Assembly (NCBI GenBank): GCA_014377485.1
Contig: JACMPM010000126.1
Location: 1-64,000, forward strand
DNA: 64,000 nt
Origin: Bacteriovorax sp.
GTDB taxonomy: Bacteria; Bdellovibrionota; Bacteriovoracia; Bacteriovoracales; Bacteriovoracaceae
Direction of reading: 5' to 3'
Numbering within the stretch: the stretch's first letter is position 1; each line of letters starts with the position of its first letter. The notes under the pieces are model-generated. The model searched no databases. It was not told where the DNA came from and saw only the letters and a list, made by a program, of their open reading frames with translations. The position numbers were made by a program, and so were the translations under genes. Below, one piece after another: positions 1 through 64,000 of this stretch.

Positions 1-2
1 AA

Positions 3-227
3 GTACGTGCTTGGACTTTCCAAGACGGATTTAAAGCTCCTCAGTGTGCTGGTGTAATTCATACTGACTTCGAACGCGGATTCATTAAGGCCGAAGTTTT
101 TAGCTATGATGATCTAATTAAATTTGGCTCTGAAGCTAAAGTTAAAGAAGCTGGGAAGTTTAGAGTTGAAGGGAAAGAGTATGTTGTTCAAGATGGCGAC
201 ATTATGCATTTTCGATTTAATGTATAA
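3..227 (+). CDS. ychF: YchF/OLA1-type ATPase, C-terminal fragment
   Basis: Only the last 74 codons are in the window; the 5' part lies upstream of base 1. The reading frame starts VRAWTF and continues with [20 protein letters not shown], the signature of the C-terminal TGS domain of YchF (OLA1 family), and ends [11 protein letters not shown]. YchF is a cytosolic P-loop protein that hydrolyses ATP rather than GTP, binds ribosomes and is linked to oxidative-stress responses; the G domain itself is not visible here. The gene converges on the lytic transglycosylase gene downstream. Identification rests on the strongly conserved TGS end of the family. Confidence 0.9.
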
Positions 228-259
228 AAATCATTTAAAATACTTAAGAAGCTTCTTGT

Positions 260-281
260 AATCCCTTTTTTAAAAGGGATT
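260..281. terminator. Hairpin between convergent ychF and slt
   Basis: A perfect 10-bp inverted repeat (AATCCCTTTT / AAAAGGGATT) with a 2-nt loop lies 33 bp after the ychF stop and 50 bp after the slt stop on the other strand. Neither side has an uninterrupted T-run immediately after the stem, so it is a plausible but imperfect bidirectional terminator. Confidence 0.5.
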
Positions 282-331
282 AGATTTAAAAAAATTTTGT
301 AGCGGTTTTAATTATATAATCAATAATAATT

Positions 332-2428
332 TTAAAAACTTTTTGGTCCCAGGCTTACTTTAAATGTTTGTTCGAGTGGAACCATCAAAGCAGGCTTATT
401 AGAAAGCAACGAATAGAAAAAATTATTTCTATAAATTAACTTCACATAATTTCTAGTCTCTTCAAATGGAATAGATTCAATGGTCGACAAAGGATCATCG
501 CTTCTAAAAATTTCTTTTCTCCAGCGATCAATTCTATTTTCGCCGGCATTATAAGAGGCCAGCGCAAAGATCAAATTGCCATCGAAGCGAGCAATCAATT
601 GTCTTAAGTATCTTGAGCCAATGGCAACATTGATTTCTGGATTTCCTAAATGAGAAACTCTAACTTTTTTATTAAATCTTTTAGCTGTAGCAGGCATCAA
701 TTGCATCAAGCCTTTAGCACCAACACCAGACTTGGCTTCGGGATTAAAAGCGGACTCCTGGCGGATTAAAGAAATAACAATCAAAGGATCAAGATTTTCA
801 GCGTTCTTCTTGATGAGATCAATATAATTAAGGGGAAAAATGAATTTAATGAGTTTGTAATTTAAACTTAAAGAATTTTGTTCAAGAGAATCTTGAAAAA
901 CTTTAAATGAAGTGATGTAGCGTTTTTGAGTATTTAATAGGCGAATCAAGTTCATTATCAAAAATTCTTTATGAGCCTGAGGTGTTACACTTTTGGCAAA
1001 TTCAGGTTCTTTGAAAGTATCGTCTTTGCTTAAAGATTGAACATAGCGGAGTTCAAGAGTCGCAAAGCGCTCGTTGCCAATTTTATTCCACACAGCAAGA
1101 CGCTTAAGAGAATCTTTTAAATTATTGCTGGTTTTATCAAGAGGGTATTCGGCAGGTTCATCGCGTGAAACTAGTTTTGAGAGAATTTCTGCTTCAGAAA
1201 CAGCGCCTTTATTTAACGTCGCTAATTCTTTTAAAGAAATAATTGAATAAAATGAGTAAGGTGAAGTAACGATTATTTTATTAAAAAAGGCAGTTCCTTT
1301 TTTAACATCGCCAGTTTTGAGAAAAGCATAGGCTATCCAGTATTGAAGTTTAGAGTCGAATTTATCGAAACTTTTTTCAAGACCGTTGTTATCAATAACC
1401 GCTTTCATCGCCTTGTAATCTTTGTTTATTAAATGCGGCCAAATTAAATAGAAAAAAGATTCTGAAGCATCTTCTTTAGTGGCAATAGATTTTGCTAAAT
1501 TAAAGATCTCGATAGCATCTGCATCTCTTCCTTTATAGAAAAGAGATTTTCCTGTAAGGAGAACTCCGGTCCATGCCTTATGAGTGTTGATAAAGTTTTT
1601 ATTTCGATTATAAAAATTAACAGCACTGTTGATAATCAACTTTGCTTGCTGGTTGTCACCTTTTTCGGCAGCGTCTTGAGCATAACGAGAAAGGCGTTGA
1701 AATTCTTCTTGAAAATATGAATTCGAAGTATCGTCGAGATTTAAATTGTTTTGTAAAAATTTATTAAACTGAGGATTTACCTTAAGGCTTGTAAGTATGC
1801 TTGTTGCCGGCTTAATTTTAAATTCAATATATTTTTCTATTAAGATGTTTGAGAGTTTTTCATGTTCGTTAGCGTTCACTTTAAAGTGACGTAAAAATAA
1901 AACCAAGTCAGATTGGTTTTCACCAGTGCTGTAAAAAGGTGCTGCGTCTTTGAAGTATGCCAGGTCGCGTGATGAAAAATTAATATTTGGAGAAAGCGCG
2001 GTAAGTTTTTTCAAAAATAAAAAACGACAATGTTTATCAATGGAAATATTCATTCTTTCAGCAATATTATCAGTATAAGCATTCACGTTTTTTGAAAAAA
2101 TTGCGCAGCTCTTATAGAATGAATCCTGGTCGTCAATTGCGAGTAAAAGTTTTAGGCGGTCATAGGTTGAATTTAAAATTGAGAAAGAATGAGTTTTTTG
2201 TTGATACTTGGTTAAATTATCAACCGTTTTCTTTTTAAGTTGATTCTTTGAAAGTTCGCTGAAAAGTAATTCGATATCTTTGCCATAATCCAAATCCATT
2301 GAACTGTAATTTAAATGGAAAGGTGCTTCTTCGGCCGATGCAATGGATGCAAAGTTTAAATTAGGTGTAGCGAGTGCCGCTGACAAATAACAGATGGTAA
2401 AAATGGCTAACATAACGAGCCTTAACAA
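332..2428 (-). CDS. slt: Slt-type soluble lytic murein transglycosylase
   Basis: A 698-aa periplasmic protein. An N-terminal hydrophobic signal segment (about residues 1-30) is followed by a long alpha-helical superhelical region typical of the U/L domains of Slt70. A C-terminal GH23 goose-lysozyme-like domain carries IRQESAFNP with catalytic Glu558, GLMQLMPATA and ASYNAGENR, the three standard motifs. The family cleaves the MurNAc-GlcNAc bond of peptidoglycan to give 1,6-anhydro-MurNAc products. The start is TTG with GGGGG six bases upstream; ATG at codon 6, also preceded by AAGG, is an alternative and would leave a cleaner signal peptide. In a predatory bacterium such an enzyme could act on self or prey wall, which is inference. 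The upstream minus-strand HAMP gene is 32 bp away and may be co-transcribed. Confidence 0.9.
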   Translation of the reverse strand: MLRLVMLAIFTICYLSAALATPNLNFASIASAEEAPFHLNYSSMDLDYGKDIELLFSELSKNQLKKKTVDNLTKYQQKTHSFSILNSTYDRLKLLLAIDDQDSFYKSCAIFSKNVNAYTDNIAERMNISIDKHCRFLFLKKLTALSPNINFSSRDLAYFKDAAPFYSTGENQSDLVLFLRHFKVNANEHEKLSNILIEKYIEFKIKPATSILTSLKVNPQFNKFLQNNLNLDDTSNSYFQEEFQRLSRYAQDAAEKGDNQQAKLIINSAVNFYNRNKNFINTHKAWTGVLLTGKSLFYKGRDADAIEIFNLAKSIATKEDASESFFYLIWPHLINKDYKAMKAVIDNNGLEKSFDKFDSKLQYWIAYAFLKTGDVKKGTAFFNKIIVTSPYSFYSIISLKELATLNKGAVSEAEILSKLVSRDEPAEYPLDKTSNNLKDSLKRLAVWNKIGNERFATLELRYVQSLSKDDTFKEPEFAKSVTPQAHKEFLIMNLIRLLNTQKRYITSFKVFQDSLEQNSLSLNYKLIKFIFPLNYIDLIKKNAENLDPLIVISLIRQESAFNPEAKSGVGAKGLMQLMPATAKRFNKKVRVSHLGNPEINVAIGSRYLRQLIARFDGNLIFALASYNAGENRIDRWRKEIFRSDDPLSTIESIPFEETRNYVKLIYRNNFFYSLLSNKPALMVPLEQTFKVSLGPKSF

Positions 2429-2460
2429 AACTAACCCCCAAAAAGACAGCGTGCCATGTT

Positions 2461-3024
2461 CTAATTTTTTGTAAATCTCTCTTGCATATGAGAGAGACGA
2501 GAAGAAATTTCATTTAACACTACTCGCTTATCATCGGGTACAACTAAGCTGAGGTTGTTAATATAAGATGTGACTTCGCTAAGATAAACTAAATCATTTT
2601 TGTAACTATCTTCAAGATGATCGAATGTTTCATTTACATCATCTGCCAATTCTTGAAAATAATCACCTTTTCTAAAAAATAAACTTCCAGGGTTATTACC
2701 TTCTCGAAGCAACTTCAAATGTTTTTGAAGTTTATATAAAGGACCTGCAATTTTGTGAGAAAAGAAAACACAAATAAAAAAAGTTAAGCAGGTGAATCCC
2801 AAATGAAGAAGAATTAAAAACAAAATAAGTGCATCACGTTTTTCACTGTAGTGTGAAGCGATTTCAGGATTTTTGAGAGCAAAATGAGTGATGATGGTAT
2901 TCATTAATTCATAGATCGAGAACGGGTAGATAATACTCGTTAAAAAAACCAACAAACAAACATACAGACTAAAGCGAATCTGAAATTTCGGATTGATAAG
3001 ATAAATTTTTCGGCTATAAGACAC
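2461..3024 (-). CDS. Membrane protein with HAMP-like linker
   Basis: A protein of about 187 aa with two transmembrane helices (about residues 15-38 and 68-92) separated by a short periplasmic loop. A HAMP-type segment begins KIAGPLYKLQKHLKLLREG and a short helical tail follows. There is no kinase, methyl-accepting or cyclase output domain. The start is ambiguous: TTG at 3027 is only 3 nt from an AAGGGG ribosome-binding site, while GTG at 3024 is 6 nt away and is preferred. HAMP domains transmit conformational signals across membranes, so this could be a stand-alone signalling adaptor. It lies just upstream of slt on the same strand, which hints at a wall-related role without proving one. Confidence 0.75.
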   Translation of the reverse strand: MSYSRKIYLINPKFQIRFSLYVCLLVFLTSIIYPFSIYELMNTIITHFALKNPEIASHYSEKRDALILFLILLHLGFTCLTFFICVFFSHKIAGPLYKLQKHLKLLREGNNPGSLFFRKGDYFQELADDVNETFDHLEDSYKNDLVYLSEVTSYINNLSLVVPDDKRVVLNEISSRLSHMQERFTKN

Positions 3025-3209
3025 CAAGTTCCCCTTAACTGATAGAGCGTCAACTTATTTTAGATTAAATAGTCGCCGTATTCTATAAAATTATGAGTTC
3101 TAAAGACTTTTGTTGAGGATCTCGCTTCGAGACTCTGAACCACTTTAATAATTGTCACATATCAGGTATAACAAGACAGTATTTTAGTCAGATTAAAACG
3201 GAGAATATA

Positions 3210-4406
3210 ATGTCGGAAAATAACAATGCTGAAAATATAACGAAGCTTTTAGGCGTGATCATCAATCCAAACAACGGTAAAACATTAAAAGAAGAAGGGC
3301 GCATAGTTGAAATAAAAGCTGACCAAAATGAGTTACTATTTAAATATAAACGTGATGGAATTACTCCTGAGCAAAAACGCATGATCGAAACTTCAATTAC
3401 AAGCGCGGTCGCAGATTTTTATCCGGCAGAAAAAATTACAGTTCTAACTGTTTCTGAGAATTCAGCGGATGTTTTTACCGGTAAGACTTTTTCAAAAGTA
3501 GAAGATAAAAAATCTACACCTGCCCAAGCAGCACCTTCTGCCCAAATTAAAACGGGTCATGGTCCAGCAGGAGCCAATAAAAAGAGAGTCGCTGGTGCTA
3601 AAAAGGTAATTGCCGTTTCTTCAAATAAAGGTGGAGTTGGTAAATCAACGGTTGCCGTTAACCTTGCTTTTGCCTTAAAAAATCTAGGAAAAAAAGTGGG
3701 AATATTGGATGCTGATATTTATGGCCCATCAATGCCTATGCTTTTAAATAAAAGAGATGCAAAGCCAGGTGCCACACCAGAGAAAAAAATTCTTCCGATA
3801 GATGCTTATGGCATTCCCTTTATAAGTTTTGGTCTTTTTATTAGTGAAAAAGATCCGGTTATTTGGAGAGGCCCAATGTTGGGTGGAGTTCTCAATCAAT
3901 TTTTATTTGATGTCGCTTGGGAAGGATTGGATTATTTGATCATTGATTTACCCCCTGGAACGGGTGATATGCAACTCTCTATGGTTCAGGCAACCGATAT
4001 AGATGGAGCGATTGTTGTGTCTACTCCACAAGACATTGCGGTTCTCGATACTAGAAAAGGATTGAACATGTTCACCCAAGTGAAAATTCCGGTTCTTGGG
4101 ATGGTTGAGAACATGAGTTATTTTGTTCCTGACGATGCTCCAACAAAAAAATATTTTATCTTTGGCGAAGGTGGAGTGAAGAGAGCGGCTGAAGAACTTA
4201 ATGTGAATTTATTGGCAGAAATTCCACTAGAGATAGCCTTGCGTGAAGCATCTGATAAAGGATTTCCTTATATGAATGAAAAGAAATATGAAGGCCGTCC
4301 AGTTTGGAATGCGTATATGAATTTAGCAAAAAATGTTGATCAATGTTTTAACGGAACCGAAAACAGCGAAGAGCCAAAAGGTTTTTTTAAAAGACTTTTT
4401 TCATAA
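3210..4406 (+). CDS. apbC: Mrp/ApbC/NBP35-family Fe-S carrier ATPase
   Basis: A 398-aa cytosolic P-loop ATPase. A degenerate N-terminal domain (about 1-95, position of the DUF59/MIP18-like domain) and a Lys/Ala/Pro-rich linker precede the Mrp ATPase domain. That domain has the deviant Walker A VSSNKGGVGKST, DADIYGPSMP, the switch-like IIDLPPGTGD and VVSTPQ. The family binds a [4Fe-4S] cluster at the dimer interface and delivers it to apoproteins; the usual CxxC is not obvious in this copy, where the region near FVPDDAPTKKYFIFGEGG lacks cysteines. Loss of the canonical CxxC is therefore worth noting. A GGAG site lies 5 bases before ATG. It is followed by a DUF4388-like gene 19 bp downstream. 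Confidence 0.88.
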   Translation: MSENNNAENITKLLGVIINPNNGKTLKEEGRIVEIKADQNELLFKYKRDGITPEQKRMIETSITSAVADFYPAEKITVLTVSENSADVFTGKTFSKVEDKKSTPAQAAPSAQIKTGHGPAGANKKRVAGAKKVIAVSSNKGGVGKSTVAVNLAFALKNLGKKVGILDADIYGPSMPMLLNKRDAKPGATPEKKILPIDAYGIPFISFGLFISEKDPVIWRGPMLGGVLNQFLFDVAWEGLDYLIIDLPPGTGDMQLSMVQATDIDGAIVVSTPQDIAVLDTRKGLNMFTQVKIPVLGMVENMSYFVPDDAPTKKYFIFGEGGVKRAAEELNVNLLAEIPLEIALREASDKGFPYMNEKKYEGRPVWNAYMNLAKNVDQCFNGTENSEEPKGFFKRLFS

Positions 4407-4425
4407 ATAGGTTTTAATTATTCAT

Positions 4426-4965
4426 ATGACAAATTTAATGGAAGTCTTAAAAGATCAGTCAGCATTTGGATTTACCGGAAAGGTAAATCTTCTACTCTCA
4501 TCTAATGGCCAGTTTCAAGGCGTTGTTTATCAACACGAAGGAGCAATGATTGGTGCGCTTTATGGTCAATTAAAAGGTAAGAAGGCTCTCTATAAAATGA
4601 TATTTGAAGATGTTGAAACTTCAGAACATTTCAAATTCATTGTGGAGCCAGAACTTATAGCTCCAGAACTATTCACTATGAAAATGAGTTTTGATGAAGT
4701 TAAACTCGAGGCCCAGGCCATCTATCAAAAATATGTTCAGGCTAAAAAACTGAAGCCTTCTCTTAGTTTAAGATTGGTAGTAGATCCCGAAATTATCGTT
4801 AATCATGAAGAGATAACATCCGACGAATTTGATATATTATCGGTGCTGGCGGAGTGGTGTACAGTGGCAGATATTTATAAATACAGTAAGTTAATGGAAT
4901 TTGAAGTTACTAATGCCTTGGTTAGTCTACGCAAAAAAAGAGCAATAAAGGTGTTTCAAAATTAG
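4426..4965 (+). CDS. DUF4388/PATAN-like protein of unknown function
   Basis: A 179-aa cytosolic protein. The N-terminal ~100 residues (FTGKVNLLLSSNGQFQGVVY, then GALYGQLKGKKALYKMIFED) resemble the DUF4388 (PATAN-related) domain often found near two-component and gliding-motility proteins in delta-proteobacteria and Bdellovibrionota. The C-terminal ~60 residues look like a small winged-helix segment (SDEFDILSVLAEW, then VTNALVSLRKKRAIKV). Such a pairing suggests a signalling or regulatory adaptor, but no function is established. It probably forms an operon with the upstream Mrp gene. Confidence 0.7.
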   Translation: MTNLMEVLKDQSAFGFTGKVNLLLSSNGQFQGVVYQHEGAMIGALYGQLKGKKALYKMIFEDVETSEHFKFIVEPELIAPELFTMKMSFDEVKLEAQAIYQKYVQAKKLKPSLSLRLVVDPEIIVNHEEITSDEFDILSVLAEWCTVADIYKYSKLMEFEVTNALVSLRKKRAIKVFQN

Positions 4966-5021
4966 AAATAACTAATTAAAATCAGAAGACTTATATCCCT
5001 AAGATTATGTACGGAGAAATT

Positions 5022-5213
5022 ATGAAAACTCAGGTTCAAAACCAAGGCGAACTAAAAGAACTCAAAGTAATGATTGAGAAAGATGTTGTTGATTCTTTCG
5101 AGAGAATGACTAAAGCTTCAGGTATGACTGTTGCCGATCTAGTCGTTGTAGCTCTTAAAAGATATCGTTCAGCCCATTCAGATTGGGATGTTAAGCCTAA
5201 GAAAACAGAATAA
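5022..5213 (+). CDS. Small ribbon-helix-helix-like protein
   Basis: A 63-aa protein. A longer reading from ATG at 5007 is possible, but ATG at 5022 has a GGAG site 5-6 bases upstream and is preferred. A basic/amphipathic strand (LKELKVMIEKDVVDSF) followed by two short helices (ERMTKASGMTVADLVVVALKRYR) is the pattern of ribbon-helix-helix DNA-binding proteins. It could be a small transcriptional regulator; no target is visible. No toxin gene accompanies it, which argues against an antitoxin role. Confidence 0.65.
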   Translation: MKTQVQNQGELKELKVMIEKDVVDSFERMTKASGMTVADLVVVALKRYRSAHSDWDVKPKKTE

Positions 5214-5229
5214 TTCCTAAGTCATTGAT

Positions 5230-5263
5230 CCCTGTCCATAATATGTAAATATTATAGACAGGG
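5230..5263 (+). terminator. Long hairpin after the small RHH-like gene
   Basis: The inverted repeat CCCTGTC-C-ATAATAT / ATATTAT-A-GACAGGG has a 4-nt loop and one mismatch, and starts 17 bp after the stop codon. It is a strong stem but is not followed by a T-run, so it may act as an RNA 3'-end protector or a weak terminator. Confidence 0.5.
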
Positions 5264-5415
5264 TGTCTAAAACCTAAGCAAACCCCTCCATTCATCATAC
5301 TAATTATTCACCGATTTCTAGCTGTTAAGCCTTCAAACTCTTCCATTTACCAGTGTTGCGATGTGGCATGACCCTTGCTCTATAAAGCCTAAGTAACTTT
5401 AAAAAGGGAACGGGT

Positions 5416-6453
5416 ATGAAAGTATTAACATCGAAAAAAGCCATCATTTGTTTCTTGAGTTTAAGCTCAATTGTTTTGGCGGGAACGATTAAAGATTTCC
5501 ACTCTCGAGCCGTTAAATTAGAAAATTCTGATGCAATTGAAAAAGAAATTATACCAATAGAAAGAAGTGTAGCTTCTGAGGCTGTCTCCAGAGTCGCACA
5601 AATGTATCTTCTTCCTAATGCTGAAAATTTGAAAAAGATTAATACTGTCTGGGAGATAACTAGAATCATAAGTAGCGACGAGAAGGTTGCTTACGATAGA
5701 TTTGCCAATCCAGAAGATGCAAAAAAATCTATTAAAGTTCCAATGCAATTAATTGGCAACGGTGTTGTTAGAGTAAATAAAGACAATGAACAAATTTATA
5801 GAGTTTCGTTGCTCTCTGACTTTGGAACAATCGCTCTATTTAAAAAATTAGGAAAAGGCTATGAAATTCTTGAAGCAAGAAAAGTTGTAACACCGAAAAC
5901 AAATACGTCTTTAATAGTTGGAGAAGATGTTGAGTTGGTTTTAGAGCGTGCTCTCAACCAGGCGAAGTCAAATAAGGTTCTTGAGGGACATGATGTTTCG
6001 GGACAAGTTTCTTTAAGCGCAAAAACAATTAATGGATTATCTGTTGAATTGAGAAATCCAAATGGTGAAACTCAAAATATTGAAATAGATACTGCAGACC
6101 TAATGGATGGCGGAACATTTAAAGCCGAAGTTAATGGCGAAGAAGTTTCAGGTGTCGTTTTTAATAATGGAAAAGATGGATACCGAATAAGCTTCGTAAC
6201 AGGTCCAATTGCCGGCTCGATGCTTAACTTCGTAACAAAAGAGCAGATGGAAAAAGTTCAAGAAACTCAGTCCGATGCTCAAGCAGATAACCAAGATTCA
6301 ACTTCAGCGATTGAAGCAGAACAACAAGCAGCTGAGAAAGTAATTGAAGAAAGAAAAGAAGTTGCAAGTGATGCTGATAACTATCAACCCGTGAGAGTAT
6401 TAAGTGCAGACGAGATCAAAGAAACAGCTCAAGAAAAAGGATTTGCATTTTAA
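5416..6453 (+). CDS. Secreted/periplasmic protein of unknown function
   Basis: A 345-aa protein. An N-terminal signal peptide (KKAIICFLSLSSIVLAG, likely cleavage after about residue 22) is followed by a mixed alpha/beta region to about residue 275, then an acidic, Gln/Ala/Glu-rich low-complexity stretch (QETQSDAQADNQDSTSAIEA) and a charged tail. AGGGAACGGGT precedes ATG. I recognise no domain. The gene stands alone between two terminators and is presumably monocistronic. Confidence 0.75.
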   Translation: MKVLTSKKAIICFLSLSSIVLAGTIKDFHSRAVKLENSDAIEKEIIPIERSVASEAVSRVAQMYLLPNAENLKKINTVWEITRIISSDEKVAYDRFANPEDAKKSIKVPMQLIGNGVVRVNKDNEQIYRVSLLSDFGTIALFKKLGKGYEILEARKVVTPKTNTSLIVGEDVELVLERALNQAKSNKVLEGHDVSGQVSLSAKTINGLSVELRNPNGETQNIEIDTADLMDGGTFKAEVNGEEVSGVVFNNGKDGYRISFVTGPIAGSMLNFVTKEQMEKVQETQSDAQADNQDSTSAIEAEQQAAEKVIEERKEVASDADNYQPVRVLSADEIKETAQEKGFAF

Positions 6454-6479
6454 ATAAAAAGAGAAAATTAATAAAAAAG

Positions 6480-6506
6480 AGCCCTCTTAACGAGGGCTTT
6501 TTTTTT
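6480..6506. terminator. Rho-independent bidirectional terminator
   Basis: AGCCCTC-TTAAC-GAGGGCT is followed by an 8-9 T run on the plus strand. On the minus strand the same stem is followed by CTTTTTTATT. It separates the secreted-protein gene from the convergent etf operon. Confidence 0.92.
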
Positions 6507-6507
6507 A

Positions 6508-7470
6508 CTATTTATGTAATAAGTTTTTAAATTCTTCTGTGAGCAAGGGAACAATTTGAAATAAATCTCCAACAATTCCATAGTCAGCTTTTGTGAAAAT
6601 AGGTGCATCTGGATCAGAATTGATCGCAACAATAACTTTTGAAGTTCTCATACCAGCTAAATGTTGAATAGCTCCGGAAATTCCACAAGCAATATAAAGC
6701 GTAGGAGCAACGGTTTTACCCGTTTGTCCAACCTGCATAGCATGAGGTGCAAATCCAGAATCAACTGCTGCTCTTGAAGCACCAACAGTTGCCCCAATCA
6801 CATTTGCTAATTCATCTAGAATTTTAAAATTGGCAGCTTCTTTCATAGCACGTCCGCCAGAAACAATAATATTGGCTTCAGTTAAATCTAATTTCTCAGA
6901 AGCTCCTTTTACTATTTCTTTTATCATTGCTCTAATTGCACCAGCATCAGCAGATGATTCGCTGGCAGTTGCAGCTCCAGAAGTTGGATTAGCATTCATT
7001 CCAAGTGCATTTGGTCTTACGGTAACAAAATGTGGTTTAGGCCCAGTCAATTCGACTTTTGCAAAACATTTTCCAGCAAATAGCGGACGAGTTCCTGCGA
7101 ACTTATCACCTTCCATTATAAAATTTGTAACTTCAGAGGCCATTCCTGCATCAAACTTTGTAGCGACACGAGGAAGTAAATCTTTACCTAGTGAAGTAGC
7201 TCCAGCGAAAACATAATCAAAGTTTCCAGCGGCAATAAATCCATGAAGTGCGTTTGCATATCCTTCAGGAGAATATTTATCTAAGCCAGCACCATTTAAG
7301 GAATGAACTTTTGAAGCTCCGAATTTTGCAAGATCTGCAGTCGCATCGCTAGGTATTTTTCCAATTGCTGCAACTTCAATTACGTGCCCTGTAAGTTTCC
7401 CTAATATTTCTAGAGTAACGCCTTTAACGTGTGAACCGTGAAGTTCTGTAAATACTAATATTTTCGCCAT
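6508..7470 (-). CDS. etfA: Electron transfer flavoprotein subunit alpha
   Basis: A 320-aa subunit of the soluble FAD-containing ETF heterodimer, which takes electrons from acyl-CoA dehydrogenases and passes them to the quinone pool through ETF:quinone oxidoreductase. The C-terminal FAD domain carries the family signature (VGQTGKTVAPTLYIACGISG, then QHLAGM and AINSDPDAPIF). The N-terminal domain begins MAKILVFTELHG. Length is typical. It follows etfB with a 12-bp gap, and the acyl-CoA dehydrogenase gene lies upstream, so the three form a beta-oxidation electron-transfer operon. Confidence 0.95.
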   Translation of the reverse strand: MAKILVFTELHGSHVKGVTLEILGKLTGHVIEVAAIGKIPSDATADLAKFGASKVHSLNGAGLDKYSPEGYANALHGFIAAGNFDYVFAGATSLGKDLLPRVATKFDAGMASEVTNFIMEGDKFAGTRPLFAGKCFAKVELTGPKPHFVTVRPNALGMNANPTSGAATASESSADAGAIRAMIKEIVKGASEKLDLTEANIIVSGGRAMKEAANFKILDELANVIGATVGASRAAVDSGFAPHAMQVGQTGKTVAPTLYIACGISGAIQHLAGMRTSKVIVAINSDPDAPIFTKADYGIVGDLFQIVPLLTEEFKNLLHK

Positions 7471-7482
7471 AAATTCCTCTAA

Positions 7483-8271
7483 TTAAATAACTTTTGCTTC
7501 TGTTCTTAATAGACCAACCACTTCTTTTACAACACTCGCCATTTTTGTCGCATCGGTTGCATCGAATTTTTTCCCAGCTGGTTTTTCAGGTGGAAGTTGG
7601 AAGTTAGAATATTTTACCCTTCTATCTGAATCACTTACACCAACATCAGCTAATGAAAGAACTGTTAGAGGTTTTTTCTTTGCCTTCATAATTCCAGGTA
7701 GAGAAGCGTATCTTGGAGTATTGATCCCCTTATTACATGCAATCATTGCTGGAAGTTTTATGCCGTAGACTTCAATTGCTCCACCTTCAATTTCACGTTT
7801 AACAACGATGTCTGTTGCAGATCCTTCGTAACCAACAACAACAGTAACAGAAGGAATATCCATCATAGTTGCAAGAATTTGTGGAACCTGTAAGCAGTCG
7901 TCGTCGATAGCTTGTTTACCAGTTAAAATTAAATCAGGGGTTTTTCCAGATTTGGAAATCGCACCTTTTAAAGCTTTGGCAATCGAATAGGAATCAAGAT
8001 TGTCTGAAGCTTCAACGAAGAATGCATCATCCGCACCCATGGCCATTGCAGTTCTAAGAGCTTCGGTATCTTTTGAACTACCAATACGAAGAACTGTAAC
8101 AGTTGATCCTGCATTGGCTGCTTGAACGAGAAGAGCTTGTTCTACAGCGAATTCATCATATGGATTCATGATCCATTTAATAGAACTTGTTTCAATAAAA
8201 GTTCCGTCCGCACTAGGAACAATTTTTGTTTCTGTGTCGGGAACTTGTTTTACGCAAACGAAAATATTCAT
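7483..8271 (-). CDS. etfB: Electron transfer flavoprotein subunit beta
   Basis: A 262-aa partner of EtfA that binds AMP and contacts the dehydrogenase. Recognised by MNIFVCVKQVPDTETK, the WIMNPYDEFAVEQAL segment, GKQAIDDD and the recognition-loop region LPAMIACNKGINTPRYASL. Length and order match ETF beta. It sits 14 bp after the acyl-CoA dehydrogenase gene and 12 bp before etfA, all on the minus strand. Confidence 0.95.
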   Translation of the reverse strand: MNIFVCVKQVPDTETKIVPSADGTFIETSSIKWIMNPYDEFAVEQALLVQAANAGSTVTVLRIGSSKDTEALRTAMAMGADDAFFVEASDNLDSYSIAKALKGAISKSGKTPDLILTGKQAIDDDCLQVPQILATMMDIPSVTVVVGYEGSATDIVVKREIEGGAIEVYGIKLPAMIACNKGINTPRYASLPGIMKAKKKPLTVLSLADVGVSDSDRRVKYSNFQLPPEKPAGKKFDATDATKMASVVKEVVGLLRTEAKVI

Positions 8272-8285
8272 ATGAGCTCCTATAA

Positions 8286-9437
8286 TTATCTAGTAAATAT
8301 TTCTTTAGCGATTACTAGTCTTTGAATTTGTGAGGTGCCTTCGTACAGCTGAATGAGTTTGGCGTCTCTCATGATTTTTTCGACGGGATACTCTTTACTA
8401 TATCCATAACCACCATAAATTTGTACTGCATCTGTAGTTATTTGCATACAAGAATCAGCCGCGAAAGCCTTGGCGTATGAAGCCAGTTGAGTGTTTGGTT
8501 GATGATTGTCTAAAAGCCATGCAGCCTTGTGAACCAACAGCCTTGATGCTTCAATTTTCATTGCCATGTCTGCAATCATAAATTGAATAGCTTGATGTTG
8601 AGAAATAGGAACATTGAACTGCACTCTTTCTTTCGCATATTTTACAGCATGATCAAAAGCACATTGAGAACCACCTACCGCAGAAGCAGCAACCATTGGA
8701 CGAGAGTGGTCGAGAGTTTTCATAGCAATGCCCCAACCTTTGTTGAGGCCTCCTATAATATTAGCTTTTGGAACTCTAACATTATTGAATGTGACAGCTC
8801 GAGTATCTGAGCAACGGTGCCCCATTTTATCTTCTTTTTTTCCCAGTTCAATTCCAGGTGTTCCTTTCTCAATAACTACGGCAGTTATACCTTTATGTTT
8901 TAAGGTATGATCTGTTGTTCCGTATAAGAGAAAAAGATCGGCGTATCCAGCGTTAGTAATCCACATTTTGTTACCGTTAATAACAACATCATCGCCATCT
9001 TCTTTTATAGAGGTTTTAATACCACCAGCATCAGAACCATTAGAAGGTTCAGTGAGGCAAAAAGCAGCTATTTTATATTTTTCCGTAAATGGGGTTAGAA
9101 ATCTTTTTTTCTGTTCATCAGTTCCACCAATAACAATTGGAAGTAGAGCAAGATCATTTGCCATAATCGCCGTATTCATTCCCATGCAACCGTAAGCCAA
9201 AGCTTCCGTAATAATCATTGAATCAATGGCACTAAAGCCGTTTCCACCATATTCAACAGGTATGCATGTGTTCACTAATCCAAGCGACCAGGCTTTATCT
9301 AAAATCTCGCGAGGCAGTTCAGCCTTAACATCATATTCGTGAGCTTTCGGCATCATTTCATTGCGAGCAAATTTCATTGCGAGATCTTTGATCTCAATTT
9401 GATCAGGCGTGTAACTAAAGTCCATTAGCAAGTCCAT
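8286..9437 (-). CDS. Acyl-CoA dehydrogenase
   Basis: A 383-aa FAD-dependent enzyme that introduces the alpha-beta double bond of acyl-CoA and donates electrons to ETF. Features are the N-terminal helical domain, AAFCLTEPSNGSDAGGIKT (FAD/substrate loop), KMWITNAGYADLF, and the C-terminal YGGYGYSKEYPVEKIMRDAK then YEGTSQIQR, where the Glu of YEGT is the catalytic base of short/medium-chain enzymes. No clear ribosome-binding site precedes either candidate ATG (codon 1 or codon 5). Chain-length specificity cannot be read from sequence alone. It is the first gene of the operon with etfB-etfA. Confidence 0.93.
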   Translation of the reverse strand: MDLLMDFSYTPDQIEIKDLAMKFARNEMMPKAHEYDVKAELPREILDKAWSLGLVNTCIPVEYGGNGFSAIDSMIITEALAYGCMGMNTAIMANDLALLPIVIGGTDEQKKRFLTPFTEKYKIAAFCLTEPSNGSDAGGIKTSIKEDGDDVVINGNKMWITNAGYADLFLLYGTTDHTLKHKGITAVVIEKGTPGIELGKKEDKMGHRCSDTRAVTFNNVRVPKANIIGGLNKGWGIAMKTLDHSRPMVAASAVGGSQCAFDHAVKYAKERVQFNVPISQHQAIQFMIADMAMKIEASRLLVHKAAWLLDNHQPNTQLASYAKAFAADSCMQITTDAVQIYGGYGYSKEYPVEKIMRDAKLIQLYEGTSQIQRLVIAKEIFTR

Positions 9438-9488
9438 GGTGAGTGGTTGAATATTAAAATTATAATGAGCGAGTGCGACTCAGGTCAA

Positions 9489-9962
9489 TCACGAAAGTGC
9501 TTTTGCCTGATTGTCGAATTGAAATTTAAAAATAAAATTCTCTTTCAGTATTTTAAAACCAGGAAGCTCGGATAAAGGCAGTACAACAAAACTTCGTTCA
9601 AAAAGTCTTGGGTGGGGGATTTGTAAAGATGGACTATCTATTTTTTCCGTTCCCCAAAATAAAATATCTAGATCAATAAGTCTTGGTCCTCTTGGAATCA
9701 ATCGATTTCGGCCTATATTTTTTTCTATTTGAAGTAATAAGGTCATGATCGTTTCTGGATTTTCACAAGGTAAGATAAATTCTAATACTTGATTGTAAAA
9801 GTCGGGTTGATTTAAATAATCAACGGCAGGACTTTCATAAATTCTACTTTCTGCAATTAAGTGGAAGTGCTTTTGCAGCTGAATTTTTGCTTCAAGCAGA
9901 TTTAGCATTCTGTCACCAAGATTAGTTCCAGTGGCTATAAAAATTGAACTGAATACAGGCAT
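9489..9962 (-). CDS. folK: 6-hydroxymethyl-7,8-dihydropterin pyrophosphokinase (HPPK)
   Basis: A 157-aa folate-pathway enzyme that transfers pyrophosphate from ATP to hydroxymethyl-dihydropterin. Motifs seen are IATGTNLGDRMLNLLEA near the start, YLNQPDFYNQVLEF, the metal/ATP signature RGPRLIDLDILFWG and PHPRLFERSFVVLPL. Its ATG overlaps by one base the stop of a small upstream lipoprotein gene (TAATG), suggesting translational coupling. Other folate genes such as folP or folB are not nearby. Confidence 0.95.
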   Translation of the reverse strand: MPVFSSIFIATGTNLGDRMLNLLEAKIQLQKHFHLIAESRIYESPAVDYLNQPDFYNQVLEFILPCENPETIMTLLLQIEKNIGRNRLIPRGPRLIDLDILFWGTEKIDSPSLQIPHPRLFERSFVVLPLSELPGFKILKENFIFKFQFDNQAKALS

Positions 9963-10138
9963 TATTTTTTCTTTTTAGGTGGTTTTTTGGAATTTAATTC
10001 TTCATCGCTTATCGCGCCAGTATAGGATTCTGTATAAGATCGAATCGCGGTATCAGGCGGTTTTAAGGGGTGAGCCTTAACTCCACAACCAGTAATTATA
10101 GAAAGAATGAATAGGTAATTAATAACTTTAGAATTCAA
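9962..10138 (-). CDS. Small lipoprotein, LptM (YifL)-like
   Basis: A 58-aa gene, easily missed because it begins with TTG. A GGTGGA ribosome-binding site lies 7 nt upstream, and an in-frame stop lies two codons before the TTG, so the start is well bounded. The product has a hydrophobic segment ending in the lipobox ITGC (Cys18), then CGVKAHPLKPP, which resembles the CGxKGPLYxPP start of mature LptM/YifL lipoproteins that assist LptD maturation. A Pro/Lys-rich tail (KKPPKKKK) follows. It overlaps the end of the upstream outer-membrane protein gene by 11 bases and folK by one base. The coding evidence is good; the LptM assignment is tentative. Confidence 0.75.
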   Translation of the reverse strand: MNSKVINYLFILSIITGCGVKAHPLKPPDTAIRSYTESYTGAISDEELNSKKPPKKKK

Positions 10139-11168
10139 TAGTTAATCCACCATTTATTATATCTGTTCCAAAATCTGCCCGAACAAACCAGCCAGGAACA
10201 ATACGTTTTAAAATAGTAACACCGAATATAACAGAACTCTTTTTTAGATCTTGAACTAATTGTTTTTCAGTCGCTAATTGTACTGGTGTTAGGGTGCCAG
10301 AGCCATCATCTACGCCTGCACCAGCTGAACTTGCGAGCAAAGTTTGATAGCCAACATAAGGTTGAATATAGCTATAAAAAGGAGCAGCGAAAGTATACTT
10401 GGCTTTGACTTCAATATTAATTAAGCGCGTGTCTAAACCGGTAGAAGGGTAGTCGCGTATGGTATTTGTTCCCAGTCCAGCTTCCGCCCAAATATTATCC
10501 GTTAATTGATAGGCCCAAGCACCATTGATTTGAGTATAATTTTTCTTAGACCCATCAACATCTTGTGCCTGGATTAAGCCGACATTAAGTGAAAGTAGGT
10601 TGTCAGGTTTAATAAGACGTTTACTATTTTCATCAAGAGAGAGGTCGTCTTCATTTCCAGAAAGGGAAGTGGAGTTAAAAAGATCTTCATCGCTTTGAAG
10701 CTTGGAATCATCTTTTTTTCCTTTTCCAGCTTTATCCTTTTCAGGAGTTTTTTCTTTGTTTGTATAATAACTATCATCGCCTTTTAAAACTAAAACTTCT
10801 TTTCCTAGTGCGAGCTGTTTCCATAAAGCCAAGTTATATATTTTGACGATTTTTATACCTGAAAGTTTTTCAGGTGTAGTTTTTGCAACCAAGGCCCTGC
10901 ATACAAGTTTATTAGTTAAGAGTAATGAAATGAAATCACCTTTTGTAAAAGATTGATTTTCATTTGTTATAATAAAAATTTTTTTTGAAGGTGAAATTGT
11001 TTTAATAGTTTCTGAAACGAGAGTAGGTGCTTGTTCACCGTTGACTGGTGAATCTATCCGATCTTCTTCTTCAATATCATCTAAAACATTTTGAGCTCGT
11101 ACAGTACTTACTGATAAAATCAATAACAGACAAAAAAAGACGGGTAATTTAAAACCTTTGAAAATCAT
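10128..11168 (-). CDS. Outer-membrane beta-barrel protein
   Basis: A 346-aa protein with signal peptide (LPVFFCLLLILSVSTVRAQ), an N-terminal soluble region (about 30-135), a charged low-complexity linker (KEKTPEKDKAGKGKKDDSK) and a C-terminal ~160-residue region of alternating amphipathic strands ending GGLTIEF. A terminal Phe is the usual BAM recognition signal. The C-terminal part resembles the outer-membrane beta-barrel family TIGR04565 (OMP_myx_plus) common in myxobacteria and Bdellovibrio. Ligand or function is unknown. It heads a minus-strand run with the small lipoprotein and folK. Confidence 0.75.
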   Translation of the reverse strand: MIFKGFKLPVFFCLLLILSVSTVRAQNVLDDIEEEDRIDSPVNGEQAPTLVSETIKTISPSKKIFIITNENQSFTKGDFISLLLTNKLVCRALVAKTTPEKLSGIKIVKIYNLALWKQLALGKEVLVLKGDDSYYTNKEKTPEKDKAGKGKKDDSKLQSDEDLFNSTSLSGNEDDLSLDENSKRLIKPDNLLSLNVGLIQAQDVDGSKKNYTQINGAWAYQLTDNIWAEAGLGTNTIRDYPSTGLDTRLINIEVKAKYTFAAPFYSYIQPYVGYQTLLASSAGAGVDDGSGTLTPVQLATEKQLVQDLKKSSVIFGVTILKRIVPGWFVRADFGTDIINGGLTIEF

Positions 11169-11287
11169 ACTTTATTTTATAACCCACGGCATATTTGTGT
11201 AAATAGAATAATCGTTGAGAAAAAAAGTTCTATCAAAATTAAACTTTAATAATAAAAATCCGAATAATTAGATAGGGAGTATCCTGT

Positions 11288-12061
11288 ATGGTAAAAATAA
11301 TTTTGATAATTTCATTCATTTTCATGCTAAATTCTTGCAGTTTTCCAAATTTAAATAAGGAGGCTGTAACCTCTAAGCCTGAAGAATTAGAATTCACGGT
11401 AGATACTTTTGGGGAACCATCTCCGACCGAAATCAAAGTTGAAGAACAAAAAATTGTTAAAACAAAAATACCTGATGAAATTTCGCAAGTAGAAAGTGTG
11501 ACTGAAAAGCCTGTAGAAGCAATCGAACCCCGGCCGGAAGAACTGAGAATGGTGTTCAGTACAGATGAGGGTAAAGAAAAAGCCATGGTGATTCCAGAAG
11601 AGCCTAAGTTTAAAGATTATCAGAAAGTGACATCGCCTGAAGTTACACCAATCAAAATAACAGAATCGCGAGCTTCTTTGCTAGGAAGACAAGAACATTA
11701 TCATGTTCAAAAAGGCGACACTCTAATGATGGTTGCTTTTAAAATCTATGGTGACTACCGCAAATGGAAAGATTTGAAAGAGTGGAATAATGATAAGCTA
11801 AAATCAAAAATGGGCCCTGGTGTTGTATTAAAATATTTTGTACCTGAACAGAGCTTTGGCTGGCAACCGAGCGGATTGCCATATATGGTAAAAACGGGTG
11901 ATACACTTCAAATTGTATCAATGGATAAATATGGTACGACAAAAAAATGGAAAAACATTTATGAGAATAACCGTCCACTTATTCGTGACCCAAACCTAAT
12001 TTTTGCAGGTTTCACAATTTATTATGTACCTGTCCGCGATATTGCGTCTGAGCATAAATAG
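11288..12061 (+). CDS. LysM-domain lipoprotein
   Basis: A 257-aa lipoprotein with hydrophobic leader and lipobox LNSC (Cys17). A long acidic, Pro/Glu-rich spacer (about 20-130) is followed by two LysM modules, each with the xxGDT signature: HYHVQKGDTLMMVAFKIYGD at about 137 and MVKTGDTLQIVSMDKYGTTK at about 200. LysM binds N-acetylglucosamine in peptidoglycan, so the protein probably bridges outer membrane and wall. AGGGAG lies about 10 bases before ATG. It ends before a strong hairpin that also forms the leader of the next gene. Confidence 0.88.
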   Translation: MVKIILIISFIFMLNSCSFPNLNKEAVTSKPEELEFTVDTFGEPSPTEIKVEEQKIVKTKIPDEISQVESVTEKPVEAIEPRPEELRMVFSTDEGKEKAMVIPEEPKFKDYQKVTSPEVTPIKITESRASLLGRQEHYHVQKGDTLMMVAFKIYGDYRKWKDLKEWNNDKLKSKMGPGVVLKYFVPEQSFGWQPSGLPYMVKTGDTLQIVSMDKYGTTKKWKNIYENNRPLIRDPNLIFAGFTIYYVPVRDIASEHK

Positions 12062-12093
12062 ACTATAATAAAATTTAAATAGGATTTTATACG

Positions 12094-12119
12094 GCCCTTG
12101 ATTTCAAGGGCTATTTTTT
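12094..12119 (+). terminator. Terminator/attenuator hairpin merged with next gene's leader
   Basis: A perfect 8-bp stem GCCCTTGA-TT-TCAAGGGC is followed by TATTTTTT, and the ATG of the next gene begins directly after the T-run at 12120. The only plausible ribosome-binding sequence for that gene (AAGGG) is inside the 3' arm of the stem. The hairpin would therefore terminate upstream transcription or hide the site on read-through transcripts. Confidence 0.85.
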
Positions 12120-12887
12120 ATGAAAGAATCACTTATTATTATTTTATTTATTATAGTCTCTTGTAGTTCTTCAGATAAGAAGTTTTTAGACTACTCTCTT
12201 CTCGGCGAACCTACAGATCGAGATTATATAGAGCATTTAGCGTCCATCGGGGCGGACTATTTAGCAAATGATGAAACTCATGAAATTAAATTAAAAACTG
12301 AATCTATTCAATTTCTTGATCAGATTTATGAACGTATTGTAACCAATAACCAACTGTTGTTCACACATGAATTCAAACCAAGTTTTCATATCATCTTAAA
12401 CAAAACACCTTTTATATTTTCGCTTCCTCATTCGCAATTTTTTTTATCCAGCGGTTTAATAGAAAAACATTTAAAGAGTGAAGAACTCTTTGTAGCTGCC
12501 TTAACTGCGGAAATTCTAAAAAGTAATCGGAATATCTACGAAAAAAGAATTATGATTCCGTTAGGTTTCTACAGCACTGAAAAAATGATTCAACTGACGA
12601 GATTGAAACAAGAAATGAAATTTCAAATCAATGAATGGACTTATATTGTGCTTAAACGTTCGGGCTATGACCCCACTGCTTTTCTCAATTGGATTCAAGT
12701 CCAAAACAGAAACACATTAGATTTTTCGCTTTATCTAGGTGACGCAATAGGTATCTCAAAAGAAGAACATTTTTTTAAGAACTTCATGACCAAGCAAGGA
12801 GCTGTCGGCCTGGAAAAGAAAATCAATGAAGCCAATTCATCTAAATCCTTTTATAAACTCTTAAATAATATCGCGAGTAACAAATGA
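12120..12887 (+). CDS. M48-peptidase-like lipoprotein lacking the zinc motif
   Basis: A 255-aa lipoprotein (leader MKESLIIILFIIVSC, lipobox Cys15). The middle resembles the periplasmic M48 metallopeptidases (BepA/LoiP group): FSLPHSQFFLSSGLIEKHL is followed by EELFVAALTAEILKSNR, where active relatives have an HExxH helix (here TAEILKS). Further on, QINEWTYIVLKRSGYDPTAF matches the usual ExxxD-to-GYDP segment. The zinc-binding histidines are absent, so it is probably a non-catalytic relative. Its stop codon overlaps the amgK ATG (ATGA), placing it in an operon with amgK-murU and suggesting an envelope or wall-recycling role, which is inference. Confidence 0.75.
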   Translation: MKESLIIILFIIVSCSSSDKKFLDYSLLGEPTDRDYIEHLASIGADYLANDETHEIKLKTESIQFLDQIYERIVTNNQLLFTHEFKPSFHIILNKTPFIFSLPHSQFFLSSGLIEKHLKSEELFVAALTAEILKSNRNIYEKRIMIPLGFYSTEKMIQLTRLKQEMKFQINEWTYIVLKRSGYDPTAFLNWIQVQNRNTLDFSLYLGDAIGISKEEHFFKNFMTKQGAVGLEKKINEANSSKSFYKLLNNIASNK

Positions 12888-13918
12888 AGCCAGAGCAATC
12901 AGAACGTATCCTTGTAGAAGAACTTTTTAAAAAAACTATCAGCAAAAACCTTCTTAGCGATGATATAATAGAAAACATTGAGAAACTAACAGGTGATGCT
13001 TCAACTAGGAAGTATTATCGAATTTGGACGTCTAGCACTTCGTATGTTGTCTGCCTGGATAATCCAACAATCGATCCAAATGATGAACCAACGTTTTTAA
13101 AACTTCAACGAGTTCTTCATGCGGAAAACGTAAGAGTTCCACTAATTTTTGATAAGGACCTTGGAACTGGATATATTCTCGAAGAAGACTTGGGCGATGA
13201 TACATTTTTAAAAGATATTGCTCAAATTTCAACGAAAGATGAAGAATTTGATTATTACAAAAGGGCAATAGACCTGATGGCAACAATACATAATGTCGAT
13301 ACTGCTAAATATAAAGATGAAAGTTTTACAAAATTAGCTTTTGACACAGAAAAACTTTTTGGTGAAATGGAGTTTTCTAAAAAATATTTTTTAAAAATGT
13401 ATTTAGGATTAGATGTTACAACATCTGGGGTAGATGCTCTTTATAAAAGACTCTATGATATGTGCTATATGCTCTCAAATGAGCCTCGAGTCTTGGTTCA
13501 TCGCGATTATCATTCAAGAAATCTTATGATTATAAATGGTGAACAAGTTGTGATCGATTTTCAAGATGCTCGAATGGGAACTCCTCTTTACGACTTAGTG
13601 TCCCTGCTTGAAGATTGTTATTACCTGCTAGACAATGCCAATAAGGATAAATTAATTAAATATTACTTCAATGAATATTTTAAAAAAATTGACCCTGCTA
13701 AATCGTTTGAGCAATTTATGTATATTTACGACATGATGACAATACAAAGAGTTTTTAAAGCTATAGGCAGTTTTGCCTATATATATGCTGACCGAAAAGA
13801 TTTACGTTACGTGAAATATATTGGCTACGCTTTTGAGAAAGTTAGAGCGGTTATGCTCTCTCATGAAGATTTTTCTAAAGAAAGAAAAATTCTTTCAAGC
13901 TTATATTATGCAAATTGA
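12884..13918 (+). CDS. amgK: N-acetylmuramate/N-acetylglucosamine anomeric kinase, AmgK-like
   Basis: A 344-aa aminoglycoside-phosphotransferase-fold kinase. The catalytic loop is HRDYHSRNLM (His206-Arg-Asp208) and the DFG-equivalent is VVIDFQDARMGTPLYDL. This FQDAxxGxPxYDL signature is characteristic of AmgK rather than antibiotic kinases. AmgK phosphorylates MurNAc (and GlcNAc) at C1; MurU then converts MurNAc-1-P to UDP-MurNAc, bypassing de novo synthesis. The directly overlapping downstream gene is MurU-like, which strongly supports the assignment. The ATG overlaps the upstream stop by 4 bases. Confidence 0.88.
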   Translation: MKPEQSERILVEELFKKTISKNLLSDDIIENIEKLTGDASTRKYYRIWTSSTSYVVCLDNPTIDPNDEPTFLKLQRVLHAENVRVPLIFDKDLGTGYILEEDLGDDTFLKDIAQISTKDEEFDYYKRAIDLMATIHNVDTAKYKDESFTKLAFDTEKLFGEMEFSKKYFLKMYLGLDVTTSGVDALYKRLYDMCYMLSNEPRVLVHRDYHSRNLMIINGEQVVIDFQDARMGTPLYDLVSLLEDCYYLLDNANKDKLIKYYFNEYFKKIDPAKSFEQFMYIYDMMTIQRVFKAIGSFAYIYADRKDLRYVKYIGYAFEKVRAVMLSHEDFSKERKILSSLYYAN

Positions 13919-14774
13919 TTTCGCCTTAATTTTAAGTGCAGGTTTGGGGACTCGTATGGGAGAAATTGGAAAAAAAATTCCCAAAGTTCTATGGCCAATT
14001 TATTTTAAAAAAATGCTAGAACTTCAAATTCGTTATTGTGAAGACTTAAATATTAAAAATATCTATATAAATACTCATTTTCTACACGATGAAATTATAC
14101 ACTTCCTAAGTGAGGCAAAACTATCCGATAGAGTTACTGTTTTACATGAAGACCCTTTGTTGGATTCGGGTGGTGCCATTCACAATGTGGCTTCTAGACC
14201 AGAAATTAACTATAACGGAAATTTACTTTTGGTTAATGGAGACCAGTTTCTCTTTTTTAATAATAAGTATTGGGATGAAGCCAAAGCGAGAATTGCTTCC
14301 AGTCGTGCAGTTTTGTTTGGGATTAAAGTAGATAAGCAGGCAACATATAACGAAACAGTTGTAGAAAAAAATCAGTTGGTGGAAATAAAAAAAAACATCG
14401 ACAAAAAAAATGAATATGTGACTTATTCCGGATTAGGACTTTTAAATCTGAGCGGCTTGAAGCCGGTTGCTGGTATTTCTCAGTTTTTTGAAACGGTCGC
14501 AAATTATAAAAAAGAAAGAGTAGATCTAATTACACCAGATGTTTTTGAATATTGGGATTTTGGTACAGCAGAAATTTATACAAAAAATGTTTTTAAACTC
14601 AAGTTACCGCAGGCGAAAGAAAGTCTGATGGACCTTTTCTTAAAGAAGCATTCAGCTTATATTGGCAGAAAAGAGCTTTTTATAGATACTAAAAAAAATT
14701 CTTTAGACTTGGAATGTTTAGGACAATTTGCGACTGACTCTATACATGCCGATGGAATTTTTCAAAAAATTTAA
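13908..14774 (+). CDS. murU: MurNAc-alpha-1-phosphate uridylyltransferase, MurU-like
   Basis: A 288-aa nucleotidyltransferase. The ATG at 13908 overlaps amgK by 11 bases and places the nucleotide-binding signature LILSAGLGTRMGE at residues 6-18. An ORF from farther upstream would be entirely inside amgK and is rejected. Other motifs are KIPKVLWPI (the lysine after the signature), DSGGAIHNVA, LLVNGDQFLF (metal Asp) and TYSGLGLLNLSG. Together with AmgK it completes the recycling route from MurNAc to UDP-MurNAc in the cytosol. The 3' end overlaps the convergent ferredoxin gene by 4 bases. Confidence 0.88.
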   Translation: MQIDFALILSAGLGTRMGEIGKKIPKVLWPIYFKKMLELQIRYCEDLNIKNIYINTHFLHDEIIHFLSEAKLSDRVTVLHEDPLLDSGGAIHNVASRPEINYNGNLLLVNGDQFLFFNNKYWDEAKARIASSRAVLFGIKVDKQATYNETVVEKNQLVEIKKNIDKKNEYVTYSGLGLLNLSGLKPVAGISQFFETVANYKKERVDLITPDVFEYWDFGTAEIYTKNVFKLKLPQAKESLMDLFLKKHSAYIGRKELFIDTKKNSLDLECLGQFATDSIHADGIFQKI

Positions 14775-14974
14775 AATATCTTTTTCTTAGTATCTTCTGT
14801 GATAAGTTTTATACAATCAACGGGGCACACCTCAAGGCAAGCATTGCATAAAGTACATGACCAGGTCTCAACAATATAATCATTGCCATTTTTTAAAATA
14901 GCATTTTCAGGACAAATTAATTTGCAATTATCGCAAGAAATACAAAGTGTGTTTATTTCCAAGTATGGTATCAT
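14771..14974 (-). CDS. 2[4Fe-4S] ferredoxin
   Basis: A small bacterial ferredoxin with two CxxCxxCxxxCP motifs: CISCDNCKLICP and CTLCNACLEVCP. Starting at ATG 14974 gives a normal 67-aa ferredoxin. ATG at 15091 or 15046 would add a non-ferredoxin N-terminus and overlap the start of the divergent PilZ gene. The preferred start has only a weak AAAGAA site, so a longer protein cannot be excluded. It transfers electrons in the cytosol; no redox partner is adjacent. Confidence 0.8.
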   Translation of the reverse strand: MIPYLEINTLCISCDNCKLICPENAILKNGNDYIVETWSCTLCNACLEVCPVDCIKLITEDTKKKIF

Positions 14975-15016
14975 TTCTTTTATATTAGCAAGTTCAGACC
15001 TTCTGAGTATATAGGC

Positions 15017-15733
15017 ATGAAAATCCTCAAACGAAATTATGGCCATCGCAATCTTATTCTTTTTTTGCTGTTGTCGCTTGTCTATCTCCAAGCGATTTAC
15101 TCTTTATCGATTGGACATTCCCTTTTTTCTCTAATAAGTTTCCGCTCTTTTTTTATAAGTCATTACTTGATTCTACTTCTCACATTGATCACTGGCTTTA
15201 TGGTGATGAAAATCAAAAAGTATTCCGAAATAATGCTTTTAATTTGCCTGATTATTATAGTCGGAAAAAACTTTTTTCTTCTCTCTGATAGTTTCAATAA
15301 ACTCACTTTAGTGTTGAATTTTATCTATTTAGTTTTCGCTTTTTACTTCTTTATTACCTGGGAGCTTGAAGTTGGCCTTGCGTCTTTTAACCCCAGGTTT
15401 TCAACACATGACCTGGAAAAAGAGTCTCGATTTAAGCTCAGAGCCAGAATCTGTTTAAACGAGGAAGGCTCTGATGGGATCGAAGCTATTATTACCAATA
15501 TTGACGAAGGTAGTTGCTTTTTATTACTTCCAAAAGAAGCTAATTTTGAATTAAATTCATCTAAAAAATATTTAATTGAATCAGTCTATGAAGGTGTTCA
15601 TTTTAAGCATAATGCACGCTTGGTATCGTCTTATGGACAAGGAATTGGCCTTGTCTTTGAAGATTATCCCGATGCACGAGTATCTTGGTCGGAGCTATAC
15701 AAAGTTTGCCTAGAAAGAGGAATAGTGGGTTAA
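15017..15733 (+). CDS. Membrane protein with C-terminal PilZ domain
   Basis: A 238-aa protein. Four hydrophobic helices occupy the first ~125 residues (for example LILFLLLSLVYLQAIY and IMLLICLIIIVGKNFFLL). The cytosolic C-terminal domain starts near ESRFKLRARICLN and has the PilZ pattern (N-I-D-E-G-S-C-F in place of the usual DxSxxG, then GIGLVFEDYP). PilZ domains usually bind cyclic di-GMP through RxxxR and DxSxxG; the first motif is approximate (SRFKLRARI) and the second is altered, so binding is uncertain. The divergent ferredoxin gene shares its upstream region. Confidence 0.75.
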   Translation: MKILKRNYGHRNLILFLLLSLVYLQAIYSLSIGHSLFSLISFRSFFISHYLILLLTLITGFMVMKIKKYSEIMLLICLIIIVGKNFFLLSDSFNKLTLVLNFIYLVFAFYFFITWELEVGLASFNPRFSTHDLEKESRFKLRARICLNEEGSDGIEAIITNIDEGSCFLLLPKEANFELNSSKKYLIESVYEGVHFKHNARLVSSYGQGIGLVFEDYPDARVSWSELYKVCLERGIVG

Positions 15734-15772
15734 AAGCTCATCTAAAAACCAAAGCTGTCCGATAAAACTCAC

Positions 15773-16276
15773 ATGAGTAATGAAGACACATTAATTTCAA
15801 AACTTATCGAAGAAACCTGTACTGAATCTGTTGAAAAAGATCAACCGAACACCAGCATAGATCTTCGAAAGTACTTTGAGAAACGACTTAATCAAGTAGA
15901 TTTTAATTCTATTAGTGATTATCTCGACCAACATCATTTAAGCCATCAAGCACTTATTTTTGAAACTCATTCTGGTTGTTACCGGTTGAATTTCAAACAA
16001 TCTATCTTAGATTTTCCTTCGAATTGGTCCATCTTTAAAGAAATTAGTAGCTCAGATCTTTTATACGTTGATCAGTCTCTCGATCAAGACTTTCTTTTGG
16101 ATATTTTTGCTGAACTTTGCGGTAGTTTTCAAAACATAGCTCTAGTTAAAGAAAATCAGGAAATTCAATTGGTTTTTCTTCCAGATGAAGAGTCTCGTGA
16201 TCATGTAAAATGGATGAAGGAGTATTTCGAAAAGAAGAATATTAGCACCGGTAACGAAGAGAAAATTGCAGCCTGA
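15773..16276 (+). CDS. Unknown cytosolic protein
   Basis: A 167-aa acidic protein without signal peptide, membrane helix or recognised motif. It follows the PilZ membrane protein by 39 bp on the same strand and may share its transcript. Coding is supported by length, codon use like its neighbours, and tight spacing. Confidence 0.65.
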   Translation: MSNEDTLISKLIEETCTESVEKDQPNTSIDLRKYFEKRLNQVDFNSISDYLDQHHLSHQALIFETHSGCYRLNFKQSILDFPSNWSIFKEISSSDLLYVDQSLDQDFLLDIFAELCGSFQNIALVKENQEIQLVFLPDEESRDHVKWMKEYFEKKNISTGNEEKIAA

Positions 16277-16311
16277 AGACTTTTTATCATCTCCAGGCCG
16301 AATAAATCGAA

Positions 16312-17148
16312 TTATAAAGTAGCGTAGAAATCTTTCATCATCTTTGCGTCTTTTTCAAGATTTGGACTATTGCAGATAACATATCCACGACAATCAAAAG
16401 TTTTAAGTGCACGTAAAAGTTCACGCCAATTAAAGTCCGAATCTTCAAGGTTTAAGTGTTTTAAATCCCCCTTAGAGTTCGAGCTAATACCTGAAATATG
16501 GATGTGCATATTTTGAAGTGCATTTGGATCTAATTCTTCTTTTAACTTTCCAAGAACAGTACAAAATTCTTCATATGTATTGTATTCGTTTGTACGAGCG
16601 AATAAGTGAGAGAAGTCCATACAAGGGCTGCAAGAAGAAACCGATTTTGTTAAATCAATCAACTCTTCAAGAGAGCCAAACTGAGAAGTCTTTCCTGTAA
16701 GTTCAGGGCGAAGCTCAATTTGAATATCAAGGCGATTAAGTCTTTCTTCGATTACGTTAAGAGATTTTTGAACTAAATCAAAAACATCATAAGGAGAATC
16801 TTTCATGTAGAAAGCAGCGTGAAAAGTCATCGACTCAGCACCGCACAAGTCAGAGATTTTTGCAGTTTGAATAATGCGTTCAACTGATGAGTCGATCTTA
16901 TCTTGTTCGCGAGCGTTCAAGTTAATATAGTAAGGACCGTGTGAAGTAAGAGGAACTCCCAACTCATAAGAAACTTTGCGAAGGCCAGAAGATACTTCTT
17001 CTTTCATACGAACACCGTGAGCAAATTCAAGCTGCATACAATCTAAGCCTAATGCATGTACTTGTTTGACACCTTCGATCGGATTATTTTTTTTCGGCGT
17101 TGAATTTGGGACACCAGCTGTACCAAATAATAGACGTTCAAATTTCAT
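16312..17148 (-). CDS. Endonuclease IV-like TIM-barrel protein
   Basis: A 278-aa protein starting at ATG 17148, which is preceded by GGGGGAG at 6 bases; an upstream ATG at 17163 is less likely. Conserved metal-site segments are LTSHGPYYINL, SMTFHAAFYM, QIELRPE, CMDFSHLFART and MHIHISGI, matching the AP endonuclease family 2 / Nfo TIM-barrel fold with three zinc sites. Nfo-like proteins nick DNA at abasic sites; related TIM-barrels are sugar isomerases. The motif set favours an Nfo-like enzyme, but its sequence is divergent. Confidence 0.75.
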   Translation of the reverse strand: MKFERLLFGTAGVPNSTPKKNNPIEGVKQVHALGLDCMQLEFAHGVRMKEEVSSGLRKVSYELGVPLTSHGPYYINLNAREQDKIDSSVERIIQTAKISDLCGAESMTFHAAFYMKDSPYDVFDLVQKSLNVIEERLNRLDIQIELRPELTGKTSQFGSLEELIDLTKSVSSCSPCMDFSHLFARTNEYNTYEEFCTVLGKLKEELDPNALQNMHIHISGISSNSKGDLKHLNLEDSDFNWRELLRALKTFDCRGYVICNSPNLEKDAKMMKDFYATL

Positions 17149-17392
17149 ATATAACTCCCCCATAAATTACTTAAAACAACACATTGTTACCACAGATCCC
17201 CGAAACATGAGAGACGCGGCGTGGAAAGTCCAATACAATCATGGAGTTATGGACGATCTTATGTATCCGCCAAGTCTGTAAAATGCTTTCTATGCCTTAT
17301 AGCTCTGGACCGAATTATTGTCTATAATTTAAAAAGACTAGTGTAATAATGACACTTCCACGGTCAGTTCATGGAGGACTTTTATTTATCGT
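17149..17392. other. Divergent intergenic region with local GC-rich island
   Basis: This separates the Nfo-like gene (minus) from the HtpX-like gene (plus). A short GC-rich patch at about 17212-17280 can form imperfect pairings (GCGG with CCGC, TCCA with TGGA), but no known RNA family is recognised. A TATAAT at 17323-17328 could be a -10 element for the plus-strand operon; no good -35 is seen at 16-18 bases. No protein-coding gene is supported. Confidence 0.4.
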
Positions 17393-18181
17393 TTGAGATA
17401 TTTGTTTCTTATATTTTTTATATTTTTTTTAGCATTTGGATTAATGGGCTTACTCTTTAATTTGCATTGGGGATTGTTTTTTGGATTAGGCATAGCACTT
17501 TTAACATTCATCATTCTATCTTACTGGGGAGAAAAACTAATTTTAATTTTCGCAAAGGCAAGATACGTAACGGATGATGAAATTTTAATCAACCAAGTAA
17601 AAAACTTTTGCTGTCATTGTGAAATTGCTGATGTGAAAATTTATTGGTCCAATGTTTTTGTGAACAATCTTTACTACACCAATTCTTATTTTGGTAAACC
17701 GGCCCTAATAATCGGTAAAAATATTTACAATACGTTCACACGCAATGAGCTGAATAGTTTAATTTATGCTTCACTTTTAAAGTTAAAATCCAATGAGGCA
17801 AAACATCGTACGGTTGCGAGTCTGATTTTTTTAATTTTATATTCTCCTGTTTATCTTTTGCGATCAGCTGTTCATAATAAGTTTACAGTAGATGTTTTAA
17901 ATATTTTTCTTTATCCAGCCTATTTTTTAAAATCAAAACTTTATGAAAAAGAAAAATCTGTTTTAAGTTTTGATCAAGAAGTTGGAAAGTTCGAAGGGTT
18001 AAGAAAAGATTATATTTCAGCTCTTTTTAAAGTTAACCATCTTCCTGTCTGTAGCGAAACTAGCATCGGTGGGCTTTTAATGAATGAACTTAATCATGTA
18101 AAAAATCAAACGGATGATGTTCTCAAATACTTGCTCATTGACCATGTAAGTGTTGAAACCAGAGTTAAAGCGCTTAAATGA
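17393..18181 (+). CDS. HtpX/M48-like membrane protein lacking the zinc motif
   Basis: A 262-aa protein. Two N-terminal membrane helices (about 4-50) precede a region aligned by eye with HtpX: VNNLYYTNSYFGKPALIIGK, then FTRNELNSLIYASLLKLKSNE where HtpX has HExxH (here YASLLK), another hydrophobic helix, FDQEVGKFEGLRKDYISAL (HtpX ExxAD region) and the end IDHVSVETRVKAL (HtpX THPPxxxRI). Zinc ligands are missing, so it is probably a non-proteolytic homologue. The start is uncertain: TTG at 17393 lies 15 bases from GGAGG, whereas ATT at 17384 lies 6 bases from it. It overlaps the CHASE2 kinase gene by 4 bases. Confidence 0.72.
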   Translation: MRYLFLIFFIFFLAFGLMGLLFNLHWGLFFGLGIALLTFIILSYWGEKLILIFAKARYVTDDEILINQVKNFCCHCEIADVKIYWSNVFVNNLYYTNSYFGKPALIIGKNIYNTFTRNELNSLIYASLLKLKSNEAKHRTVASLIFLILYSPVYLLRSAVHNKFTVDVLNIFLYPAYFLKSKLYEKEKSVLSFDQEVGKFEGLRKDYISALFKVNHLPVCSETSIGGLLMNELNHVKNQTDDVLKYLLIDHVSVETRVKALK

Positions 18182-20052
18182 AATTAAAGAAATTAAAATT
18201 TGATCTCTCTGAATATTATCCGCTTTTTTTCACGCTGATATTCATAACTATTTTATTCCAGTATCCATTAGCTTCACTTGAGTCAATTTTTTATGACTTA
18301 CGAGTACGATTGGATTTTGGAATTAAACCAACACAAGAAATTGTCATTGTCACGATGGATGAGGAAAGTGACGATTATCTGGGAGATACATATCCATATA
18401 CCTATGCAACCCATTCACGTTTTTTAGAAAAATTATTATCCTCAAAACCGAAAATTATAAATTTCTTATCTCGAATGCCAGAGGTAATGCCTGATGATCG
18501 GCCGTATTTTGATGAATTTAAGAAAAACCTAAAGCGATTCGATGCATTGGGGGGGAAAGTTAATTTTGGAACAGAGGTTGATGAGACTGTAGGTGAAGTA
18601 CTTCCGCCTGAGAGCTTAAGAGACTTTAATTATGCCTTAGCTCAACTGAATATTGATAATAATACTTTTGCCAAAGATGATGTTGTCAGAAGAGCAATTT
18701 TTAATGTTTCAGGAGAAGAATCTCTTCACTTGATGACTGCTAACCAGTACCGAACGATGTCACGAAAAAGTCCTATTAATGTTCCAGATGTACTTGGAGC
18801 CTATTATAACGACGAGGCCGATGCGAACTTTGTACTCTTTAGATATGCCAGCTCACCAATTTACAGTGACTTTAAATACAAAACAATTCCTTATCATCGA
18901 GTGCTGGTAGGAAATTTTTCTCCTGAAATTTTTAAAGATAAAATTGTTATAATTGGACCAAATTATATTTCACAAAGAGATAATTTTTATCTTACACCTT
19001 TTAATCAAGAAGAATATAAAGCACCCAAGCTGATTATTCATGCAACAATTATAGATGCCTTAATTCAAAATAAAACTATTAAGATGATTCCAAGGATGGT
19101 TTCTAATATTTTAGCTTTTATCGTTGGAATTATTCTTTCTATTTTGATCTCTAGACTTAAACCAAAAGACGGATTGATCATTACAATTTTAATGTTGGCT
19201 TCAATTCTTATTATCTCTTATTTGCTTTTTGTTCTAATGGGGTTTTGGCTATATACTGCTCATTTGGTAGTTACTATTTTCGTTGTTTATTATATATGGA
19301 TTCCTTTCAGAGCAATAGGCGAATACCAAAGACGTTTTGCTATTCAGGAAGAAGCTAAGATTTTAAAGAAAGTAGAGAAATTAAAACAAAACTTTCTCTC
19401 CTTGATGAGTCATGATTTGAAAACTCCCGTGGCAAAGATCGCAGGTGTGGCCGATAATCTTTATCATCAAAACTCAGGAAGCCCTGAGATTCGAGAGAAG
19501 TCCCAGTTAATTATTGATTCTACCAAGGAATTAAATAAGTTCATTTCGAGTATTTTGGATTTAACTAAAATTGAATCCAGTAACTTTGGTTTAAACAAAG
19601 TTTCGAGAGACGTTAATTCTCTCATTGAAACAGTCGTAAAAGACCTGACTTTTAGCGCCGGTCAAAAAGATGTTCTGATTAAAAAAGAATTAGCACCATT
19701 GTATCCAATCCAGATGGATTCAACGTTAATTACCCGGGTGATTTCAAATCTTGTGGAAAATGCCATTAAATATTCTGGGAATGGCTCGATTGTTCATATT
19801 AAAACTTGGGATGATAACAAATGGGTTTATATTGAGATTATAGACAATGGAGCTGGAATTCCTCCCGAGGAGCTCCAAAATATTTTTGAGAAATTCTATC
19901 GGATAAAAAATGATGCAAATCATTCGATAAAGGGTACTGGTTTGGGGCTATATCTCGTCAAGTATTTCGTCGAATTGCACGGTGGGACCATCTCGGTGGA
20001 GTCTATCTTGGGTAAAGAGACAAAATTTTTAGTGAAATTACTCAACCAGTAG
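18178..20052 (+). CDS. CHASE2-domain sensor histidine kinase
   Basis: A 624-aa kinase: one N-terminal membrane helix (about 14-33), an extracytoplasmic CHASE2 sensor (about 35-300) and three helices (about 307-375). A HisKA domain carries LMSHDLKTPVAK (phospho-acceptor His412) and an HATPase_c domain carries NLVENAIKYSG (N box), DNGAGIPPE (G1) and KGTGLGLYLVK (G2). The ligand of CHASE2 is unknown. It is translationally coupled to the HtpX-like gene and followed by a sigma54-type response regulator 39 bp away, its probable phospho-partner. Confidence 0.93.
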   Translation: MKLKKLKFDLSEYYPLFFTLIFITILFQYPLASLESIFYDLRVRLDFGIKPTQEIVIVTMDEESDDYLGDTYPYTYATHSRFLEKLLSSKPKIINFLSRMPEVMPDDRPYFDEFKKNLKRFDALGGKVNFGTEVDETVGEVLPPESLRDFNYALAQLNIDNNTFAKDDVVRRAIFNVSGEESLHLMTANQYRTMSRKSPINVPDVLGAYYNDEADANFVLFRYASSPIYSDFKYKTIPYHRVLVGNFSPEIFKDKIVIIGPNYISQRDNFYLTPFNQEEYKAPKLIIHATIIDALIQNKTIKMIPRMVSNILAFIVGIILSILISRLKPKDGLIITILMLASILIISYLLFVLMGFWLYTAHLVVTIFVVYYIWIPFRAIGEYQRRFAIQEEAKILKKVEKLKQNFLSLMSHDLKTPVAKIAGVADNLYHQNSGSPEIREKSQLIIDSTKELNKFISSILDLTKIESSNFGLNKVSRDVNSLIETVVKDLTFSAGQKDVLIKKELAPLYPIQMDSTLITRVISNLVENAIKYSGNGSIVHIKTWDDNKWVYIEIIDNGAGIPPEELQNIFEKFYRIKNDANHSIKGTGLGLYLVKYFVELHGGTISVESILGKETKFLVKLLNQ

Positions 20053-20091
20053 TAGTAAAATAAAAGAAGCAAATCTTGCTAGGAGAATAAT

Positions 20092-21588
20092 ATGCATCGA
20101 GTGCTAGTTGTTGATGATGATAAGGTTTTACAAAACTCAGTTAAAGAAGCTCTTCTTTATCATAGCTTCTCTGTAGATGTTGCCAATAATGGCAAAGAGG
20201 CTCTTCTCGCAGTATATAAAGAAAAATACGATCTGGTTGTCATGGACGTGAACATGCCGGAGATGGACGGGATTTCAGCTTTAACTGAAATTAAAAAAGT
20301 CGATCCATCAGTTATCGTGATTATTTTAACAGCTTATTCGAACGTTTCTGATGCCGTAAAGGTTGTTAAAGAAGGTGCCTATAATTATCTTGAAAAACCA
20401 ATCTCTTCAGAGAACCTGGTTGCATTAATTAAGCGTGCTCTAAAGGCCCGCACACTTGTTGAGACTTCTCTTTTTTCTTCTCCAAGACTATCGCTTGGCG
20501 GTGATGACCAGTTTGTTGGTGAATCTCATGTCATGCAAAAAGTTTTTAATGTTATTGATAAACTTGCCAAGGTTAATACGCCAGTTCTAATCCGTGGTGA
20601 GTCTGGTACGGGTAAAGAACTAGTTGCACGCGCGATTCATTATAATGGTCCAAGAAAAGATGCCAAGTTTGTTACCATTAACTTAGCAGCAGTTCCTGAA
20701 AATTTAATTGAGTCTGAATTGTTTGGTCATGAAAAAGGTGCTTTTACAGGAGCCAACGAGCGAAAACTTGGTAAATTTCAATACGCTGATGGTGGAACAC
20801 TTTTCTTGGACGAAATTGGTGATGTCACTCCGACCATGCAAGTAAAACTTTTACGAGTGCTACAAGAGAAAACTTTTACACCCATCGGCTCAAACCGGGA
20901 TATCAAAGTTGATGTACGCGTAATCGCAGCTTCTCACAAGCCTTTCGAGCAAATGATAAAAGATGGAACATTCCGCGAAGATTTATTTTATCGTTTAAAT
21001 GTTCTTCCTGTTTATTTGCCGCCATTAAGAGAGCGCAAGAGCGATATTCCACATCTGGTTGAATACTATATAAAATATTTTAACAACGTTCACGCTTTAA
21101 ATATTAAGGGTGTGAGTGAAGAAGCTAAAAATCTTTTGGTGAATTTTTCTTGGCCTGGAAATATTCGAGAACTTAGAAACGTGATCGAGCACGCTTTTAT
21201 CATTGAATCGTCTGACATGATTCAAGCACCCTCACTTCCTTCAAATTTAAAATTAACCTCTGCAACTAAAGTTCCAGAACCTGAAGAAAATTCTGATTTA
21301 ATGATTGATGTTGAGGGTATTCAAGATTCTATCTTCAACATGAAGAGCGATGAAGATGTTCGCGCAGTTGAGGGTTTTTCATTTAACAATGTTTTAAATT
21401 CAAAAGAAATGGTTATGGATTTTCAAGTGGCAAAAGATTTATTTGAAAAAGAATTTATCGTTTGGGCCTTAAGACAAAACCGTGGAAAAATAAATCAAAC
21501 AGCACTTAAAGCCAATATCCCCAAAAAGACTTTGCTTCGCAAGATTGAGAAATATGAGATCACAGCGAAAGATTATGTAAACGGCTAA
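20092..21588 (+). CDS. NtrC-family sigma54-dependent response regulator
   Basis: A 498-aa protein. The receiver domain (1-120) has phospho-acceptor Asp52 in DLVVMDVNMPEMDG. The AAA+ domain has Walker A GESGTGKE (169-176), the sigma54-contact loop GAFTGA (216-221), Walker B GTLFLDEIGD and FSWPGNIRELRN. The C-terminal Fis-type helix-turn-helix is QTALKANIPKKTLLRKI. GGAG lies 5-7 bases before ATG. It activates sigma54 promoters, presumably when phosphorylated by the adjacent CHASE2 kinase. Targets are not evident; no clear sigma54 site was seen in front of lspA. Confidence 0.95.
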   Translation: MHRVLVVDDDKVLQNSVKEALLYHSFSVDVANNGKEALLAVYKEKYDLVVMDVNMPEMDGISALTEIKKVDPSVIVIILTAYSNVSDAVKVVKEGAYNYLEKPISSENLVALIKRALKARTLVETSLFSSPRLSLGGDDQFVGESHVMQKVFNVIDKLAKVNTPVLIRGESGTGKELVARAIHYNGPRKDAKFVTINLAAVPENLIESELFGHEKGAFTGANERKLGKFQYADGGTLFLDEIGDVTPTMQVKLLRVLQEKTFTPIGSNRDIKVDVRVIAASHKPFEQMIKDGTFREDLFYRLNVLPVYLPPLRERKSDIPHLVEYYIKYFNNVHALNIKGVSEEAKNLLVNFSWPGNIRELRNVIEHAFIIESSDMIQAPSLPSNLKLTSATKVPEPEENSDLMIDVEGIQDSIFNMKSDEDVRAVEGFSFNNVLNSKEMVMDFQVAKDLFEKEFIVWALRQNRGKINQTALKANIPKKTLLRKIEKYEITAKDYVNG

Positions 21589-21614
21589 GCCAAGAGTTTG
21601 ATGGTTATAATAAT

Positions 21615-22118
21615 ATGAATAGAATTTTTAAAATGTGCATAATGATTTCCACAATTATTATTGCTGACCAAATCACGAAGGGACTAATTCAACAAAAGTT
21701 TTTTCTTGGTGAATCGATTCCTGTAATACCAGGTCTATTTCACTTAACTTATGTTAGAAATCCAGGGGCGGCATTTGGAATGCTGGCATACGCGCCGGAA
21801 TATATCCGAACACCATTATTCTTTGCCCTCCCAGTGCTTGCTTGTTTTTGGCTAATCCATTTAATATGGTCAAATAGAAATAAAAATTTCCTTCATTGCT
21901 TAGCTTATAGTTTGATTTTTGCGGGAGCAGTTGGAAATTTAATTGATCGCTTTTCTATGAATTACGTAGTCGATTTTTTTGATTTTTTCTGGGGACCTCA
22001 TCATTTTGCAGCTTTCAATATTGCTGACAGTGCAATTAGTATTGCGGCCATGATTCTTATAGTGGATCTAGTATTTTTAAATAAGAAGAAAGAAGAAAGT
22101 GTTACCAGTACTATTTAA
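21615..22118 (+). CDS. lspA: Lipoprotein signal peptidase (signal peptidase II)
   Basis: A 167-aa inner-membrane aspartyl protease that removes the signal peptide of diacylglyceryl-prolipoproteins. Motifs are ADQITKGLI, YVRNPGAAFG, GNLIDR, VVDFF (catalytic Asp120) and FNIADSAI (catalytic Asp138), with four hydrophobic helices. Length is standard. It overlaps lgt by 20 bases, so the two lipoprotein-processing steps are encoded together. Many lipoproteins in this window would be substrates. Confidence 0.96.
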   Translation: MNRIFKMCIMISTIIIADQITKGLIQQKFFLGESIPVIPGLFHLTYVRNPGAAFGMLAYAPEYIRTPLFFALPVLACFWLIHLIWSNRNKNFLHCLAYSLIFAGAVGNLIDRFSMNYVVDFFDFFWGPHHFAAFNIADSAISIAAMILIVDLVFLNKKKEESVTSTI

Positions 22119-22842
22119 GTCTTCATTTTTTATCCTATATTCTTATCCTTTATTTATGGGATTGGCATGGGGGGTGGGCTATTACCTCACCCAATATTTA
22201 TTTGAAAAAAATCATGAAGACTCCTCAGGACTTTTGAAATTATTTATAGGCATTTTCGTTACGGCTTGGATTGGAGCGAAAGTTTTTTTTCTAATATTTT
22301 CATCTAAGCATAAAATTTACCAATACCTTTATGCAGATTATTTTTGGTTGGGTGGCGGTTTTGTATTCTATGGTGGATTACTGTTTGGGTTAGCGTTTTA
22401 CTTTATTTATTCTCTTTATTTAAAAAAATACGATTTTCAAAAAAGCTACTTGCTAGTTCCAGGCTTGGTCTTTGGACATGCGATTGGTCGTGTAGGATGT
22501 TTCCTTACTGGTTGCTGTTTCGGTTCACAATGTGATCTTCCCTGGAAGGTTTTTATGGATGGAGAATTTCGTCACCCCGTCCAGCTGTATGAGGCTTTTG
22601 GTCTTTTTTATCTCGGCTATTTGACTCTCAAATGGGTCAAAGACAAAAAAAGAAATCTATATGTTGTAACAAACTATCTTCTCTATTACTCAGTAATCCG
22701 CTTTATCGTGGAATTCTTTAGAGGGGACGAGGTAAGAGGAATTTATTGGTTATCACTCTCTACTTCTCAATTTATATCAATAGGACTTTTTACGATAAGC
22801 ATAATTCTTATAATTAAAATGCGTATTAATCATAGATATTAA
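22099..22842 (+). CDS. lgt: Prolipoprotein diacylglyceryl transferase
   Basis: A 247-aa multi-spanning inner-membrane enzyme that adds diacylglycerol from phosphatidylglycerol to the lipobox cysteine. The Lgt signature is HAIGRVGCFLTGCCFGSQCD; other conserved parts are GGLLFGLAFYF, HPVQLYEAFG and the C-terminal VEFFRGDEVRG. Start is GTG at 22099, inside the 3' end of lspA. The protein is slightly short for the family (usually 260-290 aa), but both ends look complete. Confidence 0.94.
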   Translation: MLPVLFKSSFFILYSYPLFMGLAWGVGYYLTQYLFEKNHEDSSGLLKLFIGIFVTAWIGAKVFFLIFSSKHKIYQYLYADYFWLGGGFVFYGGLLFGLAFYFIYSLYLKKYDFQKSYLLVPGLVFGHAIGRVGCFLTGCCFGSQCDLPWKVFMDGEFRHPVQLYEAFGLFYLGYLTLKWVKDKKRNLYVVTNYLLYYSVIRFIVEFFRGDEVRGIYWLSLSTSQFISIGLFTISIILIIKMRINHRY

Positions 22843-22924
22843 GACCAAACCTTACAGAGCAGATCCTTGCAGAGAGTTTATTATTTAGTTAGAATGAAAA
22901 CTAAACTTAATCAAGGAGCGAACA

Positions 22925-23605
22925 ATGAAATTTTTTTTAGTAGCATTATTGCTAATGAGTTTTGGAGTAATGGCAAATGAATGTGCTGAACTGAGTAAAT
23001 GTGTTGAGTACGTTAGTAAATTAACTGGAAAAAAATACTTATACGATGCCAGATCAGTGAAGGGAGGCTTGCAAACTTCTTCAAATACTGAAATTAAAGC
23101 TGAAAACGCTGATACATTATTTACCTATATCTTGGATTTAAATGGATATGCTCGAGTTCCTACAGCGGAAAAAGATACATATTTAATAATTGAATCTAGA
23201 GATATTCGTTATCAACCTATGCCAACAATTAGTGTCGATGCTCAAAACCCACCGAAAATTCCGCAAAACTATGATTACTACATGATGAGTTTTAAATTTA
23301 AAAATTTCACTCATGGTCAATTACGAGAAGCTTCAAATTCTCTACGTCCATTTATGTCACGTTATGCAAGAACAATTGAGCTTAAAGGAACAGGGATTCT
23401 GACTATTCAAGAAAATGCAGCGAAGTTAAGCAAAGCTTATGAAATGATAAAAAGTTTTGACCGCGAATTATCAAAAGAAGAATTAAAGTCGTACAATGAT
23501 CAAGAAGTAGAAAGAAAAGAAGATCGCAAAGAAGAAAAAAAAGAAAAACATCACAAGAAGCTAGAAGAAAAATCTGATAAAAAAGATGAAAAAAATAAAA
23601 ATTAG
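22925..23605 (+). CDS. Secreted protein resembling secretin N0-N1 domains
   Basis: A 226-aa protein with signal peptide (MKFFLVALLLMSFGVMA). Residues ~20-100 (YVSKLTGKKYLYDARSVKGG, then ENADTLFTYILDLNGYARV) resemble the N0 domain of GspD/PilQ secretins. Residues ~118-182 (YYMMSFKFKNFTHGQLREA, then ILTIQENAAKLSKAYEMI) resemble an N1/KH-like secretin repeat. There is no C-terminal beta-barrel pore; instead the protein ends in a very Lys/Glu-rich tail of about 40 residues. It could be a periplasmic accessory or decoy of a secretion or pilus channel. No type II or IV system genes are adjacent. Confidence 0.65.
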   Translation: MKFFLVALLLMSFGVMANECAELSKCVEYVSKLTGKKYLYDARSVKGGLQTSSNTEIKAENADTLFTYILDLNGYARVPTAEKDTYLIIESRDIRYQPMPTISVDAQNPPKIPQNYDYYMMSFKFKNFTHGQLREASNSLRPFMSRYARTIELKGTGILTIQENAAKLSKAYEMIKSFDRELSKEELKSYNDQEVERKEDRKEEKKEKHHKKLEEKSDKKDEKNKN

Positions 23606-23631
23606 AATCTGTTAAATTGTATATGTGAAGG

Positions 23632-23654
23632 CCCTCCTCACGAGGGTTTTTTTT
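23632..23654 (+). terminator. Rho-independent terminator
   Basis: CCCTC-CTCAC-GAGGG is followed by eight T residues, 26 bp after the secretin-like gene. Confidence 0.88.
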
Positions 23655-23778
23655 ATTAATTACTGAAATTTTTACATGTTCAATAGAGGTTAATAGTAAA
23701 AAATATAGAGTTGCATCTATGTTTTCTTATTTATGTTAATAAGCTTCAAACAATTGCTTTAACCACCTTGAGGTTTTA

Positions 23779-24486
23779 ATGAAAAATGTAATGAGTTTAT
23801 TTATGCTTTCACTTATGACTGTCTCTTGTGTCAACTTGGAAGGTCGACTTAACGTAAATCAAGTAATGCCTGCCGAGAAAAAGGGTGGTTTTTTAAACCT
23901 TCAAAGAAAAACAATACAAATTCAACCCGGAAACTATCAGGCTAATTTAAAAGTTAATAATTCAAAAAGTTTTACTTTAAAACTTAAAACTGACAAAGAA
24001 GGTGAGGCAGATATCCTTATACCTATTAAAAGTGATAAAGATTTTTCGATTCCAAGAAATGGAAACGTTATTATTCGTGGAAGTGAAATTGCTCAGCCAT
24101 TCGATCTTTCGGGAGTAATTGAAACAAATATAACCGAATCAGAACAAACTAAAACGACAGAGAGCTGTACGTTTCAAAGATCAGAAAATCACTGTGATAA
24201 AATTTGTAGTCCTGGTGAAGTTTTAAATCCACGCAATCCAAATAACAACCGTGACTCACATGAACCACGTGATGTAAGACCACCTACTATTCATTGTGAC
24301 ATTGTTTGTAGAGATGTTCTTGTAACCTTCAACGGGTCTCGTTATATTGAGTACCACAACCGTTATACTCATAGAGATCTAAAAGCTGATCTTCTTGATT
24401 TAAAGAATAAAAATGTTCTAGCTTCTTTTTCTGGAACAGATACAGATGCTGACCGTATCAACGACTATCTTGGTGAATGTAGATAA
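23779..24486 (+). CDS. Cys-rich lipoprotein of unknown function
   Basis: A 235-aa lipoprotein with lipobox TVSC (Cys17). The middle (about 45-112) looks like a beta-sandwich. The C-terminal half holds six more cysteines, including a repeated motif HCDKIC (138-143) and HCDIVC (172-177), and ends GECR. The linker between the two motifs is Asn/Arg/Pro-rich. Disulfide-stabilised structure or metal binding is possible. TTGAGG precedes ATG. I do not recognise a family. Confidence 0.72.
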   Translation: MKNVMSLFMLSLMTVSCVNLEGRLNVNQVMPAEKKGGFLNLQRKTIQIQPGNYQANLKVNNSKSFTLKLKTDKEGEADILIPIKSDKDFSIPRNGNVIIRGSEIAQPFDLSGVIETNITESEQTKTTESCTFQRSENHCDKICSPGEVLNPRNPNNNRDSHEPRDVRPPTIHCDIVCRDVLVTFNGSRYIEYHNRYTHRDLKADLLDLKNKNVLASFSGTDTDADRINDYLGECR

Positions 24487-24505
24487 TTAATAAAAATAAA
24501 AAAAG

Positions 24506-24527
24506 CCATCGGAAGATGGTTTTTTTT
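24506..24527. terminator. Terminator between convergent genes
   Basis: CCATC-GGAA-GATGG is followed by TTTTTTTT on the plus strand and flanked by an A-run upstream, which gives a T-run on the minus strand. It lies between the Cys-rich lipoprotein gene and the convergent ferredoxin gene, whose stop codon (24526) touches the T-run. Confidence 0.82.
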
Positions 24528-24948
24528 ATTCATTTATTACTGATTTTTTAATTTCTTCAACTTTATTCTCATCAACATAAAGCTCTGAAAATAATGTTTC
24601 ACTCGACCATGCGATAAAAGCATCGTTATGCTCATACATGGTGATTGTTTCCCAAGGGCAGTCAACAGAGCAATTCTGACAACCAATGCAACGAGCAAGG
24701 TCGATTTCGACAGTTTGTTGAAACTGAGGATTCTCTGGAAGTGGACCAGGAACCAACTCAATAGAATCTACTGGGCATCCCTGAATACATATCTCACAAC
24801 CAGTACAACCTGATTGATGAACAACCGCTAATAATTTTGGTGGTTTCTTCCCTTTTCGCTTGGGCTTTAGCCTAGCAGAGTGAAATGGATTCTCCACAAT
24901 TACAGCTTCTTCGTTTTCGTCTTTTTTTGTTAAATTATCGGTGCTCAT
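24526..24948 (-). CDS. 4Fe-4S dicluster ferredoxin-type protein
   Basis: A 140-aa protein with two cluster motifs, CTGCEICIQGCP and CIGCQNCSVDCP, separated by about 27 residues. The N-terminal extension is charged (KPKRKGKKPPK), and a C-terminal tail follows WETITMYEHNDAFIAW. It is an electron carrier or subunit of an oxidoreductase. The gene stands alone, divergent from icmF with 132 bp between; no dehydrogenase partner is visible. Confidence 0.85.
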   Translation of the reverse strand: MSTDNLTKKDENEEAVIVENPFHSARLKPKRKGKKPPKLLAVVHQSGCTGCEICIQGCPVDSIELVPGPLPENPQFQQTVEIDLARCIGCQNCSVDCPWETITMYEHNDAFIAWSSETLFSELYVDENKVEEIKKSVINE

Positions 24949-25080
24949 AACAAACCAAATTCATTAAAATTGTGTTAATAATTGATATTGATTATAACCT
25001 AGATCCGCTTTTCTTGCTAATAGATTTACCCGGATTTAAAGTGATTGGGTTTAATATCCTTTTAAAAAATATAGGACAGT

Positions 25081-28000
25081 ATGAAAAAACTTAGATTTGT
25101 CACAGCAGCAAGCCTTTTTGATGGGCACGATGTATCCGTCAATATTATGCGAAGAATGCTCCAATCCAAAGGGGTTGAGGTTATCCACTTAGGTCATAAT
25201 CGGTCCGCACAAGAGGTAGTAGACGCTGCACTTCAAGAAGATGTTAACGGTGTTGCACTGAGTTCATATCAAGGTGGACACGTTGAATATTTTACATATA
25301 TTCGTGAACTTCTAGATGCTGCGGGAGCAAGTAAGATAAAGATTTTTGGTGGTGGTGGTGGTGTTATCACTCCAAGTGAAATTAAGTTGCTTCATTCAAG
25401 AGGCATTTCTCGGATTTATTCTCCTCAAGACGGTATGGAAATAGGCCTTAATGGAATTATCGATGACATGATTTCACAAGCGAGCGAATCAACCCTTGAT
25501 GGAATTGATTTTGGTAATTTTGATATTAAAAATTTAAGTGATCGAGAAATATCAAAAATTATTACTGCGATTGAAAATAATGGTGAAGTTCCAGTTAAGT
25601 ATACCGCTGGAAAGGTCCCAGTTCTTGGTATTACTGGTACTGGAGGAGCAGGAAAATCTTCACTTATAGACGAATTACTACTGCGTTTTTACCGCCACTC
25701 AAATAAATCAAGAATTGCACTTATTTCTGTTGATCCTACGAAGAAAAAAACATCGGGAGCCTTGTTGGGCGACCGAATCCGTCTGGGAAGTGCAAGTTTT
25801 TCAAACTTTTACATTCGTTCTTTGGCCACTCGTAATTCGAACACAGAACTCTCACCTCATATTAAAGATGTTGTTAGATTTTTAAAATCTCAACCATTTG
25901 ATTTAATCTTGGTTGAAACATCGGGAATTGGTCAAGCTTCAGATGAAATTACCAAAGTTGCAGATAAGTGTATTTATGTAATGACTCCAGAATATGGTGC
26001 GGCCACTCAGTTAGAAAAAATTGAAATGCTTGAGGTCGCTGATTTTATCGTCGTCAATAAATTTGAAAAGCCACGTTCGGAAGATGCGCTTAGAGATATT
26101 AGAAAACAATATCGTAGAAATCATAATCTCTTTGCAGGCCATCCGGGCTCACCTGAAGATATTGATTTGCCAATTTATGGAACAATGGCTTCGCAATTTA
26201 ATGATGTAGGAGTAAATGCTCTCTTTTTTGATATTACAAAAGTACTTAATATAAAAACTGATGAATTAGAATCATTAAAGCGCGATAAGGCACCTACGAT
26301 AAAAAATAGAATTATTGCTCCAGAGCGATCGCTTTATTTGAGAGATATTGCTACTACTCTTAGACATTATAATCGCGACACCCTTTTAAATGGTGAAAAA
26401 CTGCGTGACTACGAAGCACTTTTAATTACCTCTCAAATCTTAAAGGGAAATAAAGACATTGAAGTGAAACTTGCTGAAATTAAAAATACAATTCCGGTAG
26501 AAGTGTTTGCGGAATTAAAAACATTAGAAGAAACTATCGCAAAATATGAAGCTGGAACATTTTCTTATTTTGTTCGAGGTAAAGAAATAAAAGTAATCAC
26601 AAAATATAAATCATTATCCCATAATGAAATCTCAAAAGTAGCCTATCCTAAATTTTATTCATTAACTGATAAATACCGATTTCTAAAAACTTCAAACCTT
26701 CCAGGTCATTTTCCTTTTGCAGCTGGAGTTTTCCCATTTAAACGTGCAGATGAAGATCCGAAAAGAATGTTCGCTGGAGAAGGTGGTCCGCTTAGAACCA
26801 ATACACGTTTTCATTATCTTTCAAAAGATGATCAGGCAAAACGTCTGTCGACAGCTTTTGATTCAGTTACTTTATACGGAGAAGATCCAGATATTCGTCC
26901 TGACATCTTTGGGAAGATTGGTGAAGCGGGAGTTTCGATTGCAACATTAGATGATATGGAAGATCTCTATAGAGGCTTTAGTTTGATTGATCCGTTCACT
27001 TCTGTTTCAATGACCATAAATGGACCAGCTCCTATTATTCTTGCGATGTTTATGAATACCGCAATGAAACAGGTACTTAAAGGAGACGATTTTTGGAATC
27101 TTGAAAAACGAATCGAAGTCATGAAGCAAGTAAGAGGAACAGTACAGGCCGATATTCTTAAAGAAGACCAAGCACAAAACACGTGCATATTTTCATTGGA
27201 ATTTGCATTGAAAATGATGGGAGATATTCAAGAACTTTTCTGTCTTCATAAAATTAAAAATTATTATTCAGTTTCTATTTCGGGATATCATATTGCAGAA
27301 GCGGGAGCTAATCCAATTTCTCAAATGGCATTTACACTCACCAATGGATTCACGTTTGTTGAATATTATTTAAGTCGTGGAATGGACATTAATGATTTTT
27401 GCCAGAACCTTTCATACTTTTTTTCAAATGGACTAGATCCGGAATATACTGTCATGGGAAGAGTCGCCCGTAAAATTTGGGCCGTTACCTTGAGAGATAA
27501 ATACGGAGCAAATGAAAAATCACAACAGTTTAAATATCATGTTCAAACATCAGGACGTTCTTTACACGCCCAAGAAATTGACTTTAATGATATAAGAACA
27601 ACGTTACAGGCATTCTTAGCACTTTCCGATAATTGTAATTCACTTCACACTAATGCTTACGATGAAGCCATAACAACTCCAACAGAGGAATCTGTAAGAA
27701 GAGCAATGGCGATTCAAATGATCATTAATCGTGAGTTTGGCATGAATAAAACGGACAATCCGCTCCAAGGTGCTTATATCGTCGAAGAATTAGCGACCAT
27801 TGTAGAAGAACAAGTTCTGCGTGAGTTCGAAAATATTTCAGACAAAGGAGGCGTTCTTGGTGCGATGGAAAGTATGTACCAACGTTCTAAAATCCAAGAA
27901 GAGTCTCTATATTATGAAACTTTAAAAGACACCGGTGAATTCCCTATTATTGGAGTAAATACTTATATTGCTCCAAATATTAAAGAGCAAATGGCAAAAG

Positions 28001-28236
28001 AAATAGAAATCTCACGCTGTTCTGAAGATGAAAAAATGGAACAAATTACCCGTCTTAATAAATTTAAAGAACGAAATAAAAACAAAACGGCAGAAGCCTT
28101 GCAACGATTAAAAGTTGTCGCACTTACTAACGGAAATGTATTTGAAGAACTGCTTTTTACTGTTAACTATGCCAGCCTGGGTCAGATTACAAACCTTCTT
28201 TACGAAGTTGGTGGAAAATACAGAAGGAATATGTAA
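25081..28236 (+). CDS. icmF: Fused isobutyryl-CoA mutase (IcmF)
   Basis: A 1051-aa cytosolic AdoCbl enzyme in IcmF order. The N-terminal B12-binding domain has FDGHDVS with the cobalt-ligand His16 and FGGGGG. A MeaB-like G-protein chaperone has Walker A GTGGAGKSS with Lys192 and later VVNKFEKPRS. The mutase barrel includes SISGYHIAEAGANPISQMAF. IcmF interconverts isobutyryl-CoA and n-butyryl-CoA (some members act on isovaleryl/pivalyl-CoA) by radical rearrangement, linking valine or branched acyl chains to fatty-acid metabolism. The next gene, encoding cobalamin adenosyltransferase, begins immediately after the stop codon. Confidence 0.95.
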   Translation: MKKLRFVTAASLFDGHDVSVNIMRRMLQSKGVEVIHLGHNRSAQEVVDAALQEDVNGVALSSYQGGHVEYFTYIRELLDAAGASKIKIFGGGGGVITPSEIKLLHSRGISRIYSPQDGMEIGLNGIIDDMISQASESTLDGIDFGNFDIKNLSDREISKIITAIENNGEVPVKYTAGKVPVLGITGTGGAGKSSLIDELLLRFYRHSNKSRIALISVDPTKKKTSGALLGDRIRLGSASFSNFYIRSLATRNSNTELSPHIKDVVRFLKSQPFDLILVETSGIGQASDEITKVADKCIYVMTPEYGAATQLEKIEMLEVADFIVVNKFEKPRSEDALRDIRKQYRRNHNLFAGHPGSPEDIDLPIYGTMASQFNDVGVNALFFDITKVLNIKTDELESLKRDKAPTIKNRIIAPERSLYLRDIATTLRHYNRDTLLNGEKLRDYEALLITSQILKGNKDIEVKLAEIKNTIPVEVFAELKTLEETIAKYEAGTFSYFVRGKEIKVITKYKSLSHNEISKVAYPKFYSLTDKYRFLKTSNLPGHFPFAAGVFPFKRADEDPKRMFAGEGGPLRTNTRFHYLSKDDQAKRLSTAFDSVTLYGEDPDIRPDIFGKIGEAGVSIATLDDMEDLYRGFSLIDPFTSVSMTINGPAPIILAMFMNTAMKQVLKGDDFWNLEKRIEVMKQVRGTVQADILKEDQAQNTCIFSLEFALKMMGDIQELFCLHKIKNYYSVSISGYHIAEAGANPISQMAFTLTNGFTFVEYYLSRGMDINDFCQNLSYFFSNGLDPEYTVMGRVARKIWAVTLRDKYGANEKSQQFKYHVQTSGRSLHAQEIDFNDIRTTLQAFLALSDNCNSLHTNAYDEAITTPTEESVRRAMAIQMIINREFGMNKTDNPLQGAYIVEELATIVEEQVLREFENISDKGGVLGAMESMYQRSKIQEESLYYETLKDTGEFPIIGVNTYIAPNIKEQMAKEIEISRCSEDEKMEQITRLNKFKERNKNKTAEALQRLKVVALTNGNVFEELLFTVNYASLGQITNLLYEVGGKYRRNM

Positions 28237-28806
28237 ATGAAAAAAGCAGATTTATATACGCGAACTGGCGATCAAGGAACAACTGGATTAGTAGGAGGAA
28301 CGCGCATAAAAAAAAGCGATCCTCGCATTCACCTATATGGAGAAGTTGATGAGTTGAATTCTCATATAGGGTTAGGCATTTCCTTTTTGCCAAAAGATTT
28401 TGAAAGTAATTTTCTTCATGAAATACAATCTTCACTTTTTGATTTAGGGAGTAACCTAGCATGCGAAAAAGAAAGACGTGCGCAGTTTAAATTACCTCAA
28501 ATAAAAGAGATTTTTATTGAAAGATTAGAAAAAGAAATCGATCAAATGGATAATTCTTTGACGCCTCTAAAAACATTCATACTTCCAGGTGGAAGCCTTG
28601 AAGCTTCGGCTTTTCATATTTGTCGAACTGTTTGCAGAAGGGTAGAACGCCAGATGGTAGATTTTGAAGAACAACACCCAGGTGAAATTCCAGAAAGTGC
28701 TCTTCGTTTTATGAACAGATTGTCAGATTATTTTTTTATACTTGCTAGATTTGTTAATCACACGAAAAAGATAGAAGAAATTCATTGGATTCCAGTTAAG
28801 GAATAA
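28237..28806 (+). CDS. PduO/MMAB-type cob(I)alamin adenosyltransferase
   Basis: A 189-aa enzyme that transfers the 5'-deoxyadenosyl group from ATP to cob(I)alamin. Motifs are YTRTGDQGTTGLVGGTR (ATP-binding start), YGEVDELNSHIG, FILPGGSLEASAFHICRTVC and RRVERQMVD, with RFMNRLSDYFFILAR near the end. All are diagnostic of the PduO type. Its ATG follows directly on the icmF stop codon, so it is co-expressed with the enzyme that needs AdoCbl. No B12-biosynthesis genes are present, so cobalamin may be imported or derived from prey (inference). Confidence 0.95.
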   Translation: MKKADLYTRTGDQGTTGLVGGTRIKKSDPRIHLYGEVDELNSHIGLGISFLPKDFESNFLHEIQSSLFDLGSNLACEKERRAQFKLPQIKEIFIERLEKEIDQMDNSLTPLKTFILPGGSLEASAFHICRTVCRRVERQMVDFEEQHPGEIPESALRFMNRLSDYFFILARFVNHTKKIEEIHWIPVKE

Positions 28807-28809
28807 TAA

Positions 28810-29394
28810 TTATTTTTTCTTTATCTTTTTATTGATATCAAGTTTTAGTAATTGTGTTGATCCGGAACTTTTTTCTTGTTCAATCAAACTTTCTTTTTTC
28901 CCGTTAACCCAATTTGATTTTGGAACATTCTTTTTTAAGTCTTTATTTAAAATGACTGAATTTTTATGATTAGCTCCATCCTCGTTCTCGGCAATCTTAT
29001 CAAACTGTTGGGACTTGGTTCCTTTCGAGGCAGGCATAACAATCGTATTATCTTTGCTTGTGGCCAAACCTCTTCCGATTGCCAGTCGTTCCTTACTGTT
29101 AAGCCTCTTTTCATCTATAGTGATTACAGTATTGCCCAAGCGAATTTTTTCACTAACTTTGAACTGGATTTTTTGGATTTGACTATTGTTTAAGTAAGAG
29201 CCATTTGTAGATCCTAGGTCTGTATAAAAGACCTCTCCTCTAGCGTTAAGCTCAAATATTCCATGCTTACCACTCATTTGCTTATCATTAATTGTCAGGT
29301 CGCAATTGCTTGACCTTCCAAGTGTACATTTTCCTAAGAGTGGCATTTCAATAGTTTTCTCGTCATTAGTAGTTATAAATAAGACTATGGCCAT
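28810..29394 (-). CDS. FHA-domain protein
   Basis: A 194-aa protein. An N-terminal forkhead-associated domain (about 15-85) has the signature GKCTLGRSSNCDLTINDKQM, SGKHGIFEL and DLGSTNGSYLNN, the conserved residues for phosphothreonine recognition. The C-terminal ~100 residues are basic and low-complexity, with KKK at the very end. It is likely a phospho-dependent adaptor. No Ser/Thr kinase is adjacent. A palindrome containing a TATAAT on this strand lies 14 bp upstream of ATG. Confidence 0.88.
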   Translation of the reverse strand: MAIVLFITTNDEKTIEMPLLGKCTLGRSSNCDLTINDKQMSGKHGIFELNARGEVFYTDLGSTNGSYLNNSQIQKIQFKVSEKIRLGNTVITIDEKRLNSKERLAIGRGLATSKDNTIVMPASKGTKSQQFDKIAENEDGANHKNSVILNKDLKKNVPKSNWVNGKKESLIEQEKSSGSTQLLKLDINKKIKKK

Positions 29395-29407
29395 AAATGT
29401 TACCTCT

Positions 29408-29425
29408 GTGAGTATTATAACTCAC
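29408..29425 (-). promoter_or_regulatory. Palindrome overlapping a -10-like element
   Basis: A perfect inverted repeat GTGAGT-ATTATA-ACTCAC, 14-31 bp upstream of the FHA gene start. Read on the minus strand it contains TATAAT, followed by AGAGG 8 bases before ATG. The layout fits a repressor operator over a promoter; the -35 is weak and the regulator unknown. Confidence 0.45.
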
Positions 29426-29527
29426 TACAGTTATTATTTATTATAACGGCAAAAACATGCTCCTTCATAAATAATATGGTAGTATGTATCAAGTTAATAG
29501 CTTACACAATTTACCTGAGAGAGTGCT

Positions 29528-29863
29528 ATGGAACAAAATATTGTCAGTGTCACAGATAAGGCCCTTCAACACATCAGAGAGATCTATTCAAAAGAAAATA
29601 AAGGGATAGATATGGGGTTGCGTTTAGGTGTAACTGGAGGCGGATGTTCTGGTCTATCTTATAAAATCGAATTTTCTGAAAAAAAAGAAAAAGATAACAT
29701 TCTTGATTTCGGTGATATTAAAATTTTAATTGACCCCAAATCATCCATTTACTTAAAAGGTGTAGAGCTGGATTTCAAAGATGGCTTAAATGGTAAAGGA
29801 TTTGTTTTCAATAATCCCAACGCAAATAATACTTGCGGCTGTGGTGAATCTTTTTCTGTTTAA
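29528..29863 (+). CDS. erpA: A-type Fe-S carrier, ErpA/IscA-like
   Basis: A 111-aa protein of the HesB/IscA family. The three cluster cysteines are visible: Cys40 in GGGCSG and Cys103/Cys105 in NTCGCGESF, with FVFNNPNA just before. It carries [2Fe-2S] or [4Fe-4S] clusters to target enzymes in the cytosol. GAGAG precedes ATG. It is followed 6 bp later by a YgfZ-TPR gene, another Fe-S assembly factor. Subtype (ErpA against IscA) is not certain. Confidence 0.9.
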   Translation: MEQNIVSVTDKALQHIREIYSKENKGIDMGLRLGVTGGGCSGLSYKIEFSEKKEKDNILDFGDIKILIDPKSSIYLKGVELDFKDGLNGKGFVFNNPNANNTCGCGESFSV

Positions 29864-29869
29864 ACAATA

Positions 29870-31447
29870 ATGTCTCTATCATCAATCCGTTTTAATTTAA
29901 GCCAGATGCATTTAGAGGACTACTCACTGATTAAAGTGACAGGTACAGATCGTGAGTCTTTTTTTCAAGGCCAAGTTTCAAATGACTTCTCAATGCTTTC
30001 AAATTATGAAGGTCAACTGACAACAAGGTTAAATCGAGTAGGAAAATTACAATCCTTTTTTTTTATTGCAAAACTTCCTGAATATCTTTTCCTTCTTTGT
30101 CCTAAAAAATTAATAACCTCAGTTAAAGCTGATTTTGAAAAATTTATTGTTATGGACGATGTTGTTTTAGAATATATTGCTAGTGATTTATGGATCAGAT
30201 TCAATGCATTTTTAGAAAACGATCAAGTAACTGGACCATACTTTAATTTTGATTTCTATGGAATAAATGCTCGTCTTGTTTTAGACAGACATCCCTCAAT
30301 ACAACTAACTGATGAGAATGAACTAGAAAATATCAGAGTTCTTAACGGTTGGCCGAAGTGGGGAGTAGATGTGAGCGACAATCAATTTATCAACGACAGC
30401 TACCTTAATGAGATAGCCATATCATATAAAAAAGGATGCTTCTTGGGTCAGGAAACTGCCGCCAAGATTGAAAATAATAGAGGAGCTGCTTATTATCCAG
30501 TTCTTTTAAAACTTGAATCAGTTGAGGATTTAAGCAAGTTTCAAAAAGCTGATTTTCAAATAAACCTAGAAGATGGTGAAAAAAAAGCAGGTACACTTCT
30601 ATATCAGGTTCAAAATATAATCCAAGTATTATTGTTTCGAGACTTTCGAGTTGTAGGGCGAGAACTTAATTTAATTTTTGGTACGAAAAAAATACAAGCA
30701 ATTGTAATGGAACTGCCATTTTACAAAAATTTTTTAAAGCCAGATATTGCCTTGGAGCTTTATCACGATGGAGTCGAAGCTTTTCAGAACAATGATCTTG
30801 TCGGGGCTTTAGAGTATATGAAAAGAGCTTTAGCTTTTGATCCAGGATTAGCAGATGCTTATGAATCGTTAGGGGTAATGCTTGGTCGAAATGAAAAATT
30901 TCAAGAAGCTATTGTATGGATGGATAAATTACTAACCGTTAATCCTCAGTCTGTAATGGCTCACACAAATAAATCTCTTTATTTAATGAGACTTGGGAAA
31001 ATTGAAGAAGCTGAAGCTGAAAAAAGCTTGGCAACAGTTAAGTCTTTTGCTGTATTTGGGCAAGAAGCTAAAATGAAAAAACAATTAGTAGAAGAACAAA
31101 AAAAGAATGAAGAAGAAATTCTACGACGAGAAAAAATGTTTTTGCAGGTTTTAGAAATAGATGAAGAAGATACGATTGCACTTTATGGAATGGCTGATAT
31201 TTTTTTCCAACGAAAAGAATTTCAAAGTGCCATAAAAAACCTTGAAAAGGTCATTGCTGTAGATTCAAAGTATTCAACTGCTTATTTACTTTTAGGAAAA
31301 GCCAGCGAAGCCGAAGGTGACTACGAGAAGGCGCAAAAGGCTTATCAGGCAGGCATCGTTGTGGCGTCTAAACGCGGCGACATGATGCCTGCTAACGAAA
31401 TGCAGTCTAGGCTAAACCAACTTGTAATGAGTCCTAGCTTCAGCTAA
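29870..31447 (+). CDS. ygfZ: YgfZ-like Fe-S assembly protein fused to TPR domain
   Basis: A 525-aa protein. The first ~290 residues are YgfZ/GcvT-like (TGTDRESFFQGQVSNDF at the start), with the diagnostic YgfZ motif KGCFLGQE containing Cys190. YgfZ is a folate-dependent factor for a subset of [4Fe-4S] enzymes. From about residue 295 the protein continues into TPR repeats (LYHDGVEAFQNNDLVGALEY, then AYESLGVMLGRNEKFQEAI, a charged coiled linker, and TALYGMADIFFQRKEFQSA-like repeats). Ordinary YgfZ is 320-350 aa, so this is a fusion. Its end overlaps the convergent HExxH gene by 36 bp. Confidence 0.85.
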   Translation: MSLSSIRFNLSQMHLEDYSLIKVTGTDRESFFQGQVSNDFSMLSNYEGQLTTRLNRVGKLQSFFFIAKLPEYLFLLCPKKLITSVKADFEKFIVMDDVVLEYIASDLWIRFNAFLENDQVTGPYFNFDFYGINARLVLDRHPSIQLTDENELENIRVLNGWPKWGVDVSDNQFINDSYLNEIAISYKKGCFLGQETAAKIENNRGAAYYPVLLKLESVEDLSKFQKADFQINLEDGEKKAGTLLYQVQNIIQVLLFRDFRVVGRELNLIFGTKKIQAIVMELPFYKNFLKPDIALELYHDGVEAFQNNDLVGALEYMKRALAFDPGLADAYESLGVMLGRNEKFQEAIVWMDKLLTVNPQSVMAHTNKSLYLMRLGKIEEAEAEKSLATVKSFAVFGQEAKMKKQLVEEQKKNEEEILRREKMFLQVLEIDEEDTIALYGMADIFFQRKEFQSAIKNLEKVIAVDSKYSTAYLLLGKASEAEGDYEKAQKAYQAGIVVASKRGDMMPANEMQSRLNQLVMSPSFS

Positions 31448-32848
31448 TTCTTTTTTTAAGGACATTAGGTCTTGATGCTTTATAGGGTCAAGTGCTTTAA
31501 GGCTTTCTAGTACCGTTACCGTATCTTTTTTATAAGCTAAAACCCGGTCATAAATCATATTGATTAATTGATTACCATCCTTGTTCACGCGTTTATTTTT
31601 AAAAGCGTGTTGAAGATCCGAACGGCAATATTCCAACATAAAATATTCTTCAAGAAATCTTTGTTTAATTTTACTTTTTTCTTCTTTAGTAAAAGGGAGT
31701 GTCTTCTTATCAGCGGCAATATCTAGGTTATAGAAAAGCTCTAAGGCCCAATAAAAAGTAAAGACAGCGTGATATATTCCTCGAATTGGTCTAAGTGCTT
31801 TTCTCCAAGGGGAAAAGTAAATTTTTTCGTCATCTTCATTAATCAAATCTTGGTTATTTAAAAAAGTGTTTAAATAATGGTGACCATTTTCATGAAGTAG
31901 ATCATCCATCAAGTCTAGTTGATCACGGTCAAACATATTAATTGATGAAAAACCAGGAAGAGATTGCATTGAGTAGCTTACAATTCCTTTCTCATCGACA
32001 GGTACAATTGTATGAGTAAAACTTTTGAAAGTTGTATGAAGATGAGGTGCGATTTTTTTAATATTCGCTAGAGCTTTTGATATATTTTTTTTAAATTCTT
32101 CTAGTCTCTTTTCGCCAGATTCATTGTTTGGCAAAATAAAAAGATATAATTCATCAATGACTAAAGAAACGGGAGTAGCTTCTATTGCAAAACTGACTGC
32201 TTTTTCAGTAATCTCAAGTGAGAGTAGTTTTTTTTCAGGTGAAATAAAGCGCAAAGGGAGAGAGGGGAAAGTTTCAGGTGTCTTTTTAAGAATAACTCTT
32301 CGATGATCATCTCCAATATAGAATTTTTTCTCATAATCACCTAATTCTGGAATTGTTTGATACATTAGAGCATCATCAAATTCTTGCTGATATAAACTTA
32401 TGTGAAGAACATAAAATGAAATAATTTGATTCTCTAATAAAGCTAATAAATTATTAGATGCCTCAATAACAGGGGCACCATCATTTAGAAAATTCAAAAA
32501 ACTTTCAGCCAGTTCAGATTCATTCCAAAAGCTAAAAAGTTCATCCTCAATTTCTGTTAATTCATCAGCGTCTATATCATCTTCAAGCAAAAGCTCTTCA
32601 TGAAGTTGGATAATATAAACAATATTATCAACTAGGTTTAACCAGTAAAATTTAAGTGGCGAATAAATATCTAAACATTCGTCTTGAAGTATGTCAGATA
32701 GCTGATCTAAAAAATCAATGTCAACTACATCAGTAGTAAAGCCGCGTTTGAAATCATCACGTAGATCTTCGATGAAATCACGGTAGCTTTTTTCAACATC
32801 TTTTTTGAGTTTATTGTGAAAATCTTTGGAAAATAACTGCTCTTTCAT
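31412..32848 (-). CDS. HExxH-motif protein of the putative peptide-modification type
   Basis: A 478-aa cytosolic-looking protein with no signal peptide. The zinc-binding motif is HENGHH (His319-Glu320-x-x-His323) in DLLHENGHHYLNTF. It is followed by YFSPWRKALRPIRGIYHAVF, resembling the SPWR-RP-x-GxxHxxF segment of TIGR04267 HEXXH putative peptide-modification proteins, some of which occur with radical SAM RiPP systems. The N-terminal ~200 residues are helical and acidic. No radical SAM enzyme or precursor peptide is adjacent. Family placement is from motif memory and moderately certain. Confidence 0.72.
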   Translation of the reverse strand: MKEQLFSKDFHNKLKKDVEKSYRDFIEDLRDDFKRGFTTDVVDIDFLDQLSDILQDECLDIYSPLKFYWLNLVDNIVYIIQLHEELLLEDDIDADELTEIEDELFSFWNESELAESFLNFLNDGAPVIEASNNLLALLENQIISFYVLHISLYQQEFDDALMYQTIPELGDYEKKFYIGDDHRRVILKKTPETFPSLPLRFISPEKKLLSLEITEKAVSFAIEATPVSLVIDELYLFILPNNESGEKRLEEFKKNISKALANIKKIAPHLHTTFKSFTHTIVPVDEKGIVSYSMQSLPGFSSINMFDRDQLDLMDDLLHENGHHYLNTFLNNQDLINEDDEKIYFSPWRKALRPIRGIYHAVFTFYWALELFYNLDIAADKKTLPFTKEEKSKIKQRFLEEYFMLEYCRSDLQHAFKNKRVNKDGNQLINMIYDRVLAYKKDTVTVLESLKALDPIKHQDLMSLKKELAEARTHYKLV

Positions 32849-32916
32849 GGAAGATCCTTTTAGAAATATCGAGAATGATTAAATGGATAAGATTGGATTT
32901 GGTGATATCTAAAAAA

Positions 32917-32991
32917 TGGCTGGGAAGGAGGGGATCGAACCCACGACCAATAGATTAACAGTCTACTGCGCTACCACTGCGCCACTTCCCA
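32917..32991 (-). tRNA. tRNA-Asn (GTT), CCA encoded
   Basis: Cloverleaf read on the minus strand: acceptor TGGGAAG/CTTCCCA, D arm GCGC-AGTGGTA-GCGC, anticodon stem GTAGA/TCTAT with loop CTGTTAA (anticodon GTT, Asn), T loop TTCGATC, discriminator G and encoded CCA. The T stem GTGGG/CCCTC contains one T-T mismatch at its second pair. Confidence 0.95.
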
Positions 32992-33243
32992 ACAAATCAT
33001 AGAAATAAGTCTTTAAGTTATAAAAATTTAAGGCCTGAATGTCTAGTGCTTTTTTGGCATTTCAAAGACTTTTGATGATAATGATTTTAATGAGTTCAAA
33101 CCAATGCTTATGAACTGATCCGGAACCCGCGAAACTAGCACTTTAGTCCCTGAAATAAGGAAGTTCTTTAGGCGAATCCTAATCTTAAGACTAGTTGATA
33201 CTTTTACTCAAGTTTTATCAGCATGAGCCGATGAGACCTGAGT
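32992..33243. other. Intergenic region upstream of tRNA-Asn and an orphan gene
   Basis: On the minus strand, TATAAC near 33020 could be the -10 of the tRNA promoter. The plus-strand part leading to the gene at 33244 has no recognised RNA family, riboswitch or small gene. Confidence 0.35.
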
Positions 33244-33801
33244 ATGGCAATTCAAAACTTTCTTATTATGAATCTCTTACGACTGATAACACCTGAAGAA
33301 ATCGGGGATATCGCGACTAAGCACAACGGAGGAAAATTTCTTTCCCTCACAGATTTAGTAAGCGAGAGAGTAGATCATAAAATTTATAGAGATTTTTCAA
33401 GTCCGGATTCTATGGACGAGATTCACGATGCTCATAATCTTTCTACACAAGCAAAAATATTACCATTTAAAAAACCGATGTTTGAAGATGAAGAAGTTAG
33501 AGAAAAGAATGATGAGGTTTCTTCATTAAATGATATGGCAAATGCCACTATAGAGACTAATAGTGATAGTAAAAAACTACATGTAGAAGTTATTGAACAT
33601 AAAGAAAACGAAAACATGTCCTCATTTATTTTAATTGAAAAAGCTCGCCTAAAAAGATCTCAGCAAATTTTAAAACAAAAAGAAATTATTGATTTATATC
33701 AAAAAAATTCAAATGTTGATGTTGAACAAATTAAAGGTAGTAATAATAATTTAGCACTCGCCCGTGAGGCAGGTGTATTAGTCAACAAGAAGCAATACTA
33801 A
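33244..33801 (+). CDS. Unknown charged cytosolic protein
   Basis: A 185-aa hydrophilic protein (or 177 aa if ATG at 33268 is used). The N-terminus LLRLITPEEIGDIATKHNGG is followed by an acidic region and a helical, possibly coiled C-terminal part (SFILIEKARLKRSQQILKQK). No signal peptide or known domain. The stop overlaps the next ATG by one base (TAATG). Confidence 0.6.
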   Translation: MAIQNFLIMNLLRLITPEEIGDIATKHNGGKFLSLTDLVSERVDHKIYRDFSSPDSMDEIHDAHNLSTQAKILPFKKPMFEDEEVREKNDEVSSLNDMANATIETNSDSKKLHVEVIEHKENENMSSFILIEKARLKRSQQILKQKEIIDLYQKNSNVDVEQIKGSNNNLALAREAGVLVNKKQY

Positions 33802-34001
33802 TGAAGAATTGGTTGTATATTCCATTTCTCATATTGATGGCAGTGACTTACTCTAGAGTTTCAGAAAACTTTTCAGAAATTTCGGAAGTATCAATTAAGC
33901 AAATGTCGAGAGGTCCAGCATCAGTTGAAATTATTCAAGAAGAATGCATAGACCTTCCAGCACGCTTCAATCCACACTTTAATTCAAATATGTGCAATTA
34001 G
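33801..34001 (+). CDS. Small secreted or membrane-anchored protein
   Basis: A 66-aa protein with an N-terminal hydrophobic segment (NWLYIPFLILMAVTY) and a short polar remainder with two cysteines (EECIDLP and NMCN). It is translationally coupled to the upstream unknown gene by a TAATG overlap and ends 2 bp before the convergent astD. Either a periplasmic peptide after signal cleavage or an anchored microprotein. Confidence 0.6.
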   Translation: MKNWLYIPFLILMAVTYSRVSENFSEISEVSIKQMSRGPASVEIIQEECIDLPARFNPHFNSNMCN

Positions 34002-34003
34002 AA

Positions 34004-35524
34004 TTATAAATCTAAGCCAATGATTGATTTAATATCATCTGGCTCATCAGATAAAACTTCTAAACTCGCCATTTGATAAACACAAGCATCAATGGTCGTT
34101 AAAGCAGCAGGACGATAGTTTCCTGAATTCTTAACACCGCCGAATGGCAACTTGGCCGATGCCCCAACAGTTGAGCGGTTAAAATTAATAAGTCCGGAAT
34201 CAATTTCCTCGACACACAATTTATAGATATTTATGTCTTTCGTAAAAATAGAAGCCGCTAGGCCATACTCTGTCGCATTAGCAATTTTGATCGCTTCATC
34301 GATTGTATCATAAGGAATAAAAGTTACATTTGGTCCAAAGATTTCACTATGTAAAAACATACTGTCGTTATTCCATCTTTCAGCTAAATGAATTGATGGA
34401 GAAACGTAATGTCCTTTTTTAGATTTTTCAATGTGCTTTCCACGCATGATCTCTTGAATGCCTTCGCGTTTTGCCATTCCCATGAATAGTAAATAAGAAT
34501 CAACCGCCCCTTGGTCGACTAGAGGTCCCATGAATGGTTCACGTACATATTCTACTGGATGATCAATAATAATTTTTTTTGCCATCTCGTGAAAACGGGT
34601 GATAAATTCTTCGTGAATATCTCTATGGATGGCAACGATAGAAGTGGATGTACAACGTTGTCCCGTTGTAAGAAAGCATGCTTTTAATAATTCTTGAAGA
34701 GCATGATCTGTATTGGCATCTTTGTGGAGAATTGTGGTGTTTTTTCCACCAAGCTCAAGTGAAACTAATTTTGATAAGTCATGATGAGTAATATCTAAAA
34801 TCTTTTTTCCAACTTCTTTTGAACCAGTAAAGAAAACACCTTTCAGAGATTTTTCTTTTAAAAGTCGTCTCGCTACCTCGCCATCACCTTGAATTAGGTT
34901 AATAACACCGCTTGGAAAACCAGCAGAATGAAAACATTCGATAAGCAGTTGAGCAGAGTAGCAAGTCTTTTCAGAAGGTTTGAAAACGATAGAATTTCCA
35001 GCGGCTAAAGCACTTAAAATTTGTCCGTTGGCGAGATGGCATGGGAAATTAAATGGGCCAATAATTAATGATGGGCCAATTGGCTTATAGTAAACATGAC
35101 CATTTGTATTTGGCATGATGTTTTCAATATCTTTATTGGTGATCCTAGCAAGTGAATCTTCAATTGTGACATTAACTTTTGCAATTACAGATGCAGCTTC
35201 TGTTTTTGCTTCCCAGAGAGGCTTTCCTGTCTCGTAAGCTATAGCTAAAGCTATTTCCTCTTTTCGTTTTGCAACTTCTTCTTGATAGTTTTTAAGAAAT
35301 TTTTTTCTTTCTTGTGGCGAAAGTTTTCTCCAGGTTTTGAATCCAGCATTGGCAGATTCAACTACTCGTTCAACATCTCTATAATCTACTGGTGCTTCCC
35401 ATAGTTGGAGAGAAAGGTCAGCAGGACAAAATCGTTTAATAATATTTTCGACAGCATGAGGACCTGTCGTTGGAGGGAGATGAAAAGAGTTGTTAAAGTA
35501 GTTTCCTAAAATTTTAAATTTCAT
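34004..35524 (-). CDS. astD: Succinylglutamate-semialdehyde dehydrogenase-like, AstD
   Basis: A 506-aa NAD(P)-dependent aldehyde dehydrogenase. Features: GPSLIIGPFNFPCHLANG, the FTGSKEVGKKI nucleotide loop, catalytic Glu in SLELGGKN, catalytic Cys in TTGQRCTS, and the C-terminal FGPNVTFIPYD. It resembles AstD, which oxidises N-succinylglutamate semialdehyde in the arginine succinyltransferase pathway. It follows an AstA-like gene with a 17-bp gap, and an aminotransferase lies upstream. Substrate is inferred from that context. Confidence 0.85.
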   Translation of the reverse strand: MKFKILGNYFNNSFHLPPTTGPHAVENIIKRFCPADLSLQLWEAPVDYRDVERVVESANAGFKTWRKLSPQERKKFLKNYQEEVAKRKEEIALAIAYETGKPLWEAKTEAASVIAKVNVTIEDSLARITNKDIENIMPNTNGHVYYKPIGPSLIIGPFNFPCHLANGQILSALAAGNSIVFKPSEKTCYSAQLLIECFHSAGFPSGVINLIQGDGEVARRLLKEKSLKGVFFTGSKEVGKKILDITHHDLSKLVSLELGGKNTTILHKDANTDHALQELLKACFLTTGQRCTSTSIVAIHRDIHEEFITRFHEMAKKIIIDHPVEYVREPFMGPLVDQGAVDSYLLFMGMAKREGIQEIMRGKHIEKSKKGHYVSPSIHLAERWNNDSMFLHSEIFGPNVTFIPYDTIDEAIKIANATEYGLAASIFTKDINIYKLCVEEIDSGLINFNRSTVGASAKLPFGGVKNSGNYRPAALTTIDACVYQMASLEVLSDEPDDIKSIIGLDL

Positions 35525-35541
35525 ATGTCACCTGCGTGTTT

Positions 35542-36573
35542 TTATAAGTTAGTTGCGAATGTCTTAAAATCTTCTAACAATCCTAAAATTTTGGCTTCTT
35601 CCGGATCAATGATAAAACGAGAATTCGTACCTTTATTGAGATTGCCAGTTATAAAAGCGGCTTTAAATCCACCATCTGTAGTAGGAAGGCTGGCAAGAAT
35701 ACTTGTTTTATCACTTTTAATAATTGAGTCGCGAATAAGCACTTCACACTCAAACATTTCTTTGATGGGTTTGATGTCTTTCATATTTGCACGATAATGA
35801 GGCCCACCGTCAAACGGATCTACTTCATTTGTATATTTAAAACCTATACTCTCTAACATTTTTTTAACAGGAATTGTCTCTTCCCCAACTTTTCCAACTG
35901 CATTCCTTGCTTCGATTGGAAGTAGTGTTAGGTAAATAGTATCAGCCGGAAAAAGATTAAGAATAAATTCCTTATTGCTTCGTGAAAGGATATCAGCATC
36001 ATGATACTCCATATTCAAGAATCGTCTGCCAATCGCTTCCCATAATGGGGCATGCCCTTCGCTGTCAAACGGAGGCATTAGTTCTGAATGGATATTTTCC
36101 TTGAATCGTTTTTTATTCATTCCCATGTATAGAAAGCGAACATATGAGAGTTGCTTTCCAAGTCTTTTTTCACTTTTTCTAAATTCTGGATCGAGAATTA
36201 GTCCACCAATTTCTGTCGGACCATTAGTATCGAGACCAAGCTTCAAAGTGCCGTGGATAAAACCCGTATTAAGTGTTCTGGAAAATTTATTCTCTTGAGA
36301 AACAGAAAAATAATAATGTGGTTCATCTTCAGTGCCATGTTGAGCATGGATCATGGAAGCACCAATGATTCTTTTAGCTTTTACATCTTCTAAAACAAAC
36401 AAATAAAAATTTTCCCAAAGATGTTTGGAAGGTTTGGTGAAAGCCTTTATAGAACTTTCAATTTTAGATTCAATAATATGACGATCAGGAGGCAAATTGA
36501 TAAATAACATCAACTGACTGAGTTCGTAAAGATCATCAAGGTCGGCTAAACTAGCTGATCTGAGGGTATACAT
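35542..36573 (-). CDS. astA: Arginine N-succinyltransferase-like protein, AstA
   Basis: A 343-aa acyltransferase of the AstA family (GNAT-related): TLRSASLADLDDLYELSQ at the start, then GASMIHAQHG, EIGGLILDPEFRKSEKRLGK, SELMPPFDSEGHAPLWEAIG and FKYTNEVDPFDGGPHYRAN. The family uses succinyl-CoA to acylate arginine. In typical AstA the early loop reads GLTSLP; here it is LFINLPPD, so the acceptor amino acid could differ. It sits between the aminotransferase and astD on one strand. Confidence 0.87.
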   Translation of the reverse strand: MYTLRSASLADLDDLYELSQLMLFINLPPDRHIIESKIESSIKAFTKPSKHLWENFYLFVLEDVKAKRIIGASMIHAQHGTEDEPHYYFSVSQENKFSRTLNTGFIHGTLKLGLDTNGPTEIGGLILDPEFRKSEKRLGKQLSYVRFLYMGMNKKRFKENIHSELMPPFDSEGHAPLWEAIGRRFLNMEYHDADILSRSNKEFILNLFPADTIYLTLLPIEARNAVGKVGEETIPVKKMLESIGFKYTNEVDPFDGGPHYRANMKDIKPIKEMFECEVLIRDSIIKSDKTSILASLPTTDGGFKAAFITGNLNKGTNSRFIIDPEEAKILGLLEDFKTFATNL

Positions 36574-36580
36574 ATATTTC

Positions 36581-37945
36581 CTATATTATTTCAAGAATAG
36601 TTTTCTCTAAAATAGAGAAAATTTCTTGAATGTGTTCGTCCAGTAAAGATAAAGGTAATAAAAAACGTACGCGTGTAGGTTCTTTCCCTGCAGAGAAAGT
36701 TATTATGCCATTCTCAAAAAGCAGTTTCATAAATTTATTAGTAACATCGTTAGAAGCGTCTCCAACTTCAAACGAGAGCATTGTACCAACTCCACCATAG
36801 TAAGGAATTTTTCCCTTGCAACTTCCTTCCGCTAATTTTTTAAATTGAGCAATAAACTTTTCTTCGATCTCTTTAATTCTTCCATTTTCGCCGTAAAAAT
36901 TTCCATCTGTCAGGTAACGAACAATAGCTTTACCTGCATTCATAGAGGCAACAGAGCCATTAAAGGTTCCGGCAATTAATCCTGGTTTTGGATTTAATTC
37001 CTCAGTGTAAAATGTCCCACACGCCTGAAGAACTTTTCCAACAGTGACAATGTCTACGTATTCATCAAGACCAAACATCTGATAAGCAAATAATTGGTGA
37101 GTTCTGGCAAATGATTGAACTTCATCGATCCATATATAAATGCCTTTATTTTTAGCCCATTTGAAAATGCCTTCGTAATATTCTTTTGTTCCAAAAATAA
37201 AACCAGCTTCACCTTGAATAAGTTCTATCGTAAGAGCGCAGTATGTATTTCCATTTTTTTCAATTAATTTATCTAGTGCTTCAAGTGTATTTTTTAGAGC
37301 GTTTTCAGGATCTTTATAATTATAATGGGGAACATGATCCACTTGAATTGAGTTTGGCATTCCTTCTCTGTAAGAAGGATTATAAGTTACATCTTGCATG
37401 GCAATTGAACGACCAGCAAATGATTTTTGAAAAGCAATTAGTCGATAATTCGGAGCCTTTTTCTGCCATAAGATTTTTAAAGCAGTGTCATTTGAAAAAG
37501 ATCCAGAACAAGAAAACCAAAAATGTCTCATATGAGATTTTTTCACAGTTTCAATAAGCGTTTTACTTAATTCATATGGTTCTTGATAAGACAAAAGATT
37601 ACCTGTCATCATAGTGTCGGATGTAGCAGCTTCTAAGTTGGCTTTAATATAGATTGGATGTGAGTGACCTAAGAGATTTACTCCAATTCCATTAATTAGA
37701 TCGTATTTAATAGAGCCATCTATCATTTCTACAAATGGTCCATGCCCTCTGCCTGATGCCATGAAAGCATAAAAAAATCCTCGGCCTTTTAATTGTTCGT
37801 ATTCTTTTAATTTTGTTACCAACAATTCTTTTTTATCTTCATCTGCAGGTTTAATGTGATCAAATTTTTGCTGTTCGATGAGAATGGCGGAAAACAGTTT
37901 ATTAAAATGCTCTTGAATCTCAGTTGATTGAACTCCAATGGCCAT
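36581..37945 (-). CDS. Class III PLP aminotransferase (AstC position, lysine-aminotransferase-like)
   Basis: A 454-aa fold-type I aminotransferase. SCSGSFSNDTALKI, WIDEVQSFART (PLP Asp) and VTVGKVLQACGTF (PLP Lys) are visible. Its place before astA and astD suggests succinylornithine aminotransferase. However, the Lys-site sequence GKVLQACG resembles lysine epsilon-aminotransferase (GKKTQVCG) more than AstC/ArgD (AKGLGGG), and there is an N-terminal extension of about 35 residues. The real substrate, ornithine derivative or lysine, is open. It heads the operon; astB and astE are not in the window. Confidence 0.82.
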   Translation of the reverse strand: MAIGVQSTEIQEHFNKLFSAILIEQQKFDHIKPADEDKKELLVTKLKEYEQLKGRGFFYAFMASGRGHGPFVEMIDGSIKYDLINGIGVNLLGHSHPIYIKANLEAATSDTMMTGNLLSYQEPYELSKTLIETVKKSHMRHFWFSCSGSFSNDTALKILWQKKAPNYRLIAFQKSFAGRSIAMQDVTYNPSYREGMPNSIQVDHVPHYNYKDPENALKNTLEALDKLIEKNGNTYCALTIELIQGEAGFIFGTKEYYEGIFKWAKNKGIYIWIDEVQSFARTHQLFAYQMFGLDEYVDIVTVGKVLQACGTFYTEELNPKPGLIAGTFNGSVASMNAGKAIVRYLTDGNFYGENGRIKEIEEKFIAQFKKLAEGSCKGKIPYYGGVGTMLSFEVGDASNDVTNKFMKLLFENGIITFSAGKEPTRVRFLLPLSLLDEHIQEIFSILEKTILEII

Positions 37946-38031
37946 AAAAAATTCCTTTCAATTTAATGAGTGATGAAACGAGGATGCTTTTTCTCGCTTG
38001 CAAACTACTTGCTATGGGCGATAATTAATTT

Positions 38032-38745
38032 ATGAAAAATTCTAACACATTAACAACTGCAAAGTCACCTCACGTAAATGAACAGAAAGTAATTGAAGCC
38101 TCTTCAAGTTCGGCTTTTGATGAGCTGTATCTAAAAAAAGATTATAAGGGTGCTGCAAACTATTTATTACAAAATAAGCAACAATTAAACTCAGGTATTT
38201 TCCATTATAATCTCGGAACAGTTTATTCAAAAATGGGAGATTTTCCTGCTGCACGCTTTCATTTAGAAAAGGCGATAAAGGAAGGTTATATTAATTCCTC
38301 GTCACTTAATAATCTTACTTACGTCAAAGCACAATTGCAGGTTGACGATATTACCTCCTCAACTGAGCTTCCTGACCAATTGATGAATACTGCATTAACC
38401 ATACCACCTGCAGCATATTTTTCAATTTCATTAATCTTGCTTTTGCTTGGGATTTCTTTATTAAAGTCAAAAAAATTAATAAAAAAAACAAGTATTGTTT
38501 TTTTTATAGTTCTTATCGTTGCGCCTGTTTTGTTTTCACAAAGGTATCTAGATAAAATAAATTATGCTGTAGCATTCAAAGACGTGCCTATTTACGAAGG
38601 ACCTTCCAAAATTTTTACAGAAAAAGGCAAAGTTAGGGCCGGTTCAAAAATCATACTAGGCGAATATAAAGAAGGTTGGTTTTACATAAAATTTCCCATT
38701 TCTCTTGCGGGATGGATTAGCAAAGATCAATTAGGCCTCTATTAG
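38032..38745 (+). CDS. TPR-membrane-SH3 protein (BatE-like layout)
   Basis: A 237-aa protein. TPR-like repeats (ELYLKKDYKGAANYLL, then FHYNLGTVYSKMGDFPAARF) are followed by two membrane helices (AAYFSISLILLLLGISLL and IVFFIVLIVAPVLFS) and a C-terminal bacterial SH3 domain (IYEGPSKIFTEKGKVRAGS, then GWFYIKFPISLAGWI). The TPR-TM-SH3 order matches BatE proteins of aerotolerance operons, but no other bat gene is nearby. Start ATG has no strong ribosome-binding site. It is followed 15 bp later by a cyclic-nucleotide-binding gene. Confidence 0.78.
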   Translation: MKNSNTLTTAKSPHVNEQKVIEASSSSAFDELYLKKDYKGAANYLLQNKQQLNSGIFHYNLGTVYSKMGDFPAARFHLEKAIKEGYINSSSLNNLTYVKAQLQVDDITSSTELPDQLMNTALTIPPAAYFSISLILLLLGISLLKSKKLIKKTSIVFFIVLIVAPVLFSQRYLDKINYAVAFKDVPIYEGPSKIFTEKGKVRAGSKIILGEYKEGWFYIKFPISLAGWISKDQLGLY

Positions 38746-38760
38746 TCAGGAGATTCAAAA

Positions 38761-39369
38761 ATGGTTTCGTCATATGAAAAAGAAATAAAAGAAGCTGGCG
38801 CCAATAAATTAGAACTGACAAAGAAAATAGATTTCTCCATGATGAAATACTTGTGGATGGCAAATCCATTGAGCGGAGCCAGAAAAGATTCGATTCCAAA
38901 GTTTTTAAGAAATGTCGAACTTTTAAAAAACTTTTCTGATAACGAGCTACGCATTCTTGCTAAATACTTACACAACAGAAAATTTGCTGAAGGAGAGGTG
39001 GTATTTCGCGCTGGAGAAATAGGAATAGGTTTTTATTTTATTTTCTCTGGAACTATTGAACTAAGTCATGATGACTTAGATAGCGAAGTAAATAGTGAAA
39101 AGTTTTTAGTTTTAGAAGAATTTAGTTATTTTGGCGAATTGGCTTTGCTTCAAGAAGGCAATCAAAGAACTGCAACAGCGCTTGCAAGAAATAAATGCGA
39201 ACTGGTTGGGATTTTTAAACCAGATCTTGATAATTTAATCGTTAGACACCCAATTATTGCAGCAAAATTAATTCAATCAATATCAATTGCTTTAGCTGAT
39301 AGACTGTACTTCCTTACTAACGAAGCCAGCAAAATGTATAAAAGAATTAAACAACTGGAAGCTAAATGA
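38761..39369 (+). CDS. Cyclic-nucleotide-binding domain protein
   Basis: A 202-aa protein. The CNB domain is at about 45-165: LRNVELLKNFSDNELRILAK, EGEVVFRAGEIGIGFYFIFSG, and the phosphate-binding cassette FGELALLQEGNQRTATALA. No DNA-binding helix-turn-helix follows, unlike CRP; the C-terminus is helical. It could sense cAMP or cGMP and regulate a partner. GGAG precedes ATG. Its stop overlaps the start of the AI-2E-family transporter gene (ATGA), suggesting functional coupling. Confidence 0.85.
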   Translation: MVSSYEKEIKEAGANKLELTKKIDFSMMKYLWMANPLSGARKDSIPKFLRNVELLKNFSDNELRILAKYLHNRKFAEGEVVFRAGEIGIGFYFIFSGTIELSHDDLDSEVNSEKFLVLEEFSYFGELALLQEGNQRTATALARNKCELVGIFKPDLDNLIVRHPIIAAKLIQSISIALADRLYFLTNEASKMYKRIKQLEAK

Positions 39370-40418
39370 TTCTTAGTAATCGCAAGAACATTACGAAAAT
39401 TCAGCTCATCTTTTTTATTTCAATAATTGTTCTTTTTTGTTCGTTGGTTCTAGCATTGCCAAGAATCTCGATTCCACTTTCATTGGCTTATATTTTATCC
39501 TTGGCTTTAACTCCAATTGTAAATTCTTTAATGGCTCTAAGAATTTCTAAGACTATGTCCACCGTATTAATTTTTGTTATTTTAGCCATACTGATCGGAT
39601 GGCCTCTCGTGAAAATTATTCCAATGCTTTCCAATGAGTCGCAAAATATTCAAAATATAATACCAAAAATTGAAAACTATGTGATTTTACAGTTTCAGTA
39701 TGTGAGAGAATTTGTAAAGCTTAAAACAGGTCATGAAATAGGCGATGCATATGTCTATCAAGGATTAACCGAATTACAAAATTGGTCTTCTGGAATAGTC
39801 GTGAGAATTCCAAATTACTTGGCGAATTTGATGGAGTGGATATTTCTTGTTCCCTTTTTTACTTTTTTCATTATTCGGGATTCGGACTCCTTTAAAAAAA
39901 CGCTATTAAGCTTTACTCCTAATATGATTTTCGAACGATTTTATTACGTCATACACGTATTCAATCGCCAGTTGGGAAATTATTTTTTTGCTAAATTTGT
40001 TGAAGCAGTTATTGTTGGGGGAATTATCACAACAGGCCTGCTTTTGATGGATATTAAATTTGCGGTGATTTTAGGTTTTATCGCGGGTCTTACAAATATT
40101 GTACCTTACGTCGGACCATTTATAGGAATCATTCCTGCCATTGTATTTGGCATGTTGGAATACGGTATGACTTCGCCTACCATGGGCGCCATTCTTATAT
40201 TGTATGCAGTCGCAAATGTTGTTGATATTTTCTTTGTTTTTCCTTTTCTCGTTTCTAAAATTGTTAACCTTCACCCAATGATAGTTGCTGTCAGTGTAAT
40301 CGTCGGATCCCATTATTTGGGAATTACCGGGATGGTAATATCTATTCCAGTAGTTGCCGCAATCAAACTTATTATTACAGAAATTTACAATGAAATTTAC
40401 ACTGAACGCTCCAAGTGA
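39366..40418 (+). CDS. AI-2E/PerM-family membrane transporter
   Basis: A 350-aa inner-membrane protein with about eight hydrophobic helices. It shows the PerM family pattern: PRISIPLSLAYILSLALTP, FFTFFIIRDSDSFKKTLL and the conserved FIAGLTNIVPYVGPFIGIIP. Family members export or exchange small molecules; AI-2 transport is established for only one, so a substrate should not be assumed. Overlaps the CNB gene by 4 bases, which may point to cyclic-nucleotide control of transport. Confidence 0.9.
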   Translation: MILSNRKNITKIQLIFFISIIVLFCSLVLALPRISIPLSLAYILSLALTPIVNSLMALRISKTMSTVLIFVILAILIGWPLVKIIPMLSNESQNIQNIIPKIENYVILQFQYVREFVKLKTGHEIGDAYVYQGLTELQNWSSGIVVRIPNYLANLMEWIFLVPFFTFFIIRDSDSFKKTLLSFTPNMIFERFYYVIHVFNRQLGNYFFAKFVEAVIVGGIITTGLLLMDIKFAVILGFIAGLTNIVPYVGPFIGIIPAIVFGMLEYGMTSPTMGAILILYAVANVVDIFFVFPFLVSKIVNLHPMIVAVSVIVGSHYLGITGMVISIPVVAAIKLIITEIYNEIYTERSK

Positions 40419-40457
40419 TACGATTCCTTTTAAAGGCTTAATCATCTGGAGTTTTCA

Positions 40458-41105
40458 TTGAGAATTTTGAAGTTATTGGTATTATCTTTTTCACTTATCA
40501 TTATTTCTTGTGCGACAAAAAGACCGACCGGAAGTACTGAAGCTGAAGTTCTTTTCAAAGAAGCAAAAGACTTAATTGGTAAATCTCGCTACATCCAGGC
40601 AACGGAAAAACTCAATTCAATCCGTTCACAATACCCATATAGTTTCTACGCAACACATGCAGAACTATTGCAAGCTGATATTTTATTTTCTCAAGAAAAT
40701 TATGCTGAAGCCGCTTCAGCTTATATTTTATTCCGTGATTTTCACCCTAAATTTAGCGAACTTGGTTACGTAATATTTAGAATTTCAGAATCATTTTATC
40801 GCCAACTACCTTCCACTTTTGACCGCGATCTCTCTGCGGGACTTGAAGCGATTAAATACTATAATGAATTGATTCAAAATTATCCTAATACCGAGTACGT
40901 AAAAGAAGCTCAGTCAAGAATCAATCAAATTGAAGAAATGGTAGAGAGAAAAGAAATCTATATTGCAGATTTTTATTTTAAAACGAAAGACTACGAGGCA
41001 GCCAAAGCTCGTTATGAAGATGTTTTAAAAACATTAAAAAATAAAAACGAAAAACTGCGAATTCTAACTCGAATTGATGAAGCAGCAACACACATTACTC
41101 ACTGA
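40458..41105 (+). CDS. bamD: BamD outer-membrane assembly lipoprotein
   Basis: A 215-aa lipoprotein with leader and lipobox IISC (Cys18), then five TPR-like repeats (AEVLFKEAKDLIGKSRYIQA, FYATHAELLQADILFSQENY, AGLEAIKYYNELIQNYPNTE). This matches BamD/YfiO, which links BamA to other lipoproteins and reads the C-terminal signal of outer-membrane proteins. Start is TTG, with GGAG 6 bases upstream. Slightly shorter than the E. coli protein. The next TPR gene follows at once. Confidence 0.88.
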   Translation: MRILKLLVLSFSLIIISCATKRPTGSTEAEVLFKEAKDLIGKSRYIQATEKLNSIRSQYPYSFYATHAELLQADILFSQENYAEAASAYILFRDFHPKFSELGYVIFRISESFYRQLPSTFDRDLSAGLEAIKYYNELIQNYPNTEYVKEAQSRINQIEEMVERKEIYIADFYFKTKDYEAAKARYEDVLKTLKNKNEKLRILTRIDEAATHITH

Positions 41106-41112
41106 GGTTTAT

Positions 41113-41853
41113 ATGTATACTTCAAACAATGAGCAGTTATTAAAATCAGCTCGCGAATGTTTCGAAAAACTTGAGTATAAAAAAACGCAAGTGATTCTTA
41201 ACGAAATTATTGAATCAGATGATCACAATGTTGATGCTTTCTTTCTTCTAGCTAATATTTTTCACATTAATGGTGAAATTGGTAAGGCAATTAAAGCTTT
41301 CAATAAGGTTTTGACCCTTAATCCAGAGCACACAGATGCAGCTATTAGCTTGTCGGTTCTATACAACGATATTGGACAATACGAAGACGCTCGCAAGGTC
41401 TTTGAAACAGCCAATGAAAGAGTGAAAGGCAAGAGCAAGGGCTCTGGGCTTTTAGAAGATAAACATATCAACAAAAAATTTGCTTCTAAACATTACGAAA
41501 TTGCGGATCTATATCTTTCATATAACAGATATGATGAGGCGCTTTTCGAATACAATAAAGTTATTGCACTTGATTCTGAAAACTTAGAAGCAAAAATTAA
41601 GATTGCAAAAGTTTATGCCAAAAAAGGATTTATTGCTAAAGCGATAGAGGAGCTTCGGACTTTGAAGAATGAAGAGCCTGCTTATGCGCCAGCTCGTATT
41701 GCACTAGGTGTTCTTCATTACGGGAATGGTAATATCTTAGAAGCTCAAACTGAGTGGGAAAAGGTTCTTTTGAGGGATCCATTTCACGCTGAAGCAAGTA
41801 TGTATTTAAATCTTTCTAGAACTGCCACTGAAACAAACTTTAGAACACTTTAA
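41113..41853 (+). CDS. TPR-repeat protein
   Basis: A 246-aa soluble protein, almost entirely TPR repeats (VDAFFLLANIFHINGEIGKA, TDAAISLSVLYNDIGQYEDA, KHYEIADLYLSYNRYDEALF). The start at ATG 41113 has TGAGGT 4 bases upstream; a longer reading from 41074 overlaps bamD and is rejected. No signal peptide. Downstream of bamD in the same operon and before a strong terminator; probably a scaffold, partner unknown. Confidence 0.8.
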   Translation: MYTSNNEQLLKSARECFEKLEYKKTQVILNEIIESDDHNVDAFFLLANIFHINGEIGKAIKAFNKVLTLNPEHTDAAISLSVLYNDIGQYEDARKVFETANERVKGKSKGSGLLEDKHINKKFASKHYEIADLYLSYNRYDEALFEYNKVIALDSENLEAKIKIAKVYAKKGFIAKAIEELRTLKNEEPAYAPARIALGVLHYGNGNILEAQTEWEKVLLRDPFHAEASMYLNLSRTATETNFRTL

Positions 41854-41878
41854 AAAATTCCATTTTAAATAAAAAAAA

Positions 41879-41904
41879 AGCCCTCTAAAAGAGGGCTTTT
41901 TTTT
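41879..41904. terminator. Rho-independent bidirectional terminator
   Basis: AGCCCTCT-AAA-AGAGGGCT is followed by TTTTTTT; on the other strand the A-run upstream of the stem gives T residues. It ends the bamD-TPR transcript and the convergent flagellar-csrA-fliW transcript. Confidence 0.92.
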
Positions 41905-41920
41905 ATTGATATTTTTTTAA

Positions 41921-42490
41921 TTAGTTTGCTTCAGGCGAGTTCTTGTTAGCTGTAGTGCTTTGAACAAGATTAGCGTGTACAACTGTTGTGCTTTGTTCTT
42001 TGTTAACTGGAGCAACATTGGTTCTTTTAGAATCATCTGATGTGTAATTAACAATATATTTTTTTAGATCCATATACATTTTGAAACGTACTTCTAGTTT
42101 TGAATCTTGAAGTACGATCTGTCTTGCATTCTTCGTTTTGTTATTGATTATGATCGGAGCTTTTAAGTTGGCCGACATTTCAGTAACGTTTTGAGGAATT
42201 GTAAGTACAGTATACACACTAGCATTTTGTAAATTTTCTAAGCTTAAGCTGTTAAGCTCAACTGGAAGAAGTTTTACCATGTAGTTAGGTTGGAAGATTT
42301 TTGGTTCGATAATTGGAAACGCTGTTCCAGCATCATCGATTGATTGTAACCAAAGAATTAAAGTCTGATCACCTGGATCGACGATAAAGAATTTCTTCAG
42401 ATTTTCAAAACCGAGTAAACCTTCTGTAAACTCAATTATGTCTTTTTTGTCGACTTCAAGTTCGCCAAATCTAGTTGTAGTAATTTTCAC
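41921..42490 (-). CDS. fliW: FliW flagellar assembly factor / CsrA antagonist
   Basis: FliW binds CsrA and flagellin, relieving CsrA repression when flagellin is low. Recognised by TTRFGELEVDKKDIIEFTEG, LLGFENLKKFFIVDP and the C-terminal domain with IIINNKTKNARQIVLQD. The start is taken as GTG at 42490, which has GGAGG 6 bases upstream and gives the normal N-terminus; ATG at 42553 has no ribosome-binding site. The protein carries an extra polar C-terminal tail of about 45 residues, longer than usual FliW. Directly downstream of csrA. Confidence 0.92.
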   Translation of the reverse strand: MKITTTRFGELEVDKKDIIEFTEGLLGFENLKKFFIVDPGDQTLILWLQSIDDAGTAFPIIEPKIFQPNYMVKLLPVELNSLSLENLQNASVYTVLTIPQNVTEMSANLKAPIIINNKTKNARQIVLQDSKLEVRFKMYMDLKKYIVNYTSDDSKRTNVAPVNKEQSTTVVHANLVQSTTANKNSPEAN

Positions 42491-42577
42491 TCTAGGCCTC
42501 CGTTGAGCAAAAAGATCGAATACCCGACCTCTGTCAACGATTTTAGCAGTCATAGGGGCAATAGTGCAAGCAGGAAA

Positions 42578-42808
42578 TTACTTCTTGTTTAACTCATTGG
42601 CCAAATTTGTAATGGAGCTTAAATCAGCTTGGGCAGCTTCAGTGTTTTGGTCTTGAATCGCCTTGTAAACTTCTTCCCGATGGATTTTAGTTTCAGGTGG
42701 CGCCTTAATACCTAAACGTACTTGCTTACCTTTTATTTGAACAACGACTATCTTAATATGGTCGTCAATCGCGATGCTTTCGCCGAGCTTCCTTGTCAAA
42801 ACCAGCAT
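42578..42808 (-). CDS. csrA: CsrA carbon storage/flagellar translation regulator
   Basis: A 76-aa RNA-binding dimer that blocks ribosome access at GGA-containing mRNA leaders. Sequence MLVLTRKLGESIAIDDHIKI and VRLGIKAPPETKIHREEVY is canonical, including the RNA-contact region near Arg31 and the IHREEVY strand; a helical tail follows. GAGGT precedes ATG. Next to fliW, as in the FliW-CsrA switch of non-gamma-proteobacteria. A candidate promoter lies 58-86 bp upstream. Confidence 0.96.
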   Translation of the reverse strand: MLVLTRKLGESIAIDDHIKIVVVQIKGKQVRLGIKAPPETKIHREEVYKAIQDQNTEAAQADLSSITNLANELNKK

Positions 42809-42865
42809 AACTAAACCTCAAAATCGCATATGGTCAGAACTTTCATGATCAGACCCGCAGTGCTT

Positions 42866-42894
42866 CATATATTATTCATATGACTAAAATGCAA
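42866..42894 (-). promoter_or_regulatory. Candidate sigma70-type promoter for csrA-fliW
   Basis: TTGCAT, a 17-bp spacer and TATATG on the minus strand, in the 153-bp gap between flgL and csrA. Both hexamers match only partly, so this is tentative. It would allow csrA-fliW expression apart from the flagellar operon. Confidence 0.3.
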
Positions 42895-42961
42895 GAAAAA
42901 ACTATATTATTTTTAACTTTAAGCACGGCGCGCAATTGAGGTGTTTAAAAAAGACGGTTAT

Positions 42962-43984
42962 TTAGCGGTGTAAAAAATCCATTAATGTTTGATTCATTAC
43001 GCCTTGGGTAGACTGATAAGTCGTTTTTAAAACGGCTTGTTGCTTAGTAATATCAGAAAAAAGTTCGGAAACATCGGCATCAAGAAGTGAACTTTTTCGA
43101 GAAGTGTGATCAATGTTTTCGCTCTCTAATGTGGACTTAGAGGTTTCGACAGAATTAGTGATTGATCCAATTCGAGTCCGCAAAGTAATTAGACGAGAAA
43201 TACTGGTATCAAATTTTTCAAGAAGACCTTGAATCATTTGTGGATCATTATTTTCCAGTGCAGATGTCAGAGCTTGTAGTTGAGAAAAAATATTATCACG
43301 AGTTTTGAAAGGAGAGCCTTCTTTGTCAGAGGGTTCTTCGCCTTCAGTTGAAGCAAGTTCGCGGCTTAGTTTAGTGATTGCACTTTTATCAAATTGTTCA
43401 AATTTTTGAAGAGGACTTTCAATGCTACTACTGTCGTCTGTACTAAAGAATACTTCTTCACCTGTCAGGTTAACTGGAACAAAGAAGTTTCTAGAAACTT
43501 CCAAGCTTATATGTCCAGCGTCGCCTTTATAAGTTCCATTTGAATCAAAGGGAACTGTAAGGGTATTAGTGCCTGCAAAAATATTTTTCAGTCCAACTTT
43601 CTTATTAGAAATGGCAAGAGACTGGTTGTAGAGCTGTTGGACTTCATTGGCGACGTTTTTTCTAACATCAGCATTGAAGAAGTCAGAAGATTGAGCAATG
43701 GCAATTTCTTTGGCTTTAGAAACGAGATCTGTAAGTTCTTCCAGCGATTTTTCCGTCACATTTAAGTTCAACAAGGCAAAGTCAGAATTTTTTAAATATT
43801 GAATATTATCATTGGTTGATGAGGTCAAGGCCATAGCTTCAACGTTGCTGACAGGATTGTCAGAAGGCTTGCTGATTGTCTTCAGCGTAGAGCCTTTCAT
43901 TTGCAAATCTTCCATTTTCGCTTTCGTTCTATTGAGAGCGTATTTAAGAGATGCAGTTGAACTATTTTCAGAAACTCTTGTCAT
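42962..43984 (-). CDS. flgL: Flagellar hook-filament junction protein FlgL
   Basis: A 340-aa flagellin-like junction protein. N-terminal coiled region (ALNRTKAKMEDLQMKGSTLK, then SKPSDNPVSNVEAMAL) and C-terminal coil (GSITNSVETSKSTLESENID, then LFSDITKQQAVLKTTYQSTQ) with a variable middle are typical of FlgL. Exported by the flagellar type III system and placed between FlgK and the filament. It follows flgK by 7 bp. Confidence 0.93.
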   Translation of the reverse strand: MTRVSENSSTASLKYALNRTKAKMEDLQMKGSTLKTISKPSDNPVSNVEAMALTSSTNDNIQYLKNSDFALLNLNVTEKSLEELTDLVSKAKEIAIAQSSDFFNADVRKNVANEVQQLYNQSLAISNKKVGLKNIFAGTNTLTVPFDSNGTYKGDAGHISLEVSRNFFVPVNLTGEEVFFSTDDSSSIESPLQKFEQFDKSAITKLSRELASTEGEEPSDKEGSPFKTRDNIFSQLQALTSALENNDPQMIQGLLEKFDTSISRLITLRTRIGSITNSVETSKSTLESENIDHTSRKSSLLDADVSELFSDITKQQAVLKTTYQSTQGVMNQTLMDFLHR

Positions 43985-43991
43985 CTTCTAG

Positions 43992-45455
43992 TTACCTTTT
44001 GAGTTCTAATACAGTTTTAAACATTTCATCCGCAGCTTGCATCATTTTTGCTGATGCTTCGTAAGCATGTTGAAAACGAACCATGTTGGCAGTTTCTTCG
44101 TCGATAGAAACACCAGTTAATCGTTCGCGAATACTATTTGCTTGAGCTAAAAGTCCATTTGATTGTTCAGCATCGAGACGAGCTTTTCCGGTCTCAATAC
44201 CGATATTACCAATAGTCTGTAAGTATTTTTCTTCAAGCGTAACGGAATCTTCACCCGCTATTCTTTCGTGTTGTAGTTTGGAAATGGCAATGGCAACCCT
44301 ATTGTCTCCTGGAGCATTTGGAGAAAGGGCCGCTGAAATATTACCCAAGTCTGCTTTGACGGCATCTGATAAATCGATAAGTTCGGAAGCACCTTCTTTA
44401 ACAAGTGGCTGTGTAAAAAAATCTAGACCGGTGGTAAGACCTTTAGCGTCCATCTTATTTGGAGTTCCGTCGGGCCCAAGTGTGATTGGACGATTTACAA
44501 ACCCTTGTCGGTGGATAGAGTTTACCGATGTGGTGAATTGGAAGGCAATTCCGTCCATTTCTTCTTGGAGCTTTTTTAAATCTTCATTGCGAACCTTAAT
44601 GACAGCAGAGAGTGTTCCGCCTTGAAATTTGTCAGTTATAGGCTGTGAAGGACGATCTTTTAAAACGACTTCAACTGAACCGTTCATATTATTAGAAGAG
44701 TTTGCTTTATTTTTTGAAACAACGGCCAGTTCTTGAATATGGAGGCCAGTTACCAAAGTACCGATCCCTTGAGCGGTAATAACAAATCGACCTTTTTCAT
44801 CTGAGTAAGTATGAATTTTAAAATGTTCAGATAGATTTTTTAAGGCCACATCGCGCTGATCGCGAAGATCTCCCGATTCACCTTGCTGAGCTTCGATATT
44901 GGCAATTTTTCCGTTTAAATCTGCAACGTGAGTAAGTATTTGGTTTATGTCACTTACTGAAGTTCCAATTTTTCTATCAATATTTCCAGCTTGCAAATTT
45001 AGTGTCTCGCGAATTCGACGAAAATCTCTAACACATAAATCTGCATTGTCGCGAACCACTGAACGAATCGTTTCATTTTCAGGTTGATTGGCCAGTTCTC
45101 TAAATGAGTTAAAAAATTTATTTAAAATTTGGTTAAGTCCTTCAGAATCAACTTCGTTAAAGATACCTTCGATTTGATCAAGGTGTTCCGAACGAGCATC
45201 GAAAAATTTACTTGAAGATACGGCTGTGTTTAATCTCTTATCAATAAATTCGTCGTTAACACGATTTATTCCGTCTACCTTAACTCCGGTTCCTTGAATG
45301 AATCCACCTGTAGAAATAGGAATAGACGTCGATTGTATGACTTTTTGACGAGAGTATCCTTCCGTGTTGACGTTAGAAAGGTTATGACCTGTAACTTCTA
45401 GCGCTTTCTTTGAAGCAAAGAGACCAGATTTACCAATTCCTAATAAGTCAGCCAC
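43992..45455 (-). CDS. flgK: Flagellar hook-filament junction protein FlgK
   Basis: A 487-aa protein. N-terminal motif ASKKALEVTGHNLSNVNTEG YSRQ-type and C-terminal EETANMVRFQHAYEASAKMM are the standard rod/hook-family ends. The N-terminal start LLGIGKSGLFASK matches FlgK. It joins hook and filament; exported with its chaperone FlgN, encoded 13 bp upstream. Confidence 0.95.
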   Translation of the reverse strand: MADLLGIGKSGLFASKKALEVTGHNLSNVNTEGYSRQKVIQSTSIPISTGGFIQGTGVKVDGINRVNDEFIDKRLNTAVSSSKFFDARSEHLDQIEGIFNEVDSEGLNQILNKFFNSFRELANQPENETIRSVVRDNADLCVRDFRRIRETLNLQAGNIDRKIGTSVSDINQILTHVADLNGKIANIEAQQGESGDLRDQRDVALKNLSEHFKIHTYSDEKGRFVITAQGIGTLVTGLHIQELAVVSKNKANSSNNMNGSVEVVLKDRPSQPITDKFQGGTLSAVIKVRNEDLKKLQEEMDGIAFQFTTSVNSIHRQGFVNRPITLGPDGTPNKMDAKGLTTGLDFFTQPLVKEGASELIDLSDAVKADLGNISAALSPNAPGDNRVAIAISKLQHERIAGEDSVTLEEKYLQTIGNIGIETGKARLDAEQSNGLLAQANSIRERLTGVSIDEETANMVRFQHAYEASAKMMQAADEMFKTVLELKR

Positions 45456-45468
45456 GTCTCGCTCCTAG

Positions 45469-45960
45469 TTATGTGCTCGAGCTTAAAGCGGAACCCTTCG
45501 AAGTATAGGTCGAATAATTTTTCTTCCCTGTTGCTTCGATTCGGATTTGCTTAAGTGAGAGTAGTGCTTTGTTGATAAAAAGTTGATTACGCTTATTTTG
45601 AGCCTGAATTTTTTCGATAATATCAATCAAAAGAGCGTTGAAACGAAATAGATGTTTCTGTTTGCTTTCAACTTCGTAAGATTTCATAACCTCTAAAAGT
45701 TTAGAGACACTATCGATTTCTTTTCCTGGTAATATTGAATTGAGTTCTTTGATCAGTTCGCGACGAACGGTTTCGAGAGCGCTGATTTTTAGAATGATAT
45801 TGTTTTTCTCGACAAGTTTTTCTTCAAGAAGTGAGAGTTCACTGCTTAATAATAGTGAATATTCATCGCATGTAACATTGAAAAGCTCGTTGTGTTCTTC
45901 GCACAAACGTTTCCACAAATCTGTTACTTCGAAATAAAGTATTGCTAATTTTTCATTCAT
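45469..45960 (-). CDS. flgN: FlgN-family flagellar export chaperone
   Basis: A 163-aa, highly helical cytosolic protein. The C-terminal NKRNQLFINKALLSLKQI is similar to the conserved FlgN segment, and the N-terminal two thirds form an extended coiled coil. FlgN binds FlgK and FlgL before export. Location immediately upstream of flgK and after flgM is typical, and is part of the evidence because the sequence alone is weakly conserved. Confidence 0.82.
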   Translation of the reverse strand: MNEKLAILYFEVTDLWKRLCEEHNELFNVTCDEYSLLLSSELSLLEEKLVEKNNIILKISALETVRRELIKELNSILPGKEIDSVSKLLEVMKSYEVESKQKHLFRFNALLIDIIEKIQAQNKRNQLFINKALLSLKQIRIEATGKKNYSTYTSKGSALSSST

Positions 45961-45994
45961 CCGAGCTCCATCCTAGATCTCAAGAAATGGCGAT

Positions 45995-46321
45995 CTAGAA
46001 CTCTTGTTCCATGATCTTATCGCTGAGCCCATCGAGATCAATTTTATAAGAACCATCAGCGATTTGAGCTTTCAATCGTGCGATCTTATCAGTGTTATCG
46101 ATATCCGGAGCAGCATCAGCTACTTTTTTAATACGGGCAAAATCTTTGATTGCATCTGCAATATCTACTTTTGAATCTGATTTAGAAAATGCTTCTAATT
46201 CATTTTTTCTAGTTTCAGAATTTCTTTTTAAACCTGCCGGTCCAACTTTTCCACTCTCGTGAGCTTCTTTTTTGTTAGGCATGAAAATAGATCTTGAAGA
46301 GGTACTATCGACTGCGCTCAT
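45995..46321 (-). CDS. flgM: Anti-sigma28 factor FlgM
   Basis: A 108-aa protein. The C-terminal sigma28-binding half shows the family pattern DKIARLKAQIADGSYKIDLD followed by a short terminal helix. The N-terminal part is basic and disordered, as in FlgM exported through the hook-basal body. It holds FliA until export, so late genes wait for hook completion. It overlaps flgJ by 4 bases. Confidence 0.85.
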   Translation of the reverse strand: MSAVDSTSSRSIFMPNKKEAHESGKVGPAGLKRNSETRKNELEAFSKSDSKVDIADAIKDFARIKKVADAAPDIDNTDKIARLKAQIADGSYKIDLDGLSDKIMEQEF

Positions 46322-46812
46322 GGCAAGCCTCCTTCTGAGTTCTGTCCGGCAATAGTCTTGTTACCAGACACCGAGGTAGAATCATTCTTCCCCATTTCAA
46401 TTATATCAGTTTTCTTCTCAAGTTTGTAGCTAGGCAAATTGTGGTGAATTAAATTAGCTTGGGCTTCATATTGTTTGAGGGCCATATCGTTGCGCATTCG
46501 CTTTGGATATATTTGGTCCAGGATGACATTTTGGAGTCCAAGATTATTTTGTTTAGCCATCATTTTGGCCCTTTCAGTAGTCTGAAGCGATTTATAATAA
46601 TCCATTCCAGAATCTTCGCCAGGCGTTTCATCGACTGTTTGATTCATTTGCTTCACCATTGTTTCAGCAAATTGAGTTTCCATGGCCTCTGCGACTTCTT
46701 GATATTGTTTTGGAATATATTTTCTATCATCAATAGATTTATACTCAAGCGATTTTGCCTGCTGAGTTTTTGTAGCAATTCCTCGATTGGTATCGACTGT
46801 GGGAACACTCAT
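46318..46812 (-). CDS. flgJ: FlgJ-like rod-binding protein without muramidase domain
   Basis: A 164-aa protein starting at ATG 46812, which has GGAAGAG 5 bases upstream; an ATG at 46848 is less likely. The rod-binding (Rod_cap) domain is visible as EVAEAMETQFAETMVKQMNQ and DYYKSLQTTERAKMMAKQNN, then LQNVILDQIYPK. The C-terminal glucosaminidase domain of enterobacterial FlgJ is absent, so wall clearance must come from a separate enzyme. Between flgI and flgM. Confidence 0.87.
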   Translation of the reverse strand: MSVPTVDTNRGIATKTQQAKSLEYKSIDDRKYIPKQYQEVAEAMETQFAETMVKQMNQTVDETPGEDSGMDYYKSLQTTERAKMMAKQNNLGLQNVILDQIYPKRMRNDMALKQYEAQANLIHHNLPSYKLEKKTDIIEMGKNDSTSVSGNKTIAGQNSEGGLP

Positions 46813-46914
46813 TAGAACTCTTCCTAAGTTTTGAGTAGGTAGTCCCATTCATTGAGACTTTTTAAAATTTTAACACAAAAATTTTATCAAAAGCTAGCTA
46901 TAAAAAATACATAA

Positions 46915-47919
46915 CTAAATTACTTCGATATCGCCAACTAAAGCACCATCTCTCTTAAGTGTCTGAAAGATTGAGATTAAATCTTCAGGAGCTACACCAA
47001 AAGCATTTAAGCTTTTTACAAGCTCATTAAGAGTAGTTCCTTTTTCCATAAAATAAACAGTGTTGGGCTTTCCACCTTTGTCTCCACCGTCGCCTTTTAC
47101 TTCAATTGTCAGGTCTGCATGGCTTATGGCTACAGGTGAAACTGTCACGTCTCCACCAGCTACAATTGTTCCTGTTCTTTCATTGATAACAATTTTTGCA
47201 GCACTGTCAGGGTTAACTTTAAAGTTTTCGATGATCGCCATTAACTGCACTATGTTTCTTTCATACTGAGCAGGAACAACTAAATCTATAGTTGTTGAAT
47301 CTTTTGCTGAAGCAAATTTACCGCCAAGTTCTTCGTTAATAACTTTTTCAATACGAGCAGCAGTTGTGAAGTCAGGATTGTTTAAACTTAAACGAAGTGA
47401 GTTTTTCTTTTCAAATTCAGTGACTACTTCTTTTTCAACGGTCGCTCCACCGGGAATTGTTCCAGTGGTTGCAAACTTAGCACCTTTTTTTAATCCACCG
47501 ATAGACATTGGTCCAGCAGCTACGGCGTAAATATTTCCGTCACCTCCCTTTAGGGGAGTGACTAATAAAGTACCACCGGCAAGCGAAGAGGCGTCTCCTA
47601 TCGAAGAAATCACCAGGTCAATTTTTTGTCCTACACGAGCGAATGCAGGAAGTTTTGCCGTGACAACAACAGCGGCAACATTTTTAGAAGTAATTTCAGT
47701 CTTAGGATTGAGTCCTAATTTCTCAAACATTTTTTTCAAGGAAGTGTTGGTGATTTCCCCACCAGCATCTCCAGTTCCATTTAAGCCGATTACTAAGCCG
47801 TAACCCAGAATGGGATTCTCTCTTACACCCTTTACTGACACCAAGTCTTTTAATCTGCTTGGAGCAGAGTAGGCGGTAGTCGTAAGGAGTAGCGATAGAG
47901 TTAAAAGAGTTTTCTTCAT
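46915..47919 (-). CDS. flgI: Flagellar P-ring protein FlgI
   Basis: A 334-aa periplasmic protein with signal peptide (TLLTLSLLLTTTAYSAPS). Conserved parts are LKDLVSVKGVRENPILGYGL, VIGLNGTGD, VVVTAKLPAFARVGQKIDL, VVINERTGTIVAGG-like (here KIVINERTGTIVAGGDVT) and TLNELVKSLNAFGVAPEDLI. Forms the peptidoglycan-layer bushing around the rod. 8 bp after flgH. Confidence 0.96.
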   Translation of the reverse strand: MKKTLLTLSLLLTTTAYSAPSRLKDLVSVKGVRENPILGYGLVIGLNGTGDAGGEITNTSLKKMFEKLGLNPKTEITSKNVAAVVVTAKLPAFARVGQKIDLVISSIGDASSLAGGTLLVTPLKGGDGNIYAVAAGPMSIGGLKKGAKFATTGTIPGGATVEKEVVTEFEKKNSLRLSLNNPDFTTAARIEKVINEELGGKFASAKDSTTIDLVVPAQYERNIVQLMAIIENFKVNPDSAAKIVINERTGTIVAGGDVTVSPVAISHADLTIEVKGDGGDKGGKPNTVYFMEKGTTLNELVKSLNAFGVAPEDLISIFQTLKRDGALVGDIEVI

Positions 47920-47927
47920 ATATTCCT

Positions 47928-48713
47928 TTATCTAACAACTGTTACATTTGATTCCAAGATTGCATCAGAGCTAACGGTATCGTTTTCTCCAATATCCTTT
48001 CTTGAAACGAGTGCTTGCACTTCAACCATGCGTTTTCTATTTTTAAAAAGAACATTTTTGCGACCTTTGATTAAAAGGTGTTCTCGGTTAATCTCTTCAA
48101 CGACTACCCCTGATATTTTATCCTGGGCACTGTCGCCGCCCGCAGTGTCAGCAGCAGCTTCTTTTTTTTCCGGAGTAGGTTTATCAGAGGTCGTAGGAGT
48201 TTTTGGATCTCCTGTTTTTGCAGCTTCAGAACTCGCTTTTGCATCATATGGGTTATCTGGAAAAGCTTTTTTTAATTCCATTGTGATTTCATTTTTTAAA
48301 CGAGGAAGTACGTTGATTTGTACTATGTCACCAGAATTTTTATTTTTATTATTAGAAAATAAAAATGCATTTGGATCGCTTCCTGCCCATAAACTGCCAT
48401 CGCTTCCTTTGTCAGTAAGGTCACTTGCCGTGTATCGTTTAACCGCTTCCTTTTCACCTTTGTATTGGCGTTTAACTCCTGGAGATACAGACTTTTCGTT
48501 ACCAGTAGTAACTGTGCGATCAGTGCGATTATATTCAGAGGATGTTTTGCGTTTTGGATGGCGGTATTGTTCGAAACCATCAGTAGGAATATCGACTTCA
48601 CTGTTTTGTCGATCTTGTTGCTCAAAGTCTTTATAAATCGTATTCATATAAGATGAACATGATGTTAAAAGAAAAGAAATCGCACCTAAGATAAAAAAAG
48701 ATTTCATTTTCAT
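47928..48713 (-). CDS. flgH: Flagellar L-ring lipoprotein FlgH
   Basis: A 261-aa lipoprotein with leader and lipobox LTSC. Family segments are SLWAGSDPNAFLFSN and the C-terminal KISGVVVEEINREHLLIKGR with VQALVSRKDIGENDTV. The centre has an Ala/Thr/Glu/Lys-rich insertion (about residues 155-195). It makes the outer-membrane ring of the basal body. Overlaps flgA by 4 bases. Confidence 0.93.
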   Translation of the reverse strand: MKMKSFFILGAISFLLTSCSSYMNTIYKDFEQQDRQNSEVDIPTDGFEQYRHPKRKTSSEYNRTDRTVTTGNEKSVSPGVKRQYKGEKEAVKRYTASDLTDKGSDGSLWAGSDPNAFLFSNNKNKNSGDIVQINVLPRLKNEITMELKKAFPDNPYDAKASSEAAKTGDPKTPTTSDKPTPEKKEAAADTAGGDSAQDKISGVVVEEINREHLLIKGRKNVLFKNRKRMVEVQALVSRKDIGENDTVSSDAILESNVTVVR

Positions 48714-49636
48714 AATTCGATTACCACTTTGTTGTAGTCTACAACTTTTCCAGCAATTATTTTGTTGTTATTGGGATTTCTAAGTTCAATCACTTCGCCG
48801 AACATTGCTGAACGAACAGGCATCGCTGTTCTTTGAAGGTTAATGTTTTGATTTTTGAGAGTCACTGTAACCGGTGTTCCAAAGTTAATTAGATTAACAG
48901 CTTGTAGATCGAGATTAGAAACAGCTGAGCCTTGAAGTATGTTTTTGTTGGCTTTGTAAAAATGAATATTATTAAGAGTCGTTAATACATTGTCTGGATT
49001 ACCAGAGAAAATCTCATCAGCATAAAAATCTTCTATTTCAAGATGTTTTTGTTGGAAACTTAAACTTCTTTTAGCTTTAAAAACTTTAATTTTCGCCAAA
49101 ATTTTAGATGAAAACCAAAGTGTTCTTGTGGAACTTTGTAAAGGGTTAGAGATATCGATTTTAATATTTTTTTCACCAAAACTATTACAACTTTCACAGT
49201 TGGCCTTAATCTGCTCCCCCTCAATTAAACCTAGGGTTTTAATTCCATTGAGTGACTTTGAATCGAGAAAGTAAAGATTGGAATCGTTAGTTAGTTGATC
49301 CCTTAATGTCGAATTCAATTCCATCAAAGTTAGCTTGCGTGGAGTGATTTCAACTGTAATTGAAGTAAAATCTTTTGATAATTCGCGCTTTAAAAAATCA
49401 GCACCAACTGTTCCATTTGAACTTGAAATTAATTGCGAAATTTTATTAGTAACAGCAGTATCACAATTAGTCTTATGAACAATATCGTTGCTGTTTAAAA
49501 TTTGATTGCTTTCCAGTCGATATACTTTAGAAAACAATTCTATAGAACAAGTACTCGCAGGAATTGTTTCAGCTGCAGTTTCAGCAGAAACCTTTAATGA
49601 AAGAAGAAGAAAAAAGAATAGTGTTTTGTTCATCAT
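48710..49636 (-). CDS. flgA: FlgA P-ring assembly chaperone
   Basis: A 308-aa periplasmic protein with signal peptide (TLFFFLLLSLKVSA). The C-terminal SAF/ChapFlgA domain has SNLDLQAVNLINFGTPVTVT, MPVRSAMFGEVIELRNPNNN and the end IIAGKVVDYNKVVI. Needed for P-ring polymerisation. The N-terminal ~150 residues are poorly conserved and longer than in E. coli FlgA. It follows flgG by 15 bp. Confidence 0.88.
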   Translation of the reverse strand: MMNKTLFFFLLLSLKVSAETAAETIPASTCSIELFSKVYRLESNQILNSNDIVHKTNCDTAVTNKISQLISSSNGTVGADFLKRELSKDFTSITVEITPRKLTLMELNSTLRDQLTNDSNLYFLDSKSLNGIKTLGLIEGEQIKANCESCNSFGEKNIKIDISNPLQSSTRTLWFSSKILAKIKVFKAKRSLSFQQKHLEIEDFYADEIFSGNPDNVLTTLNNIHFYKANKNILQGSAVSNLDLQAVNLINFGTPVTVTLKNQNINLQRTAMPVRSAMFGEVIELRNPNNNKIIAGKVVDYNKVVIEL

Positions 49637-49651
49637 TTTTATTTTTTTTAT

Positions 49652-50437
49652 CTATCTTATATTGTTTATTGTTTGCATCATTTGATCTGCAACACCCATA
49701 ACTTTTGAGTTCATTTCGTAAGCTCTTTGAGCGCGTATTAAGTCAGTCATTTCAGCCATTGGGCTTACGTTAGAAGCTTCTAGTGCACCTTGCGTTATTA
49801 CTCCAGCATTGTTTTCGCCTGCAATTGATTGAACAGGTTGACCACTTGAAAGAGAGACTTGGTAGAGATTTGCCCCCTGAGATTTAAGACCTACAGAGTT
49901 TACAAAAGTGAAAACTGGTATTTGGCCAACACTTGTAGGTTCAGTCTGACCTTTGACAAATGCTTCAGCTTTTCCATTTTCAGCGATCATTACACTTGAG
50001 GTATTTGGCGGAAAATTAAATCCAGGATAAATTTTGTAACCTTGTTTATTAACTAAAACTCCCTGAGCATCGACGTTGAAAGAGCCATCGCGAGTGAATT
50101 TTAATTCCCCATTCGGCATGATAATTCCAAAAAAACCTTCTCCGTTGACCATTAGGTCAAAAGGGTTGTTGGTAATTTGCGGACTTCCCGCTGTAAATTC
50201 TTTTCTAATGGCCGAAACCCGAGCACCAGAACCAATCTGAGTTCCAACATTATAAGTAGTAGATGATGAAGATCGAGCACCTGGTTCCTGAATTGTTTCA
50301 TAACCCAGGTCATCTATCTCTGTACGCCCACGTTTAAATCCAACAGTGTTAACGTTGGCAATATTGTTGGAAATCGTACTTACATAAGTTTCTTGAGCAG
50401 ACATACCTGAAGCGGCAGTGCTAAGGGCTTTCATCAT
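49652..50437 (-). CDS. flgG: Flagellar distal rod protein FlgG
   Basis: A 261-aa protein when started at ATG 50437, giving the canonical MMKALSTAASGMSAQE; the longer reading to 50494 adds a hydrophobic stretch not found in FlgG. Family parts are NNIANVNTVGFKRGR, FDLMVNGEGFFGI, VLVNKQGYKIYPGF and the C-terminal MAEMTDLIRAQRAYEMNSKV. Forms the distal rod through the P- and L-rings. Confidence 0.94.
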   Translation of the reverse strand: MMKALSTAASGMSAQETYVSTISNNIANVNTVGFKRGRTEIDDLGYETIQEPGARSSSSTTYNVGTQIGSGARVSAIRKEFTAGSPQITNNPFDLMVNGEGFFGIIMPNGELKFTRDGSFNVDAQGVLVNKQGYKIYPGFNFPPNTSSVMIAENGKAEAFVKGQTEPTSVGQIPVFTFVNSVGLKSQGANLYQVSLSSGQPVQSIAGENNAGVITQGALEASNVSPMAEMTDLIRAQRAYEMNSKVMGVADQMMQTINNIR

Positions 50438-50523
50438 TGCGTGAACTTCACTGAAGTTTGCGAACGTCATGATCATTATTACTGTTTTCATCATTAATGT
50501 CTTTTTCAGCCTAAACCTCTATA

Positions 50524-51357
50524 TTAAAACTTACCTATTTCGTTAACTGCTTTTCCACTCATTGTATCGTAGGTCTTTATTACTCTTTGAATTGATTCAA
50601 AATTTCTGTTGGCATTTATTAGTGCCGACATTTCACTAACAGCATTAACATTCGATTGTTCAACAAAACCTTGATGAACAGCGGTTTTGCTCTCACCAAT
50701 TTTAATATTCTGTTGATCTGGATTAATAAAAAGAGAACTTCCTTCTTTTTTTAAAGCATGGACATCGTTGAATTCCGTTAAAGAGAGGTCTGCAGCTTTA
50801 TTAGGTCCGCTAAAAACTTCACCATCAAGACTAATGGTAAATTTTTTATTTCCTACAGTGATAGCTCTTGATTCAGGTGGTGTGGTTAAGATTATTTTAC
50901 CGTCGGCACCAGCAATTGGAGGCGGCGATTTACTAAGAAGGAGGAAGCCTTGATCTGTAACAAGTTTACCGTCATTGTTTATGCTAAAATTGCCTTTGCG
51001 GGTATATCGAACACCATTAGGTGTGAGTACTTCAAAAAAGCCAGGTCCATTTAAAGCGTTGTCAAAAGCATTTCCAGTTGGAGAAAGTTGTCCTTGCTCA
51101 TGAAGTGTATAAGCACCATCAACTTTTACAAAAGAATCCTCACCATTATAACTGCGGTAAAAATCTTCAGGCTTCCACTCTTTTTGTGGAAGTTCTACTT
51201 GTCCTCCACCTTTTTCAAGTGCGGCTAAATATTCTTTAAACACTACTTGTTCCTTCTTGAAACCAGGAGTGTTGGCATTCGCTACGTTATTAGCGATCGT
51301 CTCAACATTTCGTTGCTGAGCGATTGCGCCTGATAAGGGTACCCAAAGTTCTCTCAA
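50524..51357 (-). CDS. flgF: Flagellar basal-body rod protein FlgF
   Basis: A 277-aa proximal-rod protein. N-terminal ANNVANANTPGFKKEQ, central FDNALNGPGFFEV and the C-terminal VNAVSEMSALINANRNFES are rod-family motifs; the arrangement before flgG favours FlgF. Start is TTG with a strong GAGGAGG 6 bases upstream. It is the first gene of the minus-strand flagellar cluster. Confidence 0.9.
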   Translation of the reverse strand: MRELWVPLSGAIAQQRNVETIANNVANANTPGFKKEQVVFKEYLAALEKGGGQVELPQKEWKPEDFYRSYNGEDSFVKVDGAYTLHEQGQLSPTGNAFDNALNGPGFFEVLTPNGVRYTRKGNFSINNDGKLVTDQGFLLLSKSPPPIAGADGKIILTTPPESRAITVGNKKFTISLDGEVFSGPNKAADLSLTEFNDVHALKKEGSSLFINPDQQNIKIGESKTAVHQGFVEQSNVNAVSEMSALINANRNFESIQRVIKTYDTMSGKAVNEIGKF

Positions 51358-51619
51358 TTAAATCCTCCTCAATGAAGATTAATTTAGCTTCAAAGACTCT
51401 CTATCAACTATAACGTGCGAGGTGCCAAATTCCCTACATAGGTAAATTTATCCCCCTGAAACCACTTCCAAGTAAGTCGTTGATAATGTATCTTATGGGT
51501 GAAGAATCAAAAAAAATTAAGGCCATTAGGGCGGAAAATTAAACCATAATGTGTGGTGTTTTTGACACAGAATACAGGTCAAAACCCCTCGGTTAACCTG
51601 AAAATGAATAGGGACATTT
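51358..51619. promoter_or_regulatory. Divergent regulatory region flgF / xseB
   Basis: This must hold the promoter of the large flagellar operon. On the minus strand at 51413-51427, TGGCACCTCGCACGT resembles a sigma54 -24 element but has GT instead of GC at the -12 position. No clear sigma28 element is seen. No gene is supported here. Confidence 0.35.
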
Positions 51620-51826
51620 ATGACTAAGAAAAAAAATTTCGAAGAGTCTTTAAAAGAATTAGAATCAATTGTCAGCAAATTAGAATCTGGTGATGTCGGC
51701 CTCGAACAGAGCTTAGAACAATTTGAAATTGGAACAAAACTTTATAAAGAGTGCAAAGAGCAACTTTCTGTCGCAGAAAAGAAAATTGCAGTTCTAACTG
51801 AAAGTTTAAAAGAAGAAGAGCTCTAA
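51620..51826 (+). CDS. xseB: Exodeoxyribonuclease VII small subunit
   Basis: A 68-aa protein: NFEESLKELESIVSKLESGD, then GLEQSLEQFEIGTKLYKECK and AEKKIAVL are the full conserved helical hairpin of XseB. With XseA (not in the window) it degrades single-stranded DNA to oligonucleotides. AGGGAC precedes ATG. The next gene begins 8 bp later, so the operon is shared with envelope genes rather than xseA. Confidence 0.95.
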   Translation: MTKKKNFEESLKELESIVSKLESGDVGLEQSLEQFEIGTKLYKECKEQLSVAEKKIAVLTESLKEEEL

Positions 51827-51834
51827 GGAATTTA

Positions 51835-52878
51835 ATGAATAAAGTACTCGCCTTTTTATCAATTATTTTATTACTTACTAGTTGTTCATCAATTAAGACC
51901 ATTAATCCTCATGATCAAAAAGGTTCAACCTCCAAGCCTGATCAAGTAGAGTTCGATCTCTATGAACATACTCATGGTCCAGTGGAAAAACCCATAGATG
52001 TAGTTCCTCAGGAAGAGACAGTAAGAATAGGTGAACGTGGTGGAGTTGTTTACGCCAATACCGAGCCGGGAACAGAAATCGGCTTTGTCGAAAATAAAAA
52101 AATTAGAATTGGTTTAAGCCTTGGGCCAGGTATCTACAGAACAATTAACTATGTTTCTTTTTTAAAAATTCTTGAAAGACAAAACTTAGCCCCGGATATT
52201 ATTACTGGAACAGGTTTTGGGGCAATAGTTGCAGCCATGTATGCCGTTGGAATGACTCCTGAAGTAATTGAGTGGAATTTTTATAAATATTTCAAAGAAA
52301 AGAAAAAAAATAAACTATATGATAAAGATTGGGTTAATGAAATTGATGAAATGTTCTTAACGAAATTTAAAAACATAAATATTCAAGACACCAAGAAAAA
52401 ATTCTTCATAACTCTATACGATCATAATACTAAAAAAACTTATTATTTCGATAAAGGCAACATTCGAGACTTGCTACTACTCAACCTTAGGCTTTCAAAT
52501 AATTTCACAGAATCTAAAAGTGGTCAAAAATATTCAACCGCATTTGAAAAAGAAGTTTTTAATGCCAGATTATTAAGACAATTGGGAGCTGAGTTTACAA
52601 TTGCGGTAGACGTATTGGGGTCAAAGTTTGACTTTGAAACGACAAATGAATTTCTTATAGGTGTTTACGGAAGAACAGCTGGCCGTATTCAAAAAGAAAG
52701 AAAAGATTTTGATTATAGTGTGACACTCCCGCTTAATTTAATGAATCTCGATTCAACTAAAGACAGTTCACTTTTTATGCAAAAAACGTACGATTTTATG
52801 CAAAAGCAATCACCAGTCATTCTAAAGAAAATACAGGCAAAGCTTGATAACTTGTCTCACTCAGGGAACGAAAAATGA
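51835..52878 (+). CDS. Patatin-like lipoprotein lacking the nucleophile serine
   Basis: A 347-aa lipoprotein with leader and lipobox LTSC (Cys17). From about residue 90 it matches the patatin/RssA-type fold: RIGLSLGPGIYRTINYVSFL, then IITGTGFGAIVAAMYAVGMT. Active patatins have GxSxG at this site; here it is G-T-G-F-G (125-129), with Gly127 in place of Ser, and the glycine-rich oxyanion loop is altered. It is therefore probably not a phospholipase. Its end overlaps the PBP gene by 4 bases, suggesting a structural or regulatory role in the envelope (inference). Confidence 0.78.
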   Translation: MNKVLAFLSIILLLTSCSSIKTINPHDQKGSTSKPDQVEFDLYEHTHGPVEKPIDVVPQEETVRIGERGGVVYANTEPGTEIGFVENKKIRIGLSLGPGIYRTINYVSFLKILERQNLAPDIITGTGFGAIVAAMYAVGMTPEVIEWNFYKYFKEKKKNKLYDKDWVNEIDEMFLTKFKNINIQDTKKKFFITLYDHNTKKTYYFDKGNIRDLLLLNLRLSNNFTESKSGQKYSTAFEKEVFNARLLRQLGAEFTIAVDVLGSKFDFETTNEFLIGVYGRTAGRIQKERKDFDYSVTLPLNLMNLDSTKDSSLFMQKTYDFMQKQSPVILKKIQAKLDNLSHSGNEK

Positions 52879-55559
52879 AAGGACTTATATTTAAAATCAT
52901 ATTAACTCTTTTAGGTCTGGGGTTTATTGCAGGTGTTACTGGTGCTGTGGTTTTTACATATTTTAACTTAGATTTACCAAAAATCGACAAGCTTCAAGAT
53001 TACAAACCAAATTTAGCCTCTCAGATTTATTCAAAAGATGGTTATCTATTGGCTGAGCTTGGTTTAGAAAAACGAGAAATCATCGAAATAAAAGATGTTC
53101 CAGCTCGTGTAATTGATGCATTTCTTTCAGCAGAGGATGATAAGTTTTTTGAACATTCCGGAGTAGATTATTTTGGATTGGCGCGTGCGATGTTTGCCAA
53201 TTTCAGAGCAGGGAAGGTTGTTCAGGGTGGAAGTACGATTACACAACAGGTTGCAAAATCGCTTCTATTAAGTTCTGAAAGATCAATCACTAGAAAAGTA
53301 AAAGATTTTATTCTCGCTCAACGTATTGAAGAAAAACTTAATAAAAAAGAAATCTTGTATCTTTATTTAAACCAAGTGTATCTCGGTGGTGGATACTACG
53401 GCATTAAAGCGGCTGCACATGGCTATTATAATAAAGAATTGAAAGATATTACAGTTGCAGAGGCTGCAATGCTGGCAGGTCTGCTAGTGGCGCCAGGTAA
53501 ATACTCGCCTTACGTTAGCCCTCAGGCTGCAAGAAAGCGTCAGCATTATGTATTAGAGCGAATGTTTAAACTCGGAAAAATTACTAAAGCTCAACATGAC
53601 CAATCTTTACTAGAAAAAACTATTTACCGGATCCGTGAAGATGAATTACGTGCAGGATACTTTACAGAATGGGTTCGTCAAAAAGTCGTAGATACTGTTG
53701 GAGAAAAACCTTTTTTAGTTGATGGTTTTAAAATTAGAACAAGTCTTGATTGGGAATTGCAAAAAGTTGCCGAAGAACAAGTTAAAAGGGGAATAAAAGA
53801 AATTGATAAACGCCAAGGATACAAAGGACCATTTGCTCACATTGGAAATGAAGAGTTTTCAAAATTCGAAAAAGAAAATCGTCGTAATATATATAAAAAA
53901 CGCTCACAGTTTTTCTCTATAAATGATGCTCATGAAAAGGTTTATGAATTCGAATTCAATGAAAAAATTTATAATCAATTAAAGGAAGACGAAAAGAAAT
54001 CTCGCCTGGCTAGTGGAGATGAAAGTTTTATCGTTGGTTTAAATGAACAAGATTCTTTACCAAACGTATTAGAGACAAATGTTCAATATGAAGCAGTTGT
54101 AACGAAATTAGATGACGTTTCTAGATTGATTTATATCTCACTCGCAGGATCTCCCGGAATAATACCTTTTGATTTTTTTAAATGGGCTCATAAAAGAAGT
54201 ATCAGTGAAAACACAGCTTATTATCAAGAAGTGAGCAAGCCTTCAACAATTCTAAGAGTTGGAGATTTAATTCATGTTCAAATGGTAAAAAAGTCAGCAT
54301 CGATAACAGGTTATTTAGGAAAAGAAGGAGTCAATGCACTTAATAAATCTAAAAATGCGAGCTTCATTCGCAATCAAAAATATATTGTTGGTTTGTTGGA
54401 TCAGGTCGCAGAAGTTCAAGGTGCTTTATTTTCAATGGACGTTCGCACTGGTGAAATCGTTAGTTACGTTGGTGGAAGTGATTTTAAAATATCAAAGTTC
54501 AATCGAGTCATTCAAGCAAAACGTCAGCCCGGATCTTCGTTTAAGCCAATTCTTTACTCCGCAGCTTTAGAGCATGGTTATAATCCAACAACTATTATTA
54601 TGGATACACCTGAAGCTATGCCCGGTTTTGATTCAGCTTCTAGTTGGAAACCTAAAAACTATGAAGGTGATTATAAAGGTCCCGTAACTATGAGAATTGC
54701 GCTCGAAGAATCAAGAAATATTCCAACAATAAAAATGGCAGACAAGGTTGGAGTTGGAACAATTTTAAAATTCGCAGAACGTATTGGATTCAATGCTAAA
54801 TTAGATAATAACTTAAGCATTGCCCTTGGTACTTTTGGGGTTAGCCCTCGCGATCTTGTTACAACTTATGCACTTTATCCGAATGGTGGAAAATTTGTAA
54901 CTCCAAAGGCAATTCTTTCTGTCATCGACCGAGATGGAAAAAAATATATTATCAATGAAGTCGAAAAAGACATGAAAATTCCAGGTGAGAGCAAAGACGG
55001 CGACAAGGAAAAAAAAGATACACCTGTCGTTGAAACAACAAATCCATTCTTAAAAACCTTAGGCGATAAACAAGTTTATGATCAACGCTTGGCCTATGTT
55101 ATGACCAACCTAATGAAGGGAGTTGTAACATCCGGGACGGCAGCATCTGCTCGCGATTTAAGTCCAAATATTGCAGGAAAAACGGGAACAACAAACGATT
55201 TTATAGATGCATGGTTTGTTGGATTTACATCAAATGTTGTTACTGCTGTTTGGAACGGTTTTGATGATAATAAAACTCTAGGACACGGTGAAACTGGAGC
55301 GAAAGCAGCACTGCCTGTTTGGAAAGAGTATATGCGTGCGAATATTAAAAAATTTGGAGATCAGCCCTTTGAAATTCCTGCTGGAATTACTCAGGCATGG
55401 GTTGATAAGGAAACTGGACGAAAAGCAGCACCAAATGCCCCTGGCGCAATATTAGAGTCATTTGCCGAAACTAGTGAACAAGCTTCTGAAGCTGTTGGAA
55501 CTGGTAGTCCACTGAAGGCTCGACCTCTTGGTGACGATGAATATTTTGAAAATCAATAA
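52875..55559 (+). CDS. mrcA: Class A penicillin-binding protein, PBP1A
   Basis: An 894-aa bifunctional wall synthase: one membrane helix (about 8-30), then GT51 glycosyltransferase (LSAEDDKFFEH with catalytic Glu87, GGSTITQQVAKSLLL, RKVKDFILAQRIEEKLNK), an OB-like insert and the transpeptidase with SSFKP (Ser554, Lys557), SRN (613-615) and KTG (769-771). It polymerises and cross-links peptidoglycan in the periplasm. Length is typical of PBP1A. It overlaps the upstream patatin-like gene. Confidence 0.95.
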   Translation: MKGLIFKIILTLLGLGFIAGVTGAVVFTYFNLDLPKIDKLQDYKPNLASQIYSKDGYLLAELGLEKREIIEIKDVPARVIDAFLSAEDDKFFEHSGVDYFGLARAMFANFRAGKVVQGGSTITQQVAKSLLLSSERSITRKVKDFILAQRIEEKLNKKEILYLYLNQVYLGGGYYGIKAAAHGYYNKELKDITVAEAAMLAGLLVAPGKYSPYVSPQAARKRQHYVLERMFKLGKITKAQHDQSLLEKTIYRIREDELRAGYFTEWVRQKVVDTVGEKPFLVDGFKIRTSLDWELQKVAEEQVKRGIKEIDKRQGYKGPFAHIGNEEFSKFEKENRRNIYKKRSQFFSINDAHEKVYEFEFNEKIYNQLKEDEKKSRLASGDESFIVGLNEQDSLPNVLETNVQYEAVVTKLDDVSRLIYISLAGSPGIIPFDFFKWAHKRSISENTAYYQEVSKPSTILRVGDLIHVQMVKKSASITGYLGKEGVNALNKSKNASFIRNQKYIVGLLDQVAEVQGALFSMDVRTGEIVSYVGGSDFKISKFNRVIQAKRQPGSSFKPILYSAALEHGYNPTTIIMDTPEAMPGFDSASSWKPKNYEGDYKGPVTMRIALEESRNIPTIKMADKVGVGTILKFAERIGFNAKLDNNLSIALGTFGVSPRDLVTTYALYPNGGKFVTPKAILSVIDRDGKKYIINEVEKDMKIPGESKDGDKEKKDTPVVETTNPFLKTLGDKQVYDQRLAYVMTNLMKGVVTSGTAASARDLSPNIAGKTGTTNDFIDAWFVGFTSNVVTAVWNGFDDNKTLGHGETGAKAALPVWKEYMRANIKKFGDQPFEIPAGITQAWVDKETGRKAAPNAPGAILESFAETSEQASEAVGTGSPLKARPLGDDEYFENQ

Positions 55560-55673
55560 TTGATTTTTATACTCAAATGCTCTTTTTTCATTGAGCAATT
55601 GCTCTTAATCTTTTTCTTCTCATAAGCCGATAGAGTTGGTGAAAACTTTATCTAAGTTTTTTAAGGAAGAAAA

Positions 55674-56693
55674 ATGAAGTTATTTAAAAAAGATCGACCT
55701 CGATATTCTCTCGCGCTGATATTTTCATTGGCGTTGCACTTTTTTGCTTTTGGATATATTTACAAAAATATTCAACATGAACAATCATCACAAAAATTGG
55801 GCTTACAGAAAAATTCAAATATTGCTCATACAGTTAAATTAGATTCCTTAAAATTTATAACTCACAAACAACTTCAAGAAATTAAGGATTCTAGAAATAA
55901 GCAAATTGTTGCCAATGAACTTAATGGCAAAAAAGAGCGCCCAAAAGCATCTCGCTTTGCTGGAGAAGTAGATCAATCTTTTGACCGTCAAACCATGGCA
56001 ACTACTAATGGAAATTTTAAAAAAGCCGGCCTAGGAAATAAAAATGGATCTTTAATTTCATCAGCTCAAACTAAAGAACCAGCTACCGCCCCTAAGAAAG
56101 TCGTTCTAAATGAAAAACCCAAAAACTTGCGCCCTAAAACCCTTAATTTAAGTGATTTGGGAGCATTTCATATAACGAAAGTTGAAGATGAAGAAAAAAT
56201 TCAAGCTGCCGCACTTGAAGAAATAAATCGTAAATTAGCTTCAGAAGTAAAACATGCTGCAGCTGTGGGAATTGATCAAGGAAGTGCAGATACTACTGGA
56301 TTGGCCAGTAATAACGATTTTGTTGAAGATGTGCCATTGGGTGACATGACTAATTTAAACACTACTGAGTTTAAGTATTACGGCTTTTATCACCGCATTC
56401 GCCAGAAGCTAGAGCAATACTGGGGCAGTACAATTCAAAGTAAGGCGAAAAATCTTTATAAATCTGGAAGACGACTTCCTTCGAGTGAAAATCTAATTAC
56501 TGCTATAACAGTCACACTAGATGACCGCGGAAATATTTTAGATATTAAAATTGATGGAACGAGTGGAATAAGAGAACTCGATCAAGCTGCGATCGAGTCC
56601 TTTAATAAAGCGGGCCCATTTCCAAACCCTCCGAAAGGTTTGCTTGTTGGTGGCAGGGCCGTAATACAGTGGGGATTTGTTGTAAAAAGTTAG
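55674..56693 (+). CDS. TonB-like energy-coupling protein
   Basis: A 339-aa protein with an N-terminal membrane anchor (YSLALIFSLALHFFAFGYIY), a long periplasmic linker rich in Lys, Asn and Pro, and a C-terminal TonB domain (HRIRQKLEQYWGSTIQSKAK, then TVTLDDRGNILDIKIDGTSG and LDQAAIESFNKAGPFPNPPK). It could couple ExbB/ExbD energy to outer-membrane receptors, or belong to the related AgmX/TolA-type proteins. No exbB or receptor gene is adjacent. Convergent with, and overlapping by 4 bases, the next gene. Confidence 0.82.
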   Translation: MKLFKKDRPRYSLALIFSLALHFFAFGYIYKNIQHEQSSQKLGLQKNSNIAHTVKLDSLKFITHKQLQEIKDSRNKQIVANELNGKKERPKASRFAGEVDQSFDRQTMATTNGNFKKAGLGNKNGSLISSAQTKEPATAPKKVVLNEKPKNLRPKTLNLSDLGAFHITKVEDEEKIQAAALEEINRKLASEVKHAAAVGIDQGSADTTGLASNNDFVEDVPLGDMTNLNTTEFKYYGFYHRIRQKLEQYWGSTIQSKAKNLYKSGRRLPSSENLITAITVTLDDRGNILDIKIDGTSGIRELDQAAIESFNKAGPFPNPPKGLLVGGRAVIQWGFVVKS

Positions 56694-56986
56694 TGAATTT
56701 TGTTTTTGAGAAGTTCTTTTAACTTACCAATACCTTCCATGAGGACATAATCATTCCATATAGAATCAAGCTCTCTGATCGTTTCAATTAGTTGAACTGC
56801 AGCGTGATCTTTCGACATTTTTTCTTCGTCTGAAAGATGATCAACAGCAACTAAAAGTGCATTCATCACAGGTGAGTTGCAAATCTTAGCTAGCCTCTCT
56901 TCATAAGTAGCATTGATTCTTTTCTCTTTGCTCTTGATCACAGCGGTATTGAGAAGCTGAATAGCGTCTTGTTTATCAGACATCAT
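56690..56986 (-). CDS. Small helical protein of unknown function
   Basis: A 98-aa hydrophilic helical protein (ATG at 56986 or the next codon), with no signal peptide or known domain. Segments DAIQLLNTAVIKSKEKRINA and HAAVQLIETIRELDSIWNDY suggest a helical bundle. Stands alone, end-to-end with the TonB-like gene. Confidence 0.6.
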   Translation of the reverse strand: MMSDKQDAIQLLNTAVIKSKEKRINATYEERLAKICNSPVMNALLVAVDHLSDEEKMSKDHAAVQLIETIRELDSIWNDYVLMEGIGKLKELLKNKIH

Positions 56987-57180
56987 ATGGGTGTGAATCC
57001 TAACTCAAAAAAGTTTTATTGTTTATGGTGAAGCTGAGTATGAAGTGTTTGATAAATTTCGTAAAGATTTTTTTAAACAAAAATTTATTTCAAGAAATCA
57101 ATGAGTACTATAAAAAAAATATCGTAAAAAAGAGTATAAATTGCATATTTTTTAATTTTTTTTCTTGCATTGATAAAATT

Positions 57181-57208
57181 ACGAAATGCTTTTTTATGAG
57201 CATTTCGT
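57181..57208. terminator. Hairpin downstream of gcvH
   Basis: ACGAAATGC / GCATTTCGT, a 9-bp perfect stem with a 10-nt loop, in an AT-rich 245-bp gap that otherwise holds no supported gene. On the minus strand it is followed by AATTTTATC, so it probably ends the folD-gcvT-gcvH transcript. Confidence 0.7.
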
Positions 57209-57231
57209 CTAATTATTTTTAAATGATTGAA

Positions 57232-57621
57232 TTATAAAGTAGAAAGAAAGTTTTGGTAGTCAGAGGCAGAAAGAAGTGAATTTACTTCTTGTGTATTTGA
57301 AAGTTTTACTTTGATCATCCAAGCGCCACTGTATGGTTCAGCATTGCAAAGTTCAGGAGTATTTTGTAATCCAGAATTTACTTCAACTACAGTTCCTGAA
57401 ACTGGAGAATAAAGATCACTTACAGATTTAATTGATTCAACAACACCAAAAGCTTGGTGTGAGTTTAAAGTTTTTCCAATTTCAGGAAGTTCAACGAAAA
57501 CAATGTCACCAAGGGCAGACTGTGCAAAATCAGTAATTCCGATAACGACTGTGTCTCCTTCGACCTTTGTCCATTCATGATCTTTTGTGTATTTTAAATC
57601 AGTTGGAATATTGTGTGCCAT
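57232..57621 (-). CDS. gcvH: Glycine cleavage system H protein
   Basis: A 129-aa lipoyl carrier. The lipoylation site is Lys65 in VVESIKSVSDLYSP; the N-terminus DLKYTKDHEWTKVEGDTVVI and GDIVFVELPEIGK are standard. It shuttles the aminomethyl group from glycine decarboxylase to GcvT. Its start overlaps the gcvT stop (TAATG). gcvP is not in the window. Confidence 0.97.
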   Translation of the reverse strand: MAHNIPTDLKYTKDHEWTKVEGDTVVIGITDFAQSALGDIVFVELPEIGKTLNSHQAFGVVESIKSVSDLYSPVSGTVVEVNSGLQNTPELCNAEPYSGAWMIKVKLSNTQEVNSLLSASDYQNFLSTL

Positions 57622-58697
57622 TACTTGTGTCCTCCGGTAATAAACGATTTTGTATGAAAATTGGCTTCGTAGTTAGTACTTCGAATATTAATAATATATT
57701 TCTTATCTTTTGGATTCTTATCTTTTTCAATAAGGGCCATCGCAATCCCTTTACCGGTGACTACAGACATAGTTCCGGAAGTAATTTTTCCTATGAGATT
57801 ATGATTTGAATCAAGCACATCGTATCCTTCACGAGGAATACCGCGCTCTAAAGACAGTTTTACAAGTTGAAAGCGCGGCTTGTAGTCAATAAGAGCAGAT
57901 TTCCCGATAAAAGCTTCTTTGGAAAGCTTTACCGTCCAGGCAAGACCAGCATCGAGGGGAGTTACTTCATCATTAAGTTCGTGACCATATAATGGATAAC
58001 AAACTTCTAAACGAAGTACATCTCTAGCGGCAAGACCACATGGCTTTACACCTAAACTTAATAATTTTTTCCAGAATGATTTAGCAAAACTATGACTTGA
58101 AAAAATTTCAAATCCATCTTCGCCAGTATAGCCAGTTCGAGCGATAATAAGTTTTTCGCCTTCAAAGTTGGTTTCAAGAATTGAATAATAAGGAAAATCG
58201 ATAGCTTTTAAAACGCCAATTTCTTGTAGGATTTTATTGCATTCAGGTCCTTGGACTGCCAAAAGCGAGTAATCATCTGATTGATTTTTGATAGTGCATT
58301 TAAAATTAGATATTTTAGAACTAATCCAATCCCAGTCTTTTTTGATATTTGAAGCGTTTACACAAATAAGAACGCGGTCTTCAGCTAATTTATAAGCAAT
58401 AAGATCATCAATAACTGTTCCATTGTCCCTGCAAAGAGGAGAGTAGACAGCTTTTAAATTTTCAGCATTTTTAAAATCATTAGTAATAATAAAATCTACA
58501 AAATTAACAGCATCAGCACCTTCGACCAAAAATTCTCCCATATGACTAACGTCAAATACGCCAGAGTGGGTTCTTACGGCTTGAACTTCTTCTTTTACCG
58601 AAGAGTATTGCAAGGGCATGTCAAAGCCTGCAAATGGAGCCATTTTTGCGTTTAGTAAAACATGTTCTTCATATAAAGAAGTTTTTTGATTTGTCAT
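57621..58697 (-). CDS. gcvT: Glycine cleavage system T protein (aminomethyltransferase)
   Basis: A 358-aa folate enzyme: APFAGFDMPLQYSSVKEEVQ, GVFDVSHMGEFLVEG, the folate-site region (LAVQGPECNKIL, ARTGYTGEDGFEI, GLAARDVLRLEVCYPLYGHE) and WTVKLSKEAFIGK. It makes 5,10-methylene-THF and ammonia from the aminomethyl-H protein. It lies 21 bp downstream of folD, which uses that product. Operon folD-gcvT-gcvH. Confidence 0.97.
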   Translation of the reverse strand: MTNQKTSLYEEHVLLNAKMAPFAGFDMPLQYSSVKEEVQAVRTHSGVFDVSHMGEFLVEGADAVNFVDFIITNDFKNAENLKAVYSPLCRDNGTVIDDLIAYKLAEDRVLICVNASNIKKDWDWISSKISNFKCTIKNQSDDYSLLAVQGPECNKILQEIGVLKAIDFPYYSILETNFEGEKLIIARTGYTGEDGFEIFSSHSFAKSFWKKLLSLGVKPCGLAARDVLRLEVCYPLYGHELNDEVTPLDAGLAWTVKLSKEAFIGKSALIDYKPRFQLVKLSLERGIPREGYDVLDSNHNLIGKITSGTMSVVTGKGIAMALIEKDKNPKDKKYIINIRSTNYEANFHTKSFITGGHK

Positions 58698-58718
58698 TGG
58701 AATCTCCTGGAAAAGAGT

Positions 58719-59585
58719 CTAAAGAGATAGCCTATTTTTGCTCGCTTGTAAAAGGTTTTGGGCGAGTGAAATAATTGTCATTGGCCCAACACCACCAGGA
58801 ACAGGTGTGATTGCGAGAACAAGATCTTTAACTTTTTCAAAATCAACATCACCACACAAAAGACCTTCCGTGTCAGTGTTCATTCCTACATCGATAACAA
58901 CTTGATTTTTTTTACTTGAAATAAAACTTTCATCAACCATATTAGCAATTCCCACAGCACTGACAATAATATCACATTCTTTAGTGATCTCTCTGATGTT
59001 TAGTGTTTTTGAATGGCAAAGCGTAACGGTGGCATCGTGGTTGGTAAAAAGACACGCAAGTGGCTTTCCTACAATCATACTCCTACCAATAATAGCGACT
59101 CTTTTATTGGCAATCTCGATATTGTTTTCTAACAAAAGTGTAATTATTCCTTTGGGAGTACAAGAAACAAAATGATCAGTGGATTCATGATTGCTTAAAA
59201 CAGCATAAAGATTATCAGGATGGAACCCATCAATATCTTTTTCTTGAGAAATTAATTTTCCGACATCTAAGTGCGAAAGATGTTTCGGAAGTGGAAGTTG
59301 AATAATACAACCTTGAACATTAGAATCTTGATTAATTTCTTCAATAGTTTTTAAAAATGTAAGTTGATCAATATCTTCACTGAGAGCAATAATGTCGCAC
59401 TTAGCTCCAATTCTCTCGCAAAATTTTTTTTTACTAGCGGTGTAAATTAAACTTGCTGGATTATTTCCAATCAAAATAACTTTCAAGTATGGATGAATTC
59501 CATTCTCAATCAAGAATTTGCATTCATTTTTGAGATCTTTAGAGATTTTCTTTTTAATTGGTGCAGAGCTTAGTATTTGGGTCAT
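58719..59585 (-). CDS. folD: Bifunctional methylene-THF dehydrogenase/cyclohydrolase FolD
   Basis: A 288-aa enzyme. Motifs: YTASKKKFCERIG with catalytic Lys, GCIIQLPLPKHL, DIDGFHPDN, CTPKGIITLL, IIGRSMIVGKPLA (NADP loop) and ITPVPGGVGPMTI. It converts 5,10-methylene-THF to 10-formyl-THF for purine and fMet synthesis, linking glycine cleavage to one-carbon supply. Typical length. Confidence 0.97.
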   Translation of the reverse strand: MTQILSSAPIKKKISKDLKNECKFLIENGIHPYLKVILIGNNPASLIYTASKKKFCERIGAKCDIIALSEDIDQLTFLKTIEEINQDSNVQGCIIQLPLPKHLSHLDVGKLISQEKDIDGFHPDNLYAVLSNHESTDHFVSCTPKGIITLLLENNIEIANKRVAIIGRSMIVGKPLACLFTNHDATVTLCHSKTLNIREITKECDIIVSAVGIANMVDESFISSKKNQVVIDVGMNTDTEGLLCGDVDFEKVKDLVLAITPVPGGVGPMTIISLAQNLLQASKNRLSL

Positions 59586-59662
59586 GGACAGGATAATAAC
59601 TTATATACAGATCTTTTTACAAAGAAAAAAAACTCCAGTACGATTTTAAATGAGGGTATATT

Positions 59663-59836
59663 ATGTTTTTTTATCTCGGACTTGGAATGCAACTTGTTGG
59701 TTTTGCCTCCGTCGGTCTTTGTTTATTCGCAGGTCTAACAAAGGGTGATTACGGAAAACTTGAATTGATCCAATTAATAGGCGGCTCACTGGTTTTTTAT
59801 GTAGGAACATTTTTTAAAAACAAAGGCTCTAAGTGA
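59663..59836 (+). CDS. 57-aa small membrane protein coupled to ruvC
   Basis: Short gene missed by a 60-codon cutoff. GAGGG lies 6 bases upstream of ATG. The product has two hydrophobic stretches (FFYLGLGMQLVGFASVGLCL and IGGSLVFYVGTFF) separated by a short polar turn KGDYGK. Its TGA overlaps the GTG start of ruvC (GTGA), evidence of translational coupling. Family unknown; topology is reminiscent of AtpZ-like small proteins but no motif is diagnostic. Confidence 0.75.
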   Translation: MFFYLGLGMQLVGFASVGLCLFAGLTKGDYGKLELIQLIGGSLVFYVGTFFKNKGSK

Positions 59837-60357
59837 TAATTTTAGGAATTGATCCTGGCTCGCGAAAAGCAGGTTACGCATTAATAGAAGTTCTAGGTAA
59901 GAAAATATCTTATATAACTTCTGGCGCACTCAAATATGATCATGTTGACGAATTTATTGACCGTTTGGGGCTTATCTATCAATCCTGTGAAGAAATTTTA
60001 AAAAAATATCAACCTGATGAAGTTTCAGTTGAAGCCCTGATCTATGTAAAAAATATTGATTCTTTAAGTAAGTTAGCCCAAGCACGTGGGGCCATGATTG
60101 CAGCTTTTTCTCGCACACATCAAGGAAAAATATTTGAATATGCTCCAAATTTAGTCAAAGTATCTGTCACTGGCCATGGCCACGCTTCGAAAGAAGCAGT
60201 TGATAAAGCGTTAGGAATGATGTTTGGAAAAATTATTTTTAAAACGGCGGATGAATCAGATGCATTGGCGATTGCTGTTTGCCACGCTTTAAATCGTTCA
60301 ATGAGACTTCGTTTAATGGAAAAGAAACCAGTAAAAGCTTTAGGAAATACATTATGA
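59833..60357 (+). CDS. ruvC: Holliday-junction resolvase RuvC
   Basis: A 174-aa endonuclease. Acidic catalytic residues are seen in ILGIDPGSRKAGYALIE (Asp7), EVSVEALIYVKN and DESDALAIAVCHAL. Start is GTG, overlapping the small membrane-protein gene by 4 bases. Cuts Holliday junctions after RuvAB branch migration. Overlaps ruvA by 4 bases. Confidence 0.96.
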   Translation: MIILGIDPGSRKAGYALIEVLGKKISYITSGALKYDHVDEFIDRLGLIYQSCEEILKKYQPDEVSVEALIYVKNIDSLSKLAQARGAMIAAFSRTHQGKIFEYAPNLVKVSVTGHGHASKEAVDKALGMMFGKIIFKTADESDALAIAVCHALNRSMRLRLMEKKPVKALGNTL

Positions 60358-61016
60358 TTGGATTTTTATGCGGAGAAGTTATTTTTAGTGATGGAAATGA
60401 ATCAGTTCTCCAGACATCATCTGGAATCGGTTATCAGGTTTTTTATAATAAAGTTTTAGTGGAAGGCACACAAGCTGCCATTTTTATCGCACATATTATC
60501 AAAGAAGATTCGGAAACTCTTTATGCCTTTCATTCTCTTCGCGCAAAAAAACTTTTTGAAATGCTACTAACAGTTAAAGGCATTGGCCCAAAATCAGCTT
60601 ATGGGTTGATCGCAAATATTGGTGTAAATGAAATCATCAATGCTGTAAATTTAGAAGCCAAGACAACTCTTACCAAAGTTCCTGGTCTAGGTACCAAGGG
60701 AGCAGCTCAAATTATTCTGGATCTCTCAGGTAAAATTGACCGCGTGAAAATGTATAGTGACTCTTCTAAGACATTAAAGAATTTATCAACATTGCCTAAA
60801 ACTAATATTCTCGAAATGTTTGATGAAGTGGCTTATGTTGAAAATTCAATTTCGATGAACACTAACCAACATGAAATTTTGAACGATGCTCTAATGGCCT
60901 GTAAAGAATTAGGGTTTAAAGAAGATAAAATTATTCCTATCGCTCAAAAAATTCTAGGTGCTAATTTAATCACTAAACCAGAACAGCTAATACATTTAGT
61001 TCTTAAAGAAATTTAA
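60354..61016 (+). CDS. ruvA: Holliday-junction branch-migration protein RuvA
   Basis: A 220-aa protein starting at ATG 60354 (MIGFLCGEVI), which overlaps the ruvC stop as ATGA; the longer frame inside ruvC is rejected. Contains the OB-fold N-terminus, the HhH repeats (LLTVKGIGPKSAYGLIANIG, TKVPGLGTKGAAQIILDL) and the C-terminal RuvB-binding domain. Tetramer that targets junctions. Confidence 0.96.
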   Translation: MIGFLCGEVIFSDGNESVLQTSSGIGYQVFYNKVLVEGTQAAIFIAHIIKEDSETLYAFHSLRAKKLFEMLLTVKGIGPKSAYGLIANIGVNEIINAVNLEAKTTLTKVPGLGTKGAAQIILDLSGKIDRVKMYSDSSKTLKNLSTLPKTNILEMFDEVAYVENSISMNTNQHEILNDALMACKELGFKEDKIIPIAQKILGANLITKPEQLIHLVLKEI

Positions 61017-61018
61017 TT

Positions 61019-62041
61019 ATGGATAATGAAAACAGAGAAGATAACGAACGAATTGTAAGTACTGATGTCAACACTGAAGAAGTTAAGCATGAAGTGCTTC
61101 TGCGTCCAACAGATTTCAGCGAATACGTTGGTCAGAAAAAAGTTGTTCAAAACGTTGAAGTAATGGTCGAATCTGCAAAAATTAGAAATTCAGCAATGGA
61201 TCACGCTCTTCTTTCCGGACCACCAGGTTTAGGGAAAACATCTCTCGCAATGATAATTGCAAAATCTATTGGAAGCGATCTTCATGTTATATCAGGTCCC
61301 GCAATTGAAAAGAAAGGTGATCTAGCTGCGATTCTCACCAACTTAGGTCCGCGAGATGTTTTATTTATCGATGAAATTCACCGTATGAATATTTCGGTAG
61401 AAGAAATTCTCTACTCTGCAATGGAGGATTATCGTTTAGATATAGTTATCGGCCAGGGTCCATCAGCTCGTACAATGCAAATTCAAATTGCTCCATTTAC
61501 TTTAATAGGTGCAACTACTCGCTCAGGTCTTTTGTCCAATCCACTTCGCGATCGCTTCATGGCTCATTTGCATTTTGATTTTTATAATCATGAAGAGCTC
61601 GTAGAAATAGTGGGAAATAATGCAAAAAAACTTAAACTCGTTTTAGAAATATCTGCTTTAGAATTAATGGCCAGATGTGCTCGAGGAACTCCTCGTATCG
61701 CAAATAGAATTTTAAGAAGAGTTCGCGATTTTTCTTTAGTTAAAGGTGAGACTTTAATTTCAGAAGAATCAGTTAAAAAATCACTTTCTCTAATGGAAAT
61801 CGATAGTTTGGGTCTAGACCGAATGGATAGAAAAATTCTACAAGTAATTGAAGATTATTATAAAGGCGGTCCTGTTGGAATCGAAACTTTATGTGCAACT
61901 CTCGCTGAAGACCGTACAACGATTGAAGATGTTTATGAGCCCTATCTTTTAAAAGAAGGTTTTCTTCTCAGAACTCCTCGAGGGCGAGAAATTAGTCAAA
62001 AATCAAGAGATCACTTGCTTCGTCAAAATTCGATCAAGTAA
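61019..62041 (+). CDS. ruvB: Holliday-junction branch-migration helicase RuvB
   Basis: A 340-aa AAA+ ATPase. Walker A GPPGLGKTS (67-75, Lys73), Walker B DVLFIDEIHRM, sensor IGATTRSGLLSNPLRDRF and arginine finger region TPRIANRILRRVRDF are present, plus the C-terminal winged helix. N-terminal ~25 residues are an acidic extension compared with E. coli. Two bp after ruvA. Confidence 0.97.
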   Translation: MDNENREDNERIVSTDVNTEEVKHEVLLRPTDFSEYVGQKKVVQNVEVMVESAKIRNSAMDHALLSGPPGLGKTSLAMIIAKSIGSDLHVISGPAIEKKGDLAAILTNLGPRDVLFIDEIHRMNISVEEILYSAMEDYRLDIVIGQGPSARTMQIQIAPFTLIGATTRSGLLSNPLRDRFMAHLHFDFYNHEELVEIVGNNAKKLKLVLEISALELMARCARGTPRIANRILRRVRDFSLVKGETLISEESVKKSLSLMEIDSLGLDRMDRKILQVIEDYYKGGPVGIETLCATLAEDRTTIEDVYEPYLLKEGFLLRTPRGREISQKSRDHLLRQNSIK

Positions 62042-62051
62042 ATTTCAGGCT

Positions 62052-62507
62052 TCATTTTTTTTTAACAATCGCCATGATCAATTTTGAGTCACAAATCATT
62101 TTTCCATCTTCGTTAAGTATTTCAATTCTCCAAATTTGAGATGATCTACCAAGATGAATGGCTCGAGCTCTACCTGTAACCAAGCCTTTTGTGGCAGATC
62201 TTATGTGAGTCGCTTCAATATGTTGTCCGACGGCTATGAACTCTTTGTTATCAATACATAAACTAGCAGCAATACTTCCCAGGCTTTCGGCAAGTACGCA
62301 TGAAGCTCCACCATGGAGTAGTCGATATGGTTGAACTGTTCGATCATCGACTGGCATAGTCCCTTCAAGATAATCATCTCCAGAATTAGTGATAATAATG
62401 CCTAAGTGTGACAATAATGTAGATTGACTAAAATTGTTTAGAGACTCCAAGTCGATTGGATGTAGCCATATACTCATGAGAACCTCAGCAGGTAGGTGAT
62501 AATTCAT
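62052..62507 (-). CDS. Hotdog-fold thioesterase (PaaI/MenI-like)
   Basis: A 151-aa acyl-CoA thioesterase: YLEGTMPVDDRTVQPYRLLH and GGASCVLAESLGSIAAS give the hotdog active-site region with a His/Gly turn and Glu general base. C-terminal RSSQIWRIEILNEDGKMICD is typical. Hydrolyses a CoA thioester, substrate unknown; similar enzymes serve menaquinone or phenylacetate pathways. Convergent with ruvB. Confidence 0.88.
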   Translation of the reverse strand: MNYHLPAEVLMSIWLHPIDLESLNNFSQSTLLSHLGIIITNSGDDYLEGTMPVDDRTVQPYRLLHGGASCVLAESLGSIAASLCIDNKEFIAVGQHIEATHIRSATKGLVTGRARAIHLGRSSQIWRIEILNEDGKMICDSKLIMAIVKKK

Positions 62508-62740
62508 TGATTATATCCAAGACTAAAGAGATTTTACAATTTTGTTTGAAATATACACTCCGGACTCTAATTGAGAGGTATTATTGTATGAAGATGAACG
62601 GGTAATATCTACTCAAGTGGAATTGTCTTGGGCCAAGGGCTTTTTGGATTTATAATGAAATTGGTTGCCAATAAATTATGCAATCTGTAAATTGTTAACA
62701 CACAAAGATATTAATAATCGATTGAAGGTATATCAGCTAA

Positions 62741-63661
62741 ATGCTAAATCAACGCACAATTGCTAAAAAAATTTCGGTTACAGGAATAGGTATCCATTCT
62801 GGAAAGAAGGTTACCCTTACACTTCATCCCGCAGAAGCTGATTTTGGCGTCCAATTTCAGCGCGTAGACATTCCAAATGCTCCAGTTTTAAAAGCAAACG
62901 CTGAAACAGTTGGTGCTACAGAAAATAATACAACTATTGGTACAGGATCAAACGCCGTTCATACCGTTGAACACTTACTTTCAGCTTTTTATGGTTTTGG
63001 TATTGATAATGTTTTTTGTGAAATAAATGGTCCAGAAGTTCCAATTATGGATGGATCGGGTGCATCTTTTGTTTTCTTATTAAAGGAAACAGGAATTGTT
63101 TCACTTAATAAATCAAAAAAATTCCTCATCGTGTTAGAGAAAGTTCGTGTAGATGTGGATGACAAGTGGGCCGAGATTGAACCTTCGTCAAAATTAATTA
63201 TCGATTCAACAATCGTATTTGCTCATCCAACGATCAAAACTCAAAACAAAATTTTTGAATTTTCATGTGAAAACTATATCAATGAAATTGGAAGAGCGAG
63301 AACATTTGGACTTCTCAAAGACGTAGATGCTTTGAAGAGAAAAGGTCTTATTAAAGGCGGATCTCTTGATAACGCTATCGTTCTCGATGATTATAAAGTT
63401 GTTAACCCAGAAGGCCTGCGTTTTGTAGATGAATTTGTTCGTCATAAAATCCTGGATACTGTTGGTGATATTTCACTTCTTGGTTACGAAATTGCCGGAA
63501 AAATTACAACTTATAAATCAGGTCACAATCTGCATAATCTACTTTGCCGCAAGCTTCTTGCGACTCCGTCAGCTTTTGAAATTGTTTCAGCTGCTTCTCT
63601 TGAGCGCGAAACAGTTGAAGCCTTTGCACTCCCTAGAGCGCTGGCACCATCATTCCATTAG
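62741..63661 (+). CDS. lpxC: UDP-3-O-acyl-N-acetylglucosamine deacetylase LpxC
   Basis: A 306-aa zinc deacetylase, committed step of lipid A synthesis. NQRTIAKKISVTGIGIHSGK at the start, zinc-site HTVEHLLSAFYGFGIDN (His78), EINGPEVPIMDGSGASF, FVRHKILDTVGDISLLG (second zinc His and Asp) and SGHNLHNLLCRKL (catalytic His) are all seen. The 233-bp upstream gap holds no supported gene. proS follows 53 bp downstream. Confidence 0.97.
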   Translation: MLNQRTIAKKISVTGIGIHSGKKVTLTLHPAEADFGVQFQRVDIPNAPVLKANAETVGATENNTTIGTGSNAVHTVEHLLSAFYGFGIDNVFCEINGPEVPIMDGSGASFVFLLKETGIVSLNKSKKFLIVLEKVRVDVDDKWAEIEPSSKLIIDSTIVFAHPTIKTQNKIFEFSCENYINEIGRARTFGLLKDVDALKRKGLIKGGSLDNAIVLDDYKVVNPEGLRFVDEFVRHKILDTVGDISLLGYEIAGKITTYKSGHNLHNLLCRKLLATPSAFEIVSAASLERETVEAFALPRALAPSFH

Positions 63662-63714
63662 TTAAAAGTTTGTTGTATCATCATTTCAATTAAAATTATT
63701 CAAAGGCGAATCTC

Positions 63715-64000
63715 ATGAGACTCACTAAAGGTTTTTGGCAAACATATAAAGAAGTTCCAGCTGATGCTGAAATTCCATCTCATCAACTCATGCTACGGTC
63801 TGGATTAATTCATAAATCTGGATCAGGTCTTTATAATTATCTCCCGATGGGACTTCGCTCAATCCGAAAAGTCGAAAATATTATCAGAGAAGAGTTAAAT
63901 AAAATCGGATGTAATGAAATTACGATGACTGTCGTGACTCCGGGTGAGTTATGGCAAGAGACAGGTCGCTGGGATAAAATGGGCGGACTAATGTTACGCT
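63715..64000 (+). CDS. proS: Prolyl-tRNA synthetase, N-terminal fragment
   Basis: The first 95 codons; the gene runs out of the window. [20 protein letters not shown] is followed by [40 protein letters not shown] (class II motif 1) and [13 protein letters not shown]. This is the bacterial-type ProRS start. AAAGGCG lies a few bases before ATG. Confidence 0.95.

Follow-up and report, generated by a model that had tools for sequence, protein, structure and literature searches.

The gene directly upstream of the PBP1A gene in the window (the whole stretch of 64,000 nucleotides of Bacteriovorax sp. DNA that was analysed) encodes a lipoprotein that keeps the patatin fold and has lost both residues of the patatin catalytic dyad. 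It is well supported that this protein is a patatin pseudoenzyme and, judged by its sequence, not a phospholipase. We propose that it may serve as a cognate regulator, either an activator or a positioning factor, of PBP1A, by analogy with the Lpo lipoproteins, and we put the probability of this at roughly 0.45. The initial annotation had arrived at a similar reading; the loss of catalysis that it held likely is upheld by the sequence comparisons, while the activating or positioning role is still an argument by analogy. Both reading frames lie where they had been placed, and the 4-bp overlap between them is an ATGA. The cluster is arranged as follows:

51620-51826, plus strand: xseB, exodeoxyribonuclease VII small subunit (PF02609, E 6.9e-20; TIGR01280, E 3.5e-21)
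51835-52878, plus strand: pseudo-patatin lipoprotein gene, 347 aa (open reading frame, Pfam, structure model)
52875-52878, plus strand: ATGA in which the PBP1A start codon overlaps the pseudo-patatin stop codon (sequence)
52875-55559, plus strand: PBP1A, class A PBP, 894 aa (Pfam, TIGR02074)
55674-56693, plus strand: TonB/TolA-like protein with a TonB C-terminal domain (PF13103, E 9.5e-10; synteny)

Eight bases separate xseB from the pseudo-patatin gene. The downstream frame belongs to the PBP1A subfamily (TIGR02074 PBP_1a_fam, E 2.9e-178; 594 bits against a cut-off of 508.75), with GT51 at residues 58-230, an OB-like domain at 401-474 and the transpeptidase at 518-819. By synteny, the TonB/TolA-like gene is the next member of the cluster in many relatives too. 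Among named relatives, the six closest to the pseudo-patatin protein are 69-88% identical to it and come from Bacteriovorax sp. and other Bacteriovoracaceae MAGs.

The protein was compared with three sets of sequences. The linked set (84) lies beside xseB and/or PBP1A and includes the window protein, L074, which a contig end truncates, and L070, a probable contaminant from a different family. Of the 15 canonical patatins in the unlinked set, 14 come from the family and one is a Methylophaga protein; the other-family set has 20 members, drawn from ten further families of the phylum. Ten of the 20 come from a single family, f6, which we take to be Bdellovibrionaceae. All but eight of the weaker family-search matches were aligned, together with diverged ones found later beside PBP1A. 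Alignment A1 was drawn from 77 linked rows, less L070, L071, L074 and L102 and then L077, L091 and L096; alignment A2 is without L194. The search tallies of 233/290 and 270/368 are matches and not counts of pseudo-patatins, since canonical paralogues are among them. The parts and key residues of the window protein are:

51835-51885, plus strand: type II signal peptide, residues 1-17, lipobox LTSC with lipidated Cys17 (sequence; PF08139 below its cut-off, E 0.0034)
51886-52101, plus strand: tether, residues 18-89, 72 aa, probably disordered (low pLDDT)
52102-52872, plus strand: patatin-fold domain, residues 90-346 (model pLDDT mostly >90)
52213-52215, plus strand: Gly127, at the nucleophile-Ser position (alignment)
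52270-52275, plus strand: Glu146-Trp147 (conservation across the alignment)
52537-52539, plus strand: Thr235, at the catalytic-Asp column (alignment, approximate in this variable stretch)

The lipobox column holds Cys in 99% of the 84 linked and 20/20 other-family sequences, and in 0/15 canonical patatins. The +2 sorting rule for lipoproteins is known from E. coli; the residue at +2 after Cys17 is Ser, and no Asp occurs at +2 among the pseudo-patatin protein starts listed. The location of the lipoprotein is probably the outer membrane. The tether has a median length of 56 aa (range 35-82) in 83 linked sequences and of 52.5 aa (16-73) in the 20 from other families, and the 15 canonical patatins have 4-48 residues ahead of the domain, as measured from the preceding stop codon. 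The domain itself matches Pfam Patatin (PF01734) over residues 95-185, scoring 39.1 bits where the cut-off is 27.7. In an AlphaFold2 model built from a 70-sequence alignment, mean pLDDT is 85.6, and 252/347 residues reach at least 90; confidence is low in the tether, and the domain has a single weak stretch at about residues 221-230. The predicted fold is that of a patatin: PlpD is the best match among solved structures (Foldseek E 4.3e-12), and superposition on 5fya_B gives Z 25.8 and rmsd 2.8 over 232 residues. The model of a member from f6 (mean pLDDT 81.8) fits PlpD equally closely, with Z 26.1 and rmsd 2.6 over 233 residues.

Within this intact fold, the catalytic features are missing. 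The window GTGFG (residues 125-129) aligns with the canonical GTSxG, which places Gly127 at the nucleophile, as the initial annotation had noticed when it read GTGFG in place of GxSxG. The glycine-rich oxyanion loop, likewise flagged there, is indeed altered: it reads LGPGIY against mostly LGGGA or LGGGG in canonical patatins, with Gly97 and Gly99 remaining. Also gone is the Asp of DG[GA], the other half of the catalytic dyad, a loss on which the earlier reading was silent, and no DG[GA] string occurs anywhere in the window protein. Considering that the fold and profile are those of a patatin and that the catalytic features fail, we regard the protein as a pseudoenzyme.

The same loss runs through the relatives. 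In the linked set, the nucleophile column holds Gly in 68, Glu in 12, Asp in 2 and Ser in 2, so that 82/84 are without Ser, and the catalytic-Asp column holds Asp in 0/84: 72 have some other residue there and 12 a gap, in one case (L074) because of the contig end. All 15 unlinked patatins hold both Ser and Asp, and the difference between linked and unlinked sequences is far more than chance. The two linked sequences with Ser at the aligned column (L142 and L143) are short, diverged proteins in which the Asp column is a gap, so that no linked sequence holds Ser and Asp together at the aligned columns; orthologues with an intact Ser and phospholipase activity had been named as evidence against the reading. 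DG[GA] occurs off the aligned column in L040 and L064 of the linked set and in L203 of another family; in L040, it is near the aligned place, and the Asp may be kept there, with Gly at the nucleophile position. The Gly that the initial annotation would follow through orthologues thus holds for most of the linked set, but other families nearly always have Glu: 19 of the 20 other-family sequences have Glu and one Gly, with Asp in 0/20, and 30 further loci (9 of them repeats of earlier genes) have Glu in 30/30 and no DGG motif. The Gly of the window protein is thus a local variant of a more ancient loss. The sequences strongly support an old loss of catalysis, in which both dyad residues have gone from relatives throughout the phylum, and the order of change may have been Ser to Glu to Gly. 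The earlier statement that hydrolysis is unlikely is thereby strengthened. Chance loss in a single strain is ruled out by the same loss in linked, other-family and further loci.

The gene is functioning and under purifying selection, with dN 0.060 and dS 0.995 against its nearest relative; in the same comparison, PBP1A has dN 0.031 and dS 0.926. A simple pseudogene is ruled out by the open frame, a dN far below dS and the conserved Trp147. This Trp is present in 95% of linked and 100% (20/20) of other-family sequences and is not conserved in canonical patatins, and the adjacent Glu146 is present in 83% of linked, 90% of other-family and 40% of canonical sequences. It is possible that Glu146-Trp147 marks a new working surface.

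The initial annotation held that a lack of linkage to the PBP gene in relatives would count against its reading; the linkage to PBP1A is real, and it is frequent, although not universal. PBP1A is present in 125/129 Bacteriovoracaceae genomes, and the interval between xseB and PBP1A is readable in 113/129, the rest being contig ends, genomes with no PBP1A match or sequence not fetched. The order xseB, pseudo-patatin, PBP1A on one strand is found at 75/91 loci first read and 7/40 later, giving 82/113 genomes; in another 2 of the 113 (L124 and L150) the interval holds a short lipoprotein of no recognisable kind, and in 29 it is too short for a gene. The genes of the cluster often touch or overlap in relatives. 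Outside the family, the pseudo-patatin gene lies directly upstream of PBP1A, followed by a TonB-like gene, at 4/20 loci (L203, L204, L208 and L209) from three families. This frequent linkage, the four other-family loci included, supports a regulator of PBP1A, as does the Lpo-like build of lipobox, flexible tether and globular domain.

The same surveys also hold what speaks for the main alternative, which we consider unlikely: that the protein is an envelope lipoprotein of unrelated function that resides in an old housekeeping cluster of xseB, PBP1A and a TonB-like gene, with linkage a matter of shared transcription. First, in the loci read, linkage is just as frequent with xseB, whose role is in DNA repair, as with PBP1A. 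Second, presence of the gene changes at least four times on the PBP1A tree, and PBP1A stays in place throughout, including in the 29/113 resolved genomes that have no pseudo-patatin gene, which weakens the case for a regulator. This quick tree comprises 93 PBP1A sequences: 69 from genomes that have the gene, 20 from among the 29 that do not, and 4 from other families that have it. The gene's presence in other families makes loss the likely direction of change. Third, the gene is separated from PBP1A in other families, which likewise weakens the regulator reading. In these families, the gene order is often xseA, xseB, ispA-like, tlyA-like, pseudo-patatin, and in f6 the gene lies between tlyA-like and pepP-like genes (L192, L194 and L199; the ispA, tlyA and pepP names were assigned by eye). 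A survey of PBP1A distance covered 20 genomes, in most of which the pseudo-patatin does not adjoin PBP1A; it placed PBP1A on another contig in 6 of the 12 f6 genomes and 33-327 kb away in the other 6. Against this alternative stand the recurrence of pseudo-patatin followed by PBP1A in three other families and the eight surveyed genomes outside f1 and f6, where PBP1A is 5.0-8.3 kb off in 5 and on another contig in 3.

The co-variation tests are unspecific, which speaks for the unrelated-neighbour alternative and weakens the proposed regulation: no feature of PBP1A follows the presence of the gene. Among 69 PBP1A sequences with the gene, 20 without and 4 from other families, no region differs specifically in length or conservation by its presence; the OB-like domain is present by Pfam. 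Positions 260 and 262 tend to differ; this is not so in all gene-less lineages and is shared by some gene-bearing ones. The mirror-tree partial correlation between pseudo-patatin and PBP1A is 0.31, against 0.20-0.29 for other gene pairs in 49 genomes, and is thus unspecific. The regulator reading is also weakened by the LpoB-family protein found in 117/129 family genomes, the window's own included (L230). LpoA (PF04348) has 2 matches over the cut-off and 15 weaker ones in the 129 family genomes, 16/17 of them in frames of 570-704 aa, and is over the cut-off in 4/7 other-family genomes examined. The activator post may thus be already filled, and given the LpoA-like matches in 17/129 genomes, we do not claim a vacant LpoA post. 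The window's own genome encodes three further GT51 proteins. A UB2H domain in a second class A PBP (648 aa, L236) was suspected by eye, and Pfam finds none there.

A different use of the fold, in which the old pocket binds a lipid that the protein would sense or carry, whether or not a signal then passes to PBP1A, strikes us as quite improbable. Candidate lipids would be phospholipid, undecaprenyl phosphate and lipid II. The fold is kept in both models, and the near-invariant Glu at the elbow of other-family sequences argues against simple decay, but the same position is variable within the window's own family, where Gly, Glu, Asp and Ser all occur. That the protein still works as an enzyme through a different catalytic residue, such as the elbow Glu that is near-invariant in other families, is hardly credible, given Gly in the window protein and in 68/84 linked sequences and Asp at its column in no linked or other-family sequence.

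Returning to regulation of PBP1A, we propose the following arrangement. Cys17 would anchor the pseudo-patatin in the outer membrane, the flexible tether would cross the peptidoglycan so that the patatin-fold domain could dock on PBP1A, possibly by the surface near the conserved Glu146-Trp147; both this contact and an effect on PBP1A activity are what we infer from the build and the neighbourhood of the protein. A patatin regulator of this kind may perhaps be gated by lipid in the former active site. In the full evolutionary scenario, an old phospholipase would have lost both catalytic residues early in Bdellovibrionota and would now regulate PBP1A across the periplasm, as one more fold, unrelated to those known, for activating class A PBPs from the outer membrane; as a whole, we hold this to be possible and somewhat doubtful.

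Bdellovibrionota include predators that grow within other bacteria and have to make and remodel cell wall on a special schedule. If the proposal is true, a dedicated and testable regulator of a main cell-wall synthase would be of use in such predators, and a patatin turned regulator would be a further case of PBP activators arising from unrelated proteins. Even without a role at PBP1A, this lipoprotein, a patatin pseudoenzyme, is widespread and forms a defined family that poses a clear question. No paper on it was among the open-literature matches listed (titles and abstract starts), which does not prove absence. In B. bacteriovorus HD100, xseA is bd0197 and xseB is bd0198 in a passage of PMC3593177, and bd0199 serves as a growth-phase marker in a passage of PMC5430801. 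Gene order would put the HD100 relative of the window gene near bd0201, and growth-phase expression would suit a cell-wall role.

Among known systems, the fold is shared with patatin-like phospholipases such as PlpD of P. aeruginosa (5fqu, 5fya), the best PDB sequence match (E 7.6e-6). PlpD is fused to an outer-membrane barrel; the window protein, in contrast, is a tethered lipoprotein without the barrel and without Ser and Asp. The RssA-like patatins, represented by the unlinked sequences, belong to the same fold family (window protein against NCBIfam RssA, E 1e-7, 31.5 bits, below the cut-off of 272), and they keep GTSxG and DGG and are without the lipobox Cys, the opposite of the window protein. 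With the Lpo proteins, the likeness is at most one in mode of action: as tested, the window protein is no LpoB or LpoA homologue, with no match to PF13036 or PF04348, and the A1 profile aligned with the LpoB-family protein of its own genome over the signal peptide alone. The TPR-like repeats and periplasmic-binding-protein fold given for LpoA in a passage of PMC4632607 are unlike the patatin fold; LpoA of E. coli is a PBP1A activator, and the proposed partner here is likewise a PBP1A. E. coli LpoB and P. aeruginosa LpoP activate PBP1B, and the neighbour here is a PBP1A; their globular fold is unrelated to that of the window protein. The build, however, is predicted to be the same: passages of PMC4632607 and PMC7267771 describe a lipidated Cys, a disordered N-terminal tether and a globular domain in proteins that reach class A PBPs from their outer-membrane anchor, and by the example of LpoP, unrelated globular folds can do the work of an activator.

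A short contig of a same-genus MAG (G011 contig C88, loci L070 and L267) carries a pseudo-patatin of the Glu type, the form usual in other families, and this contig is probably contamination. Between xseB and PBP1A, loci L124 and L150 each carry a short lipoprotein whose sequence could not be recognised; these are possibly end stages of decay.

The neighbouring and related genes are as follows (window positions unless a locus is named).

46915-51357, minus strand: flagellar cluster (flgI, flgH, flgA, flgG and flgF-like; named by eye)
55674-56693, plus strand: TonB/TolA-like protein gene, directly after PBP1A
56690-56986, minus strand: 98-aa ORF, after the TonB-like gene and on the opposite strand
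L236:706-2652, plus strand: second class A PBP, 648 aa
L230:3871-4485, minus strand: LpoB-family lipoprotein gene of the window's own genome

The flagellar cluster lies on the opposite strand to xseB and diverges from it. In the second class A PBP, about 130 residues precede the GT51 match, and the transpeptidase match is weak. Further lipoprotein-like genes share the strand of the LpoB-family gene, and no PBP was recognised in the stretch read around it. The 98-aa ORF matched no family in a Pfam search; its relatives occur in 13 loci including the window, and two of these loci, L204 (E 9e-10) and L203 (E 2e-4), belong to different families within the phylum.

The TonB/TolA-like gene likewise comes next after PBP1A in many relatives among the loci read, and at L205 it stands beside the pseudo-patatin with no PBP1A there. 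Its product may, by analogy, share one function with the pseudo-patatin and PBP1A genes, because in E. coli, according to PMC4632607, PBP1B-LpoB is tuned by TolA.
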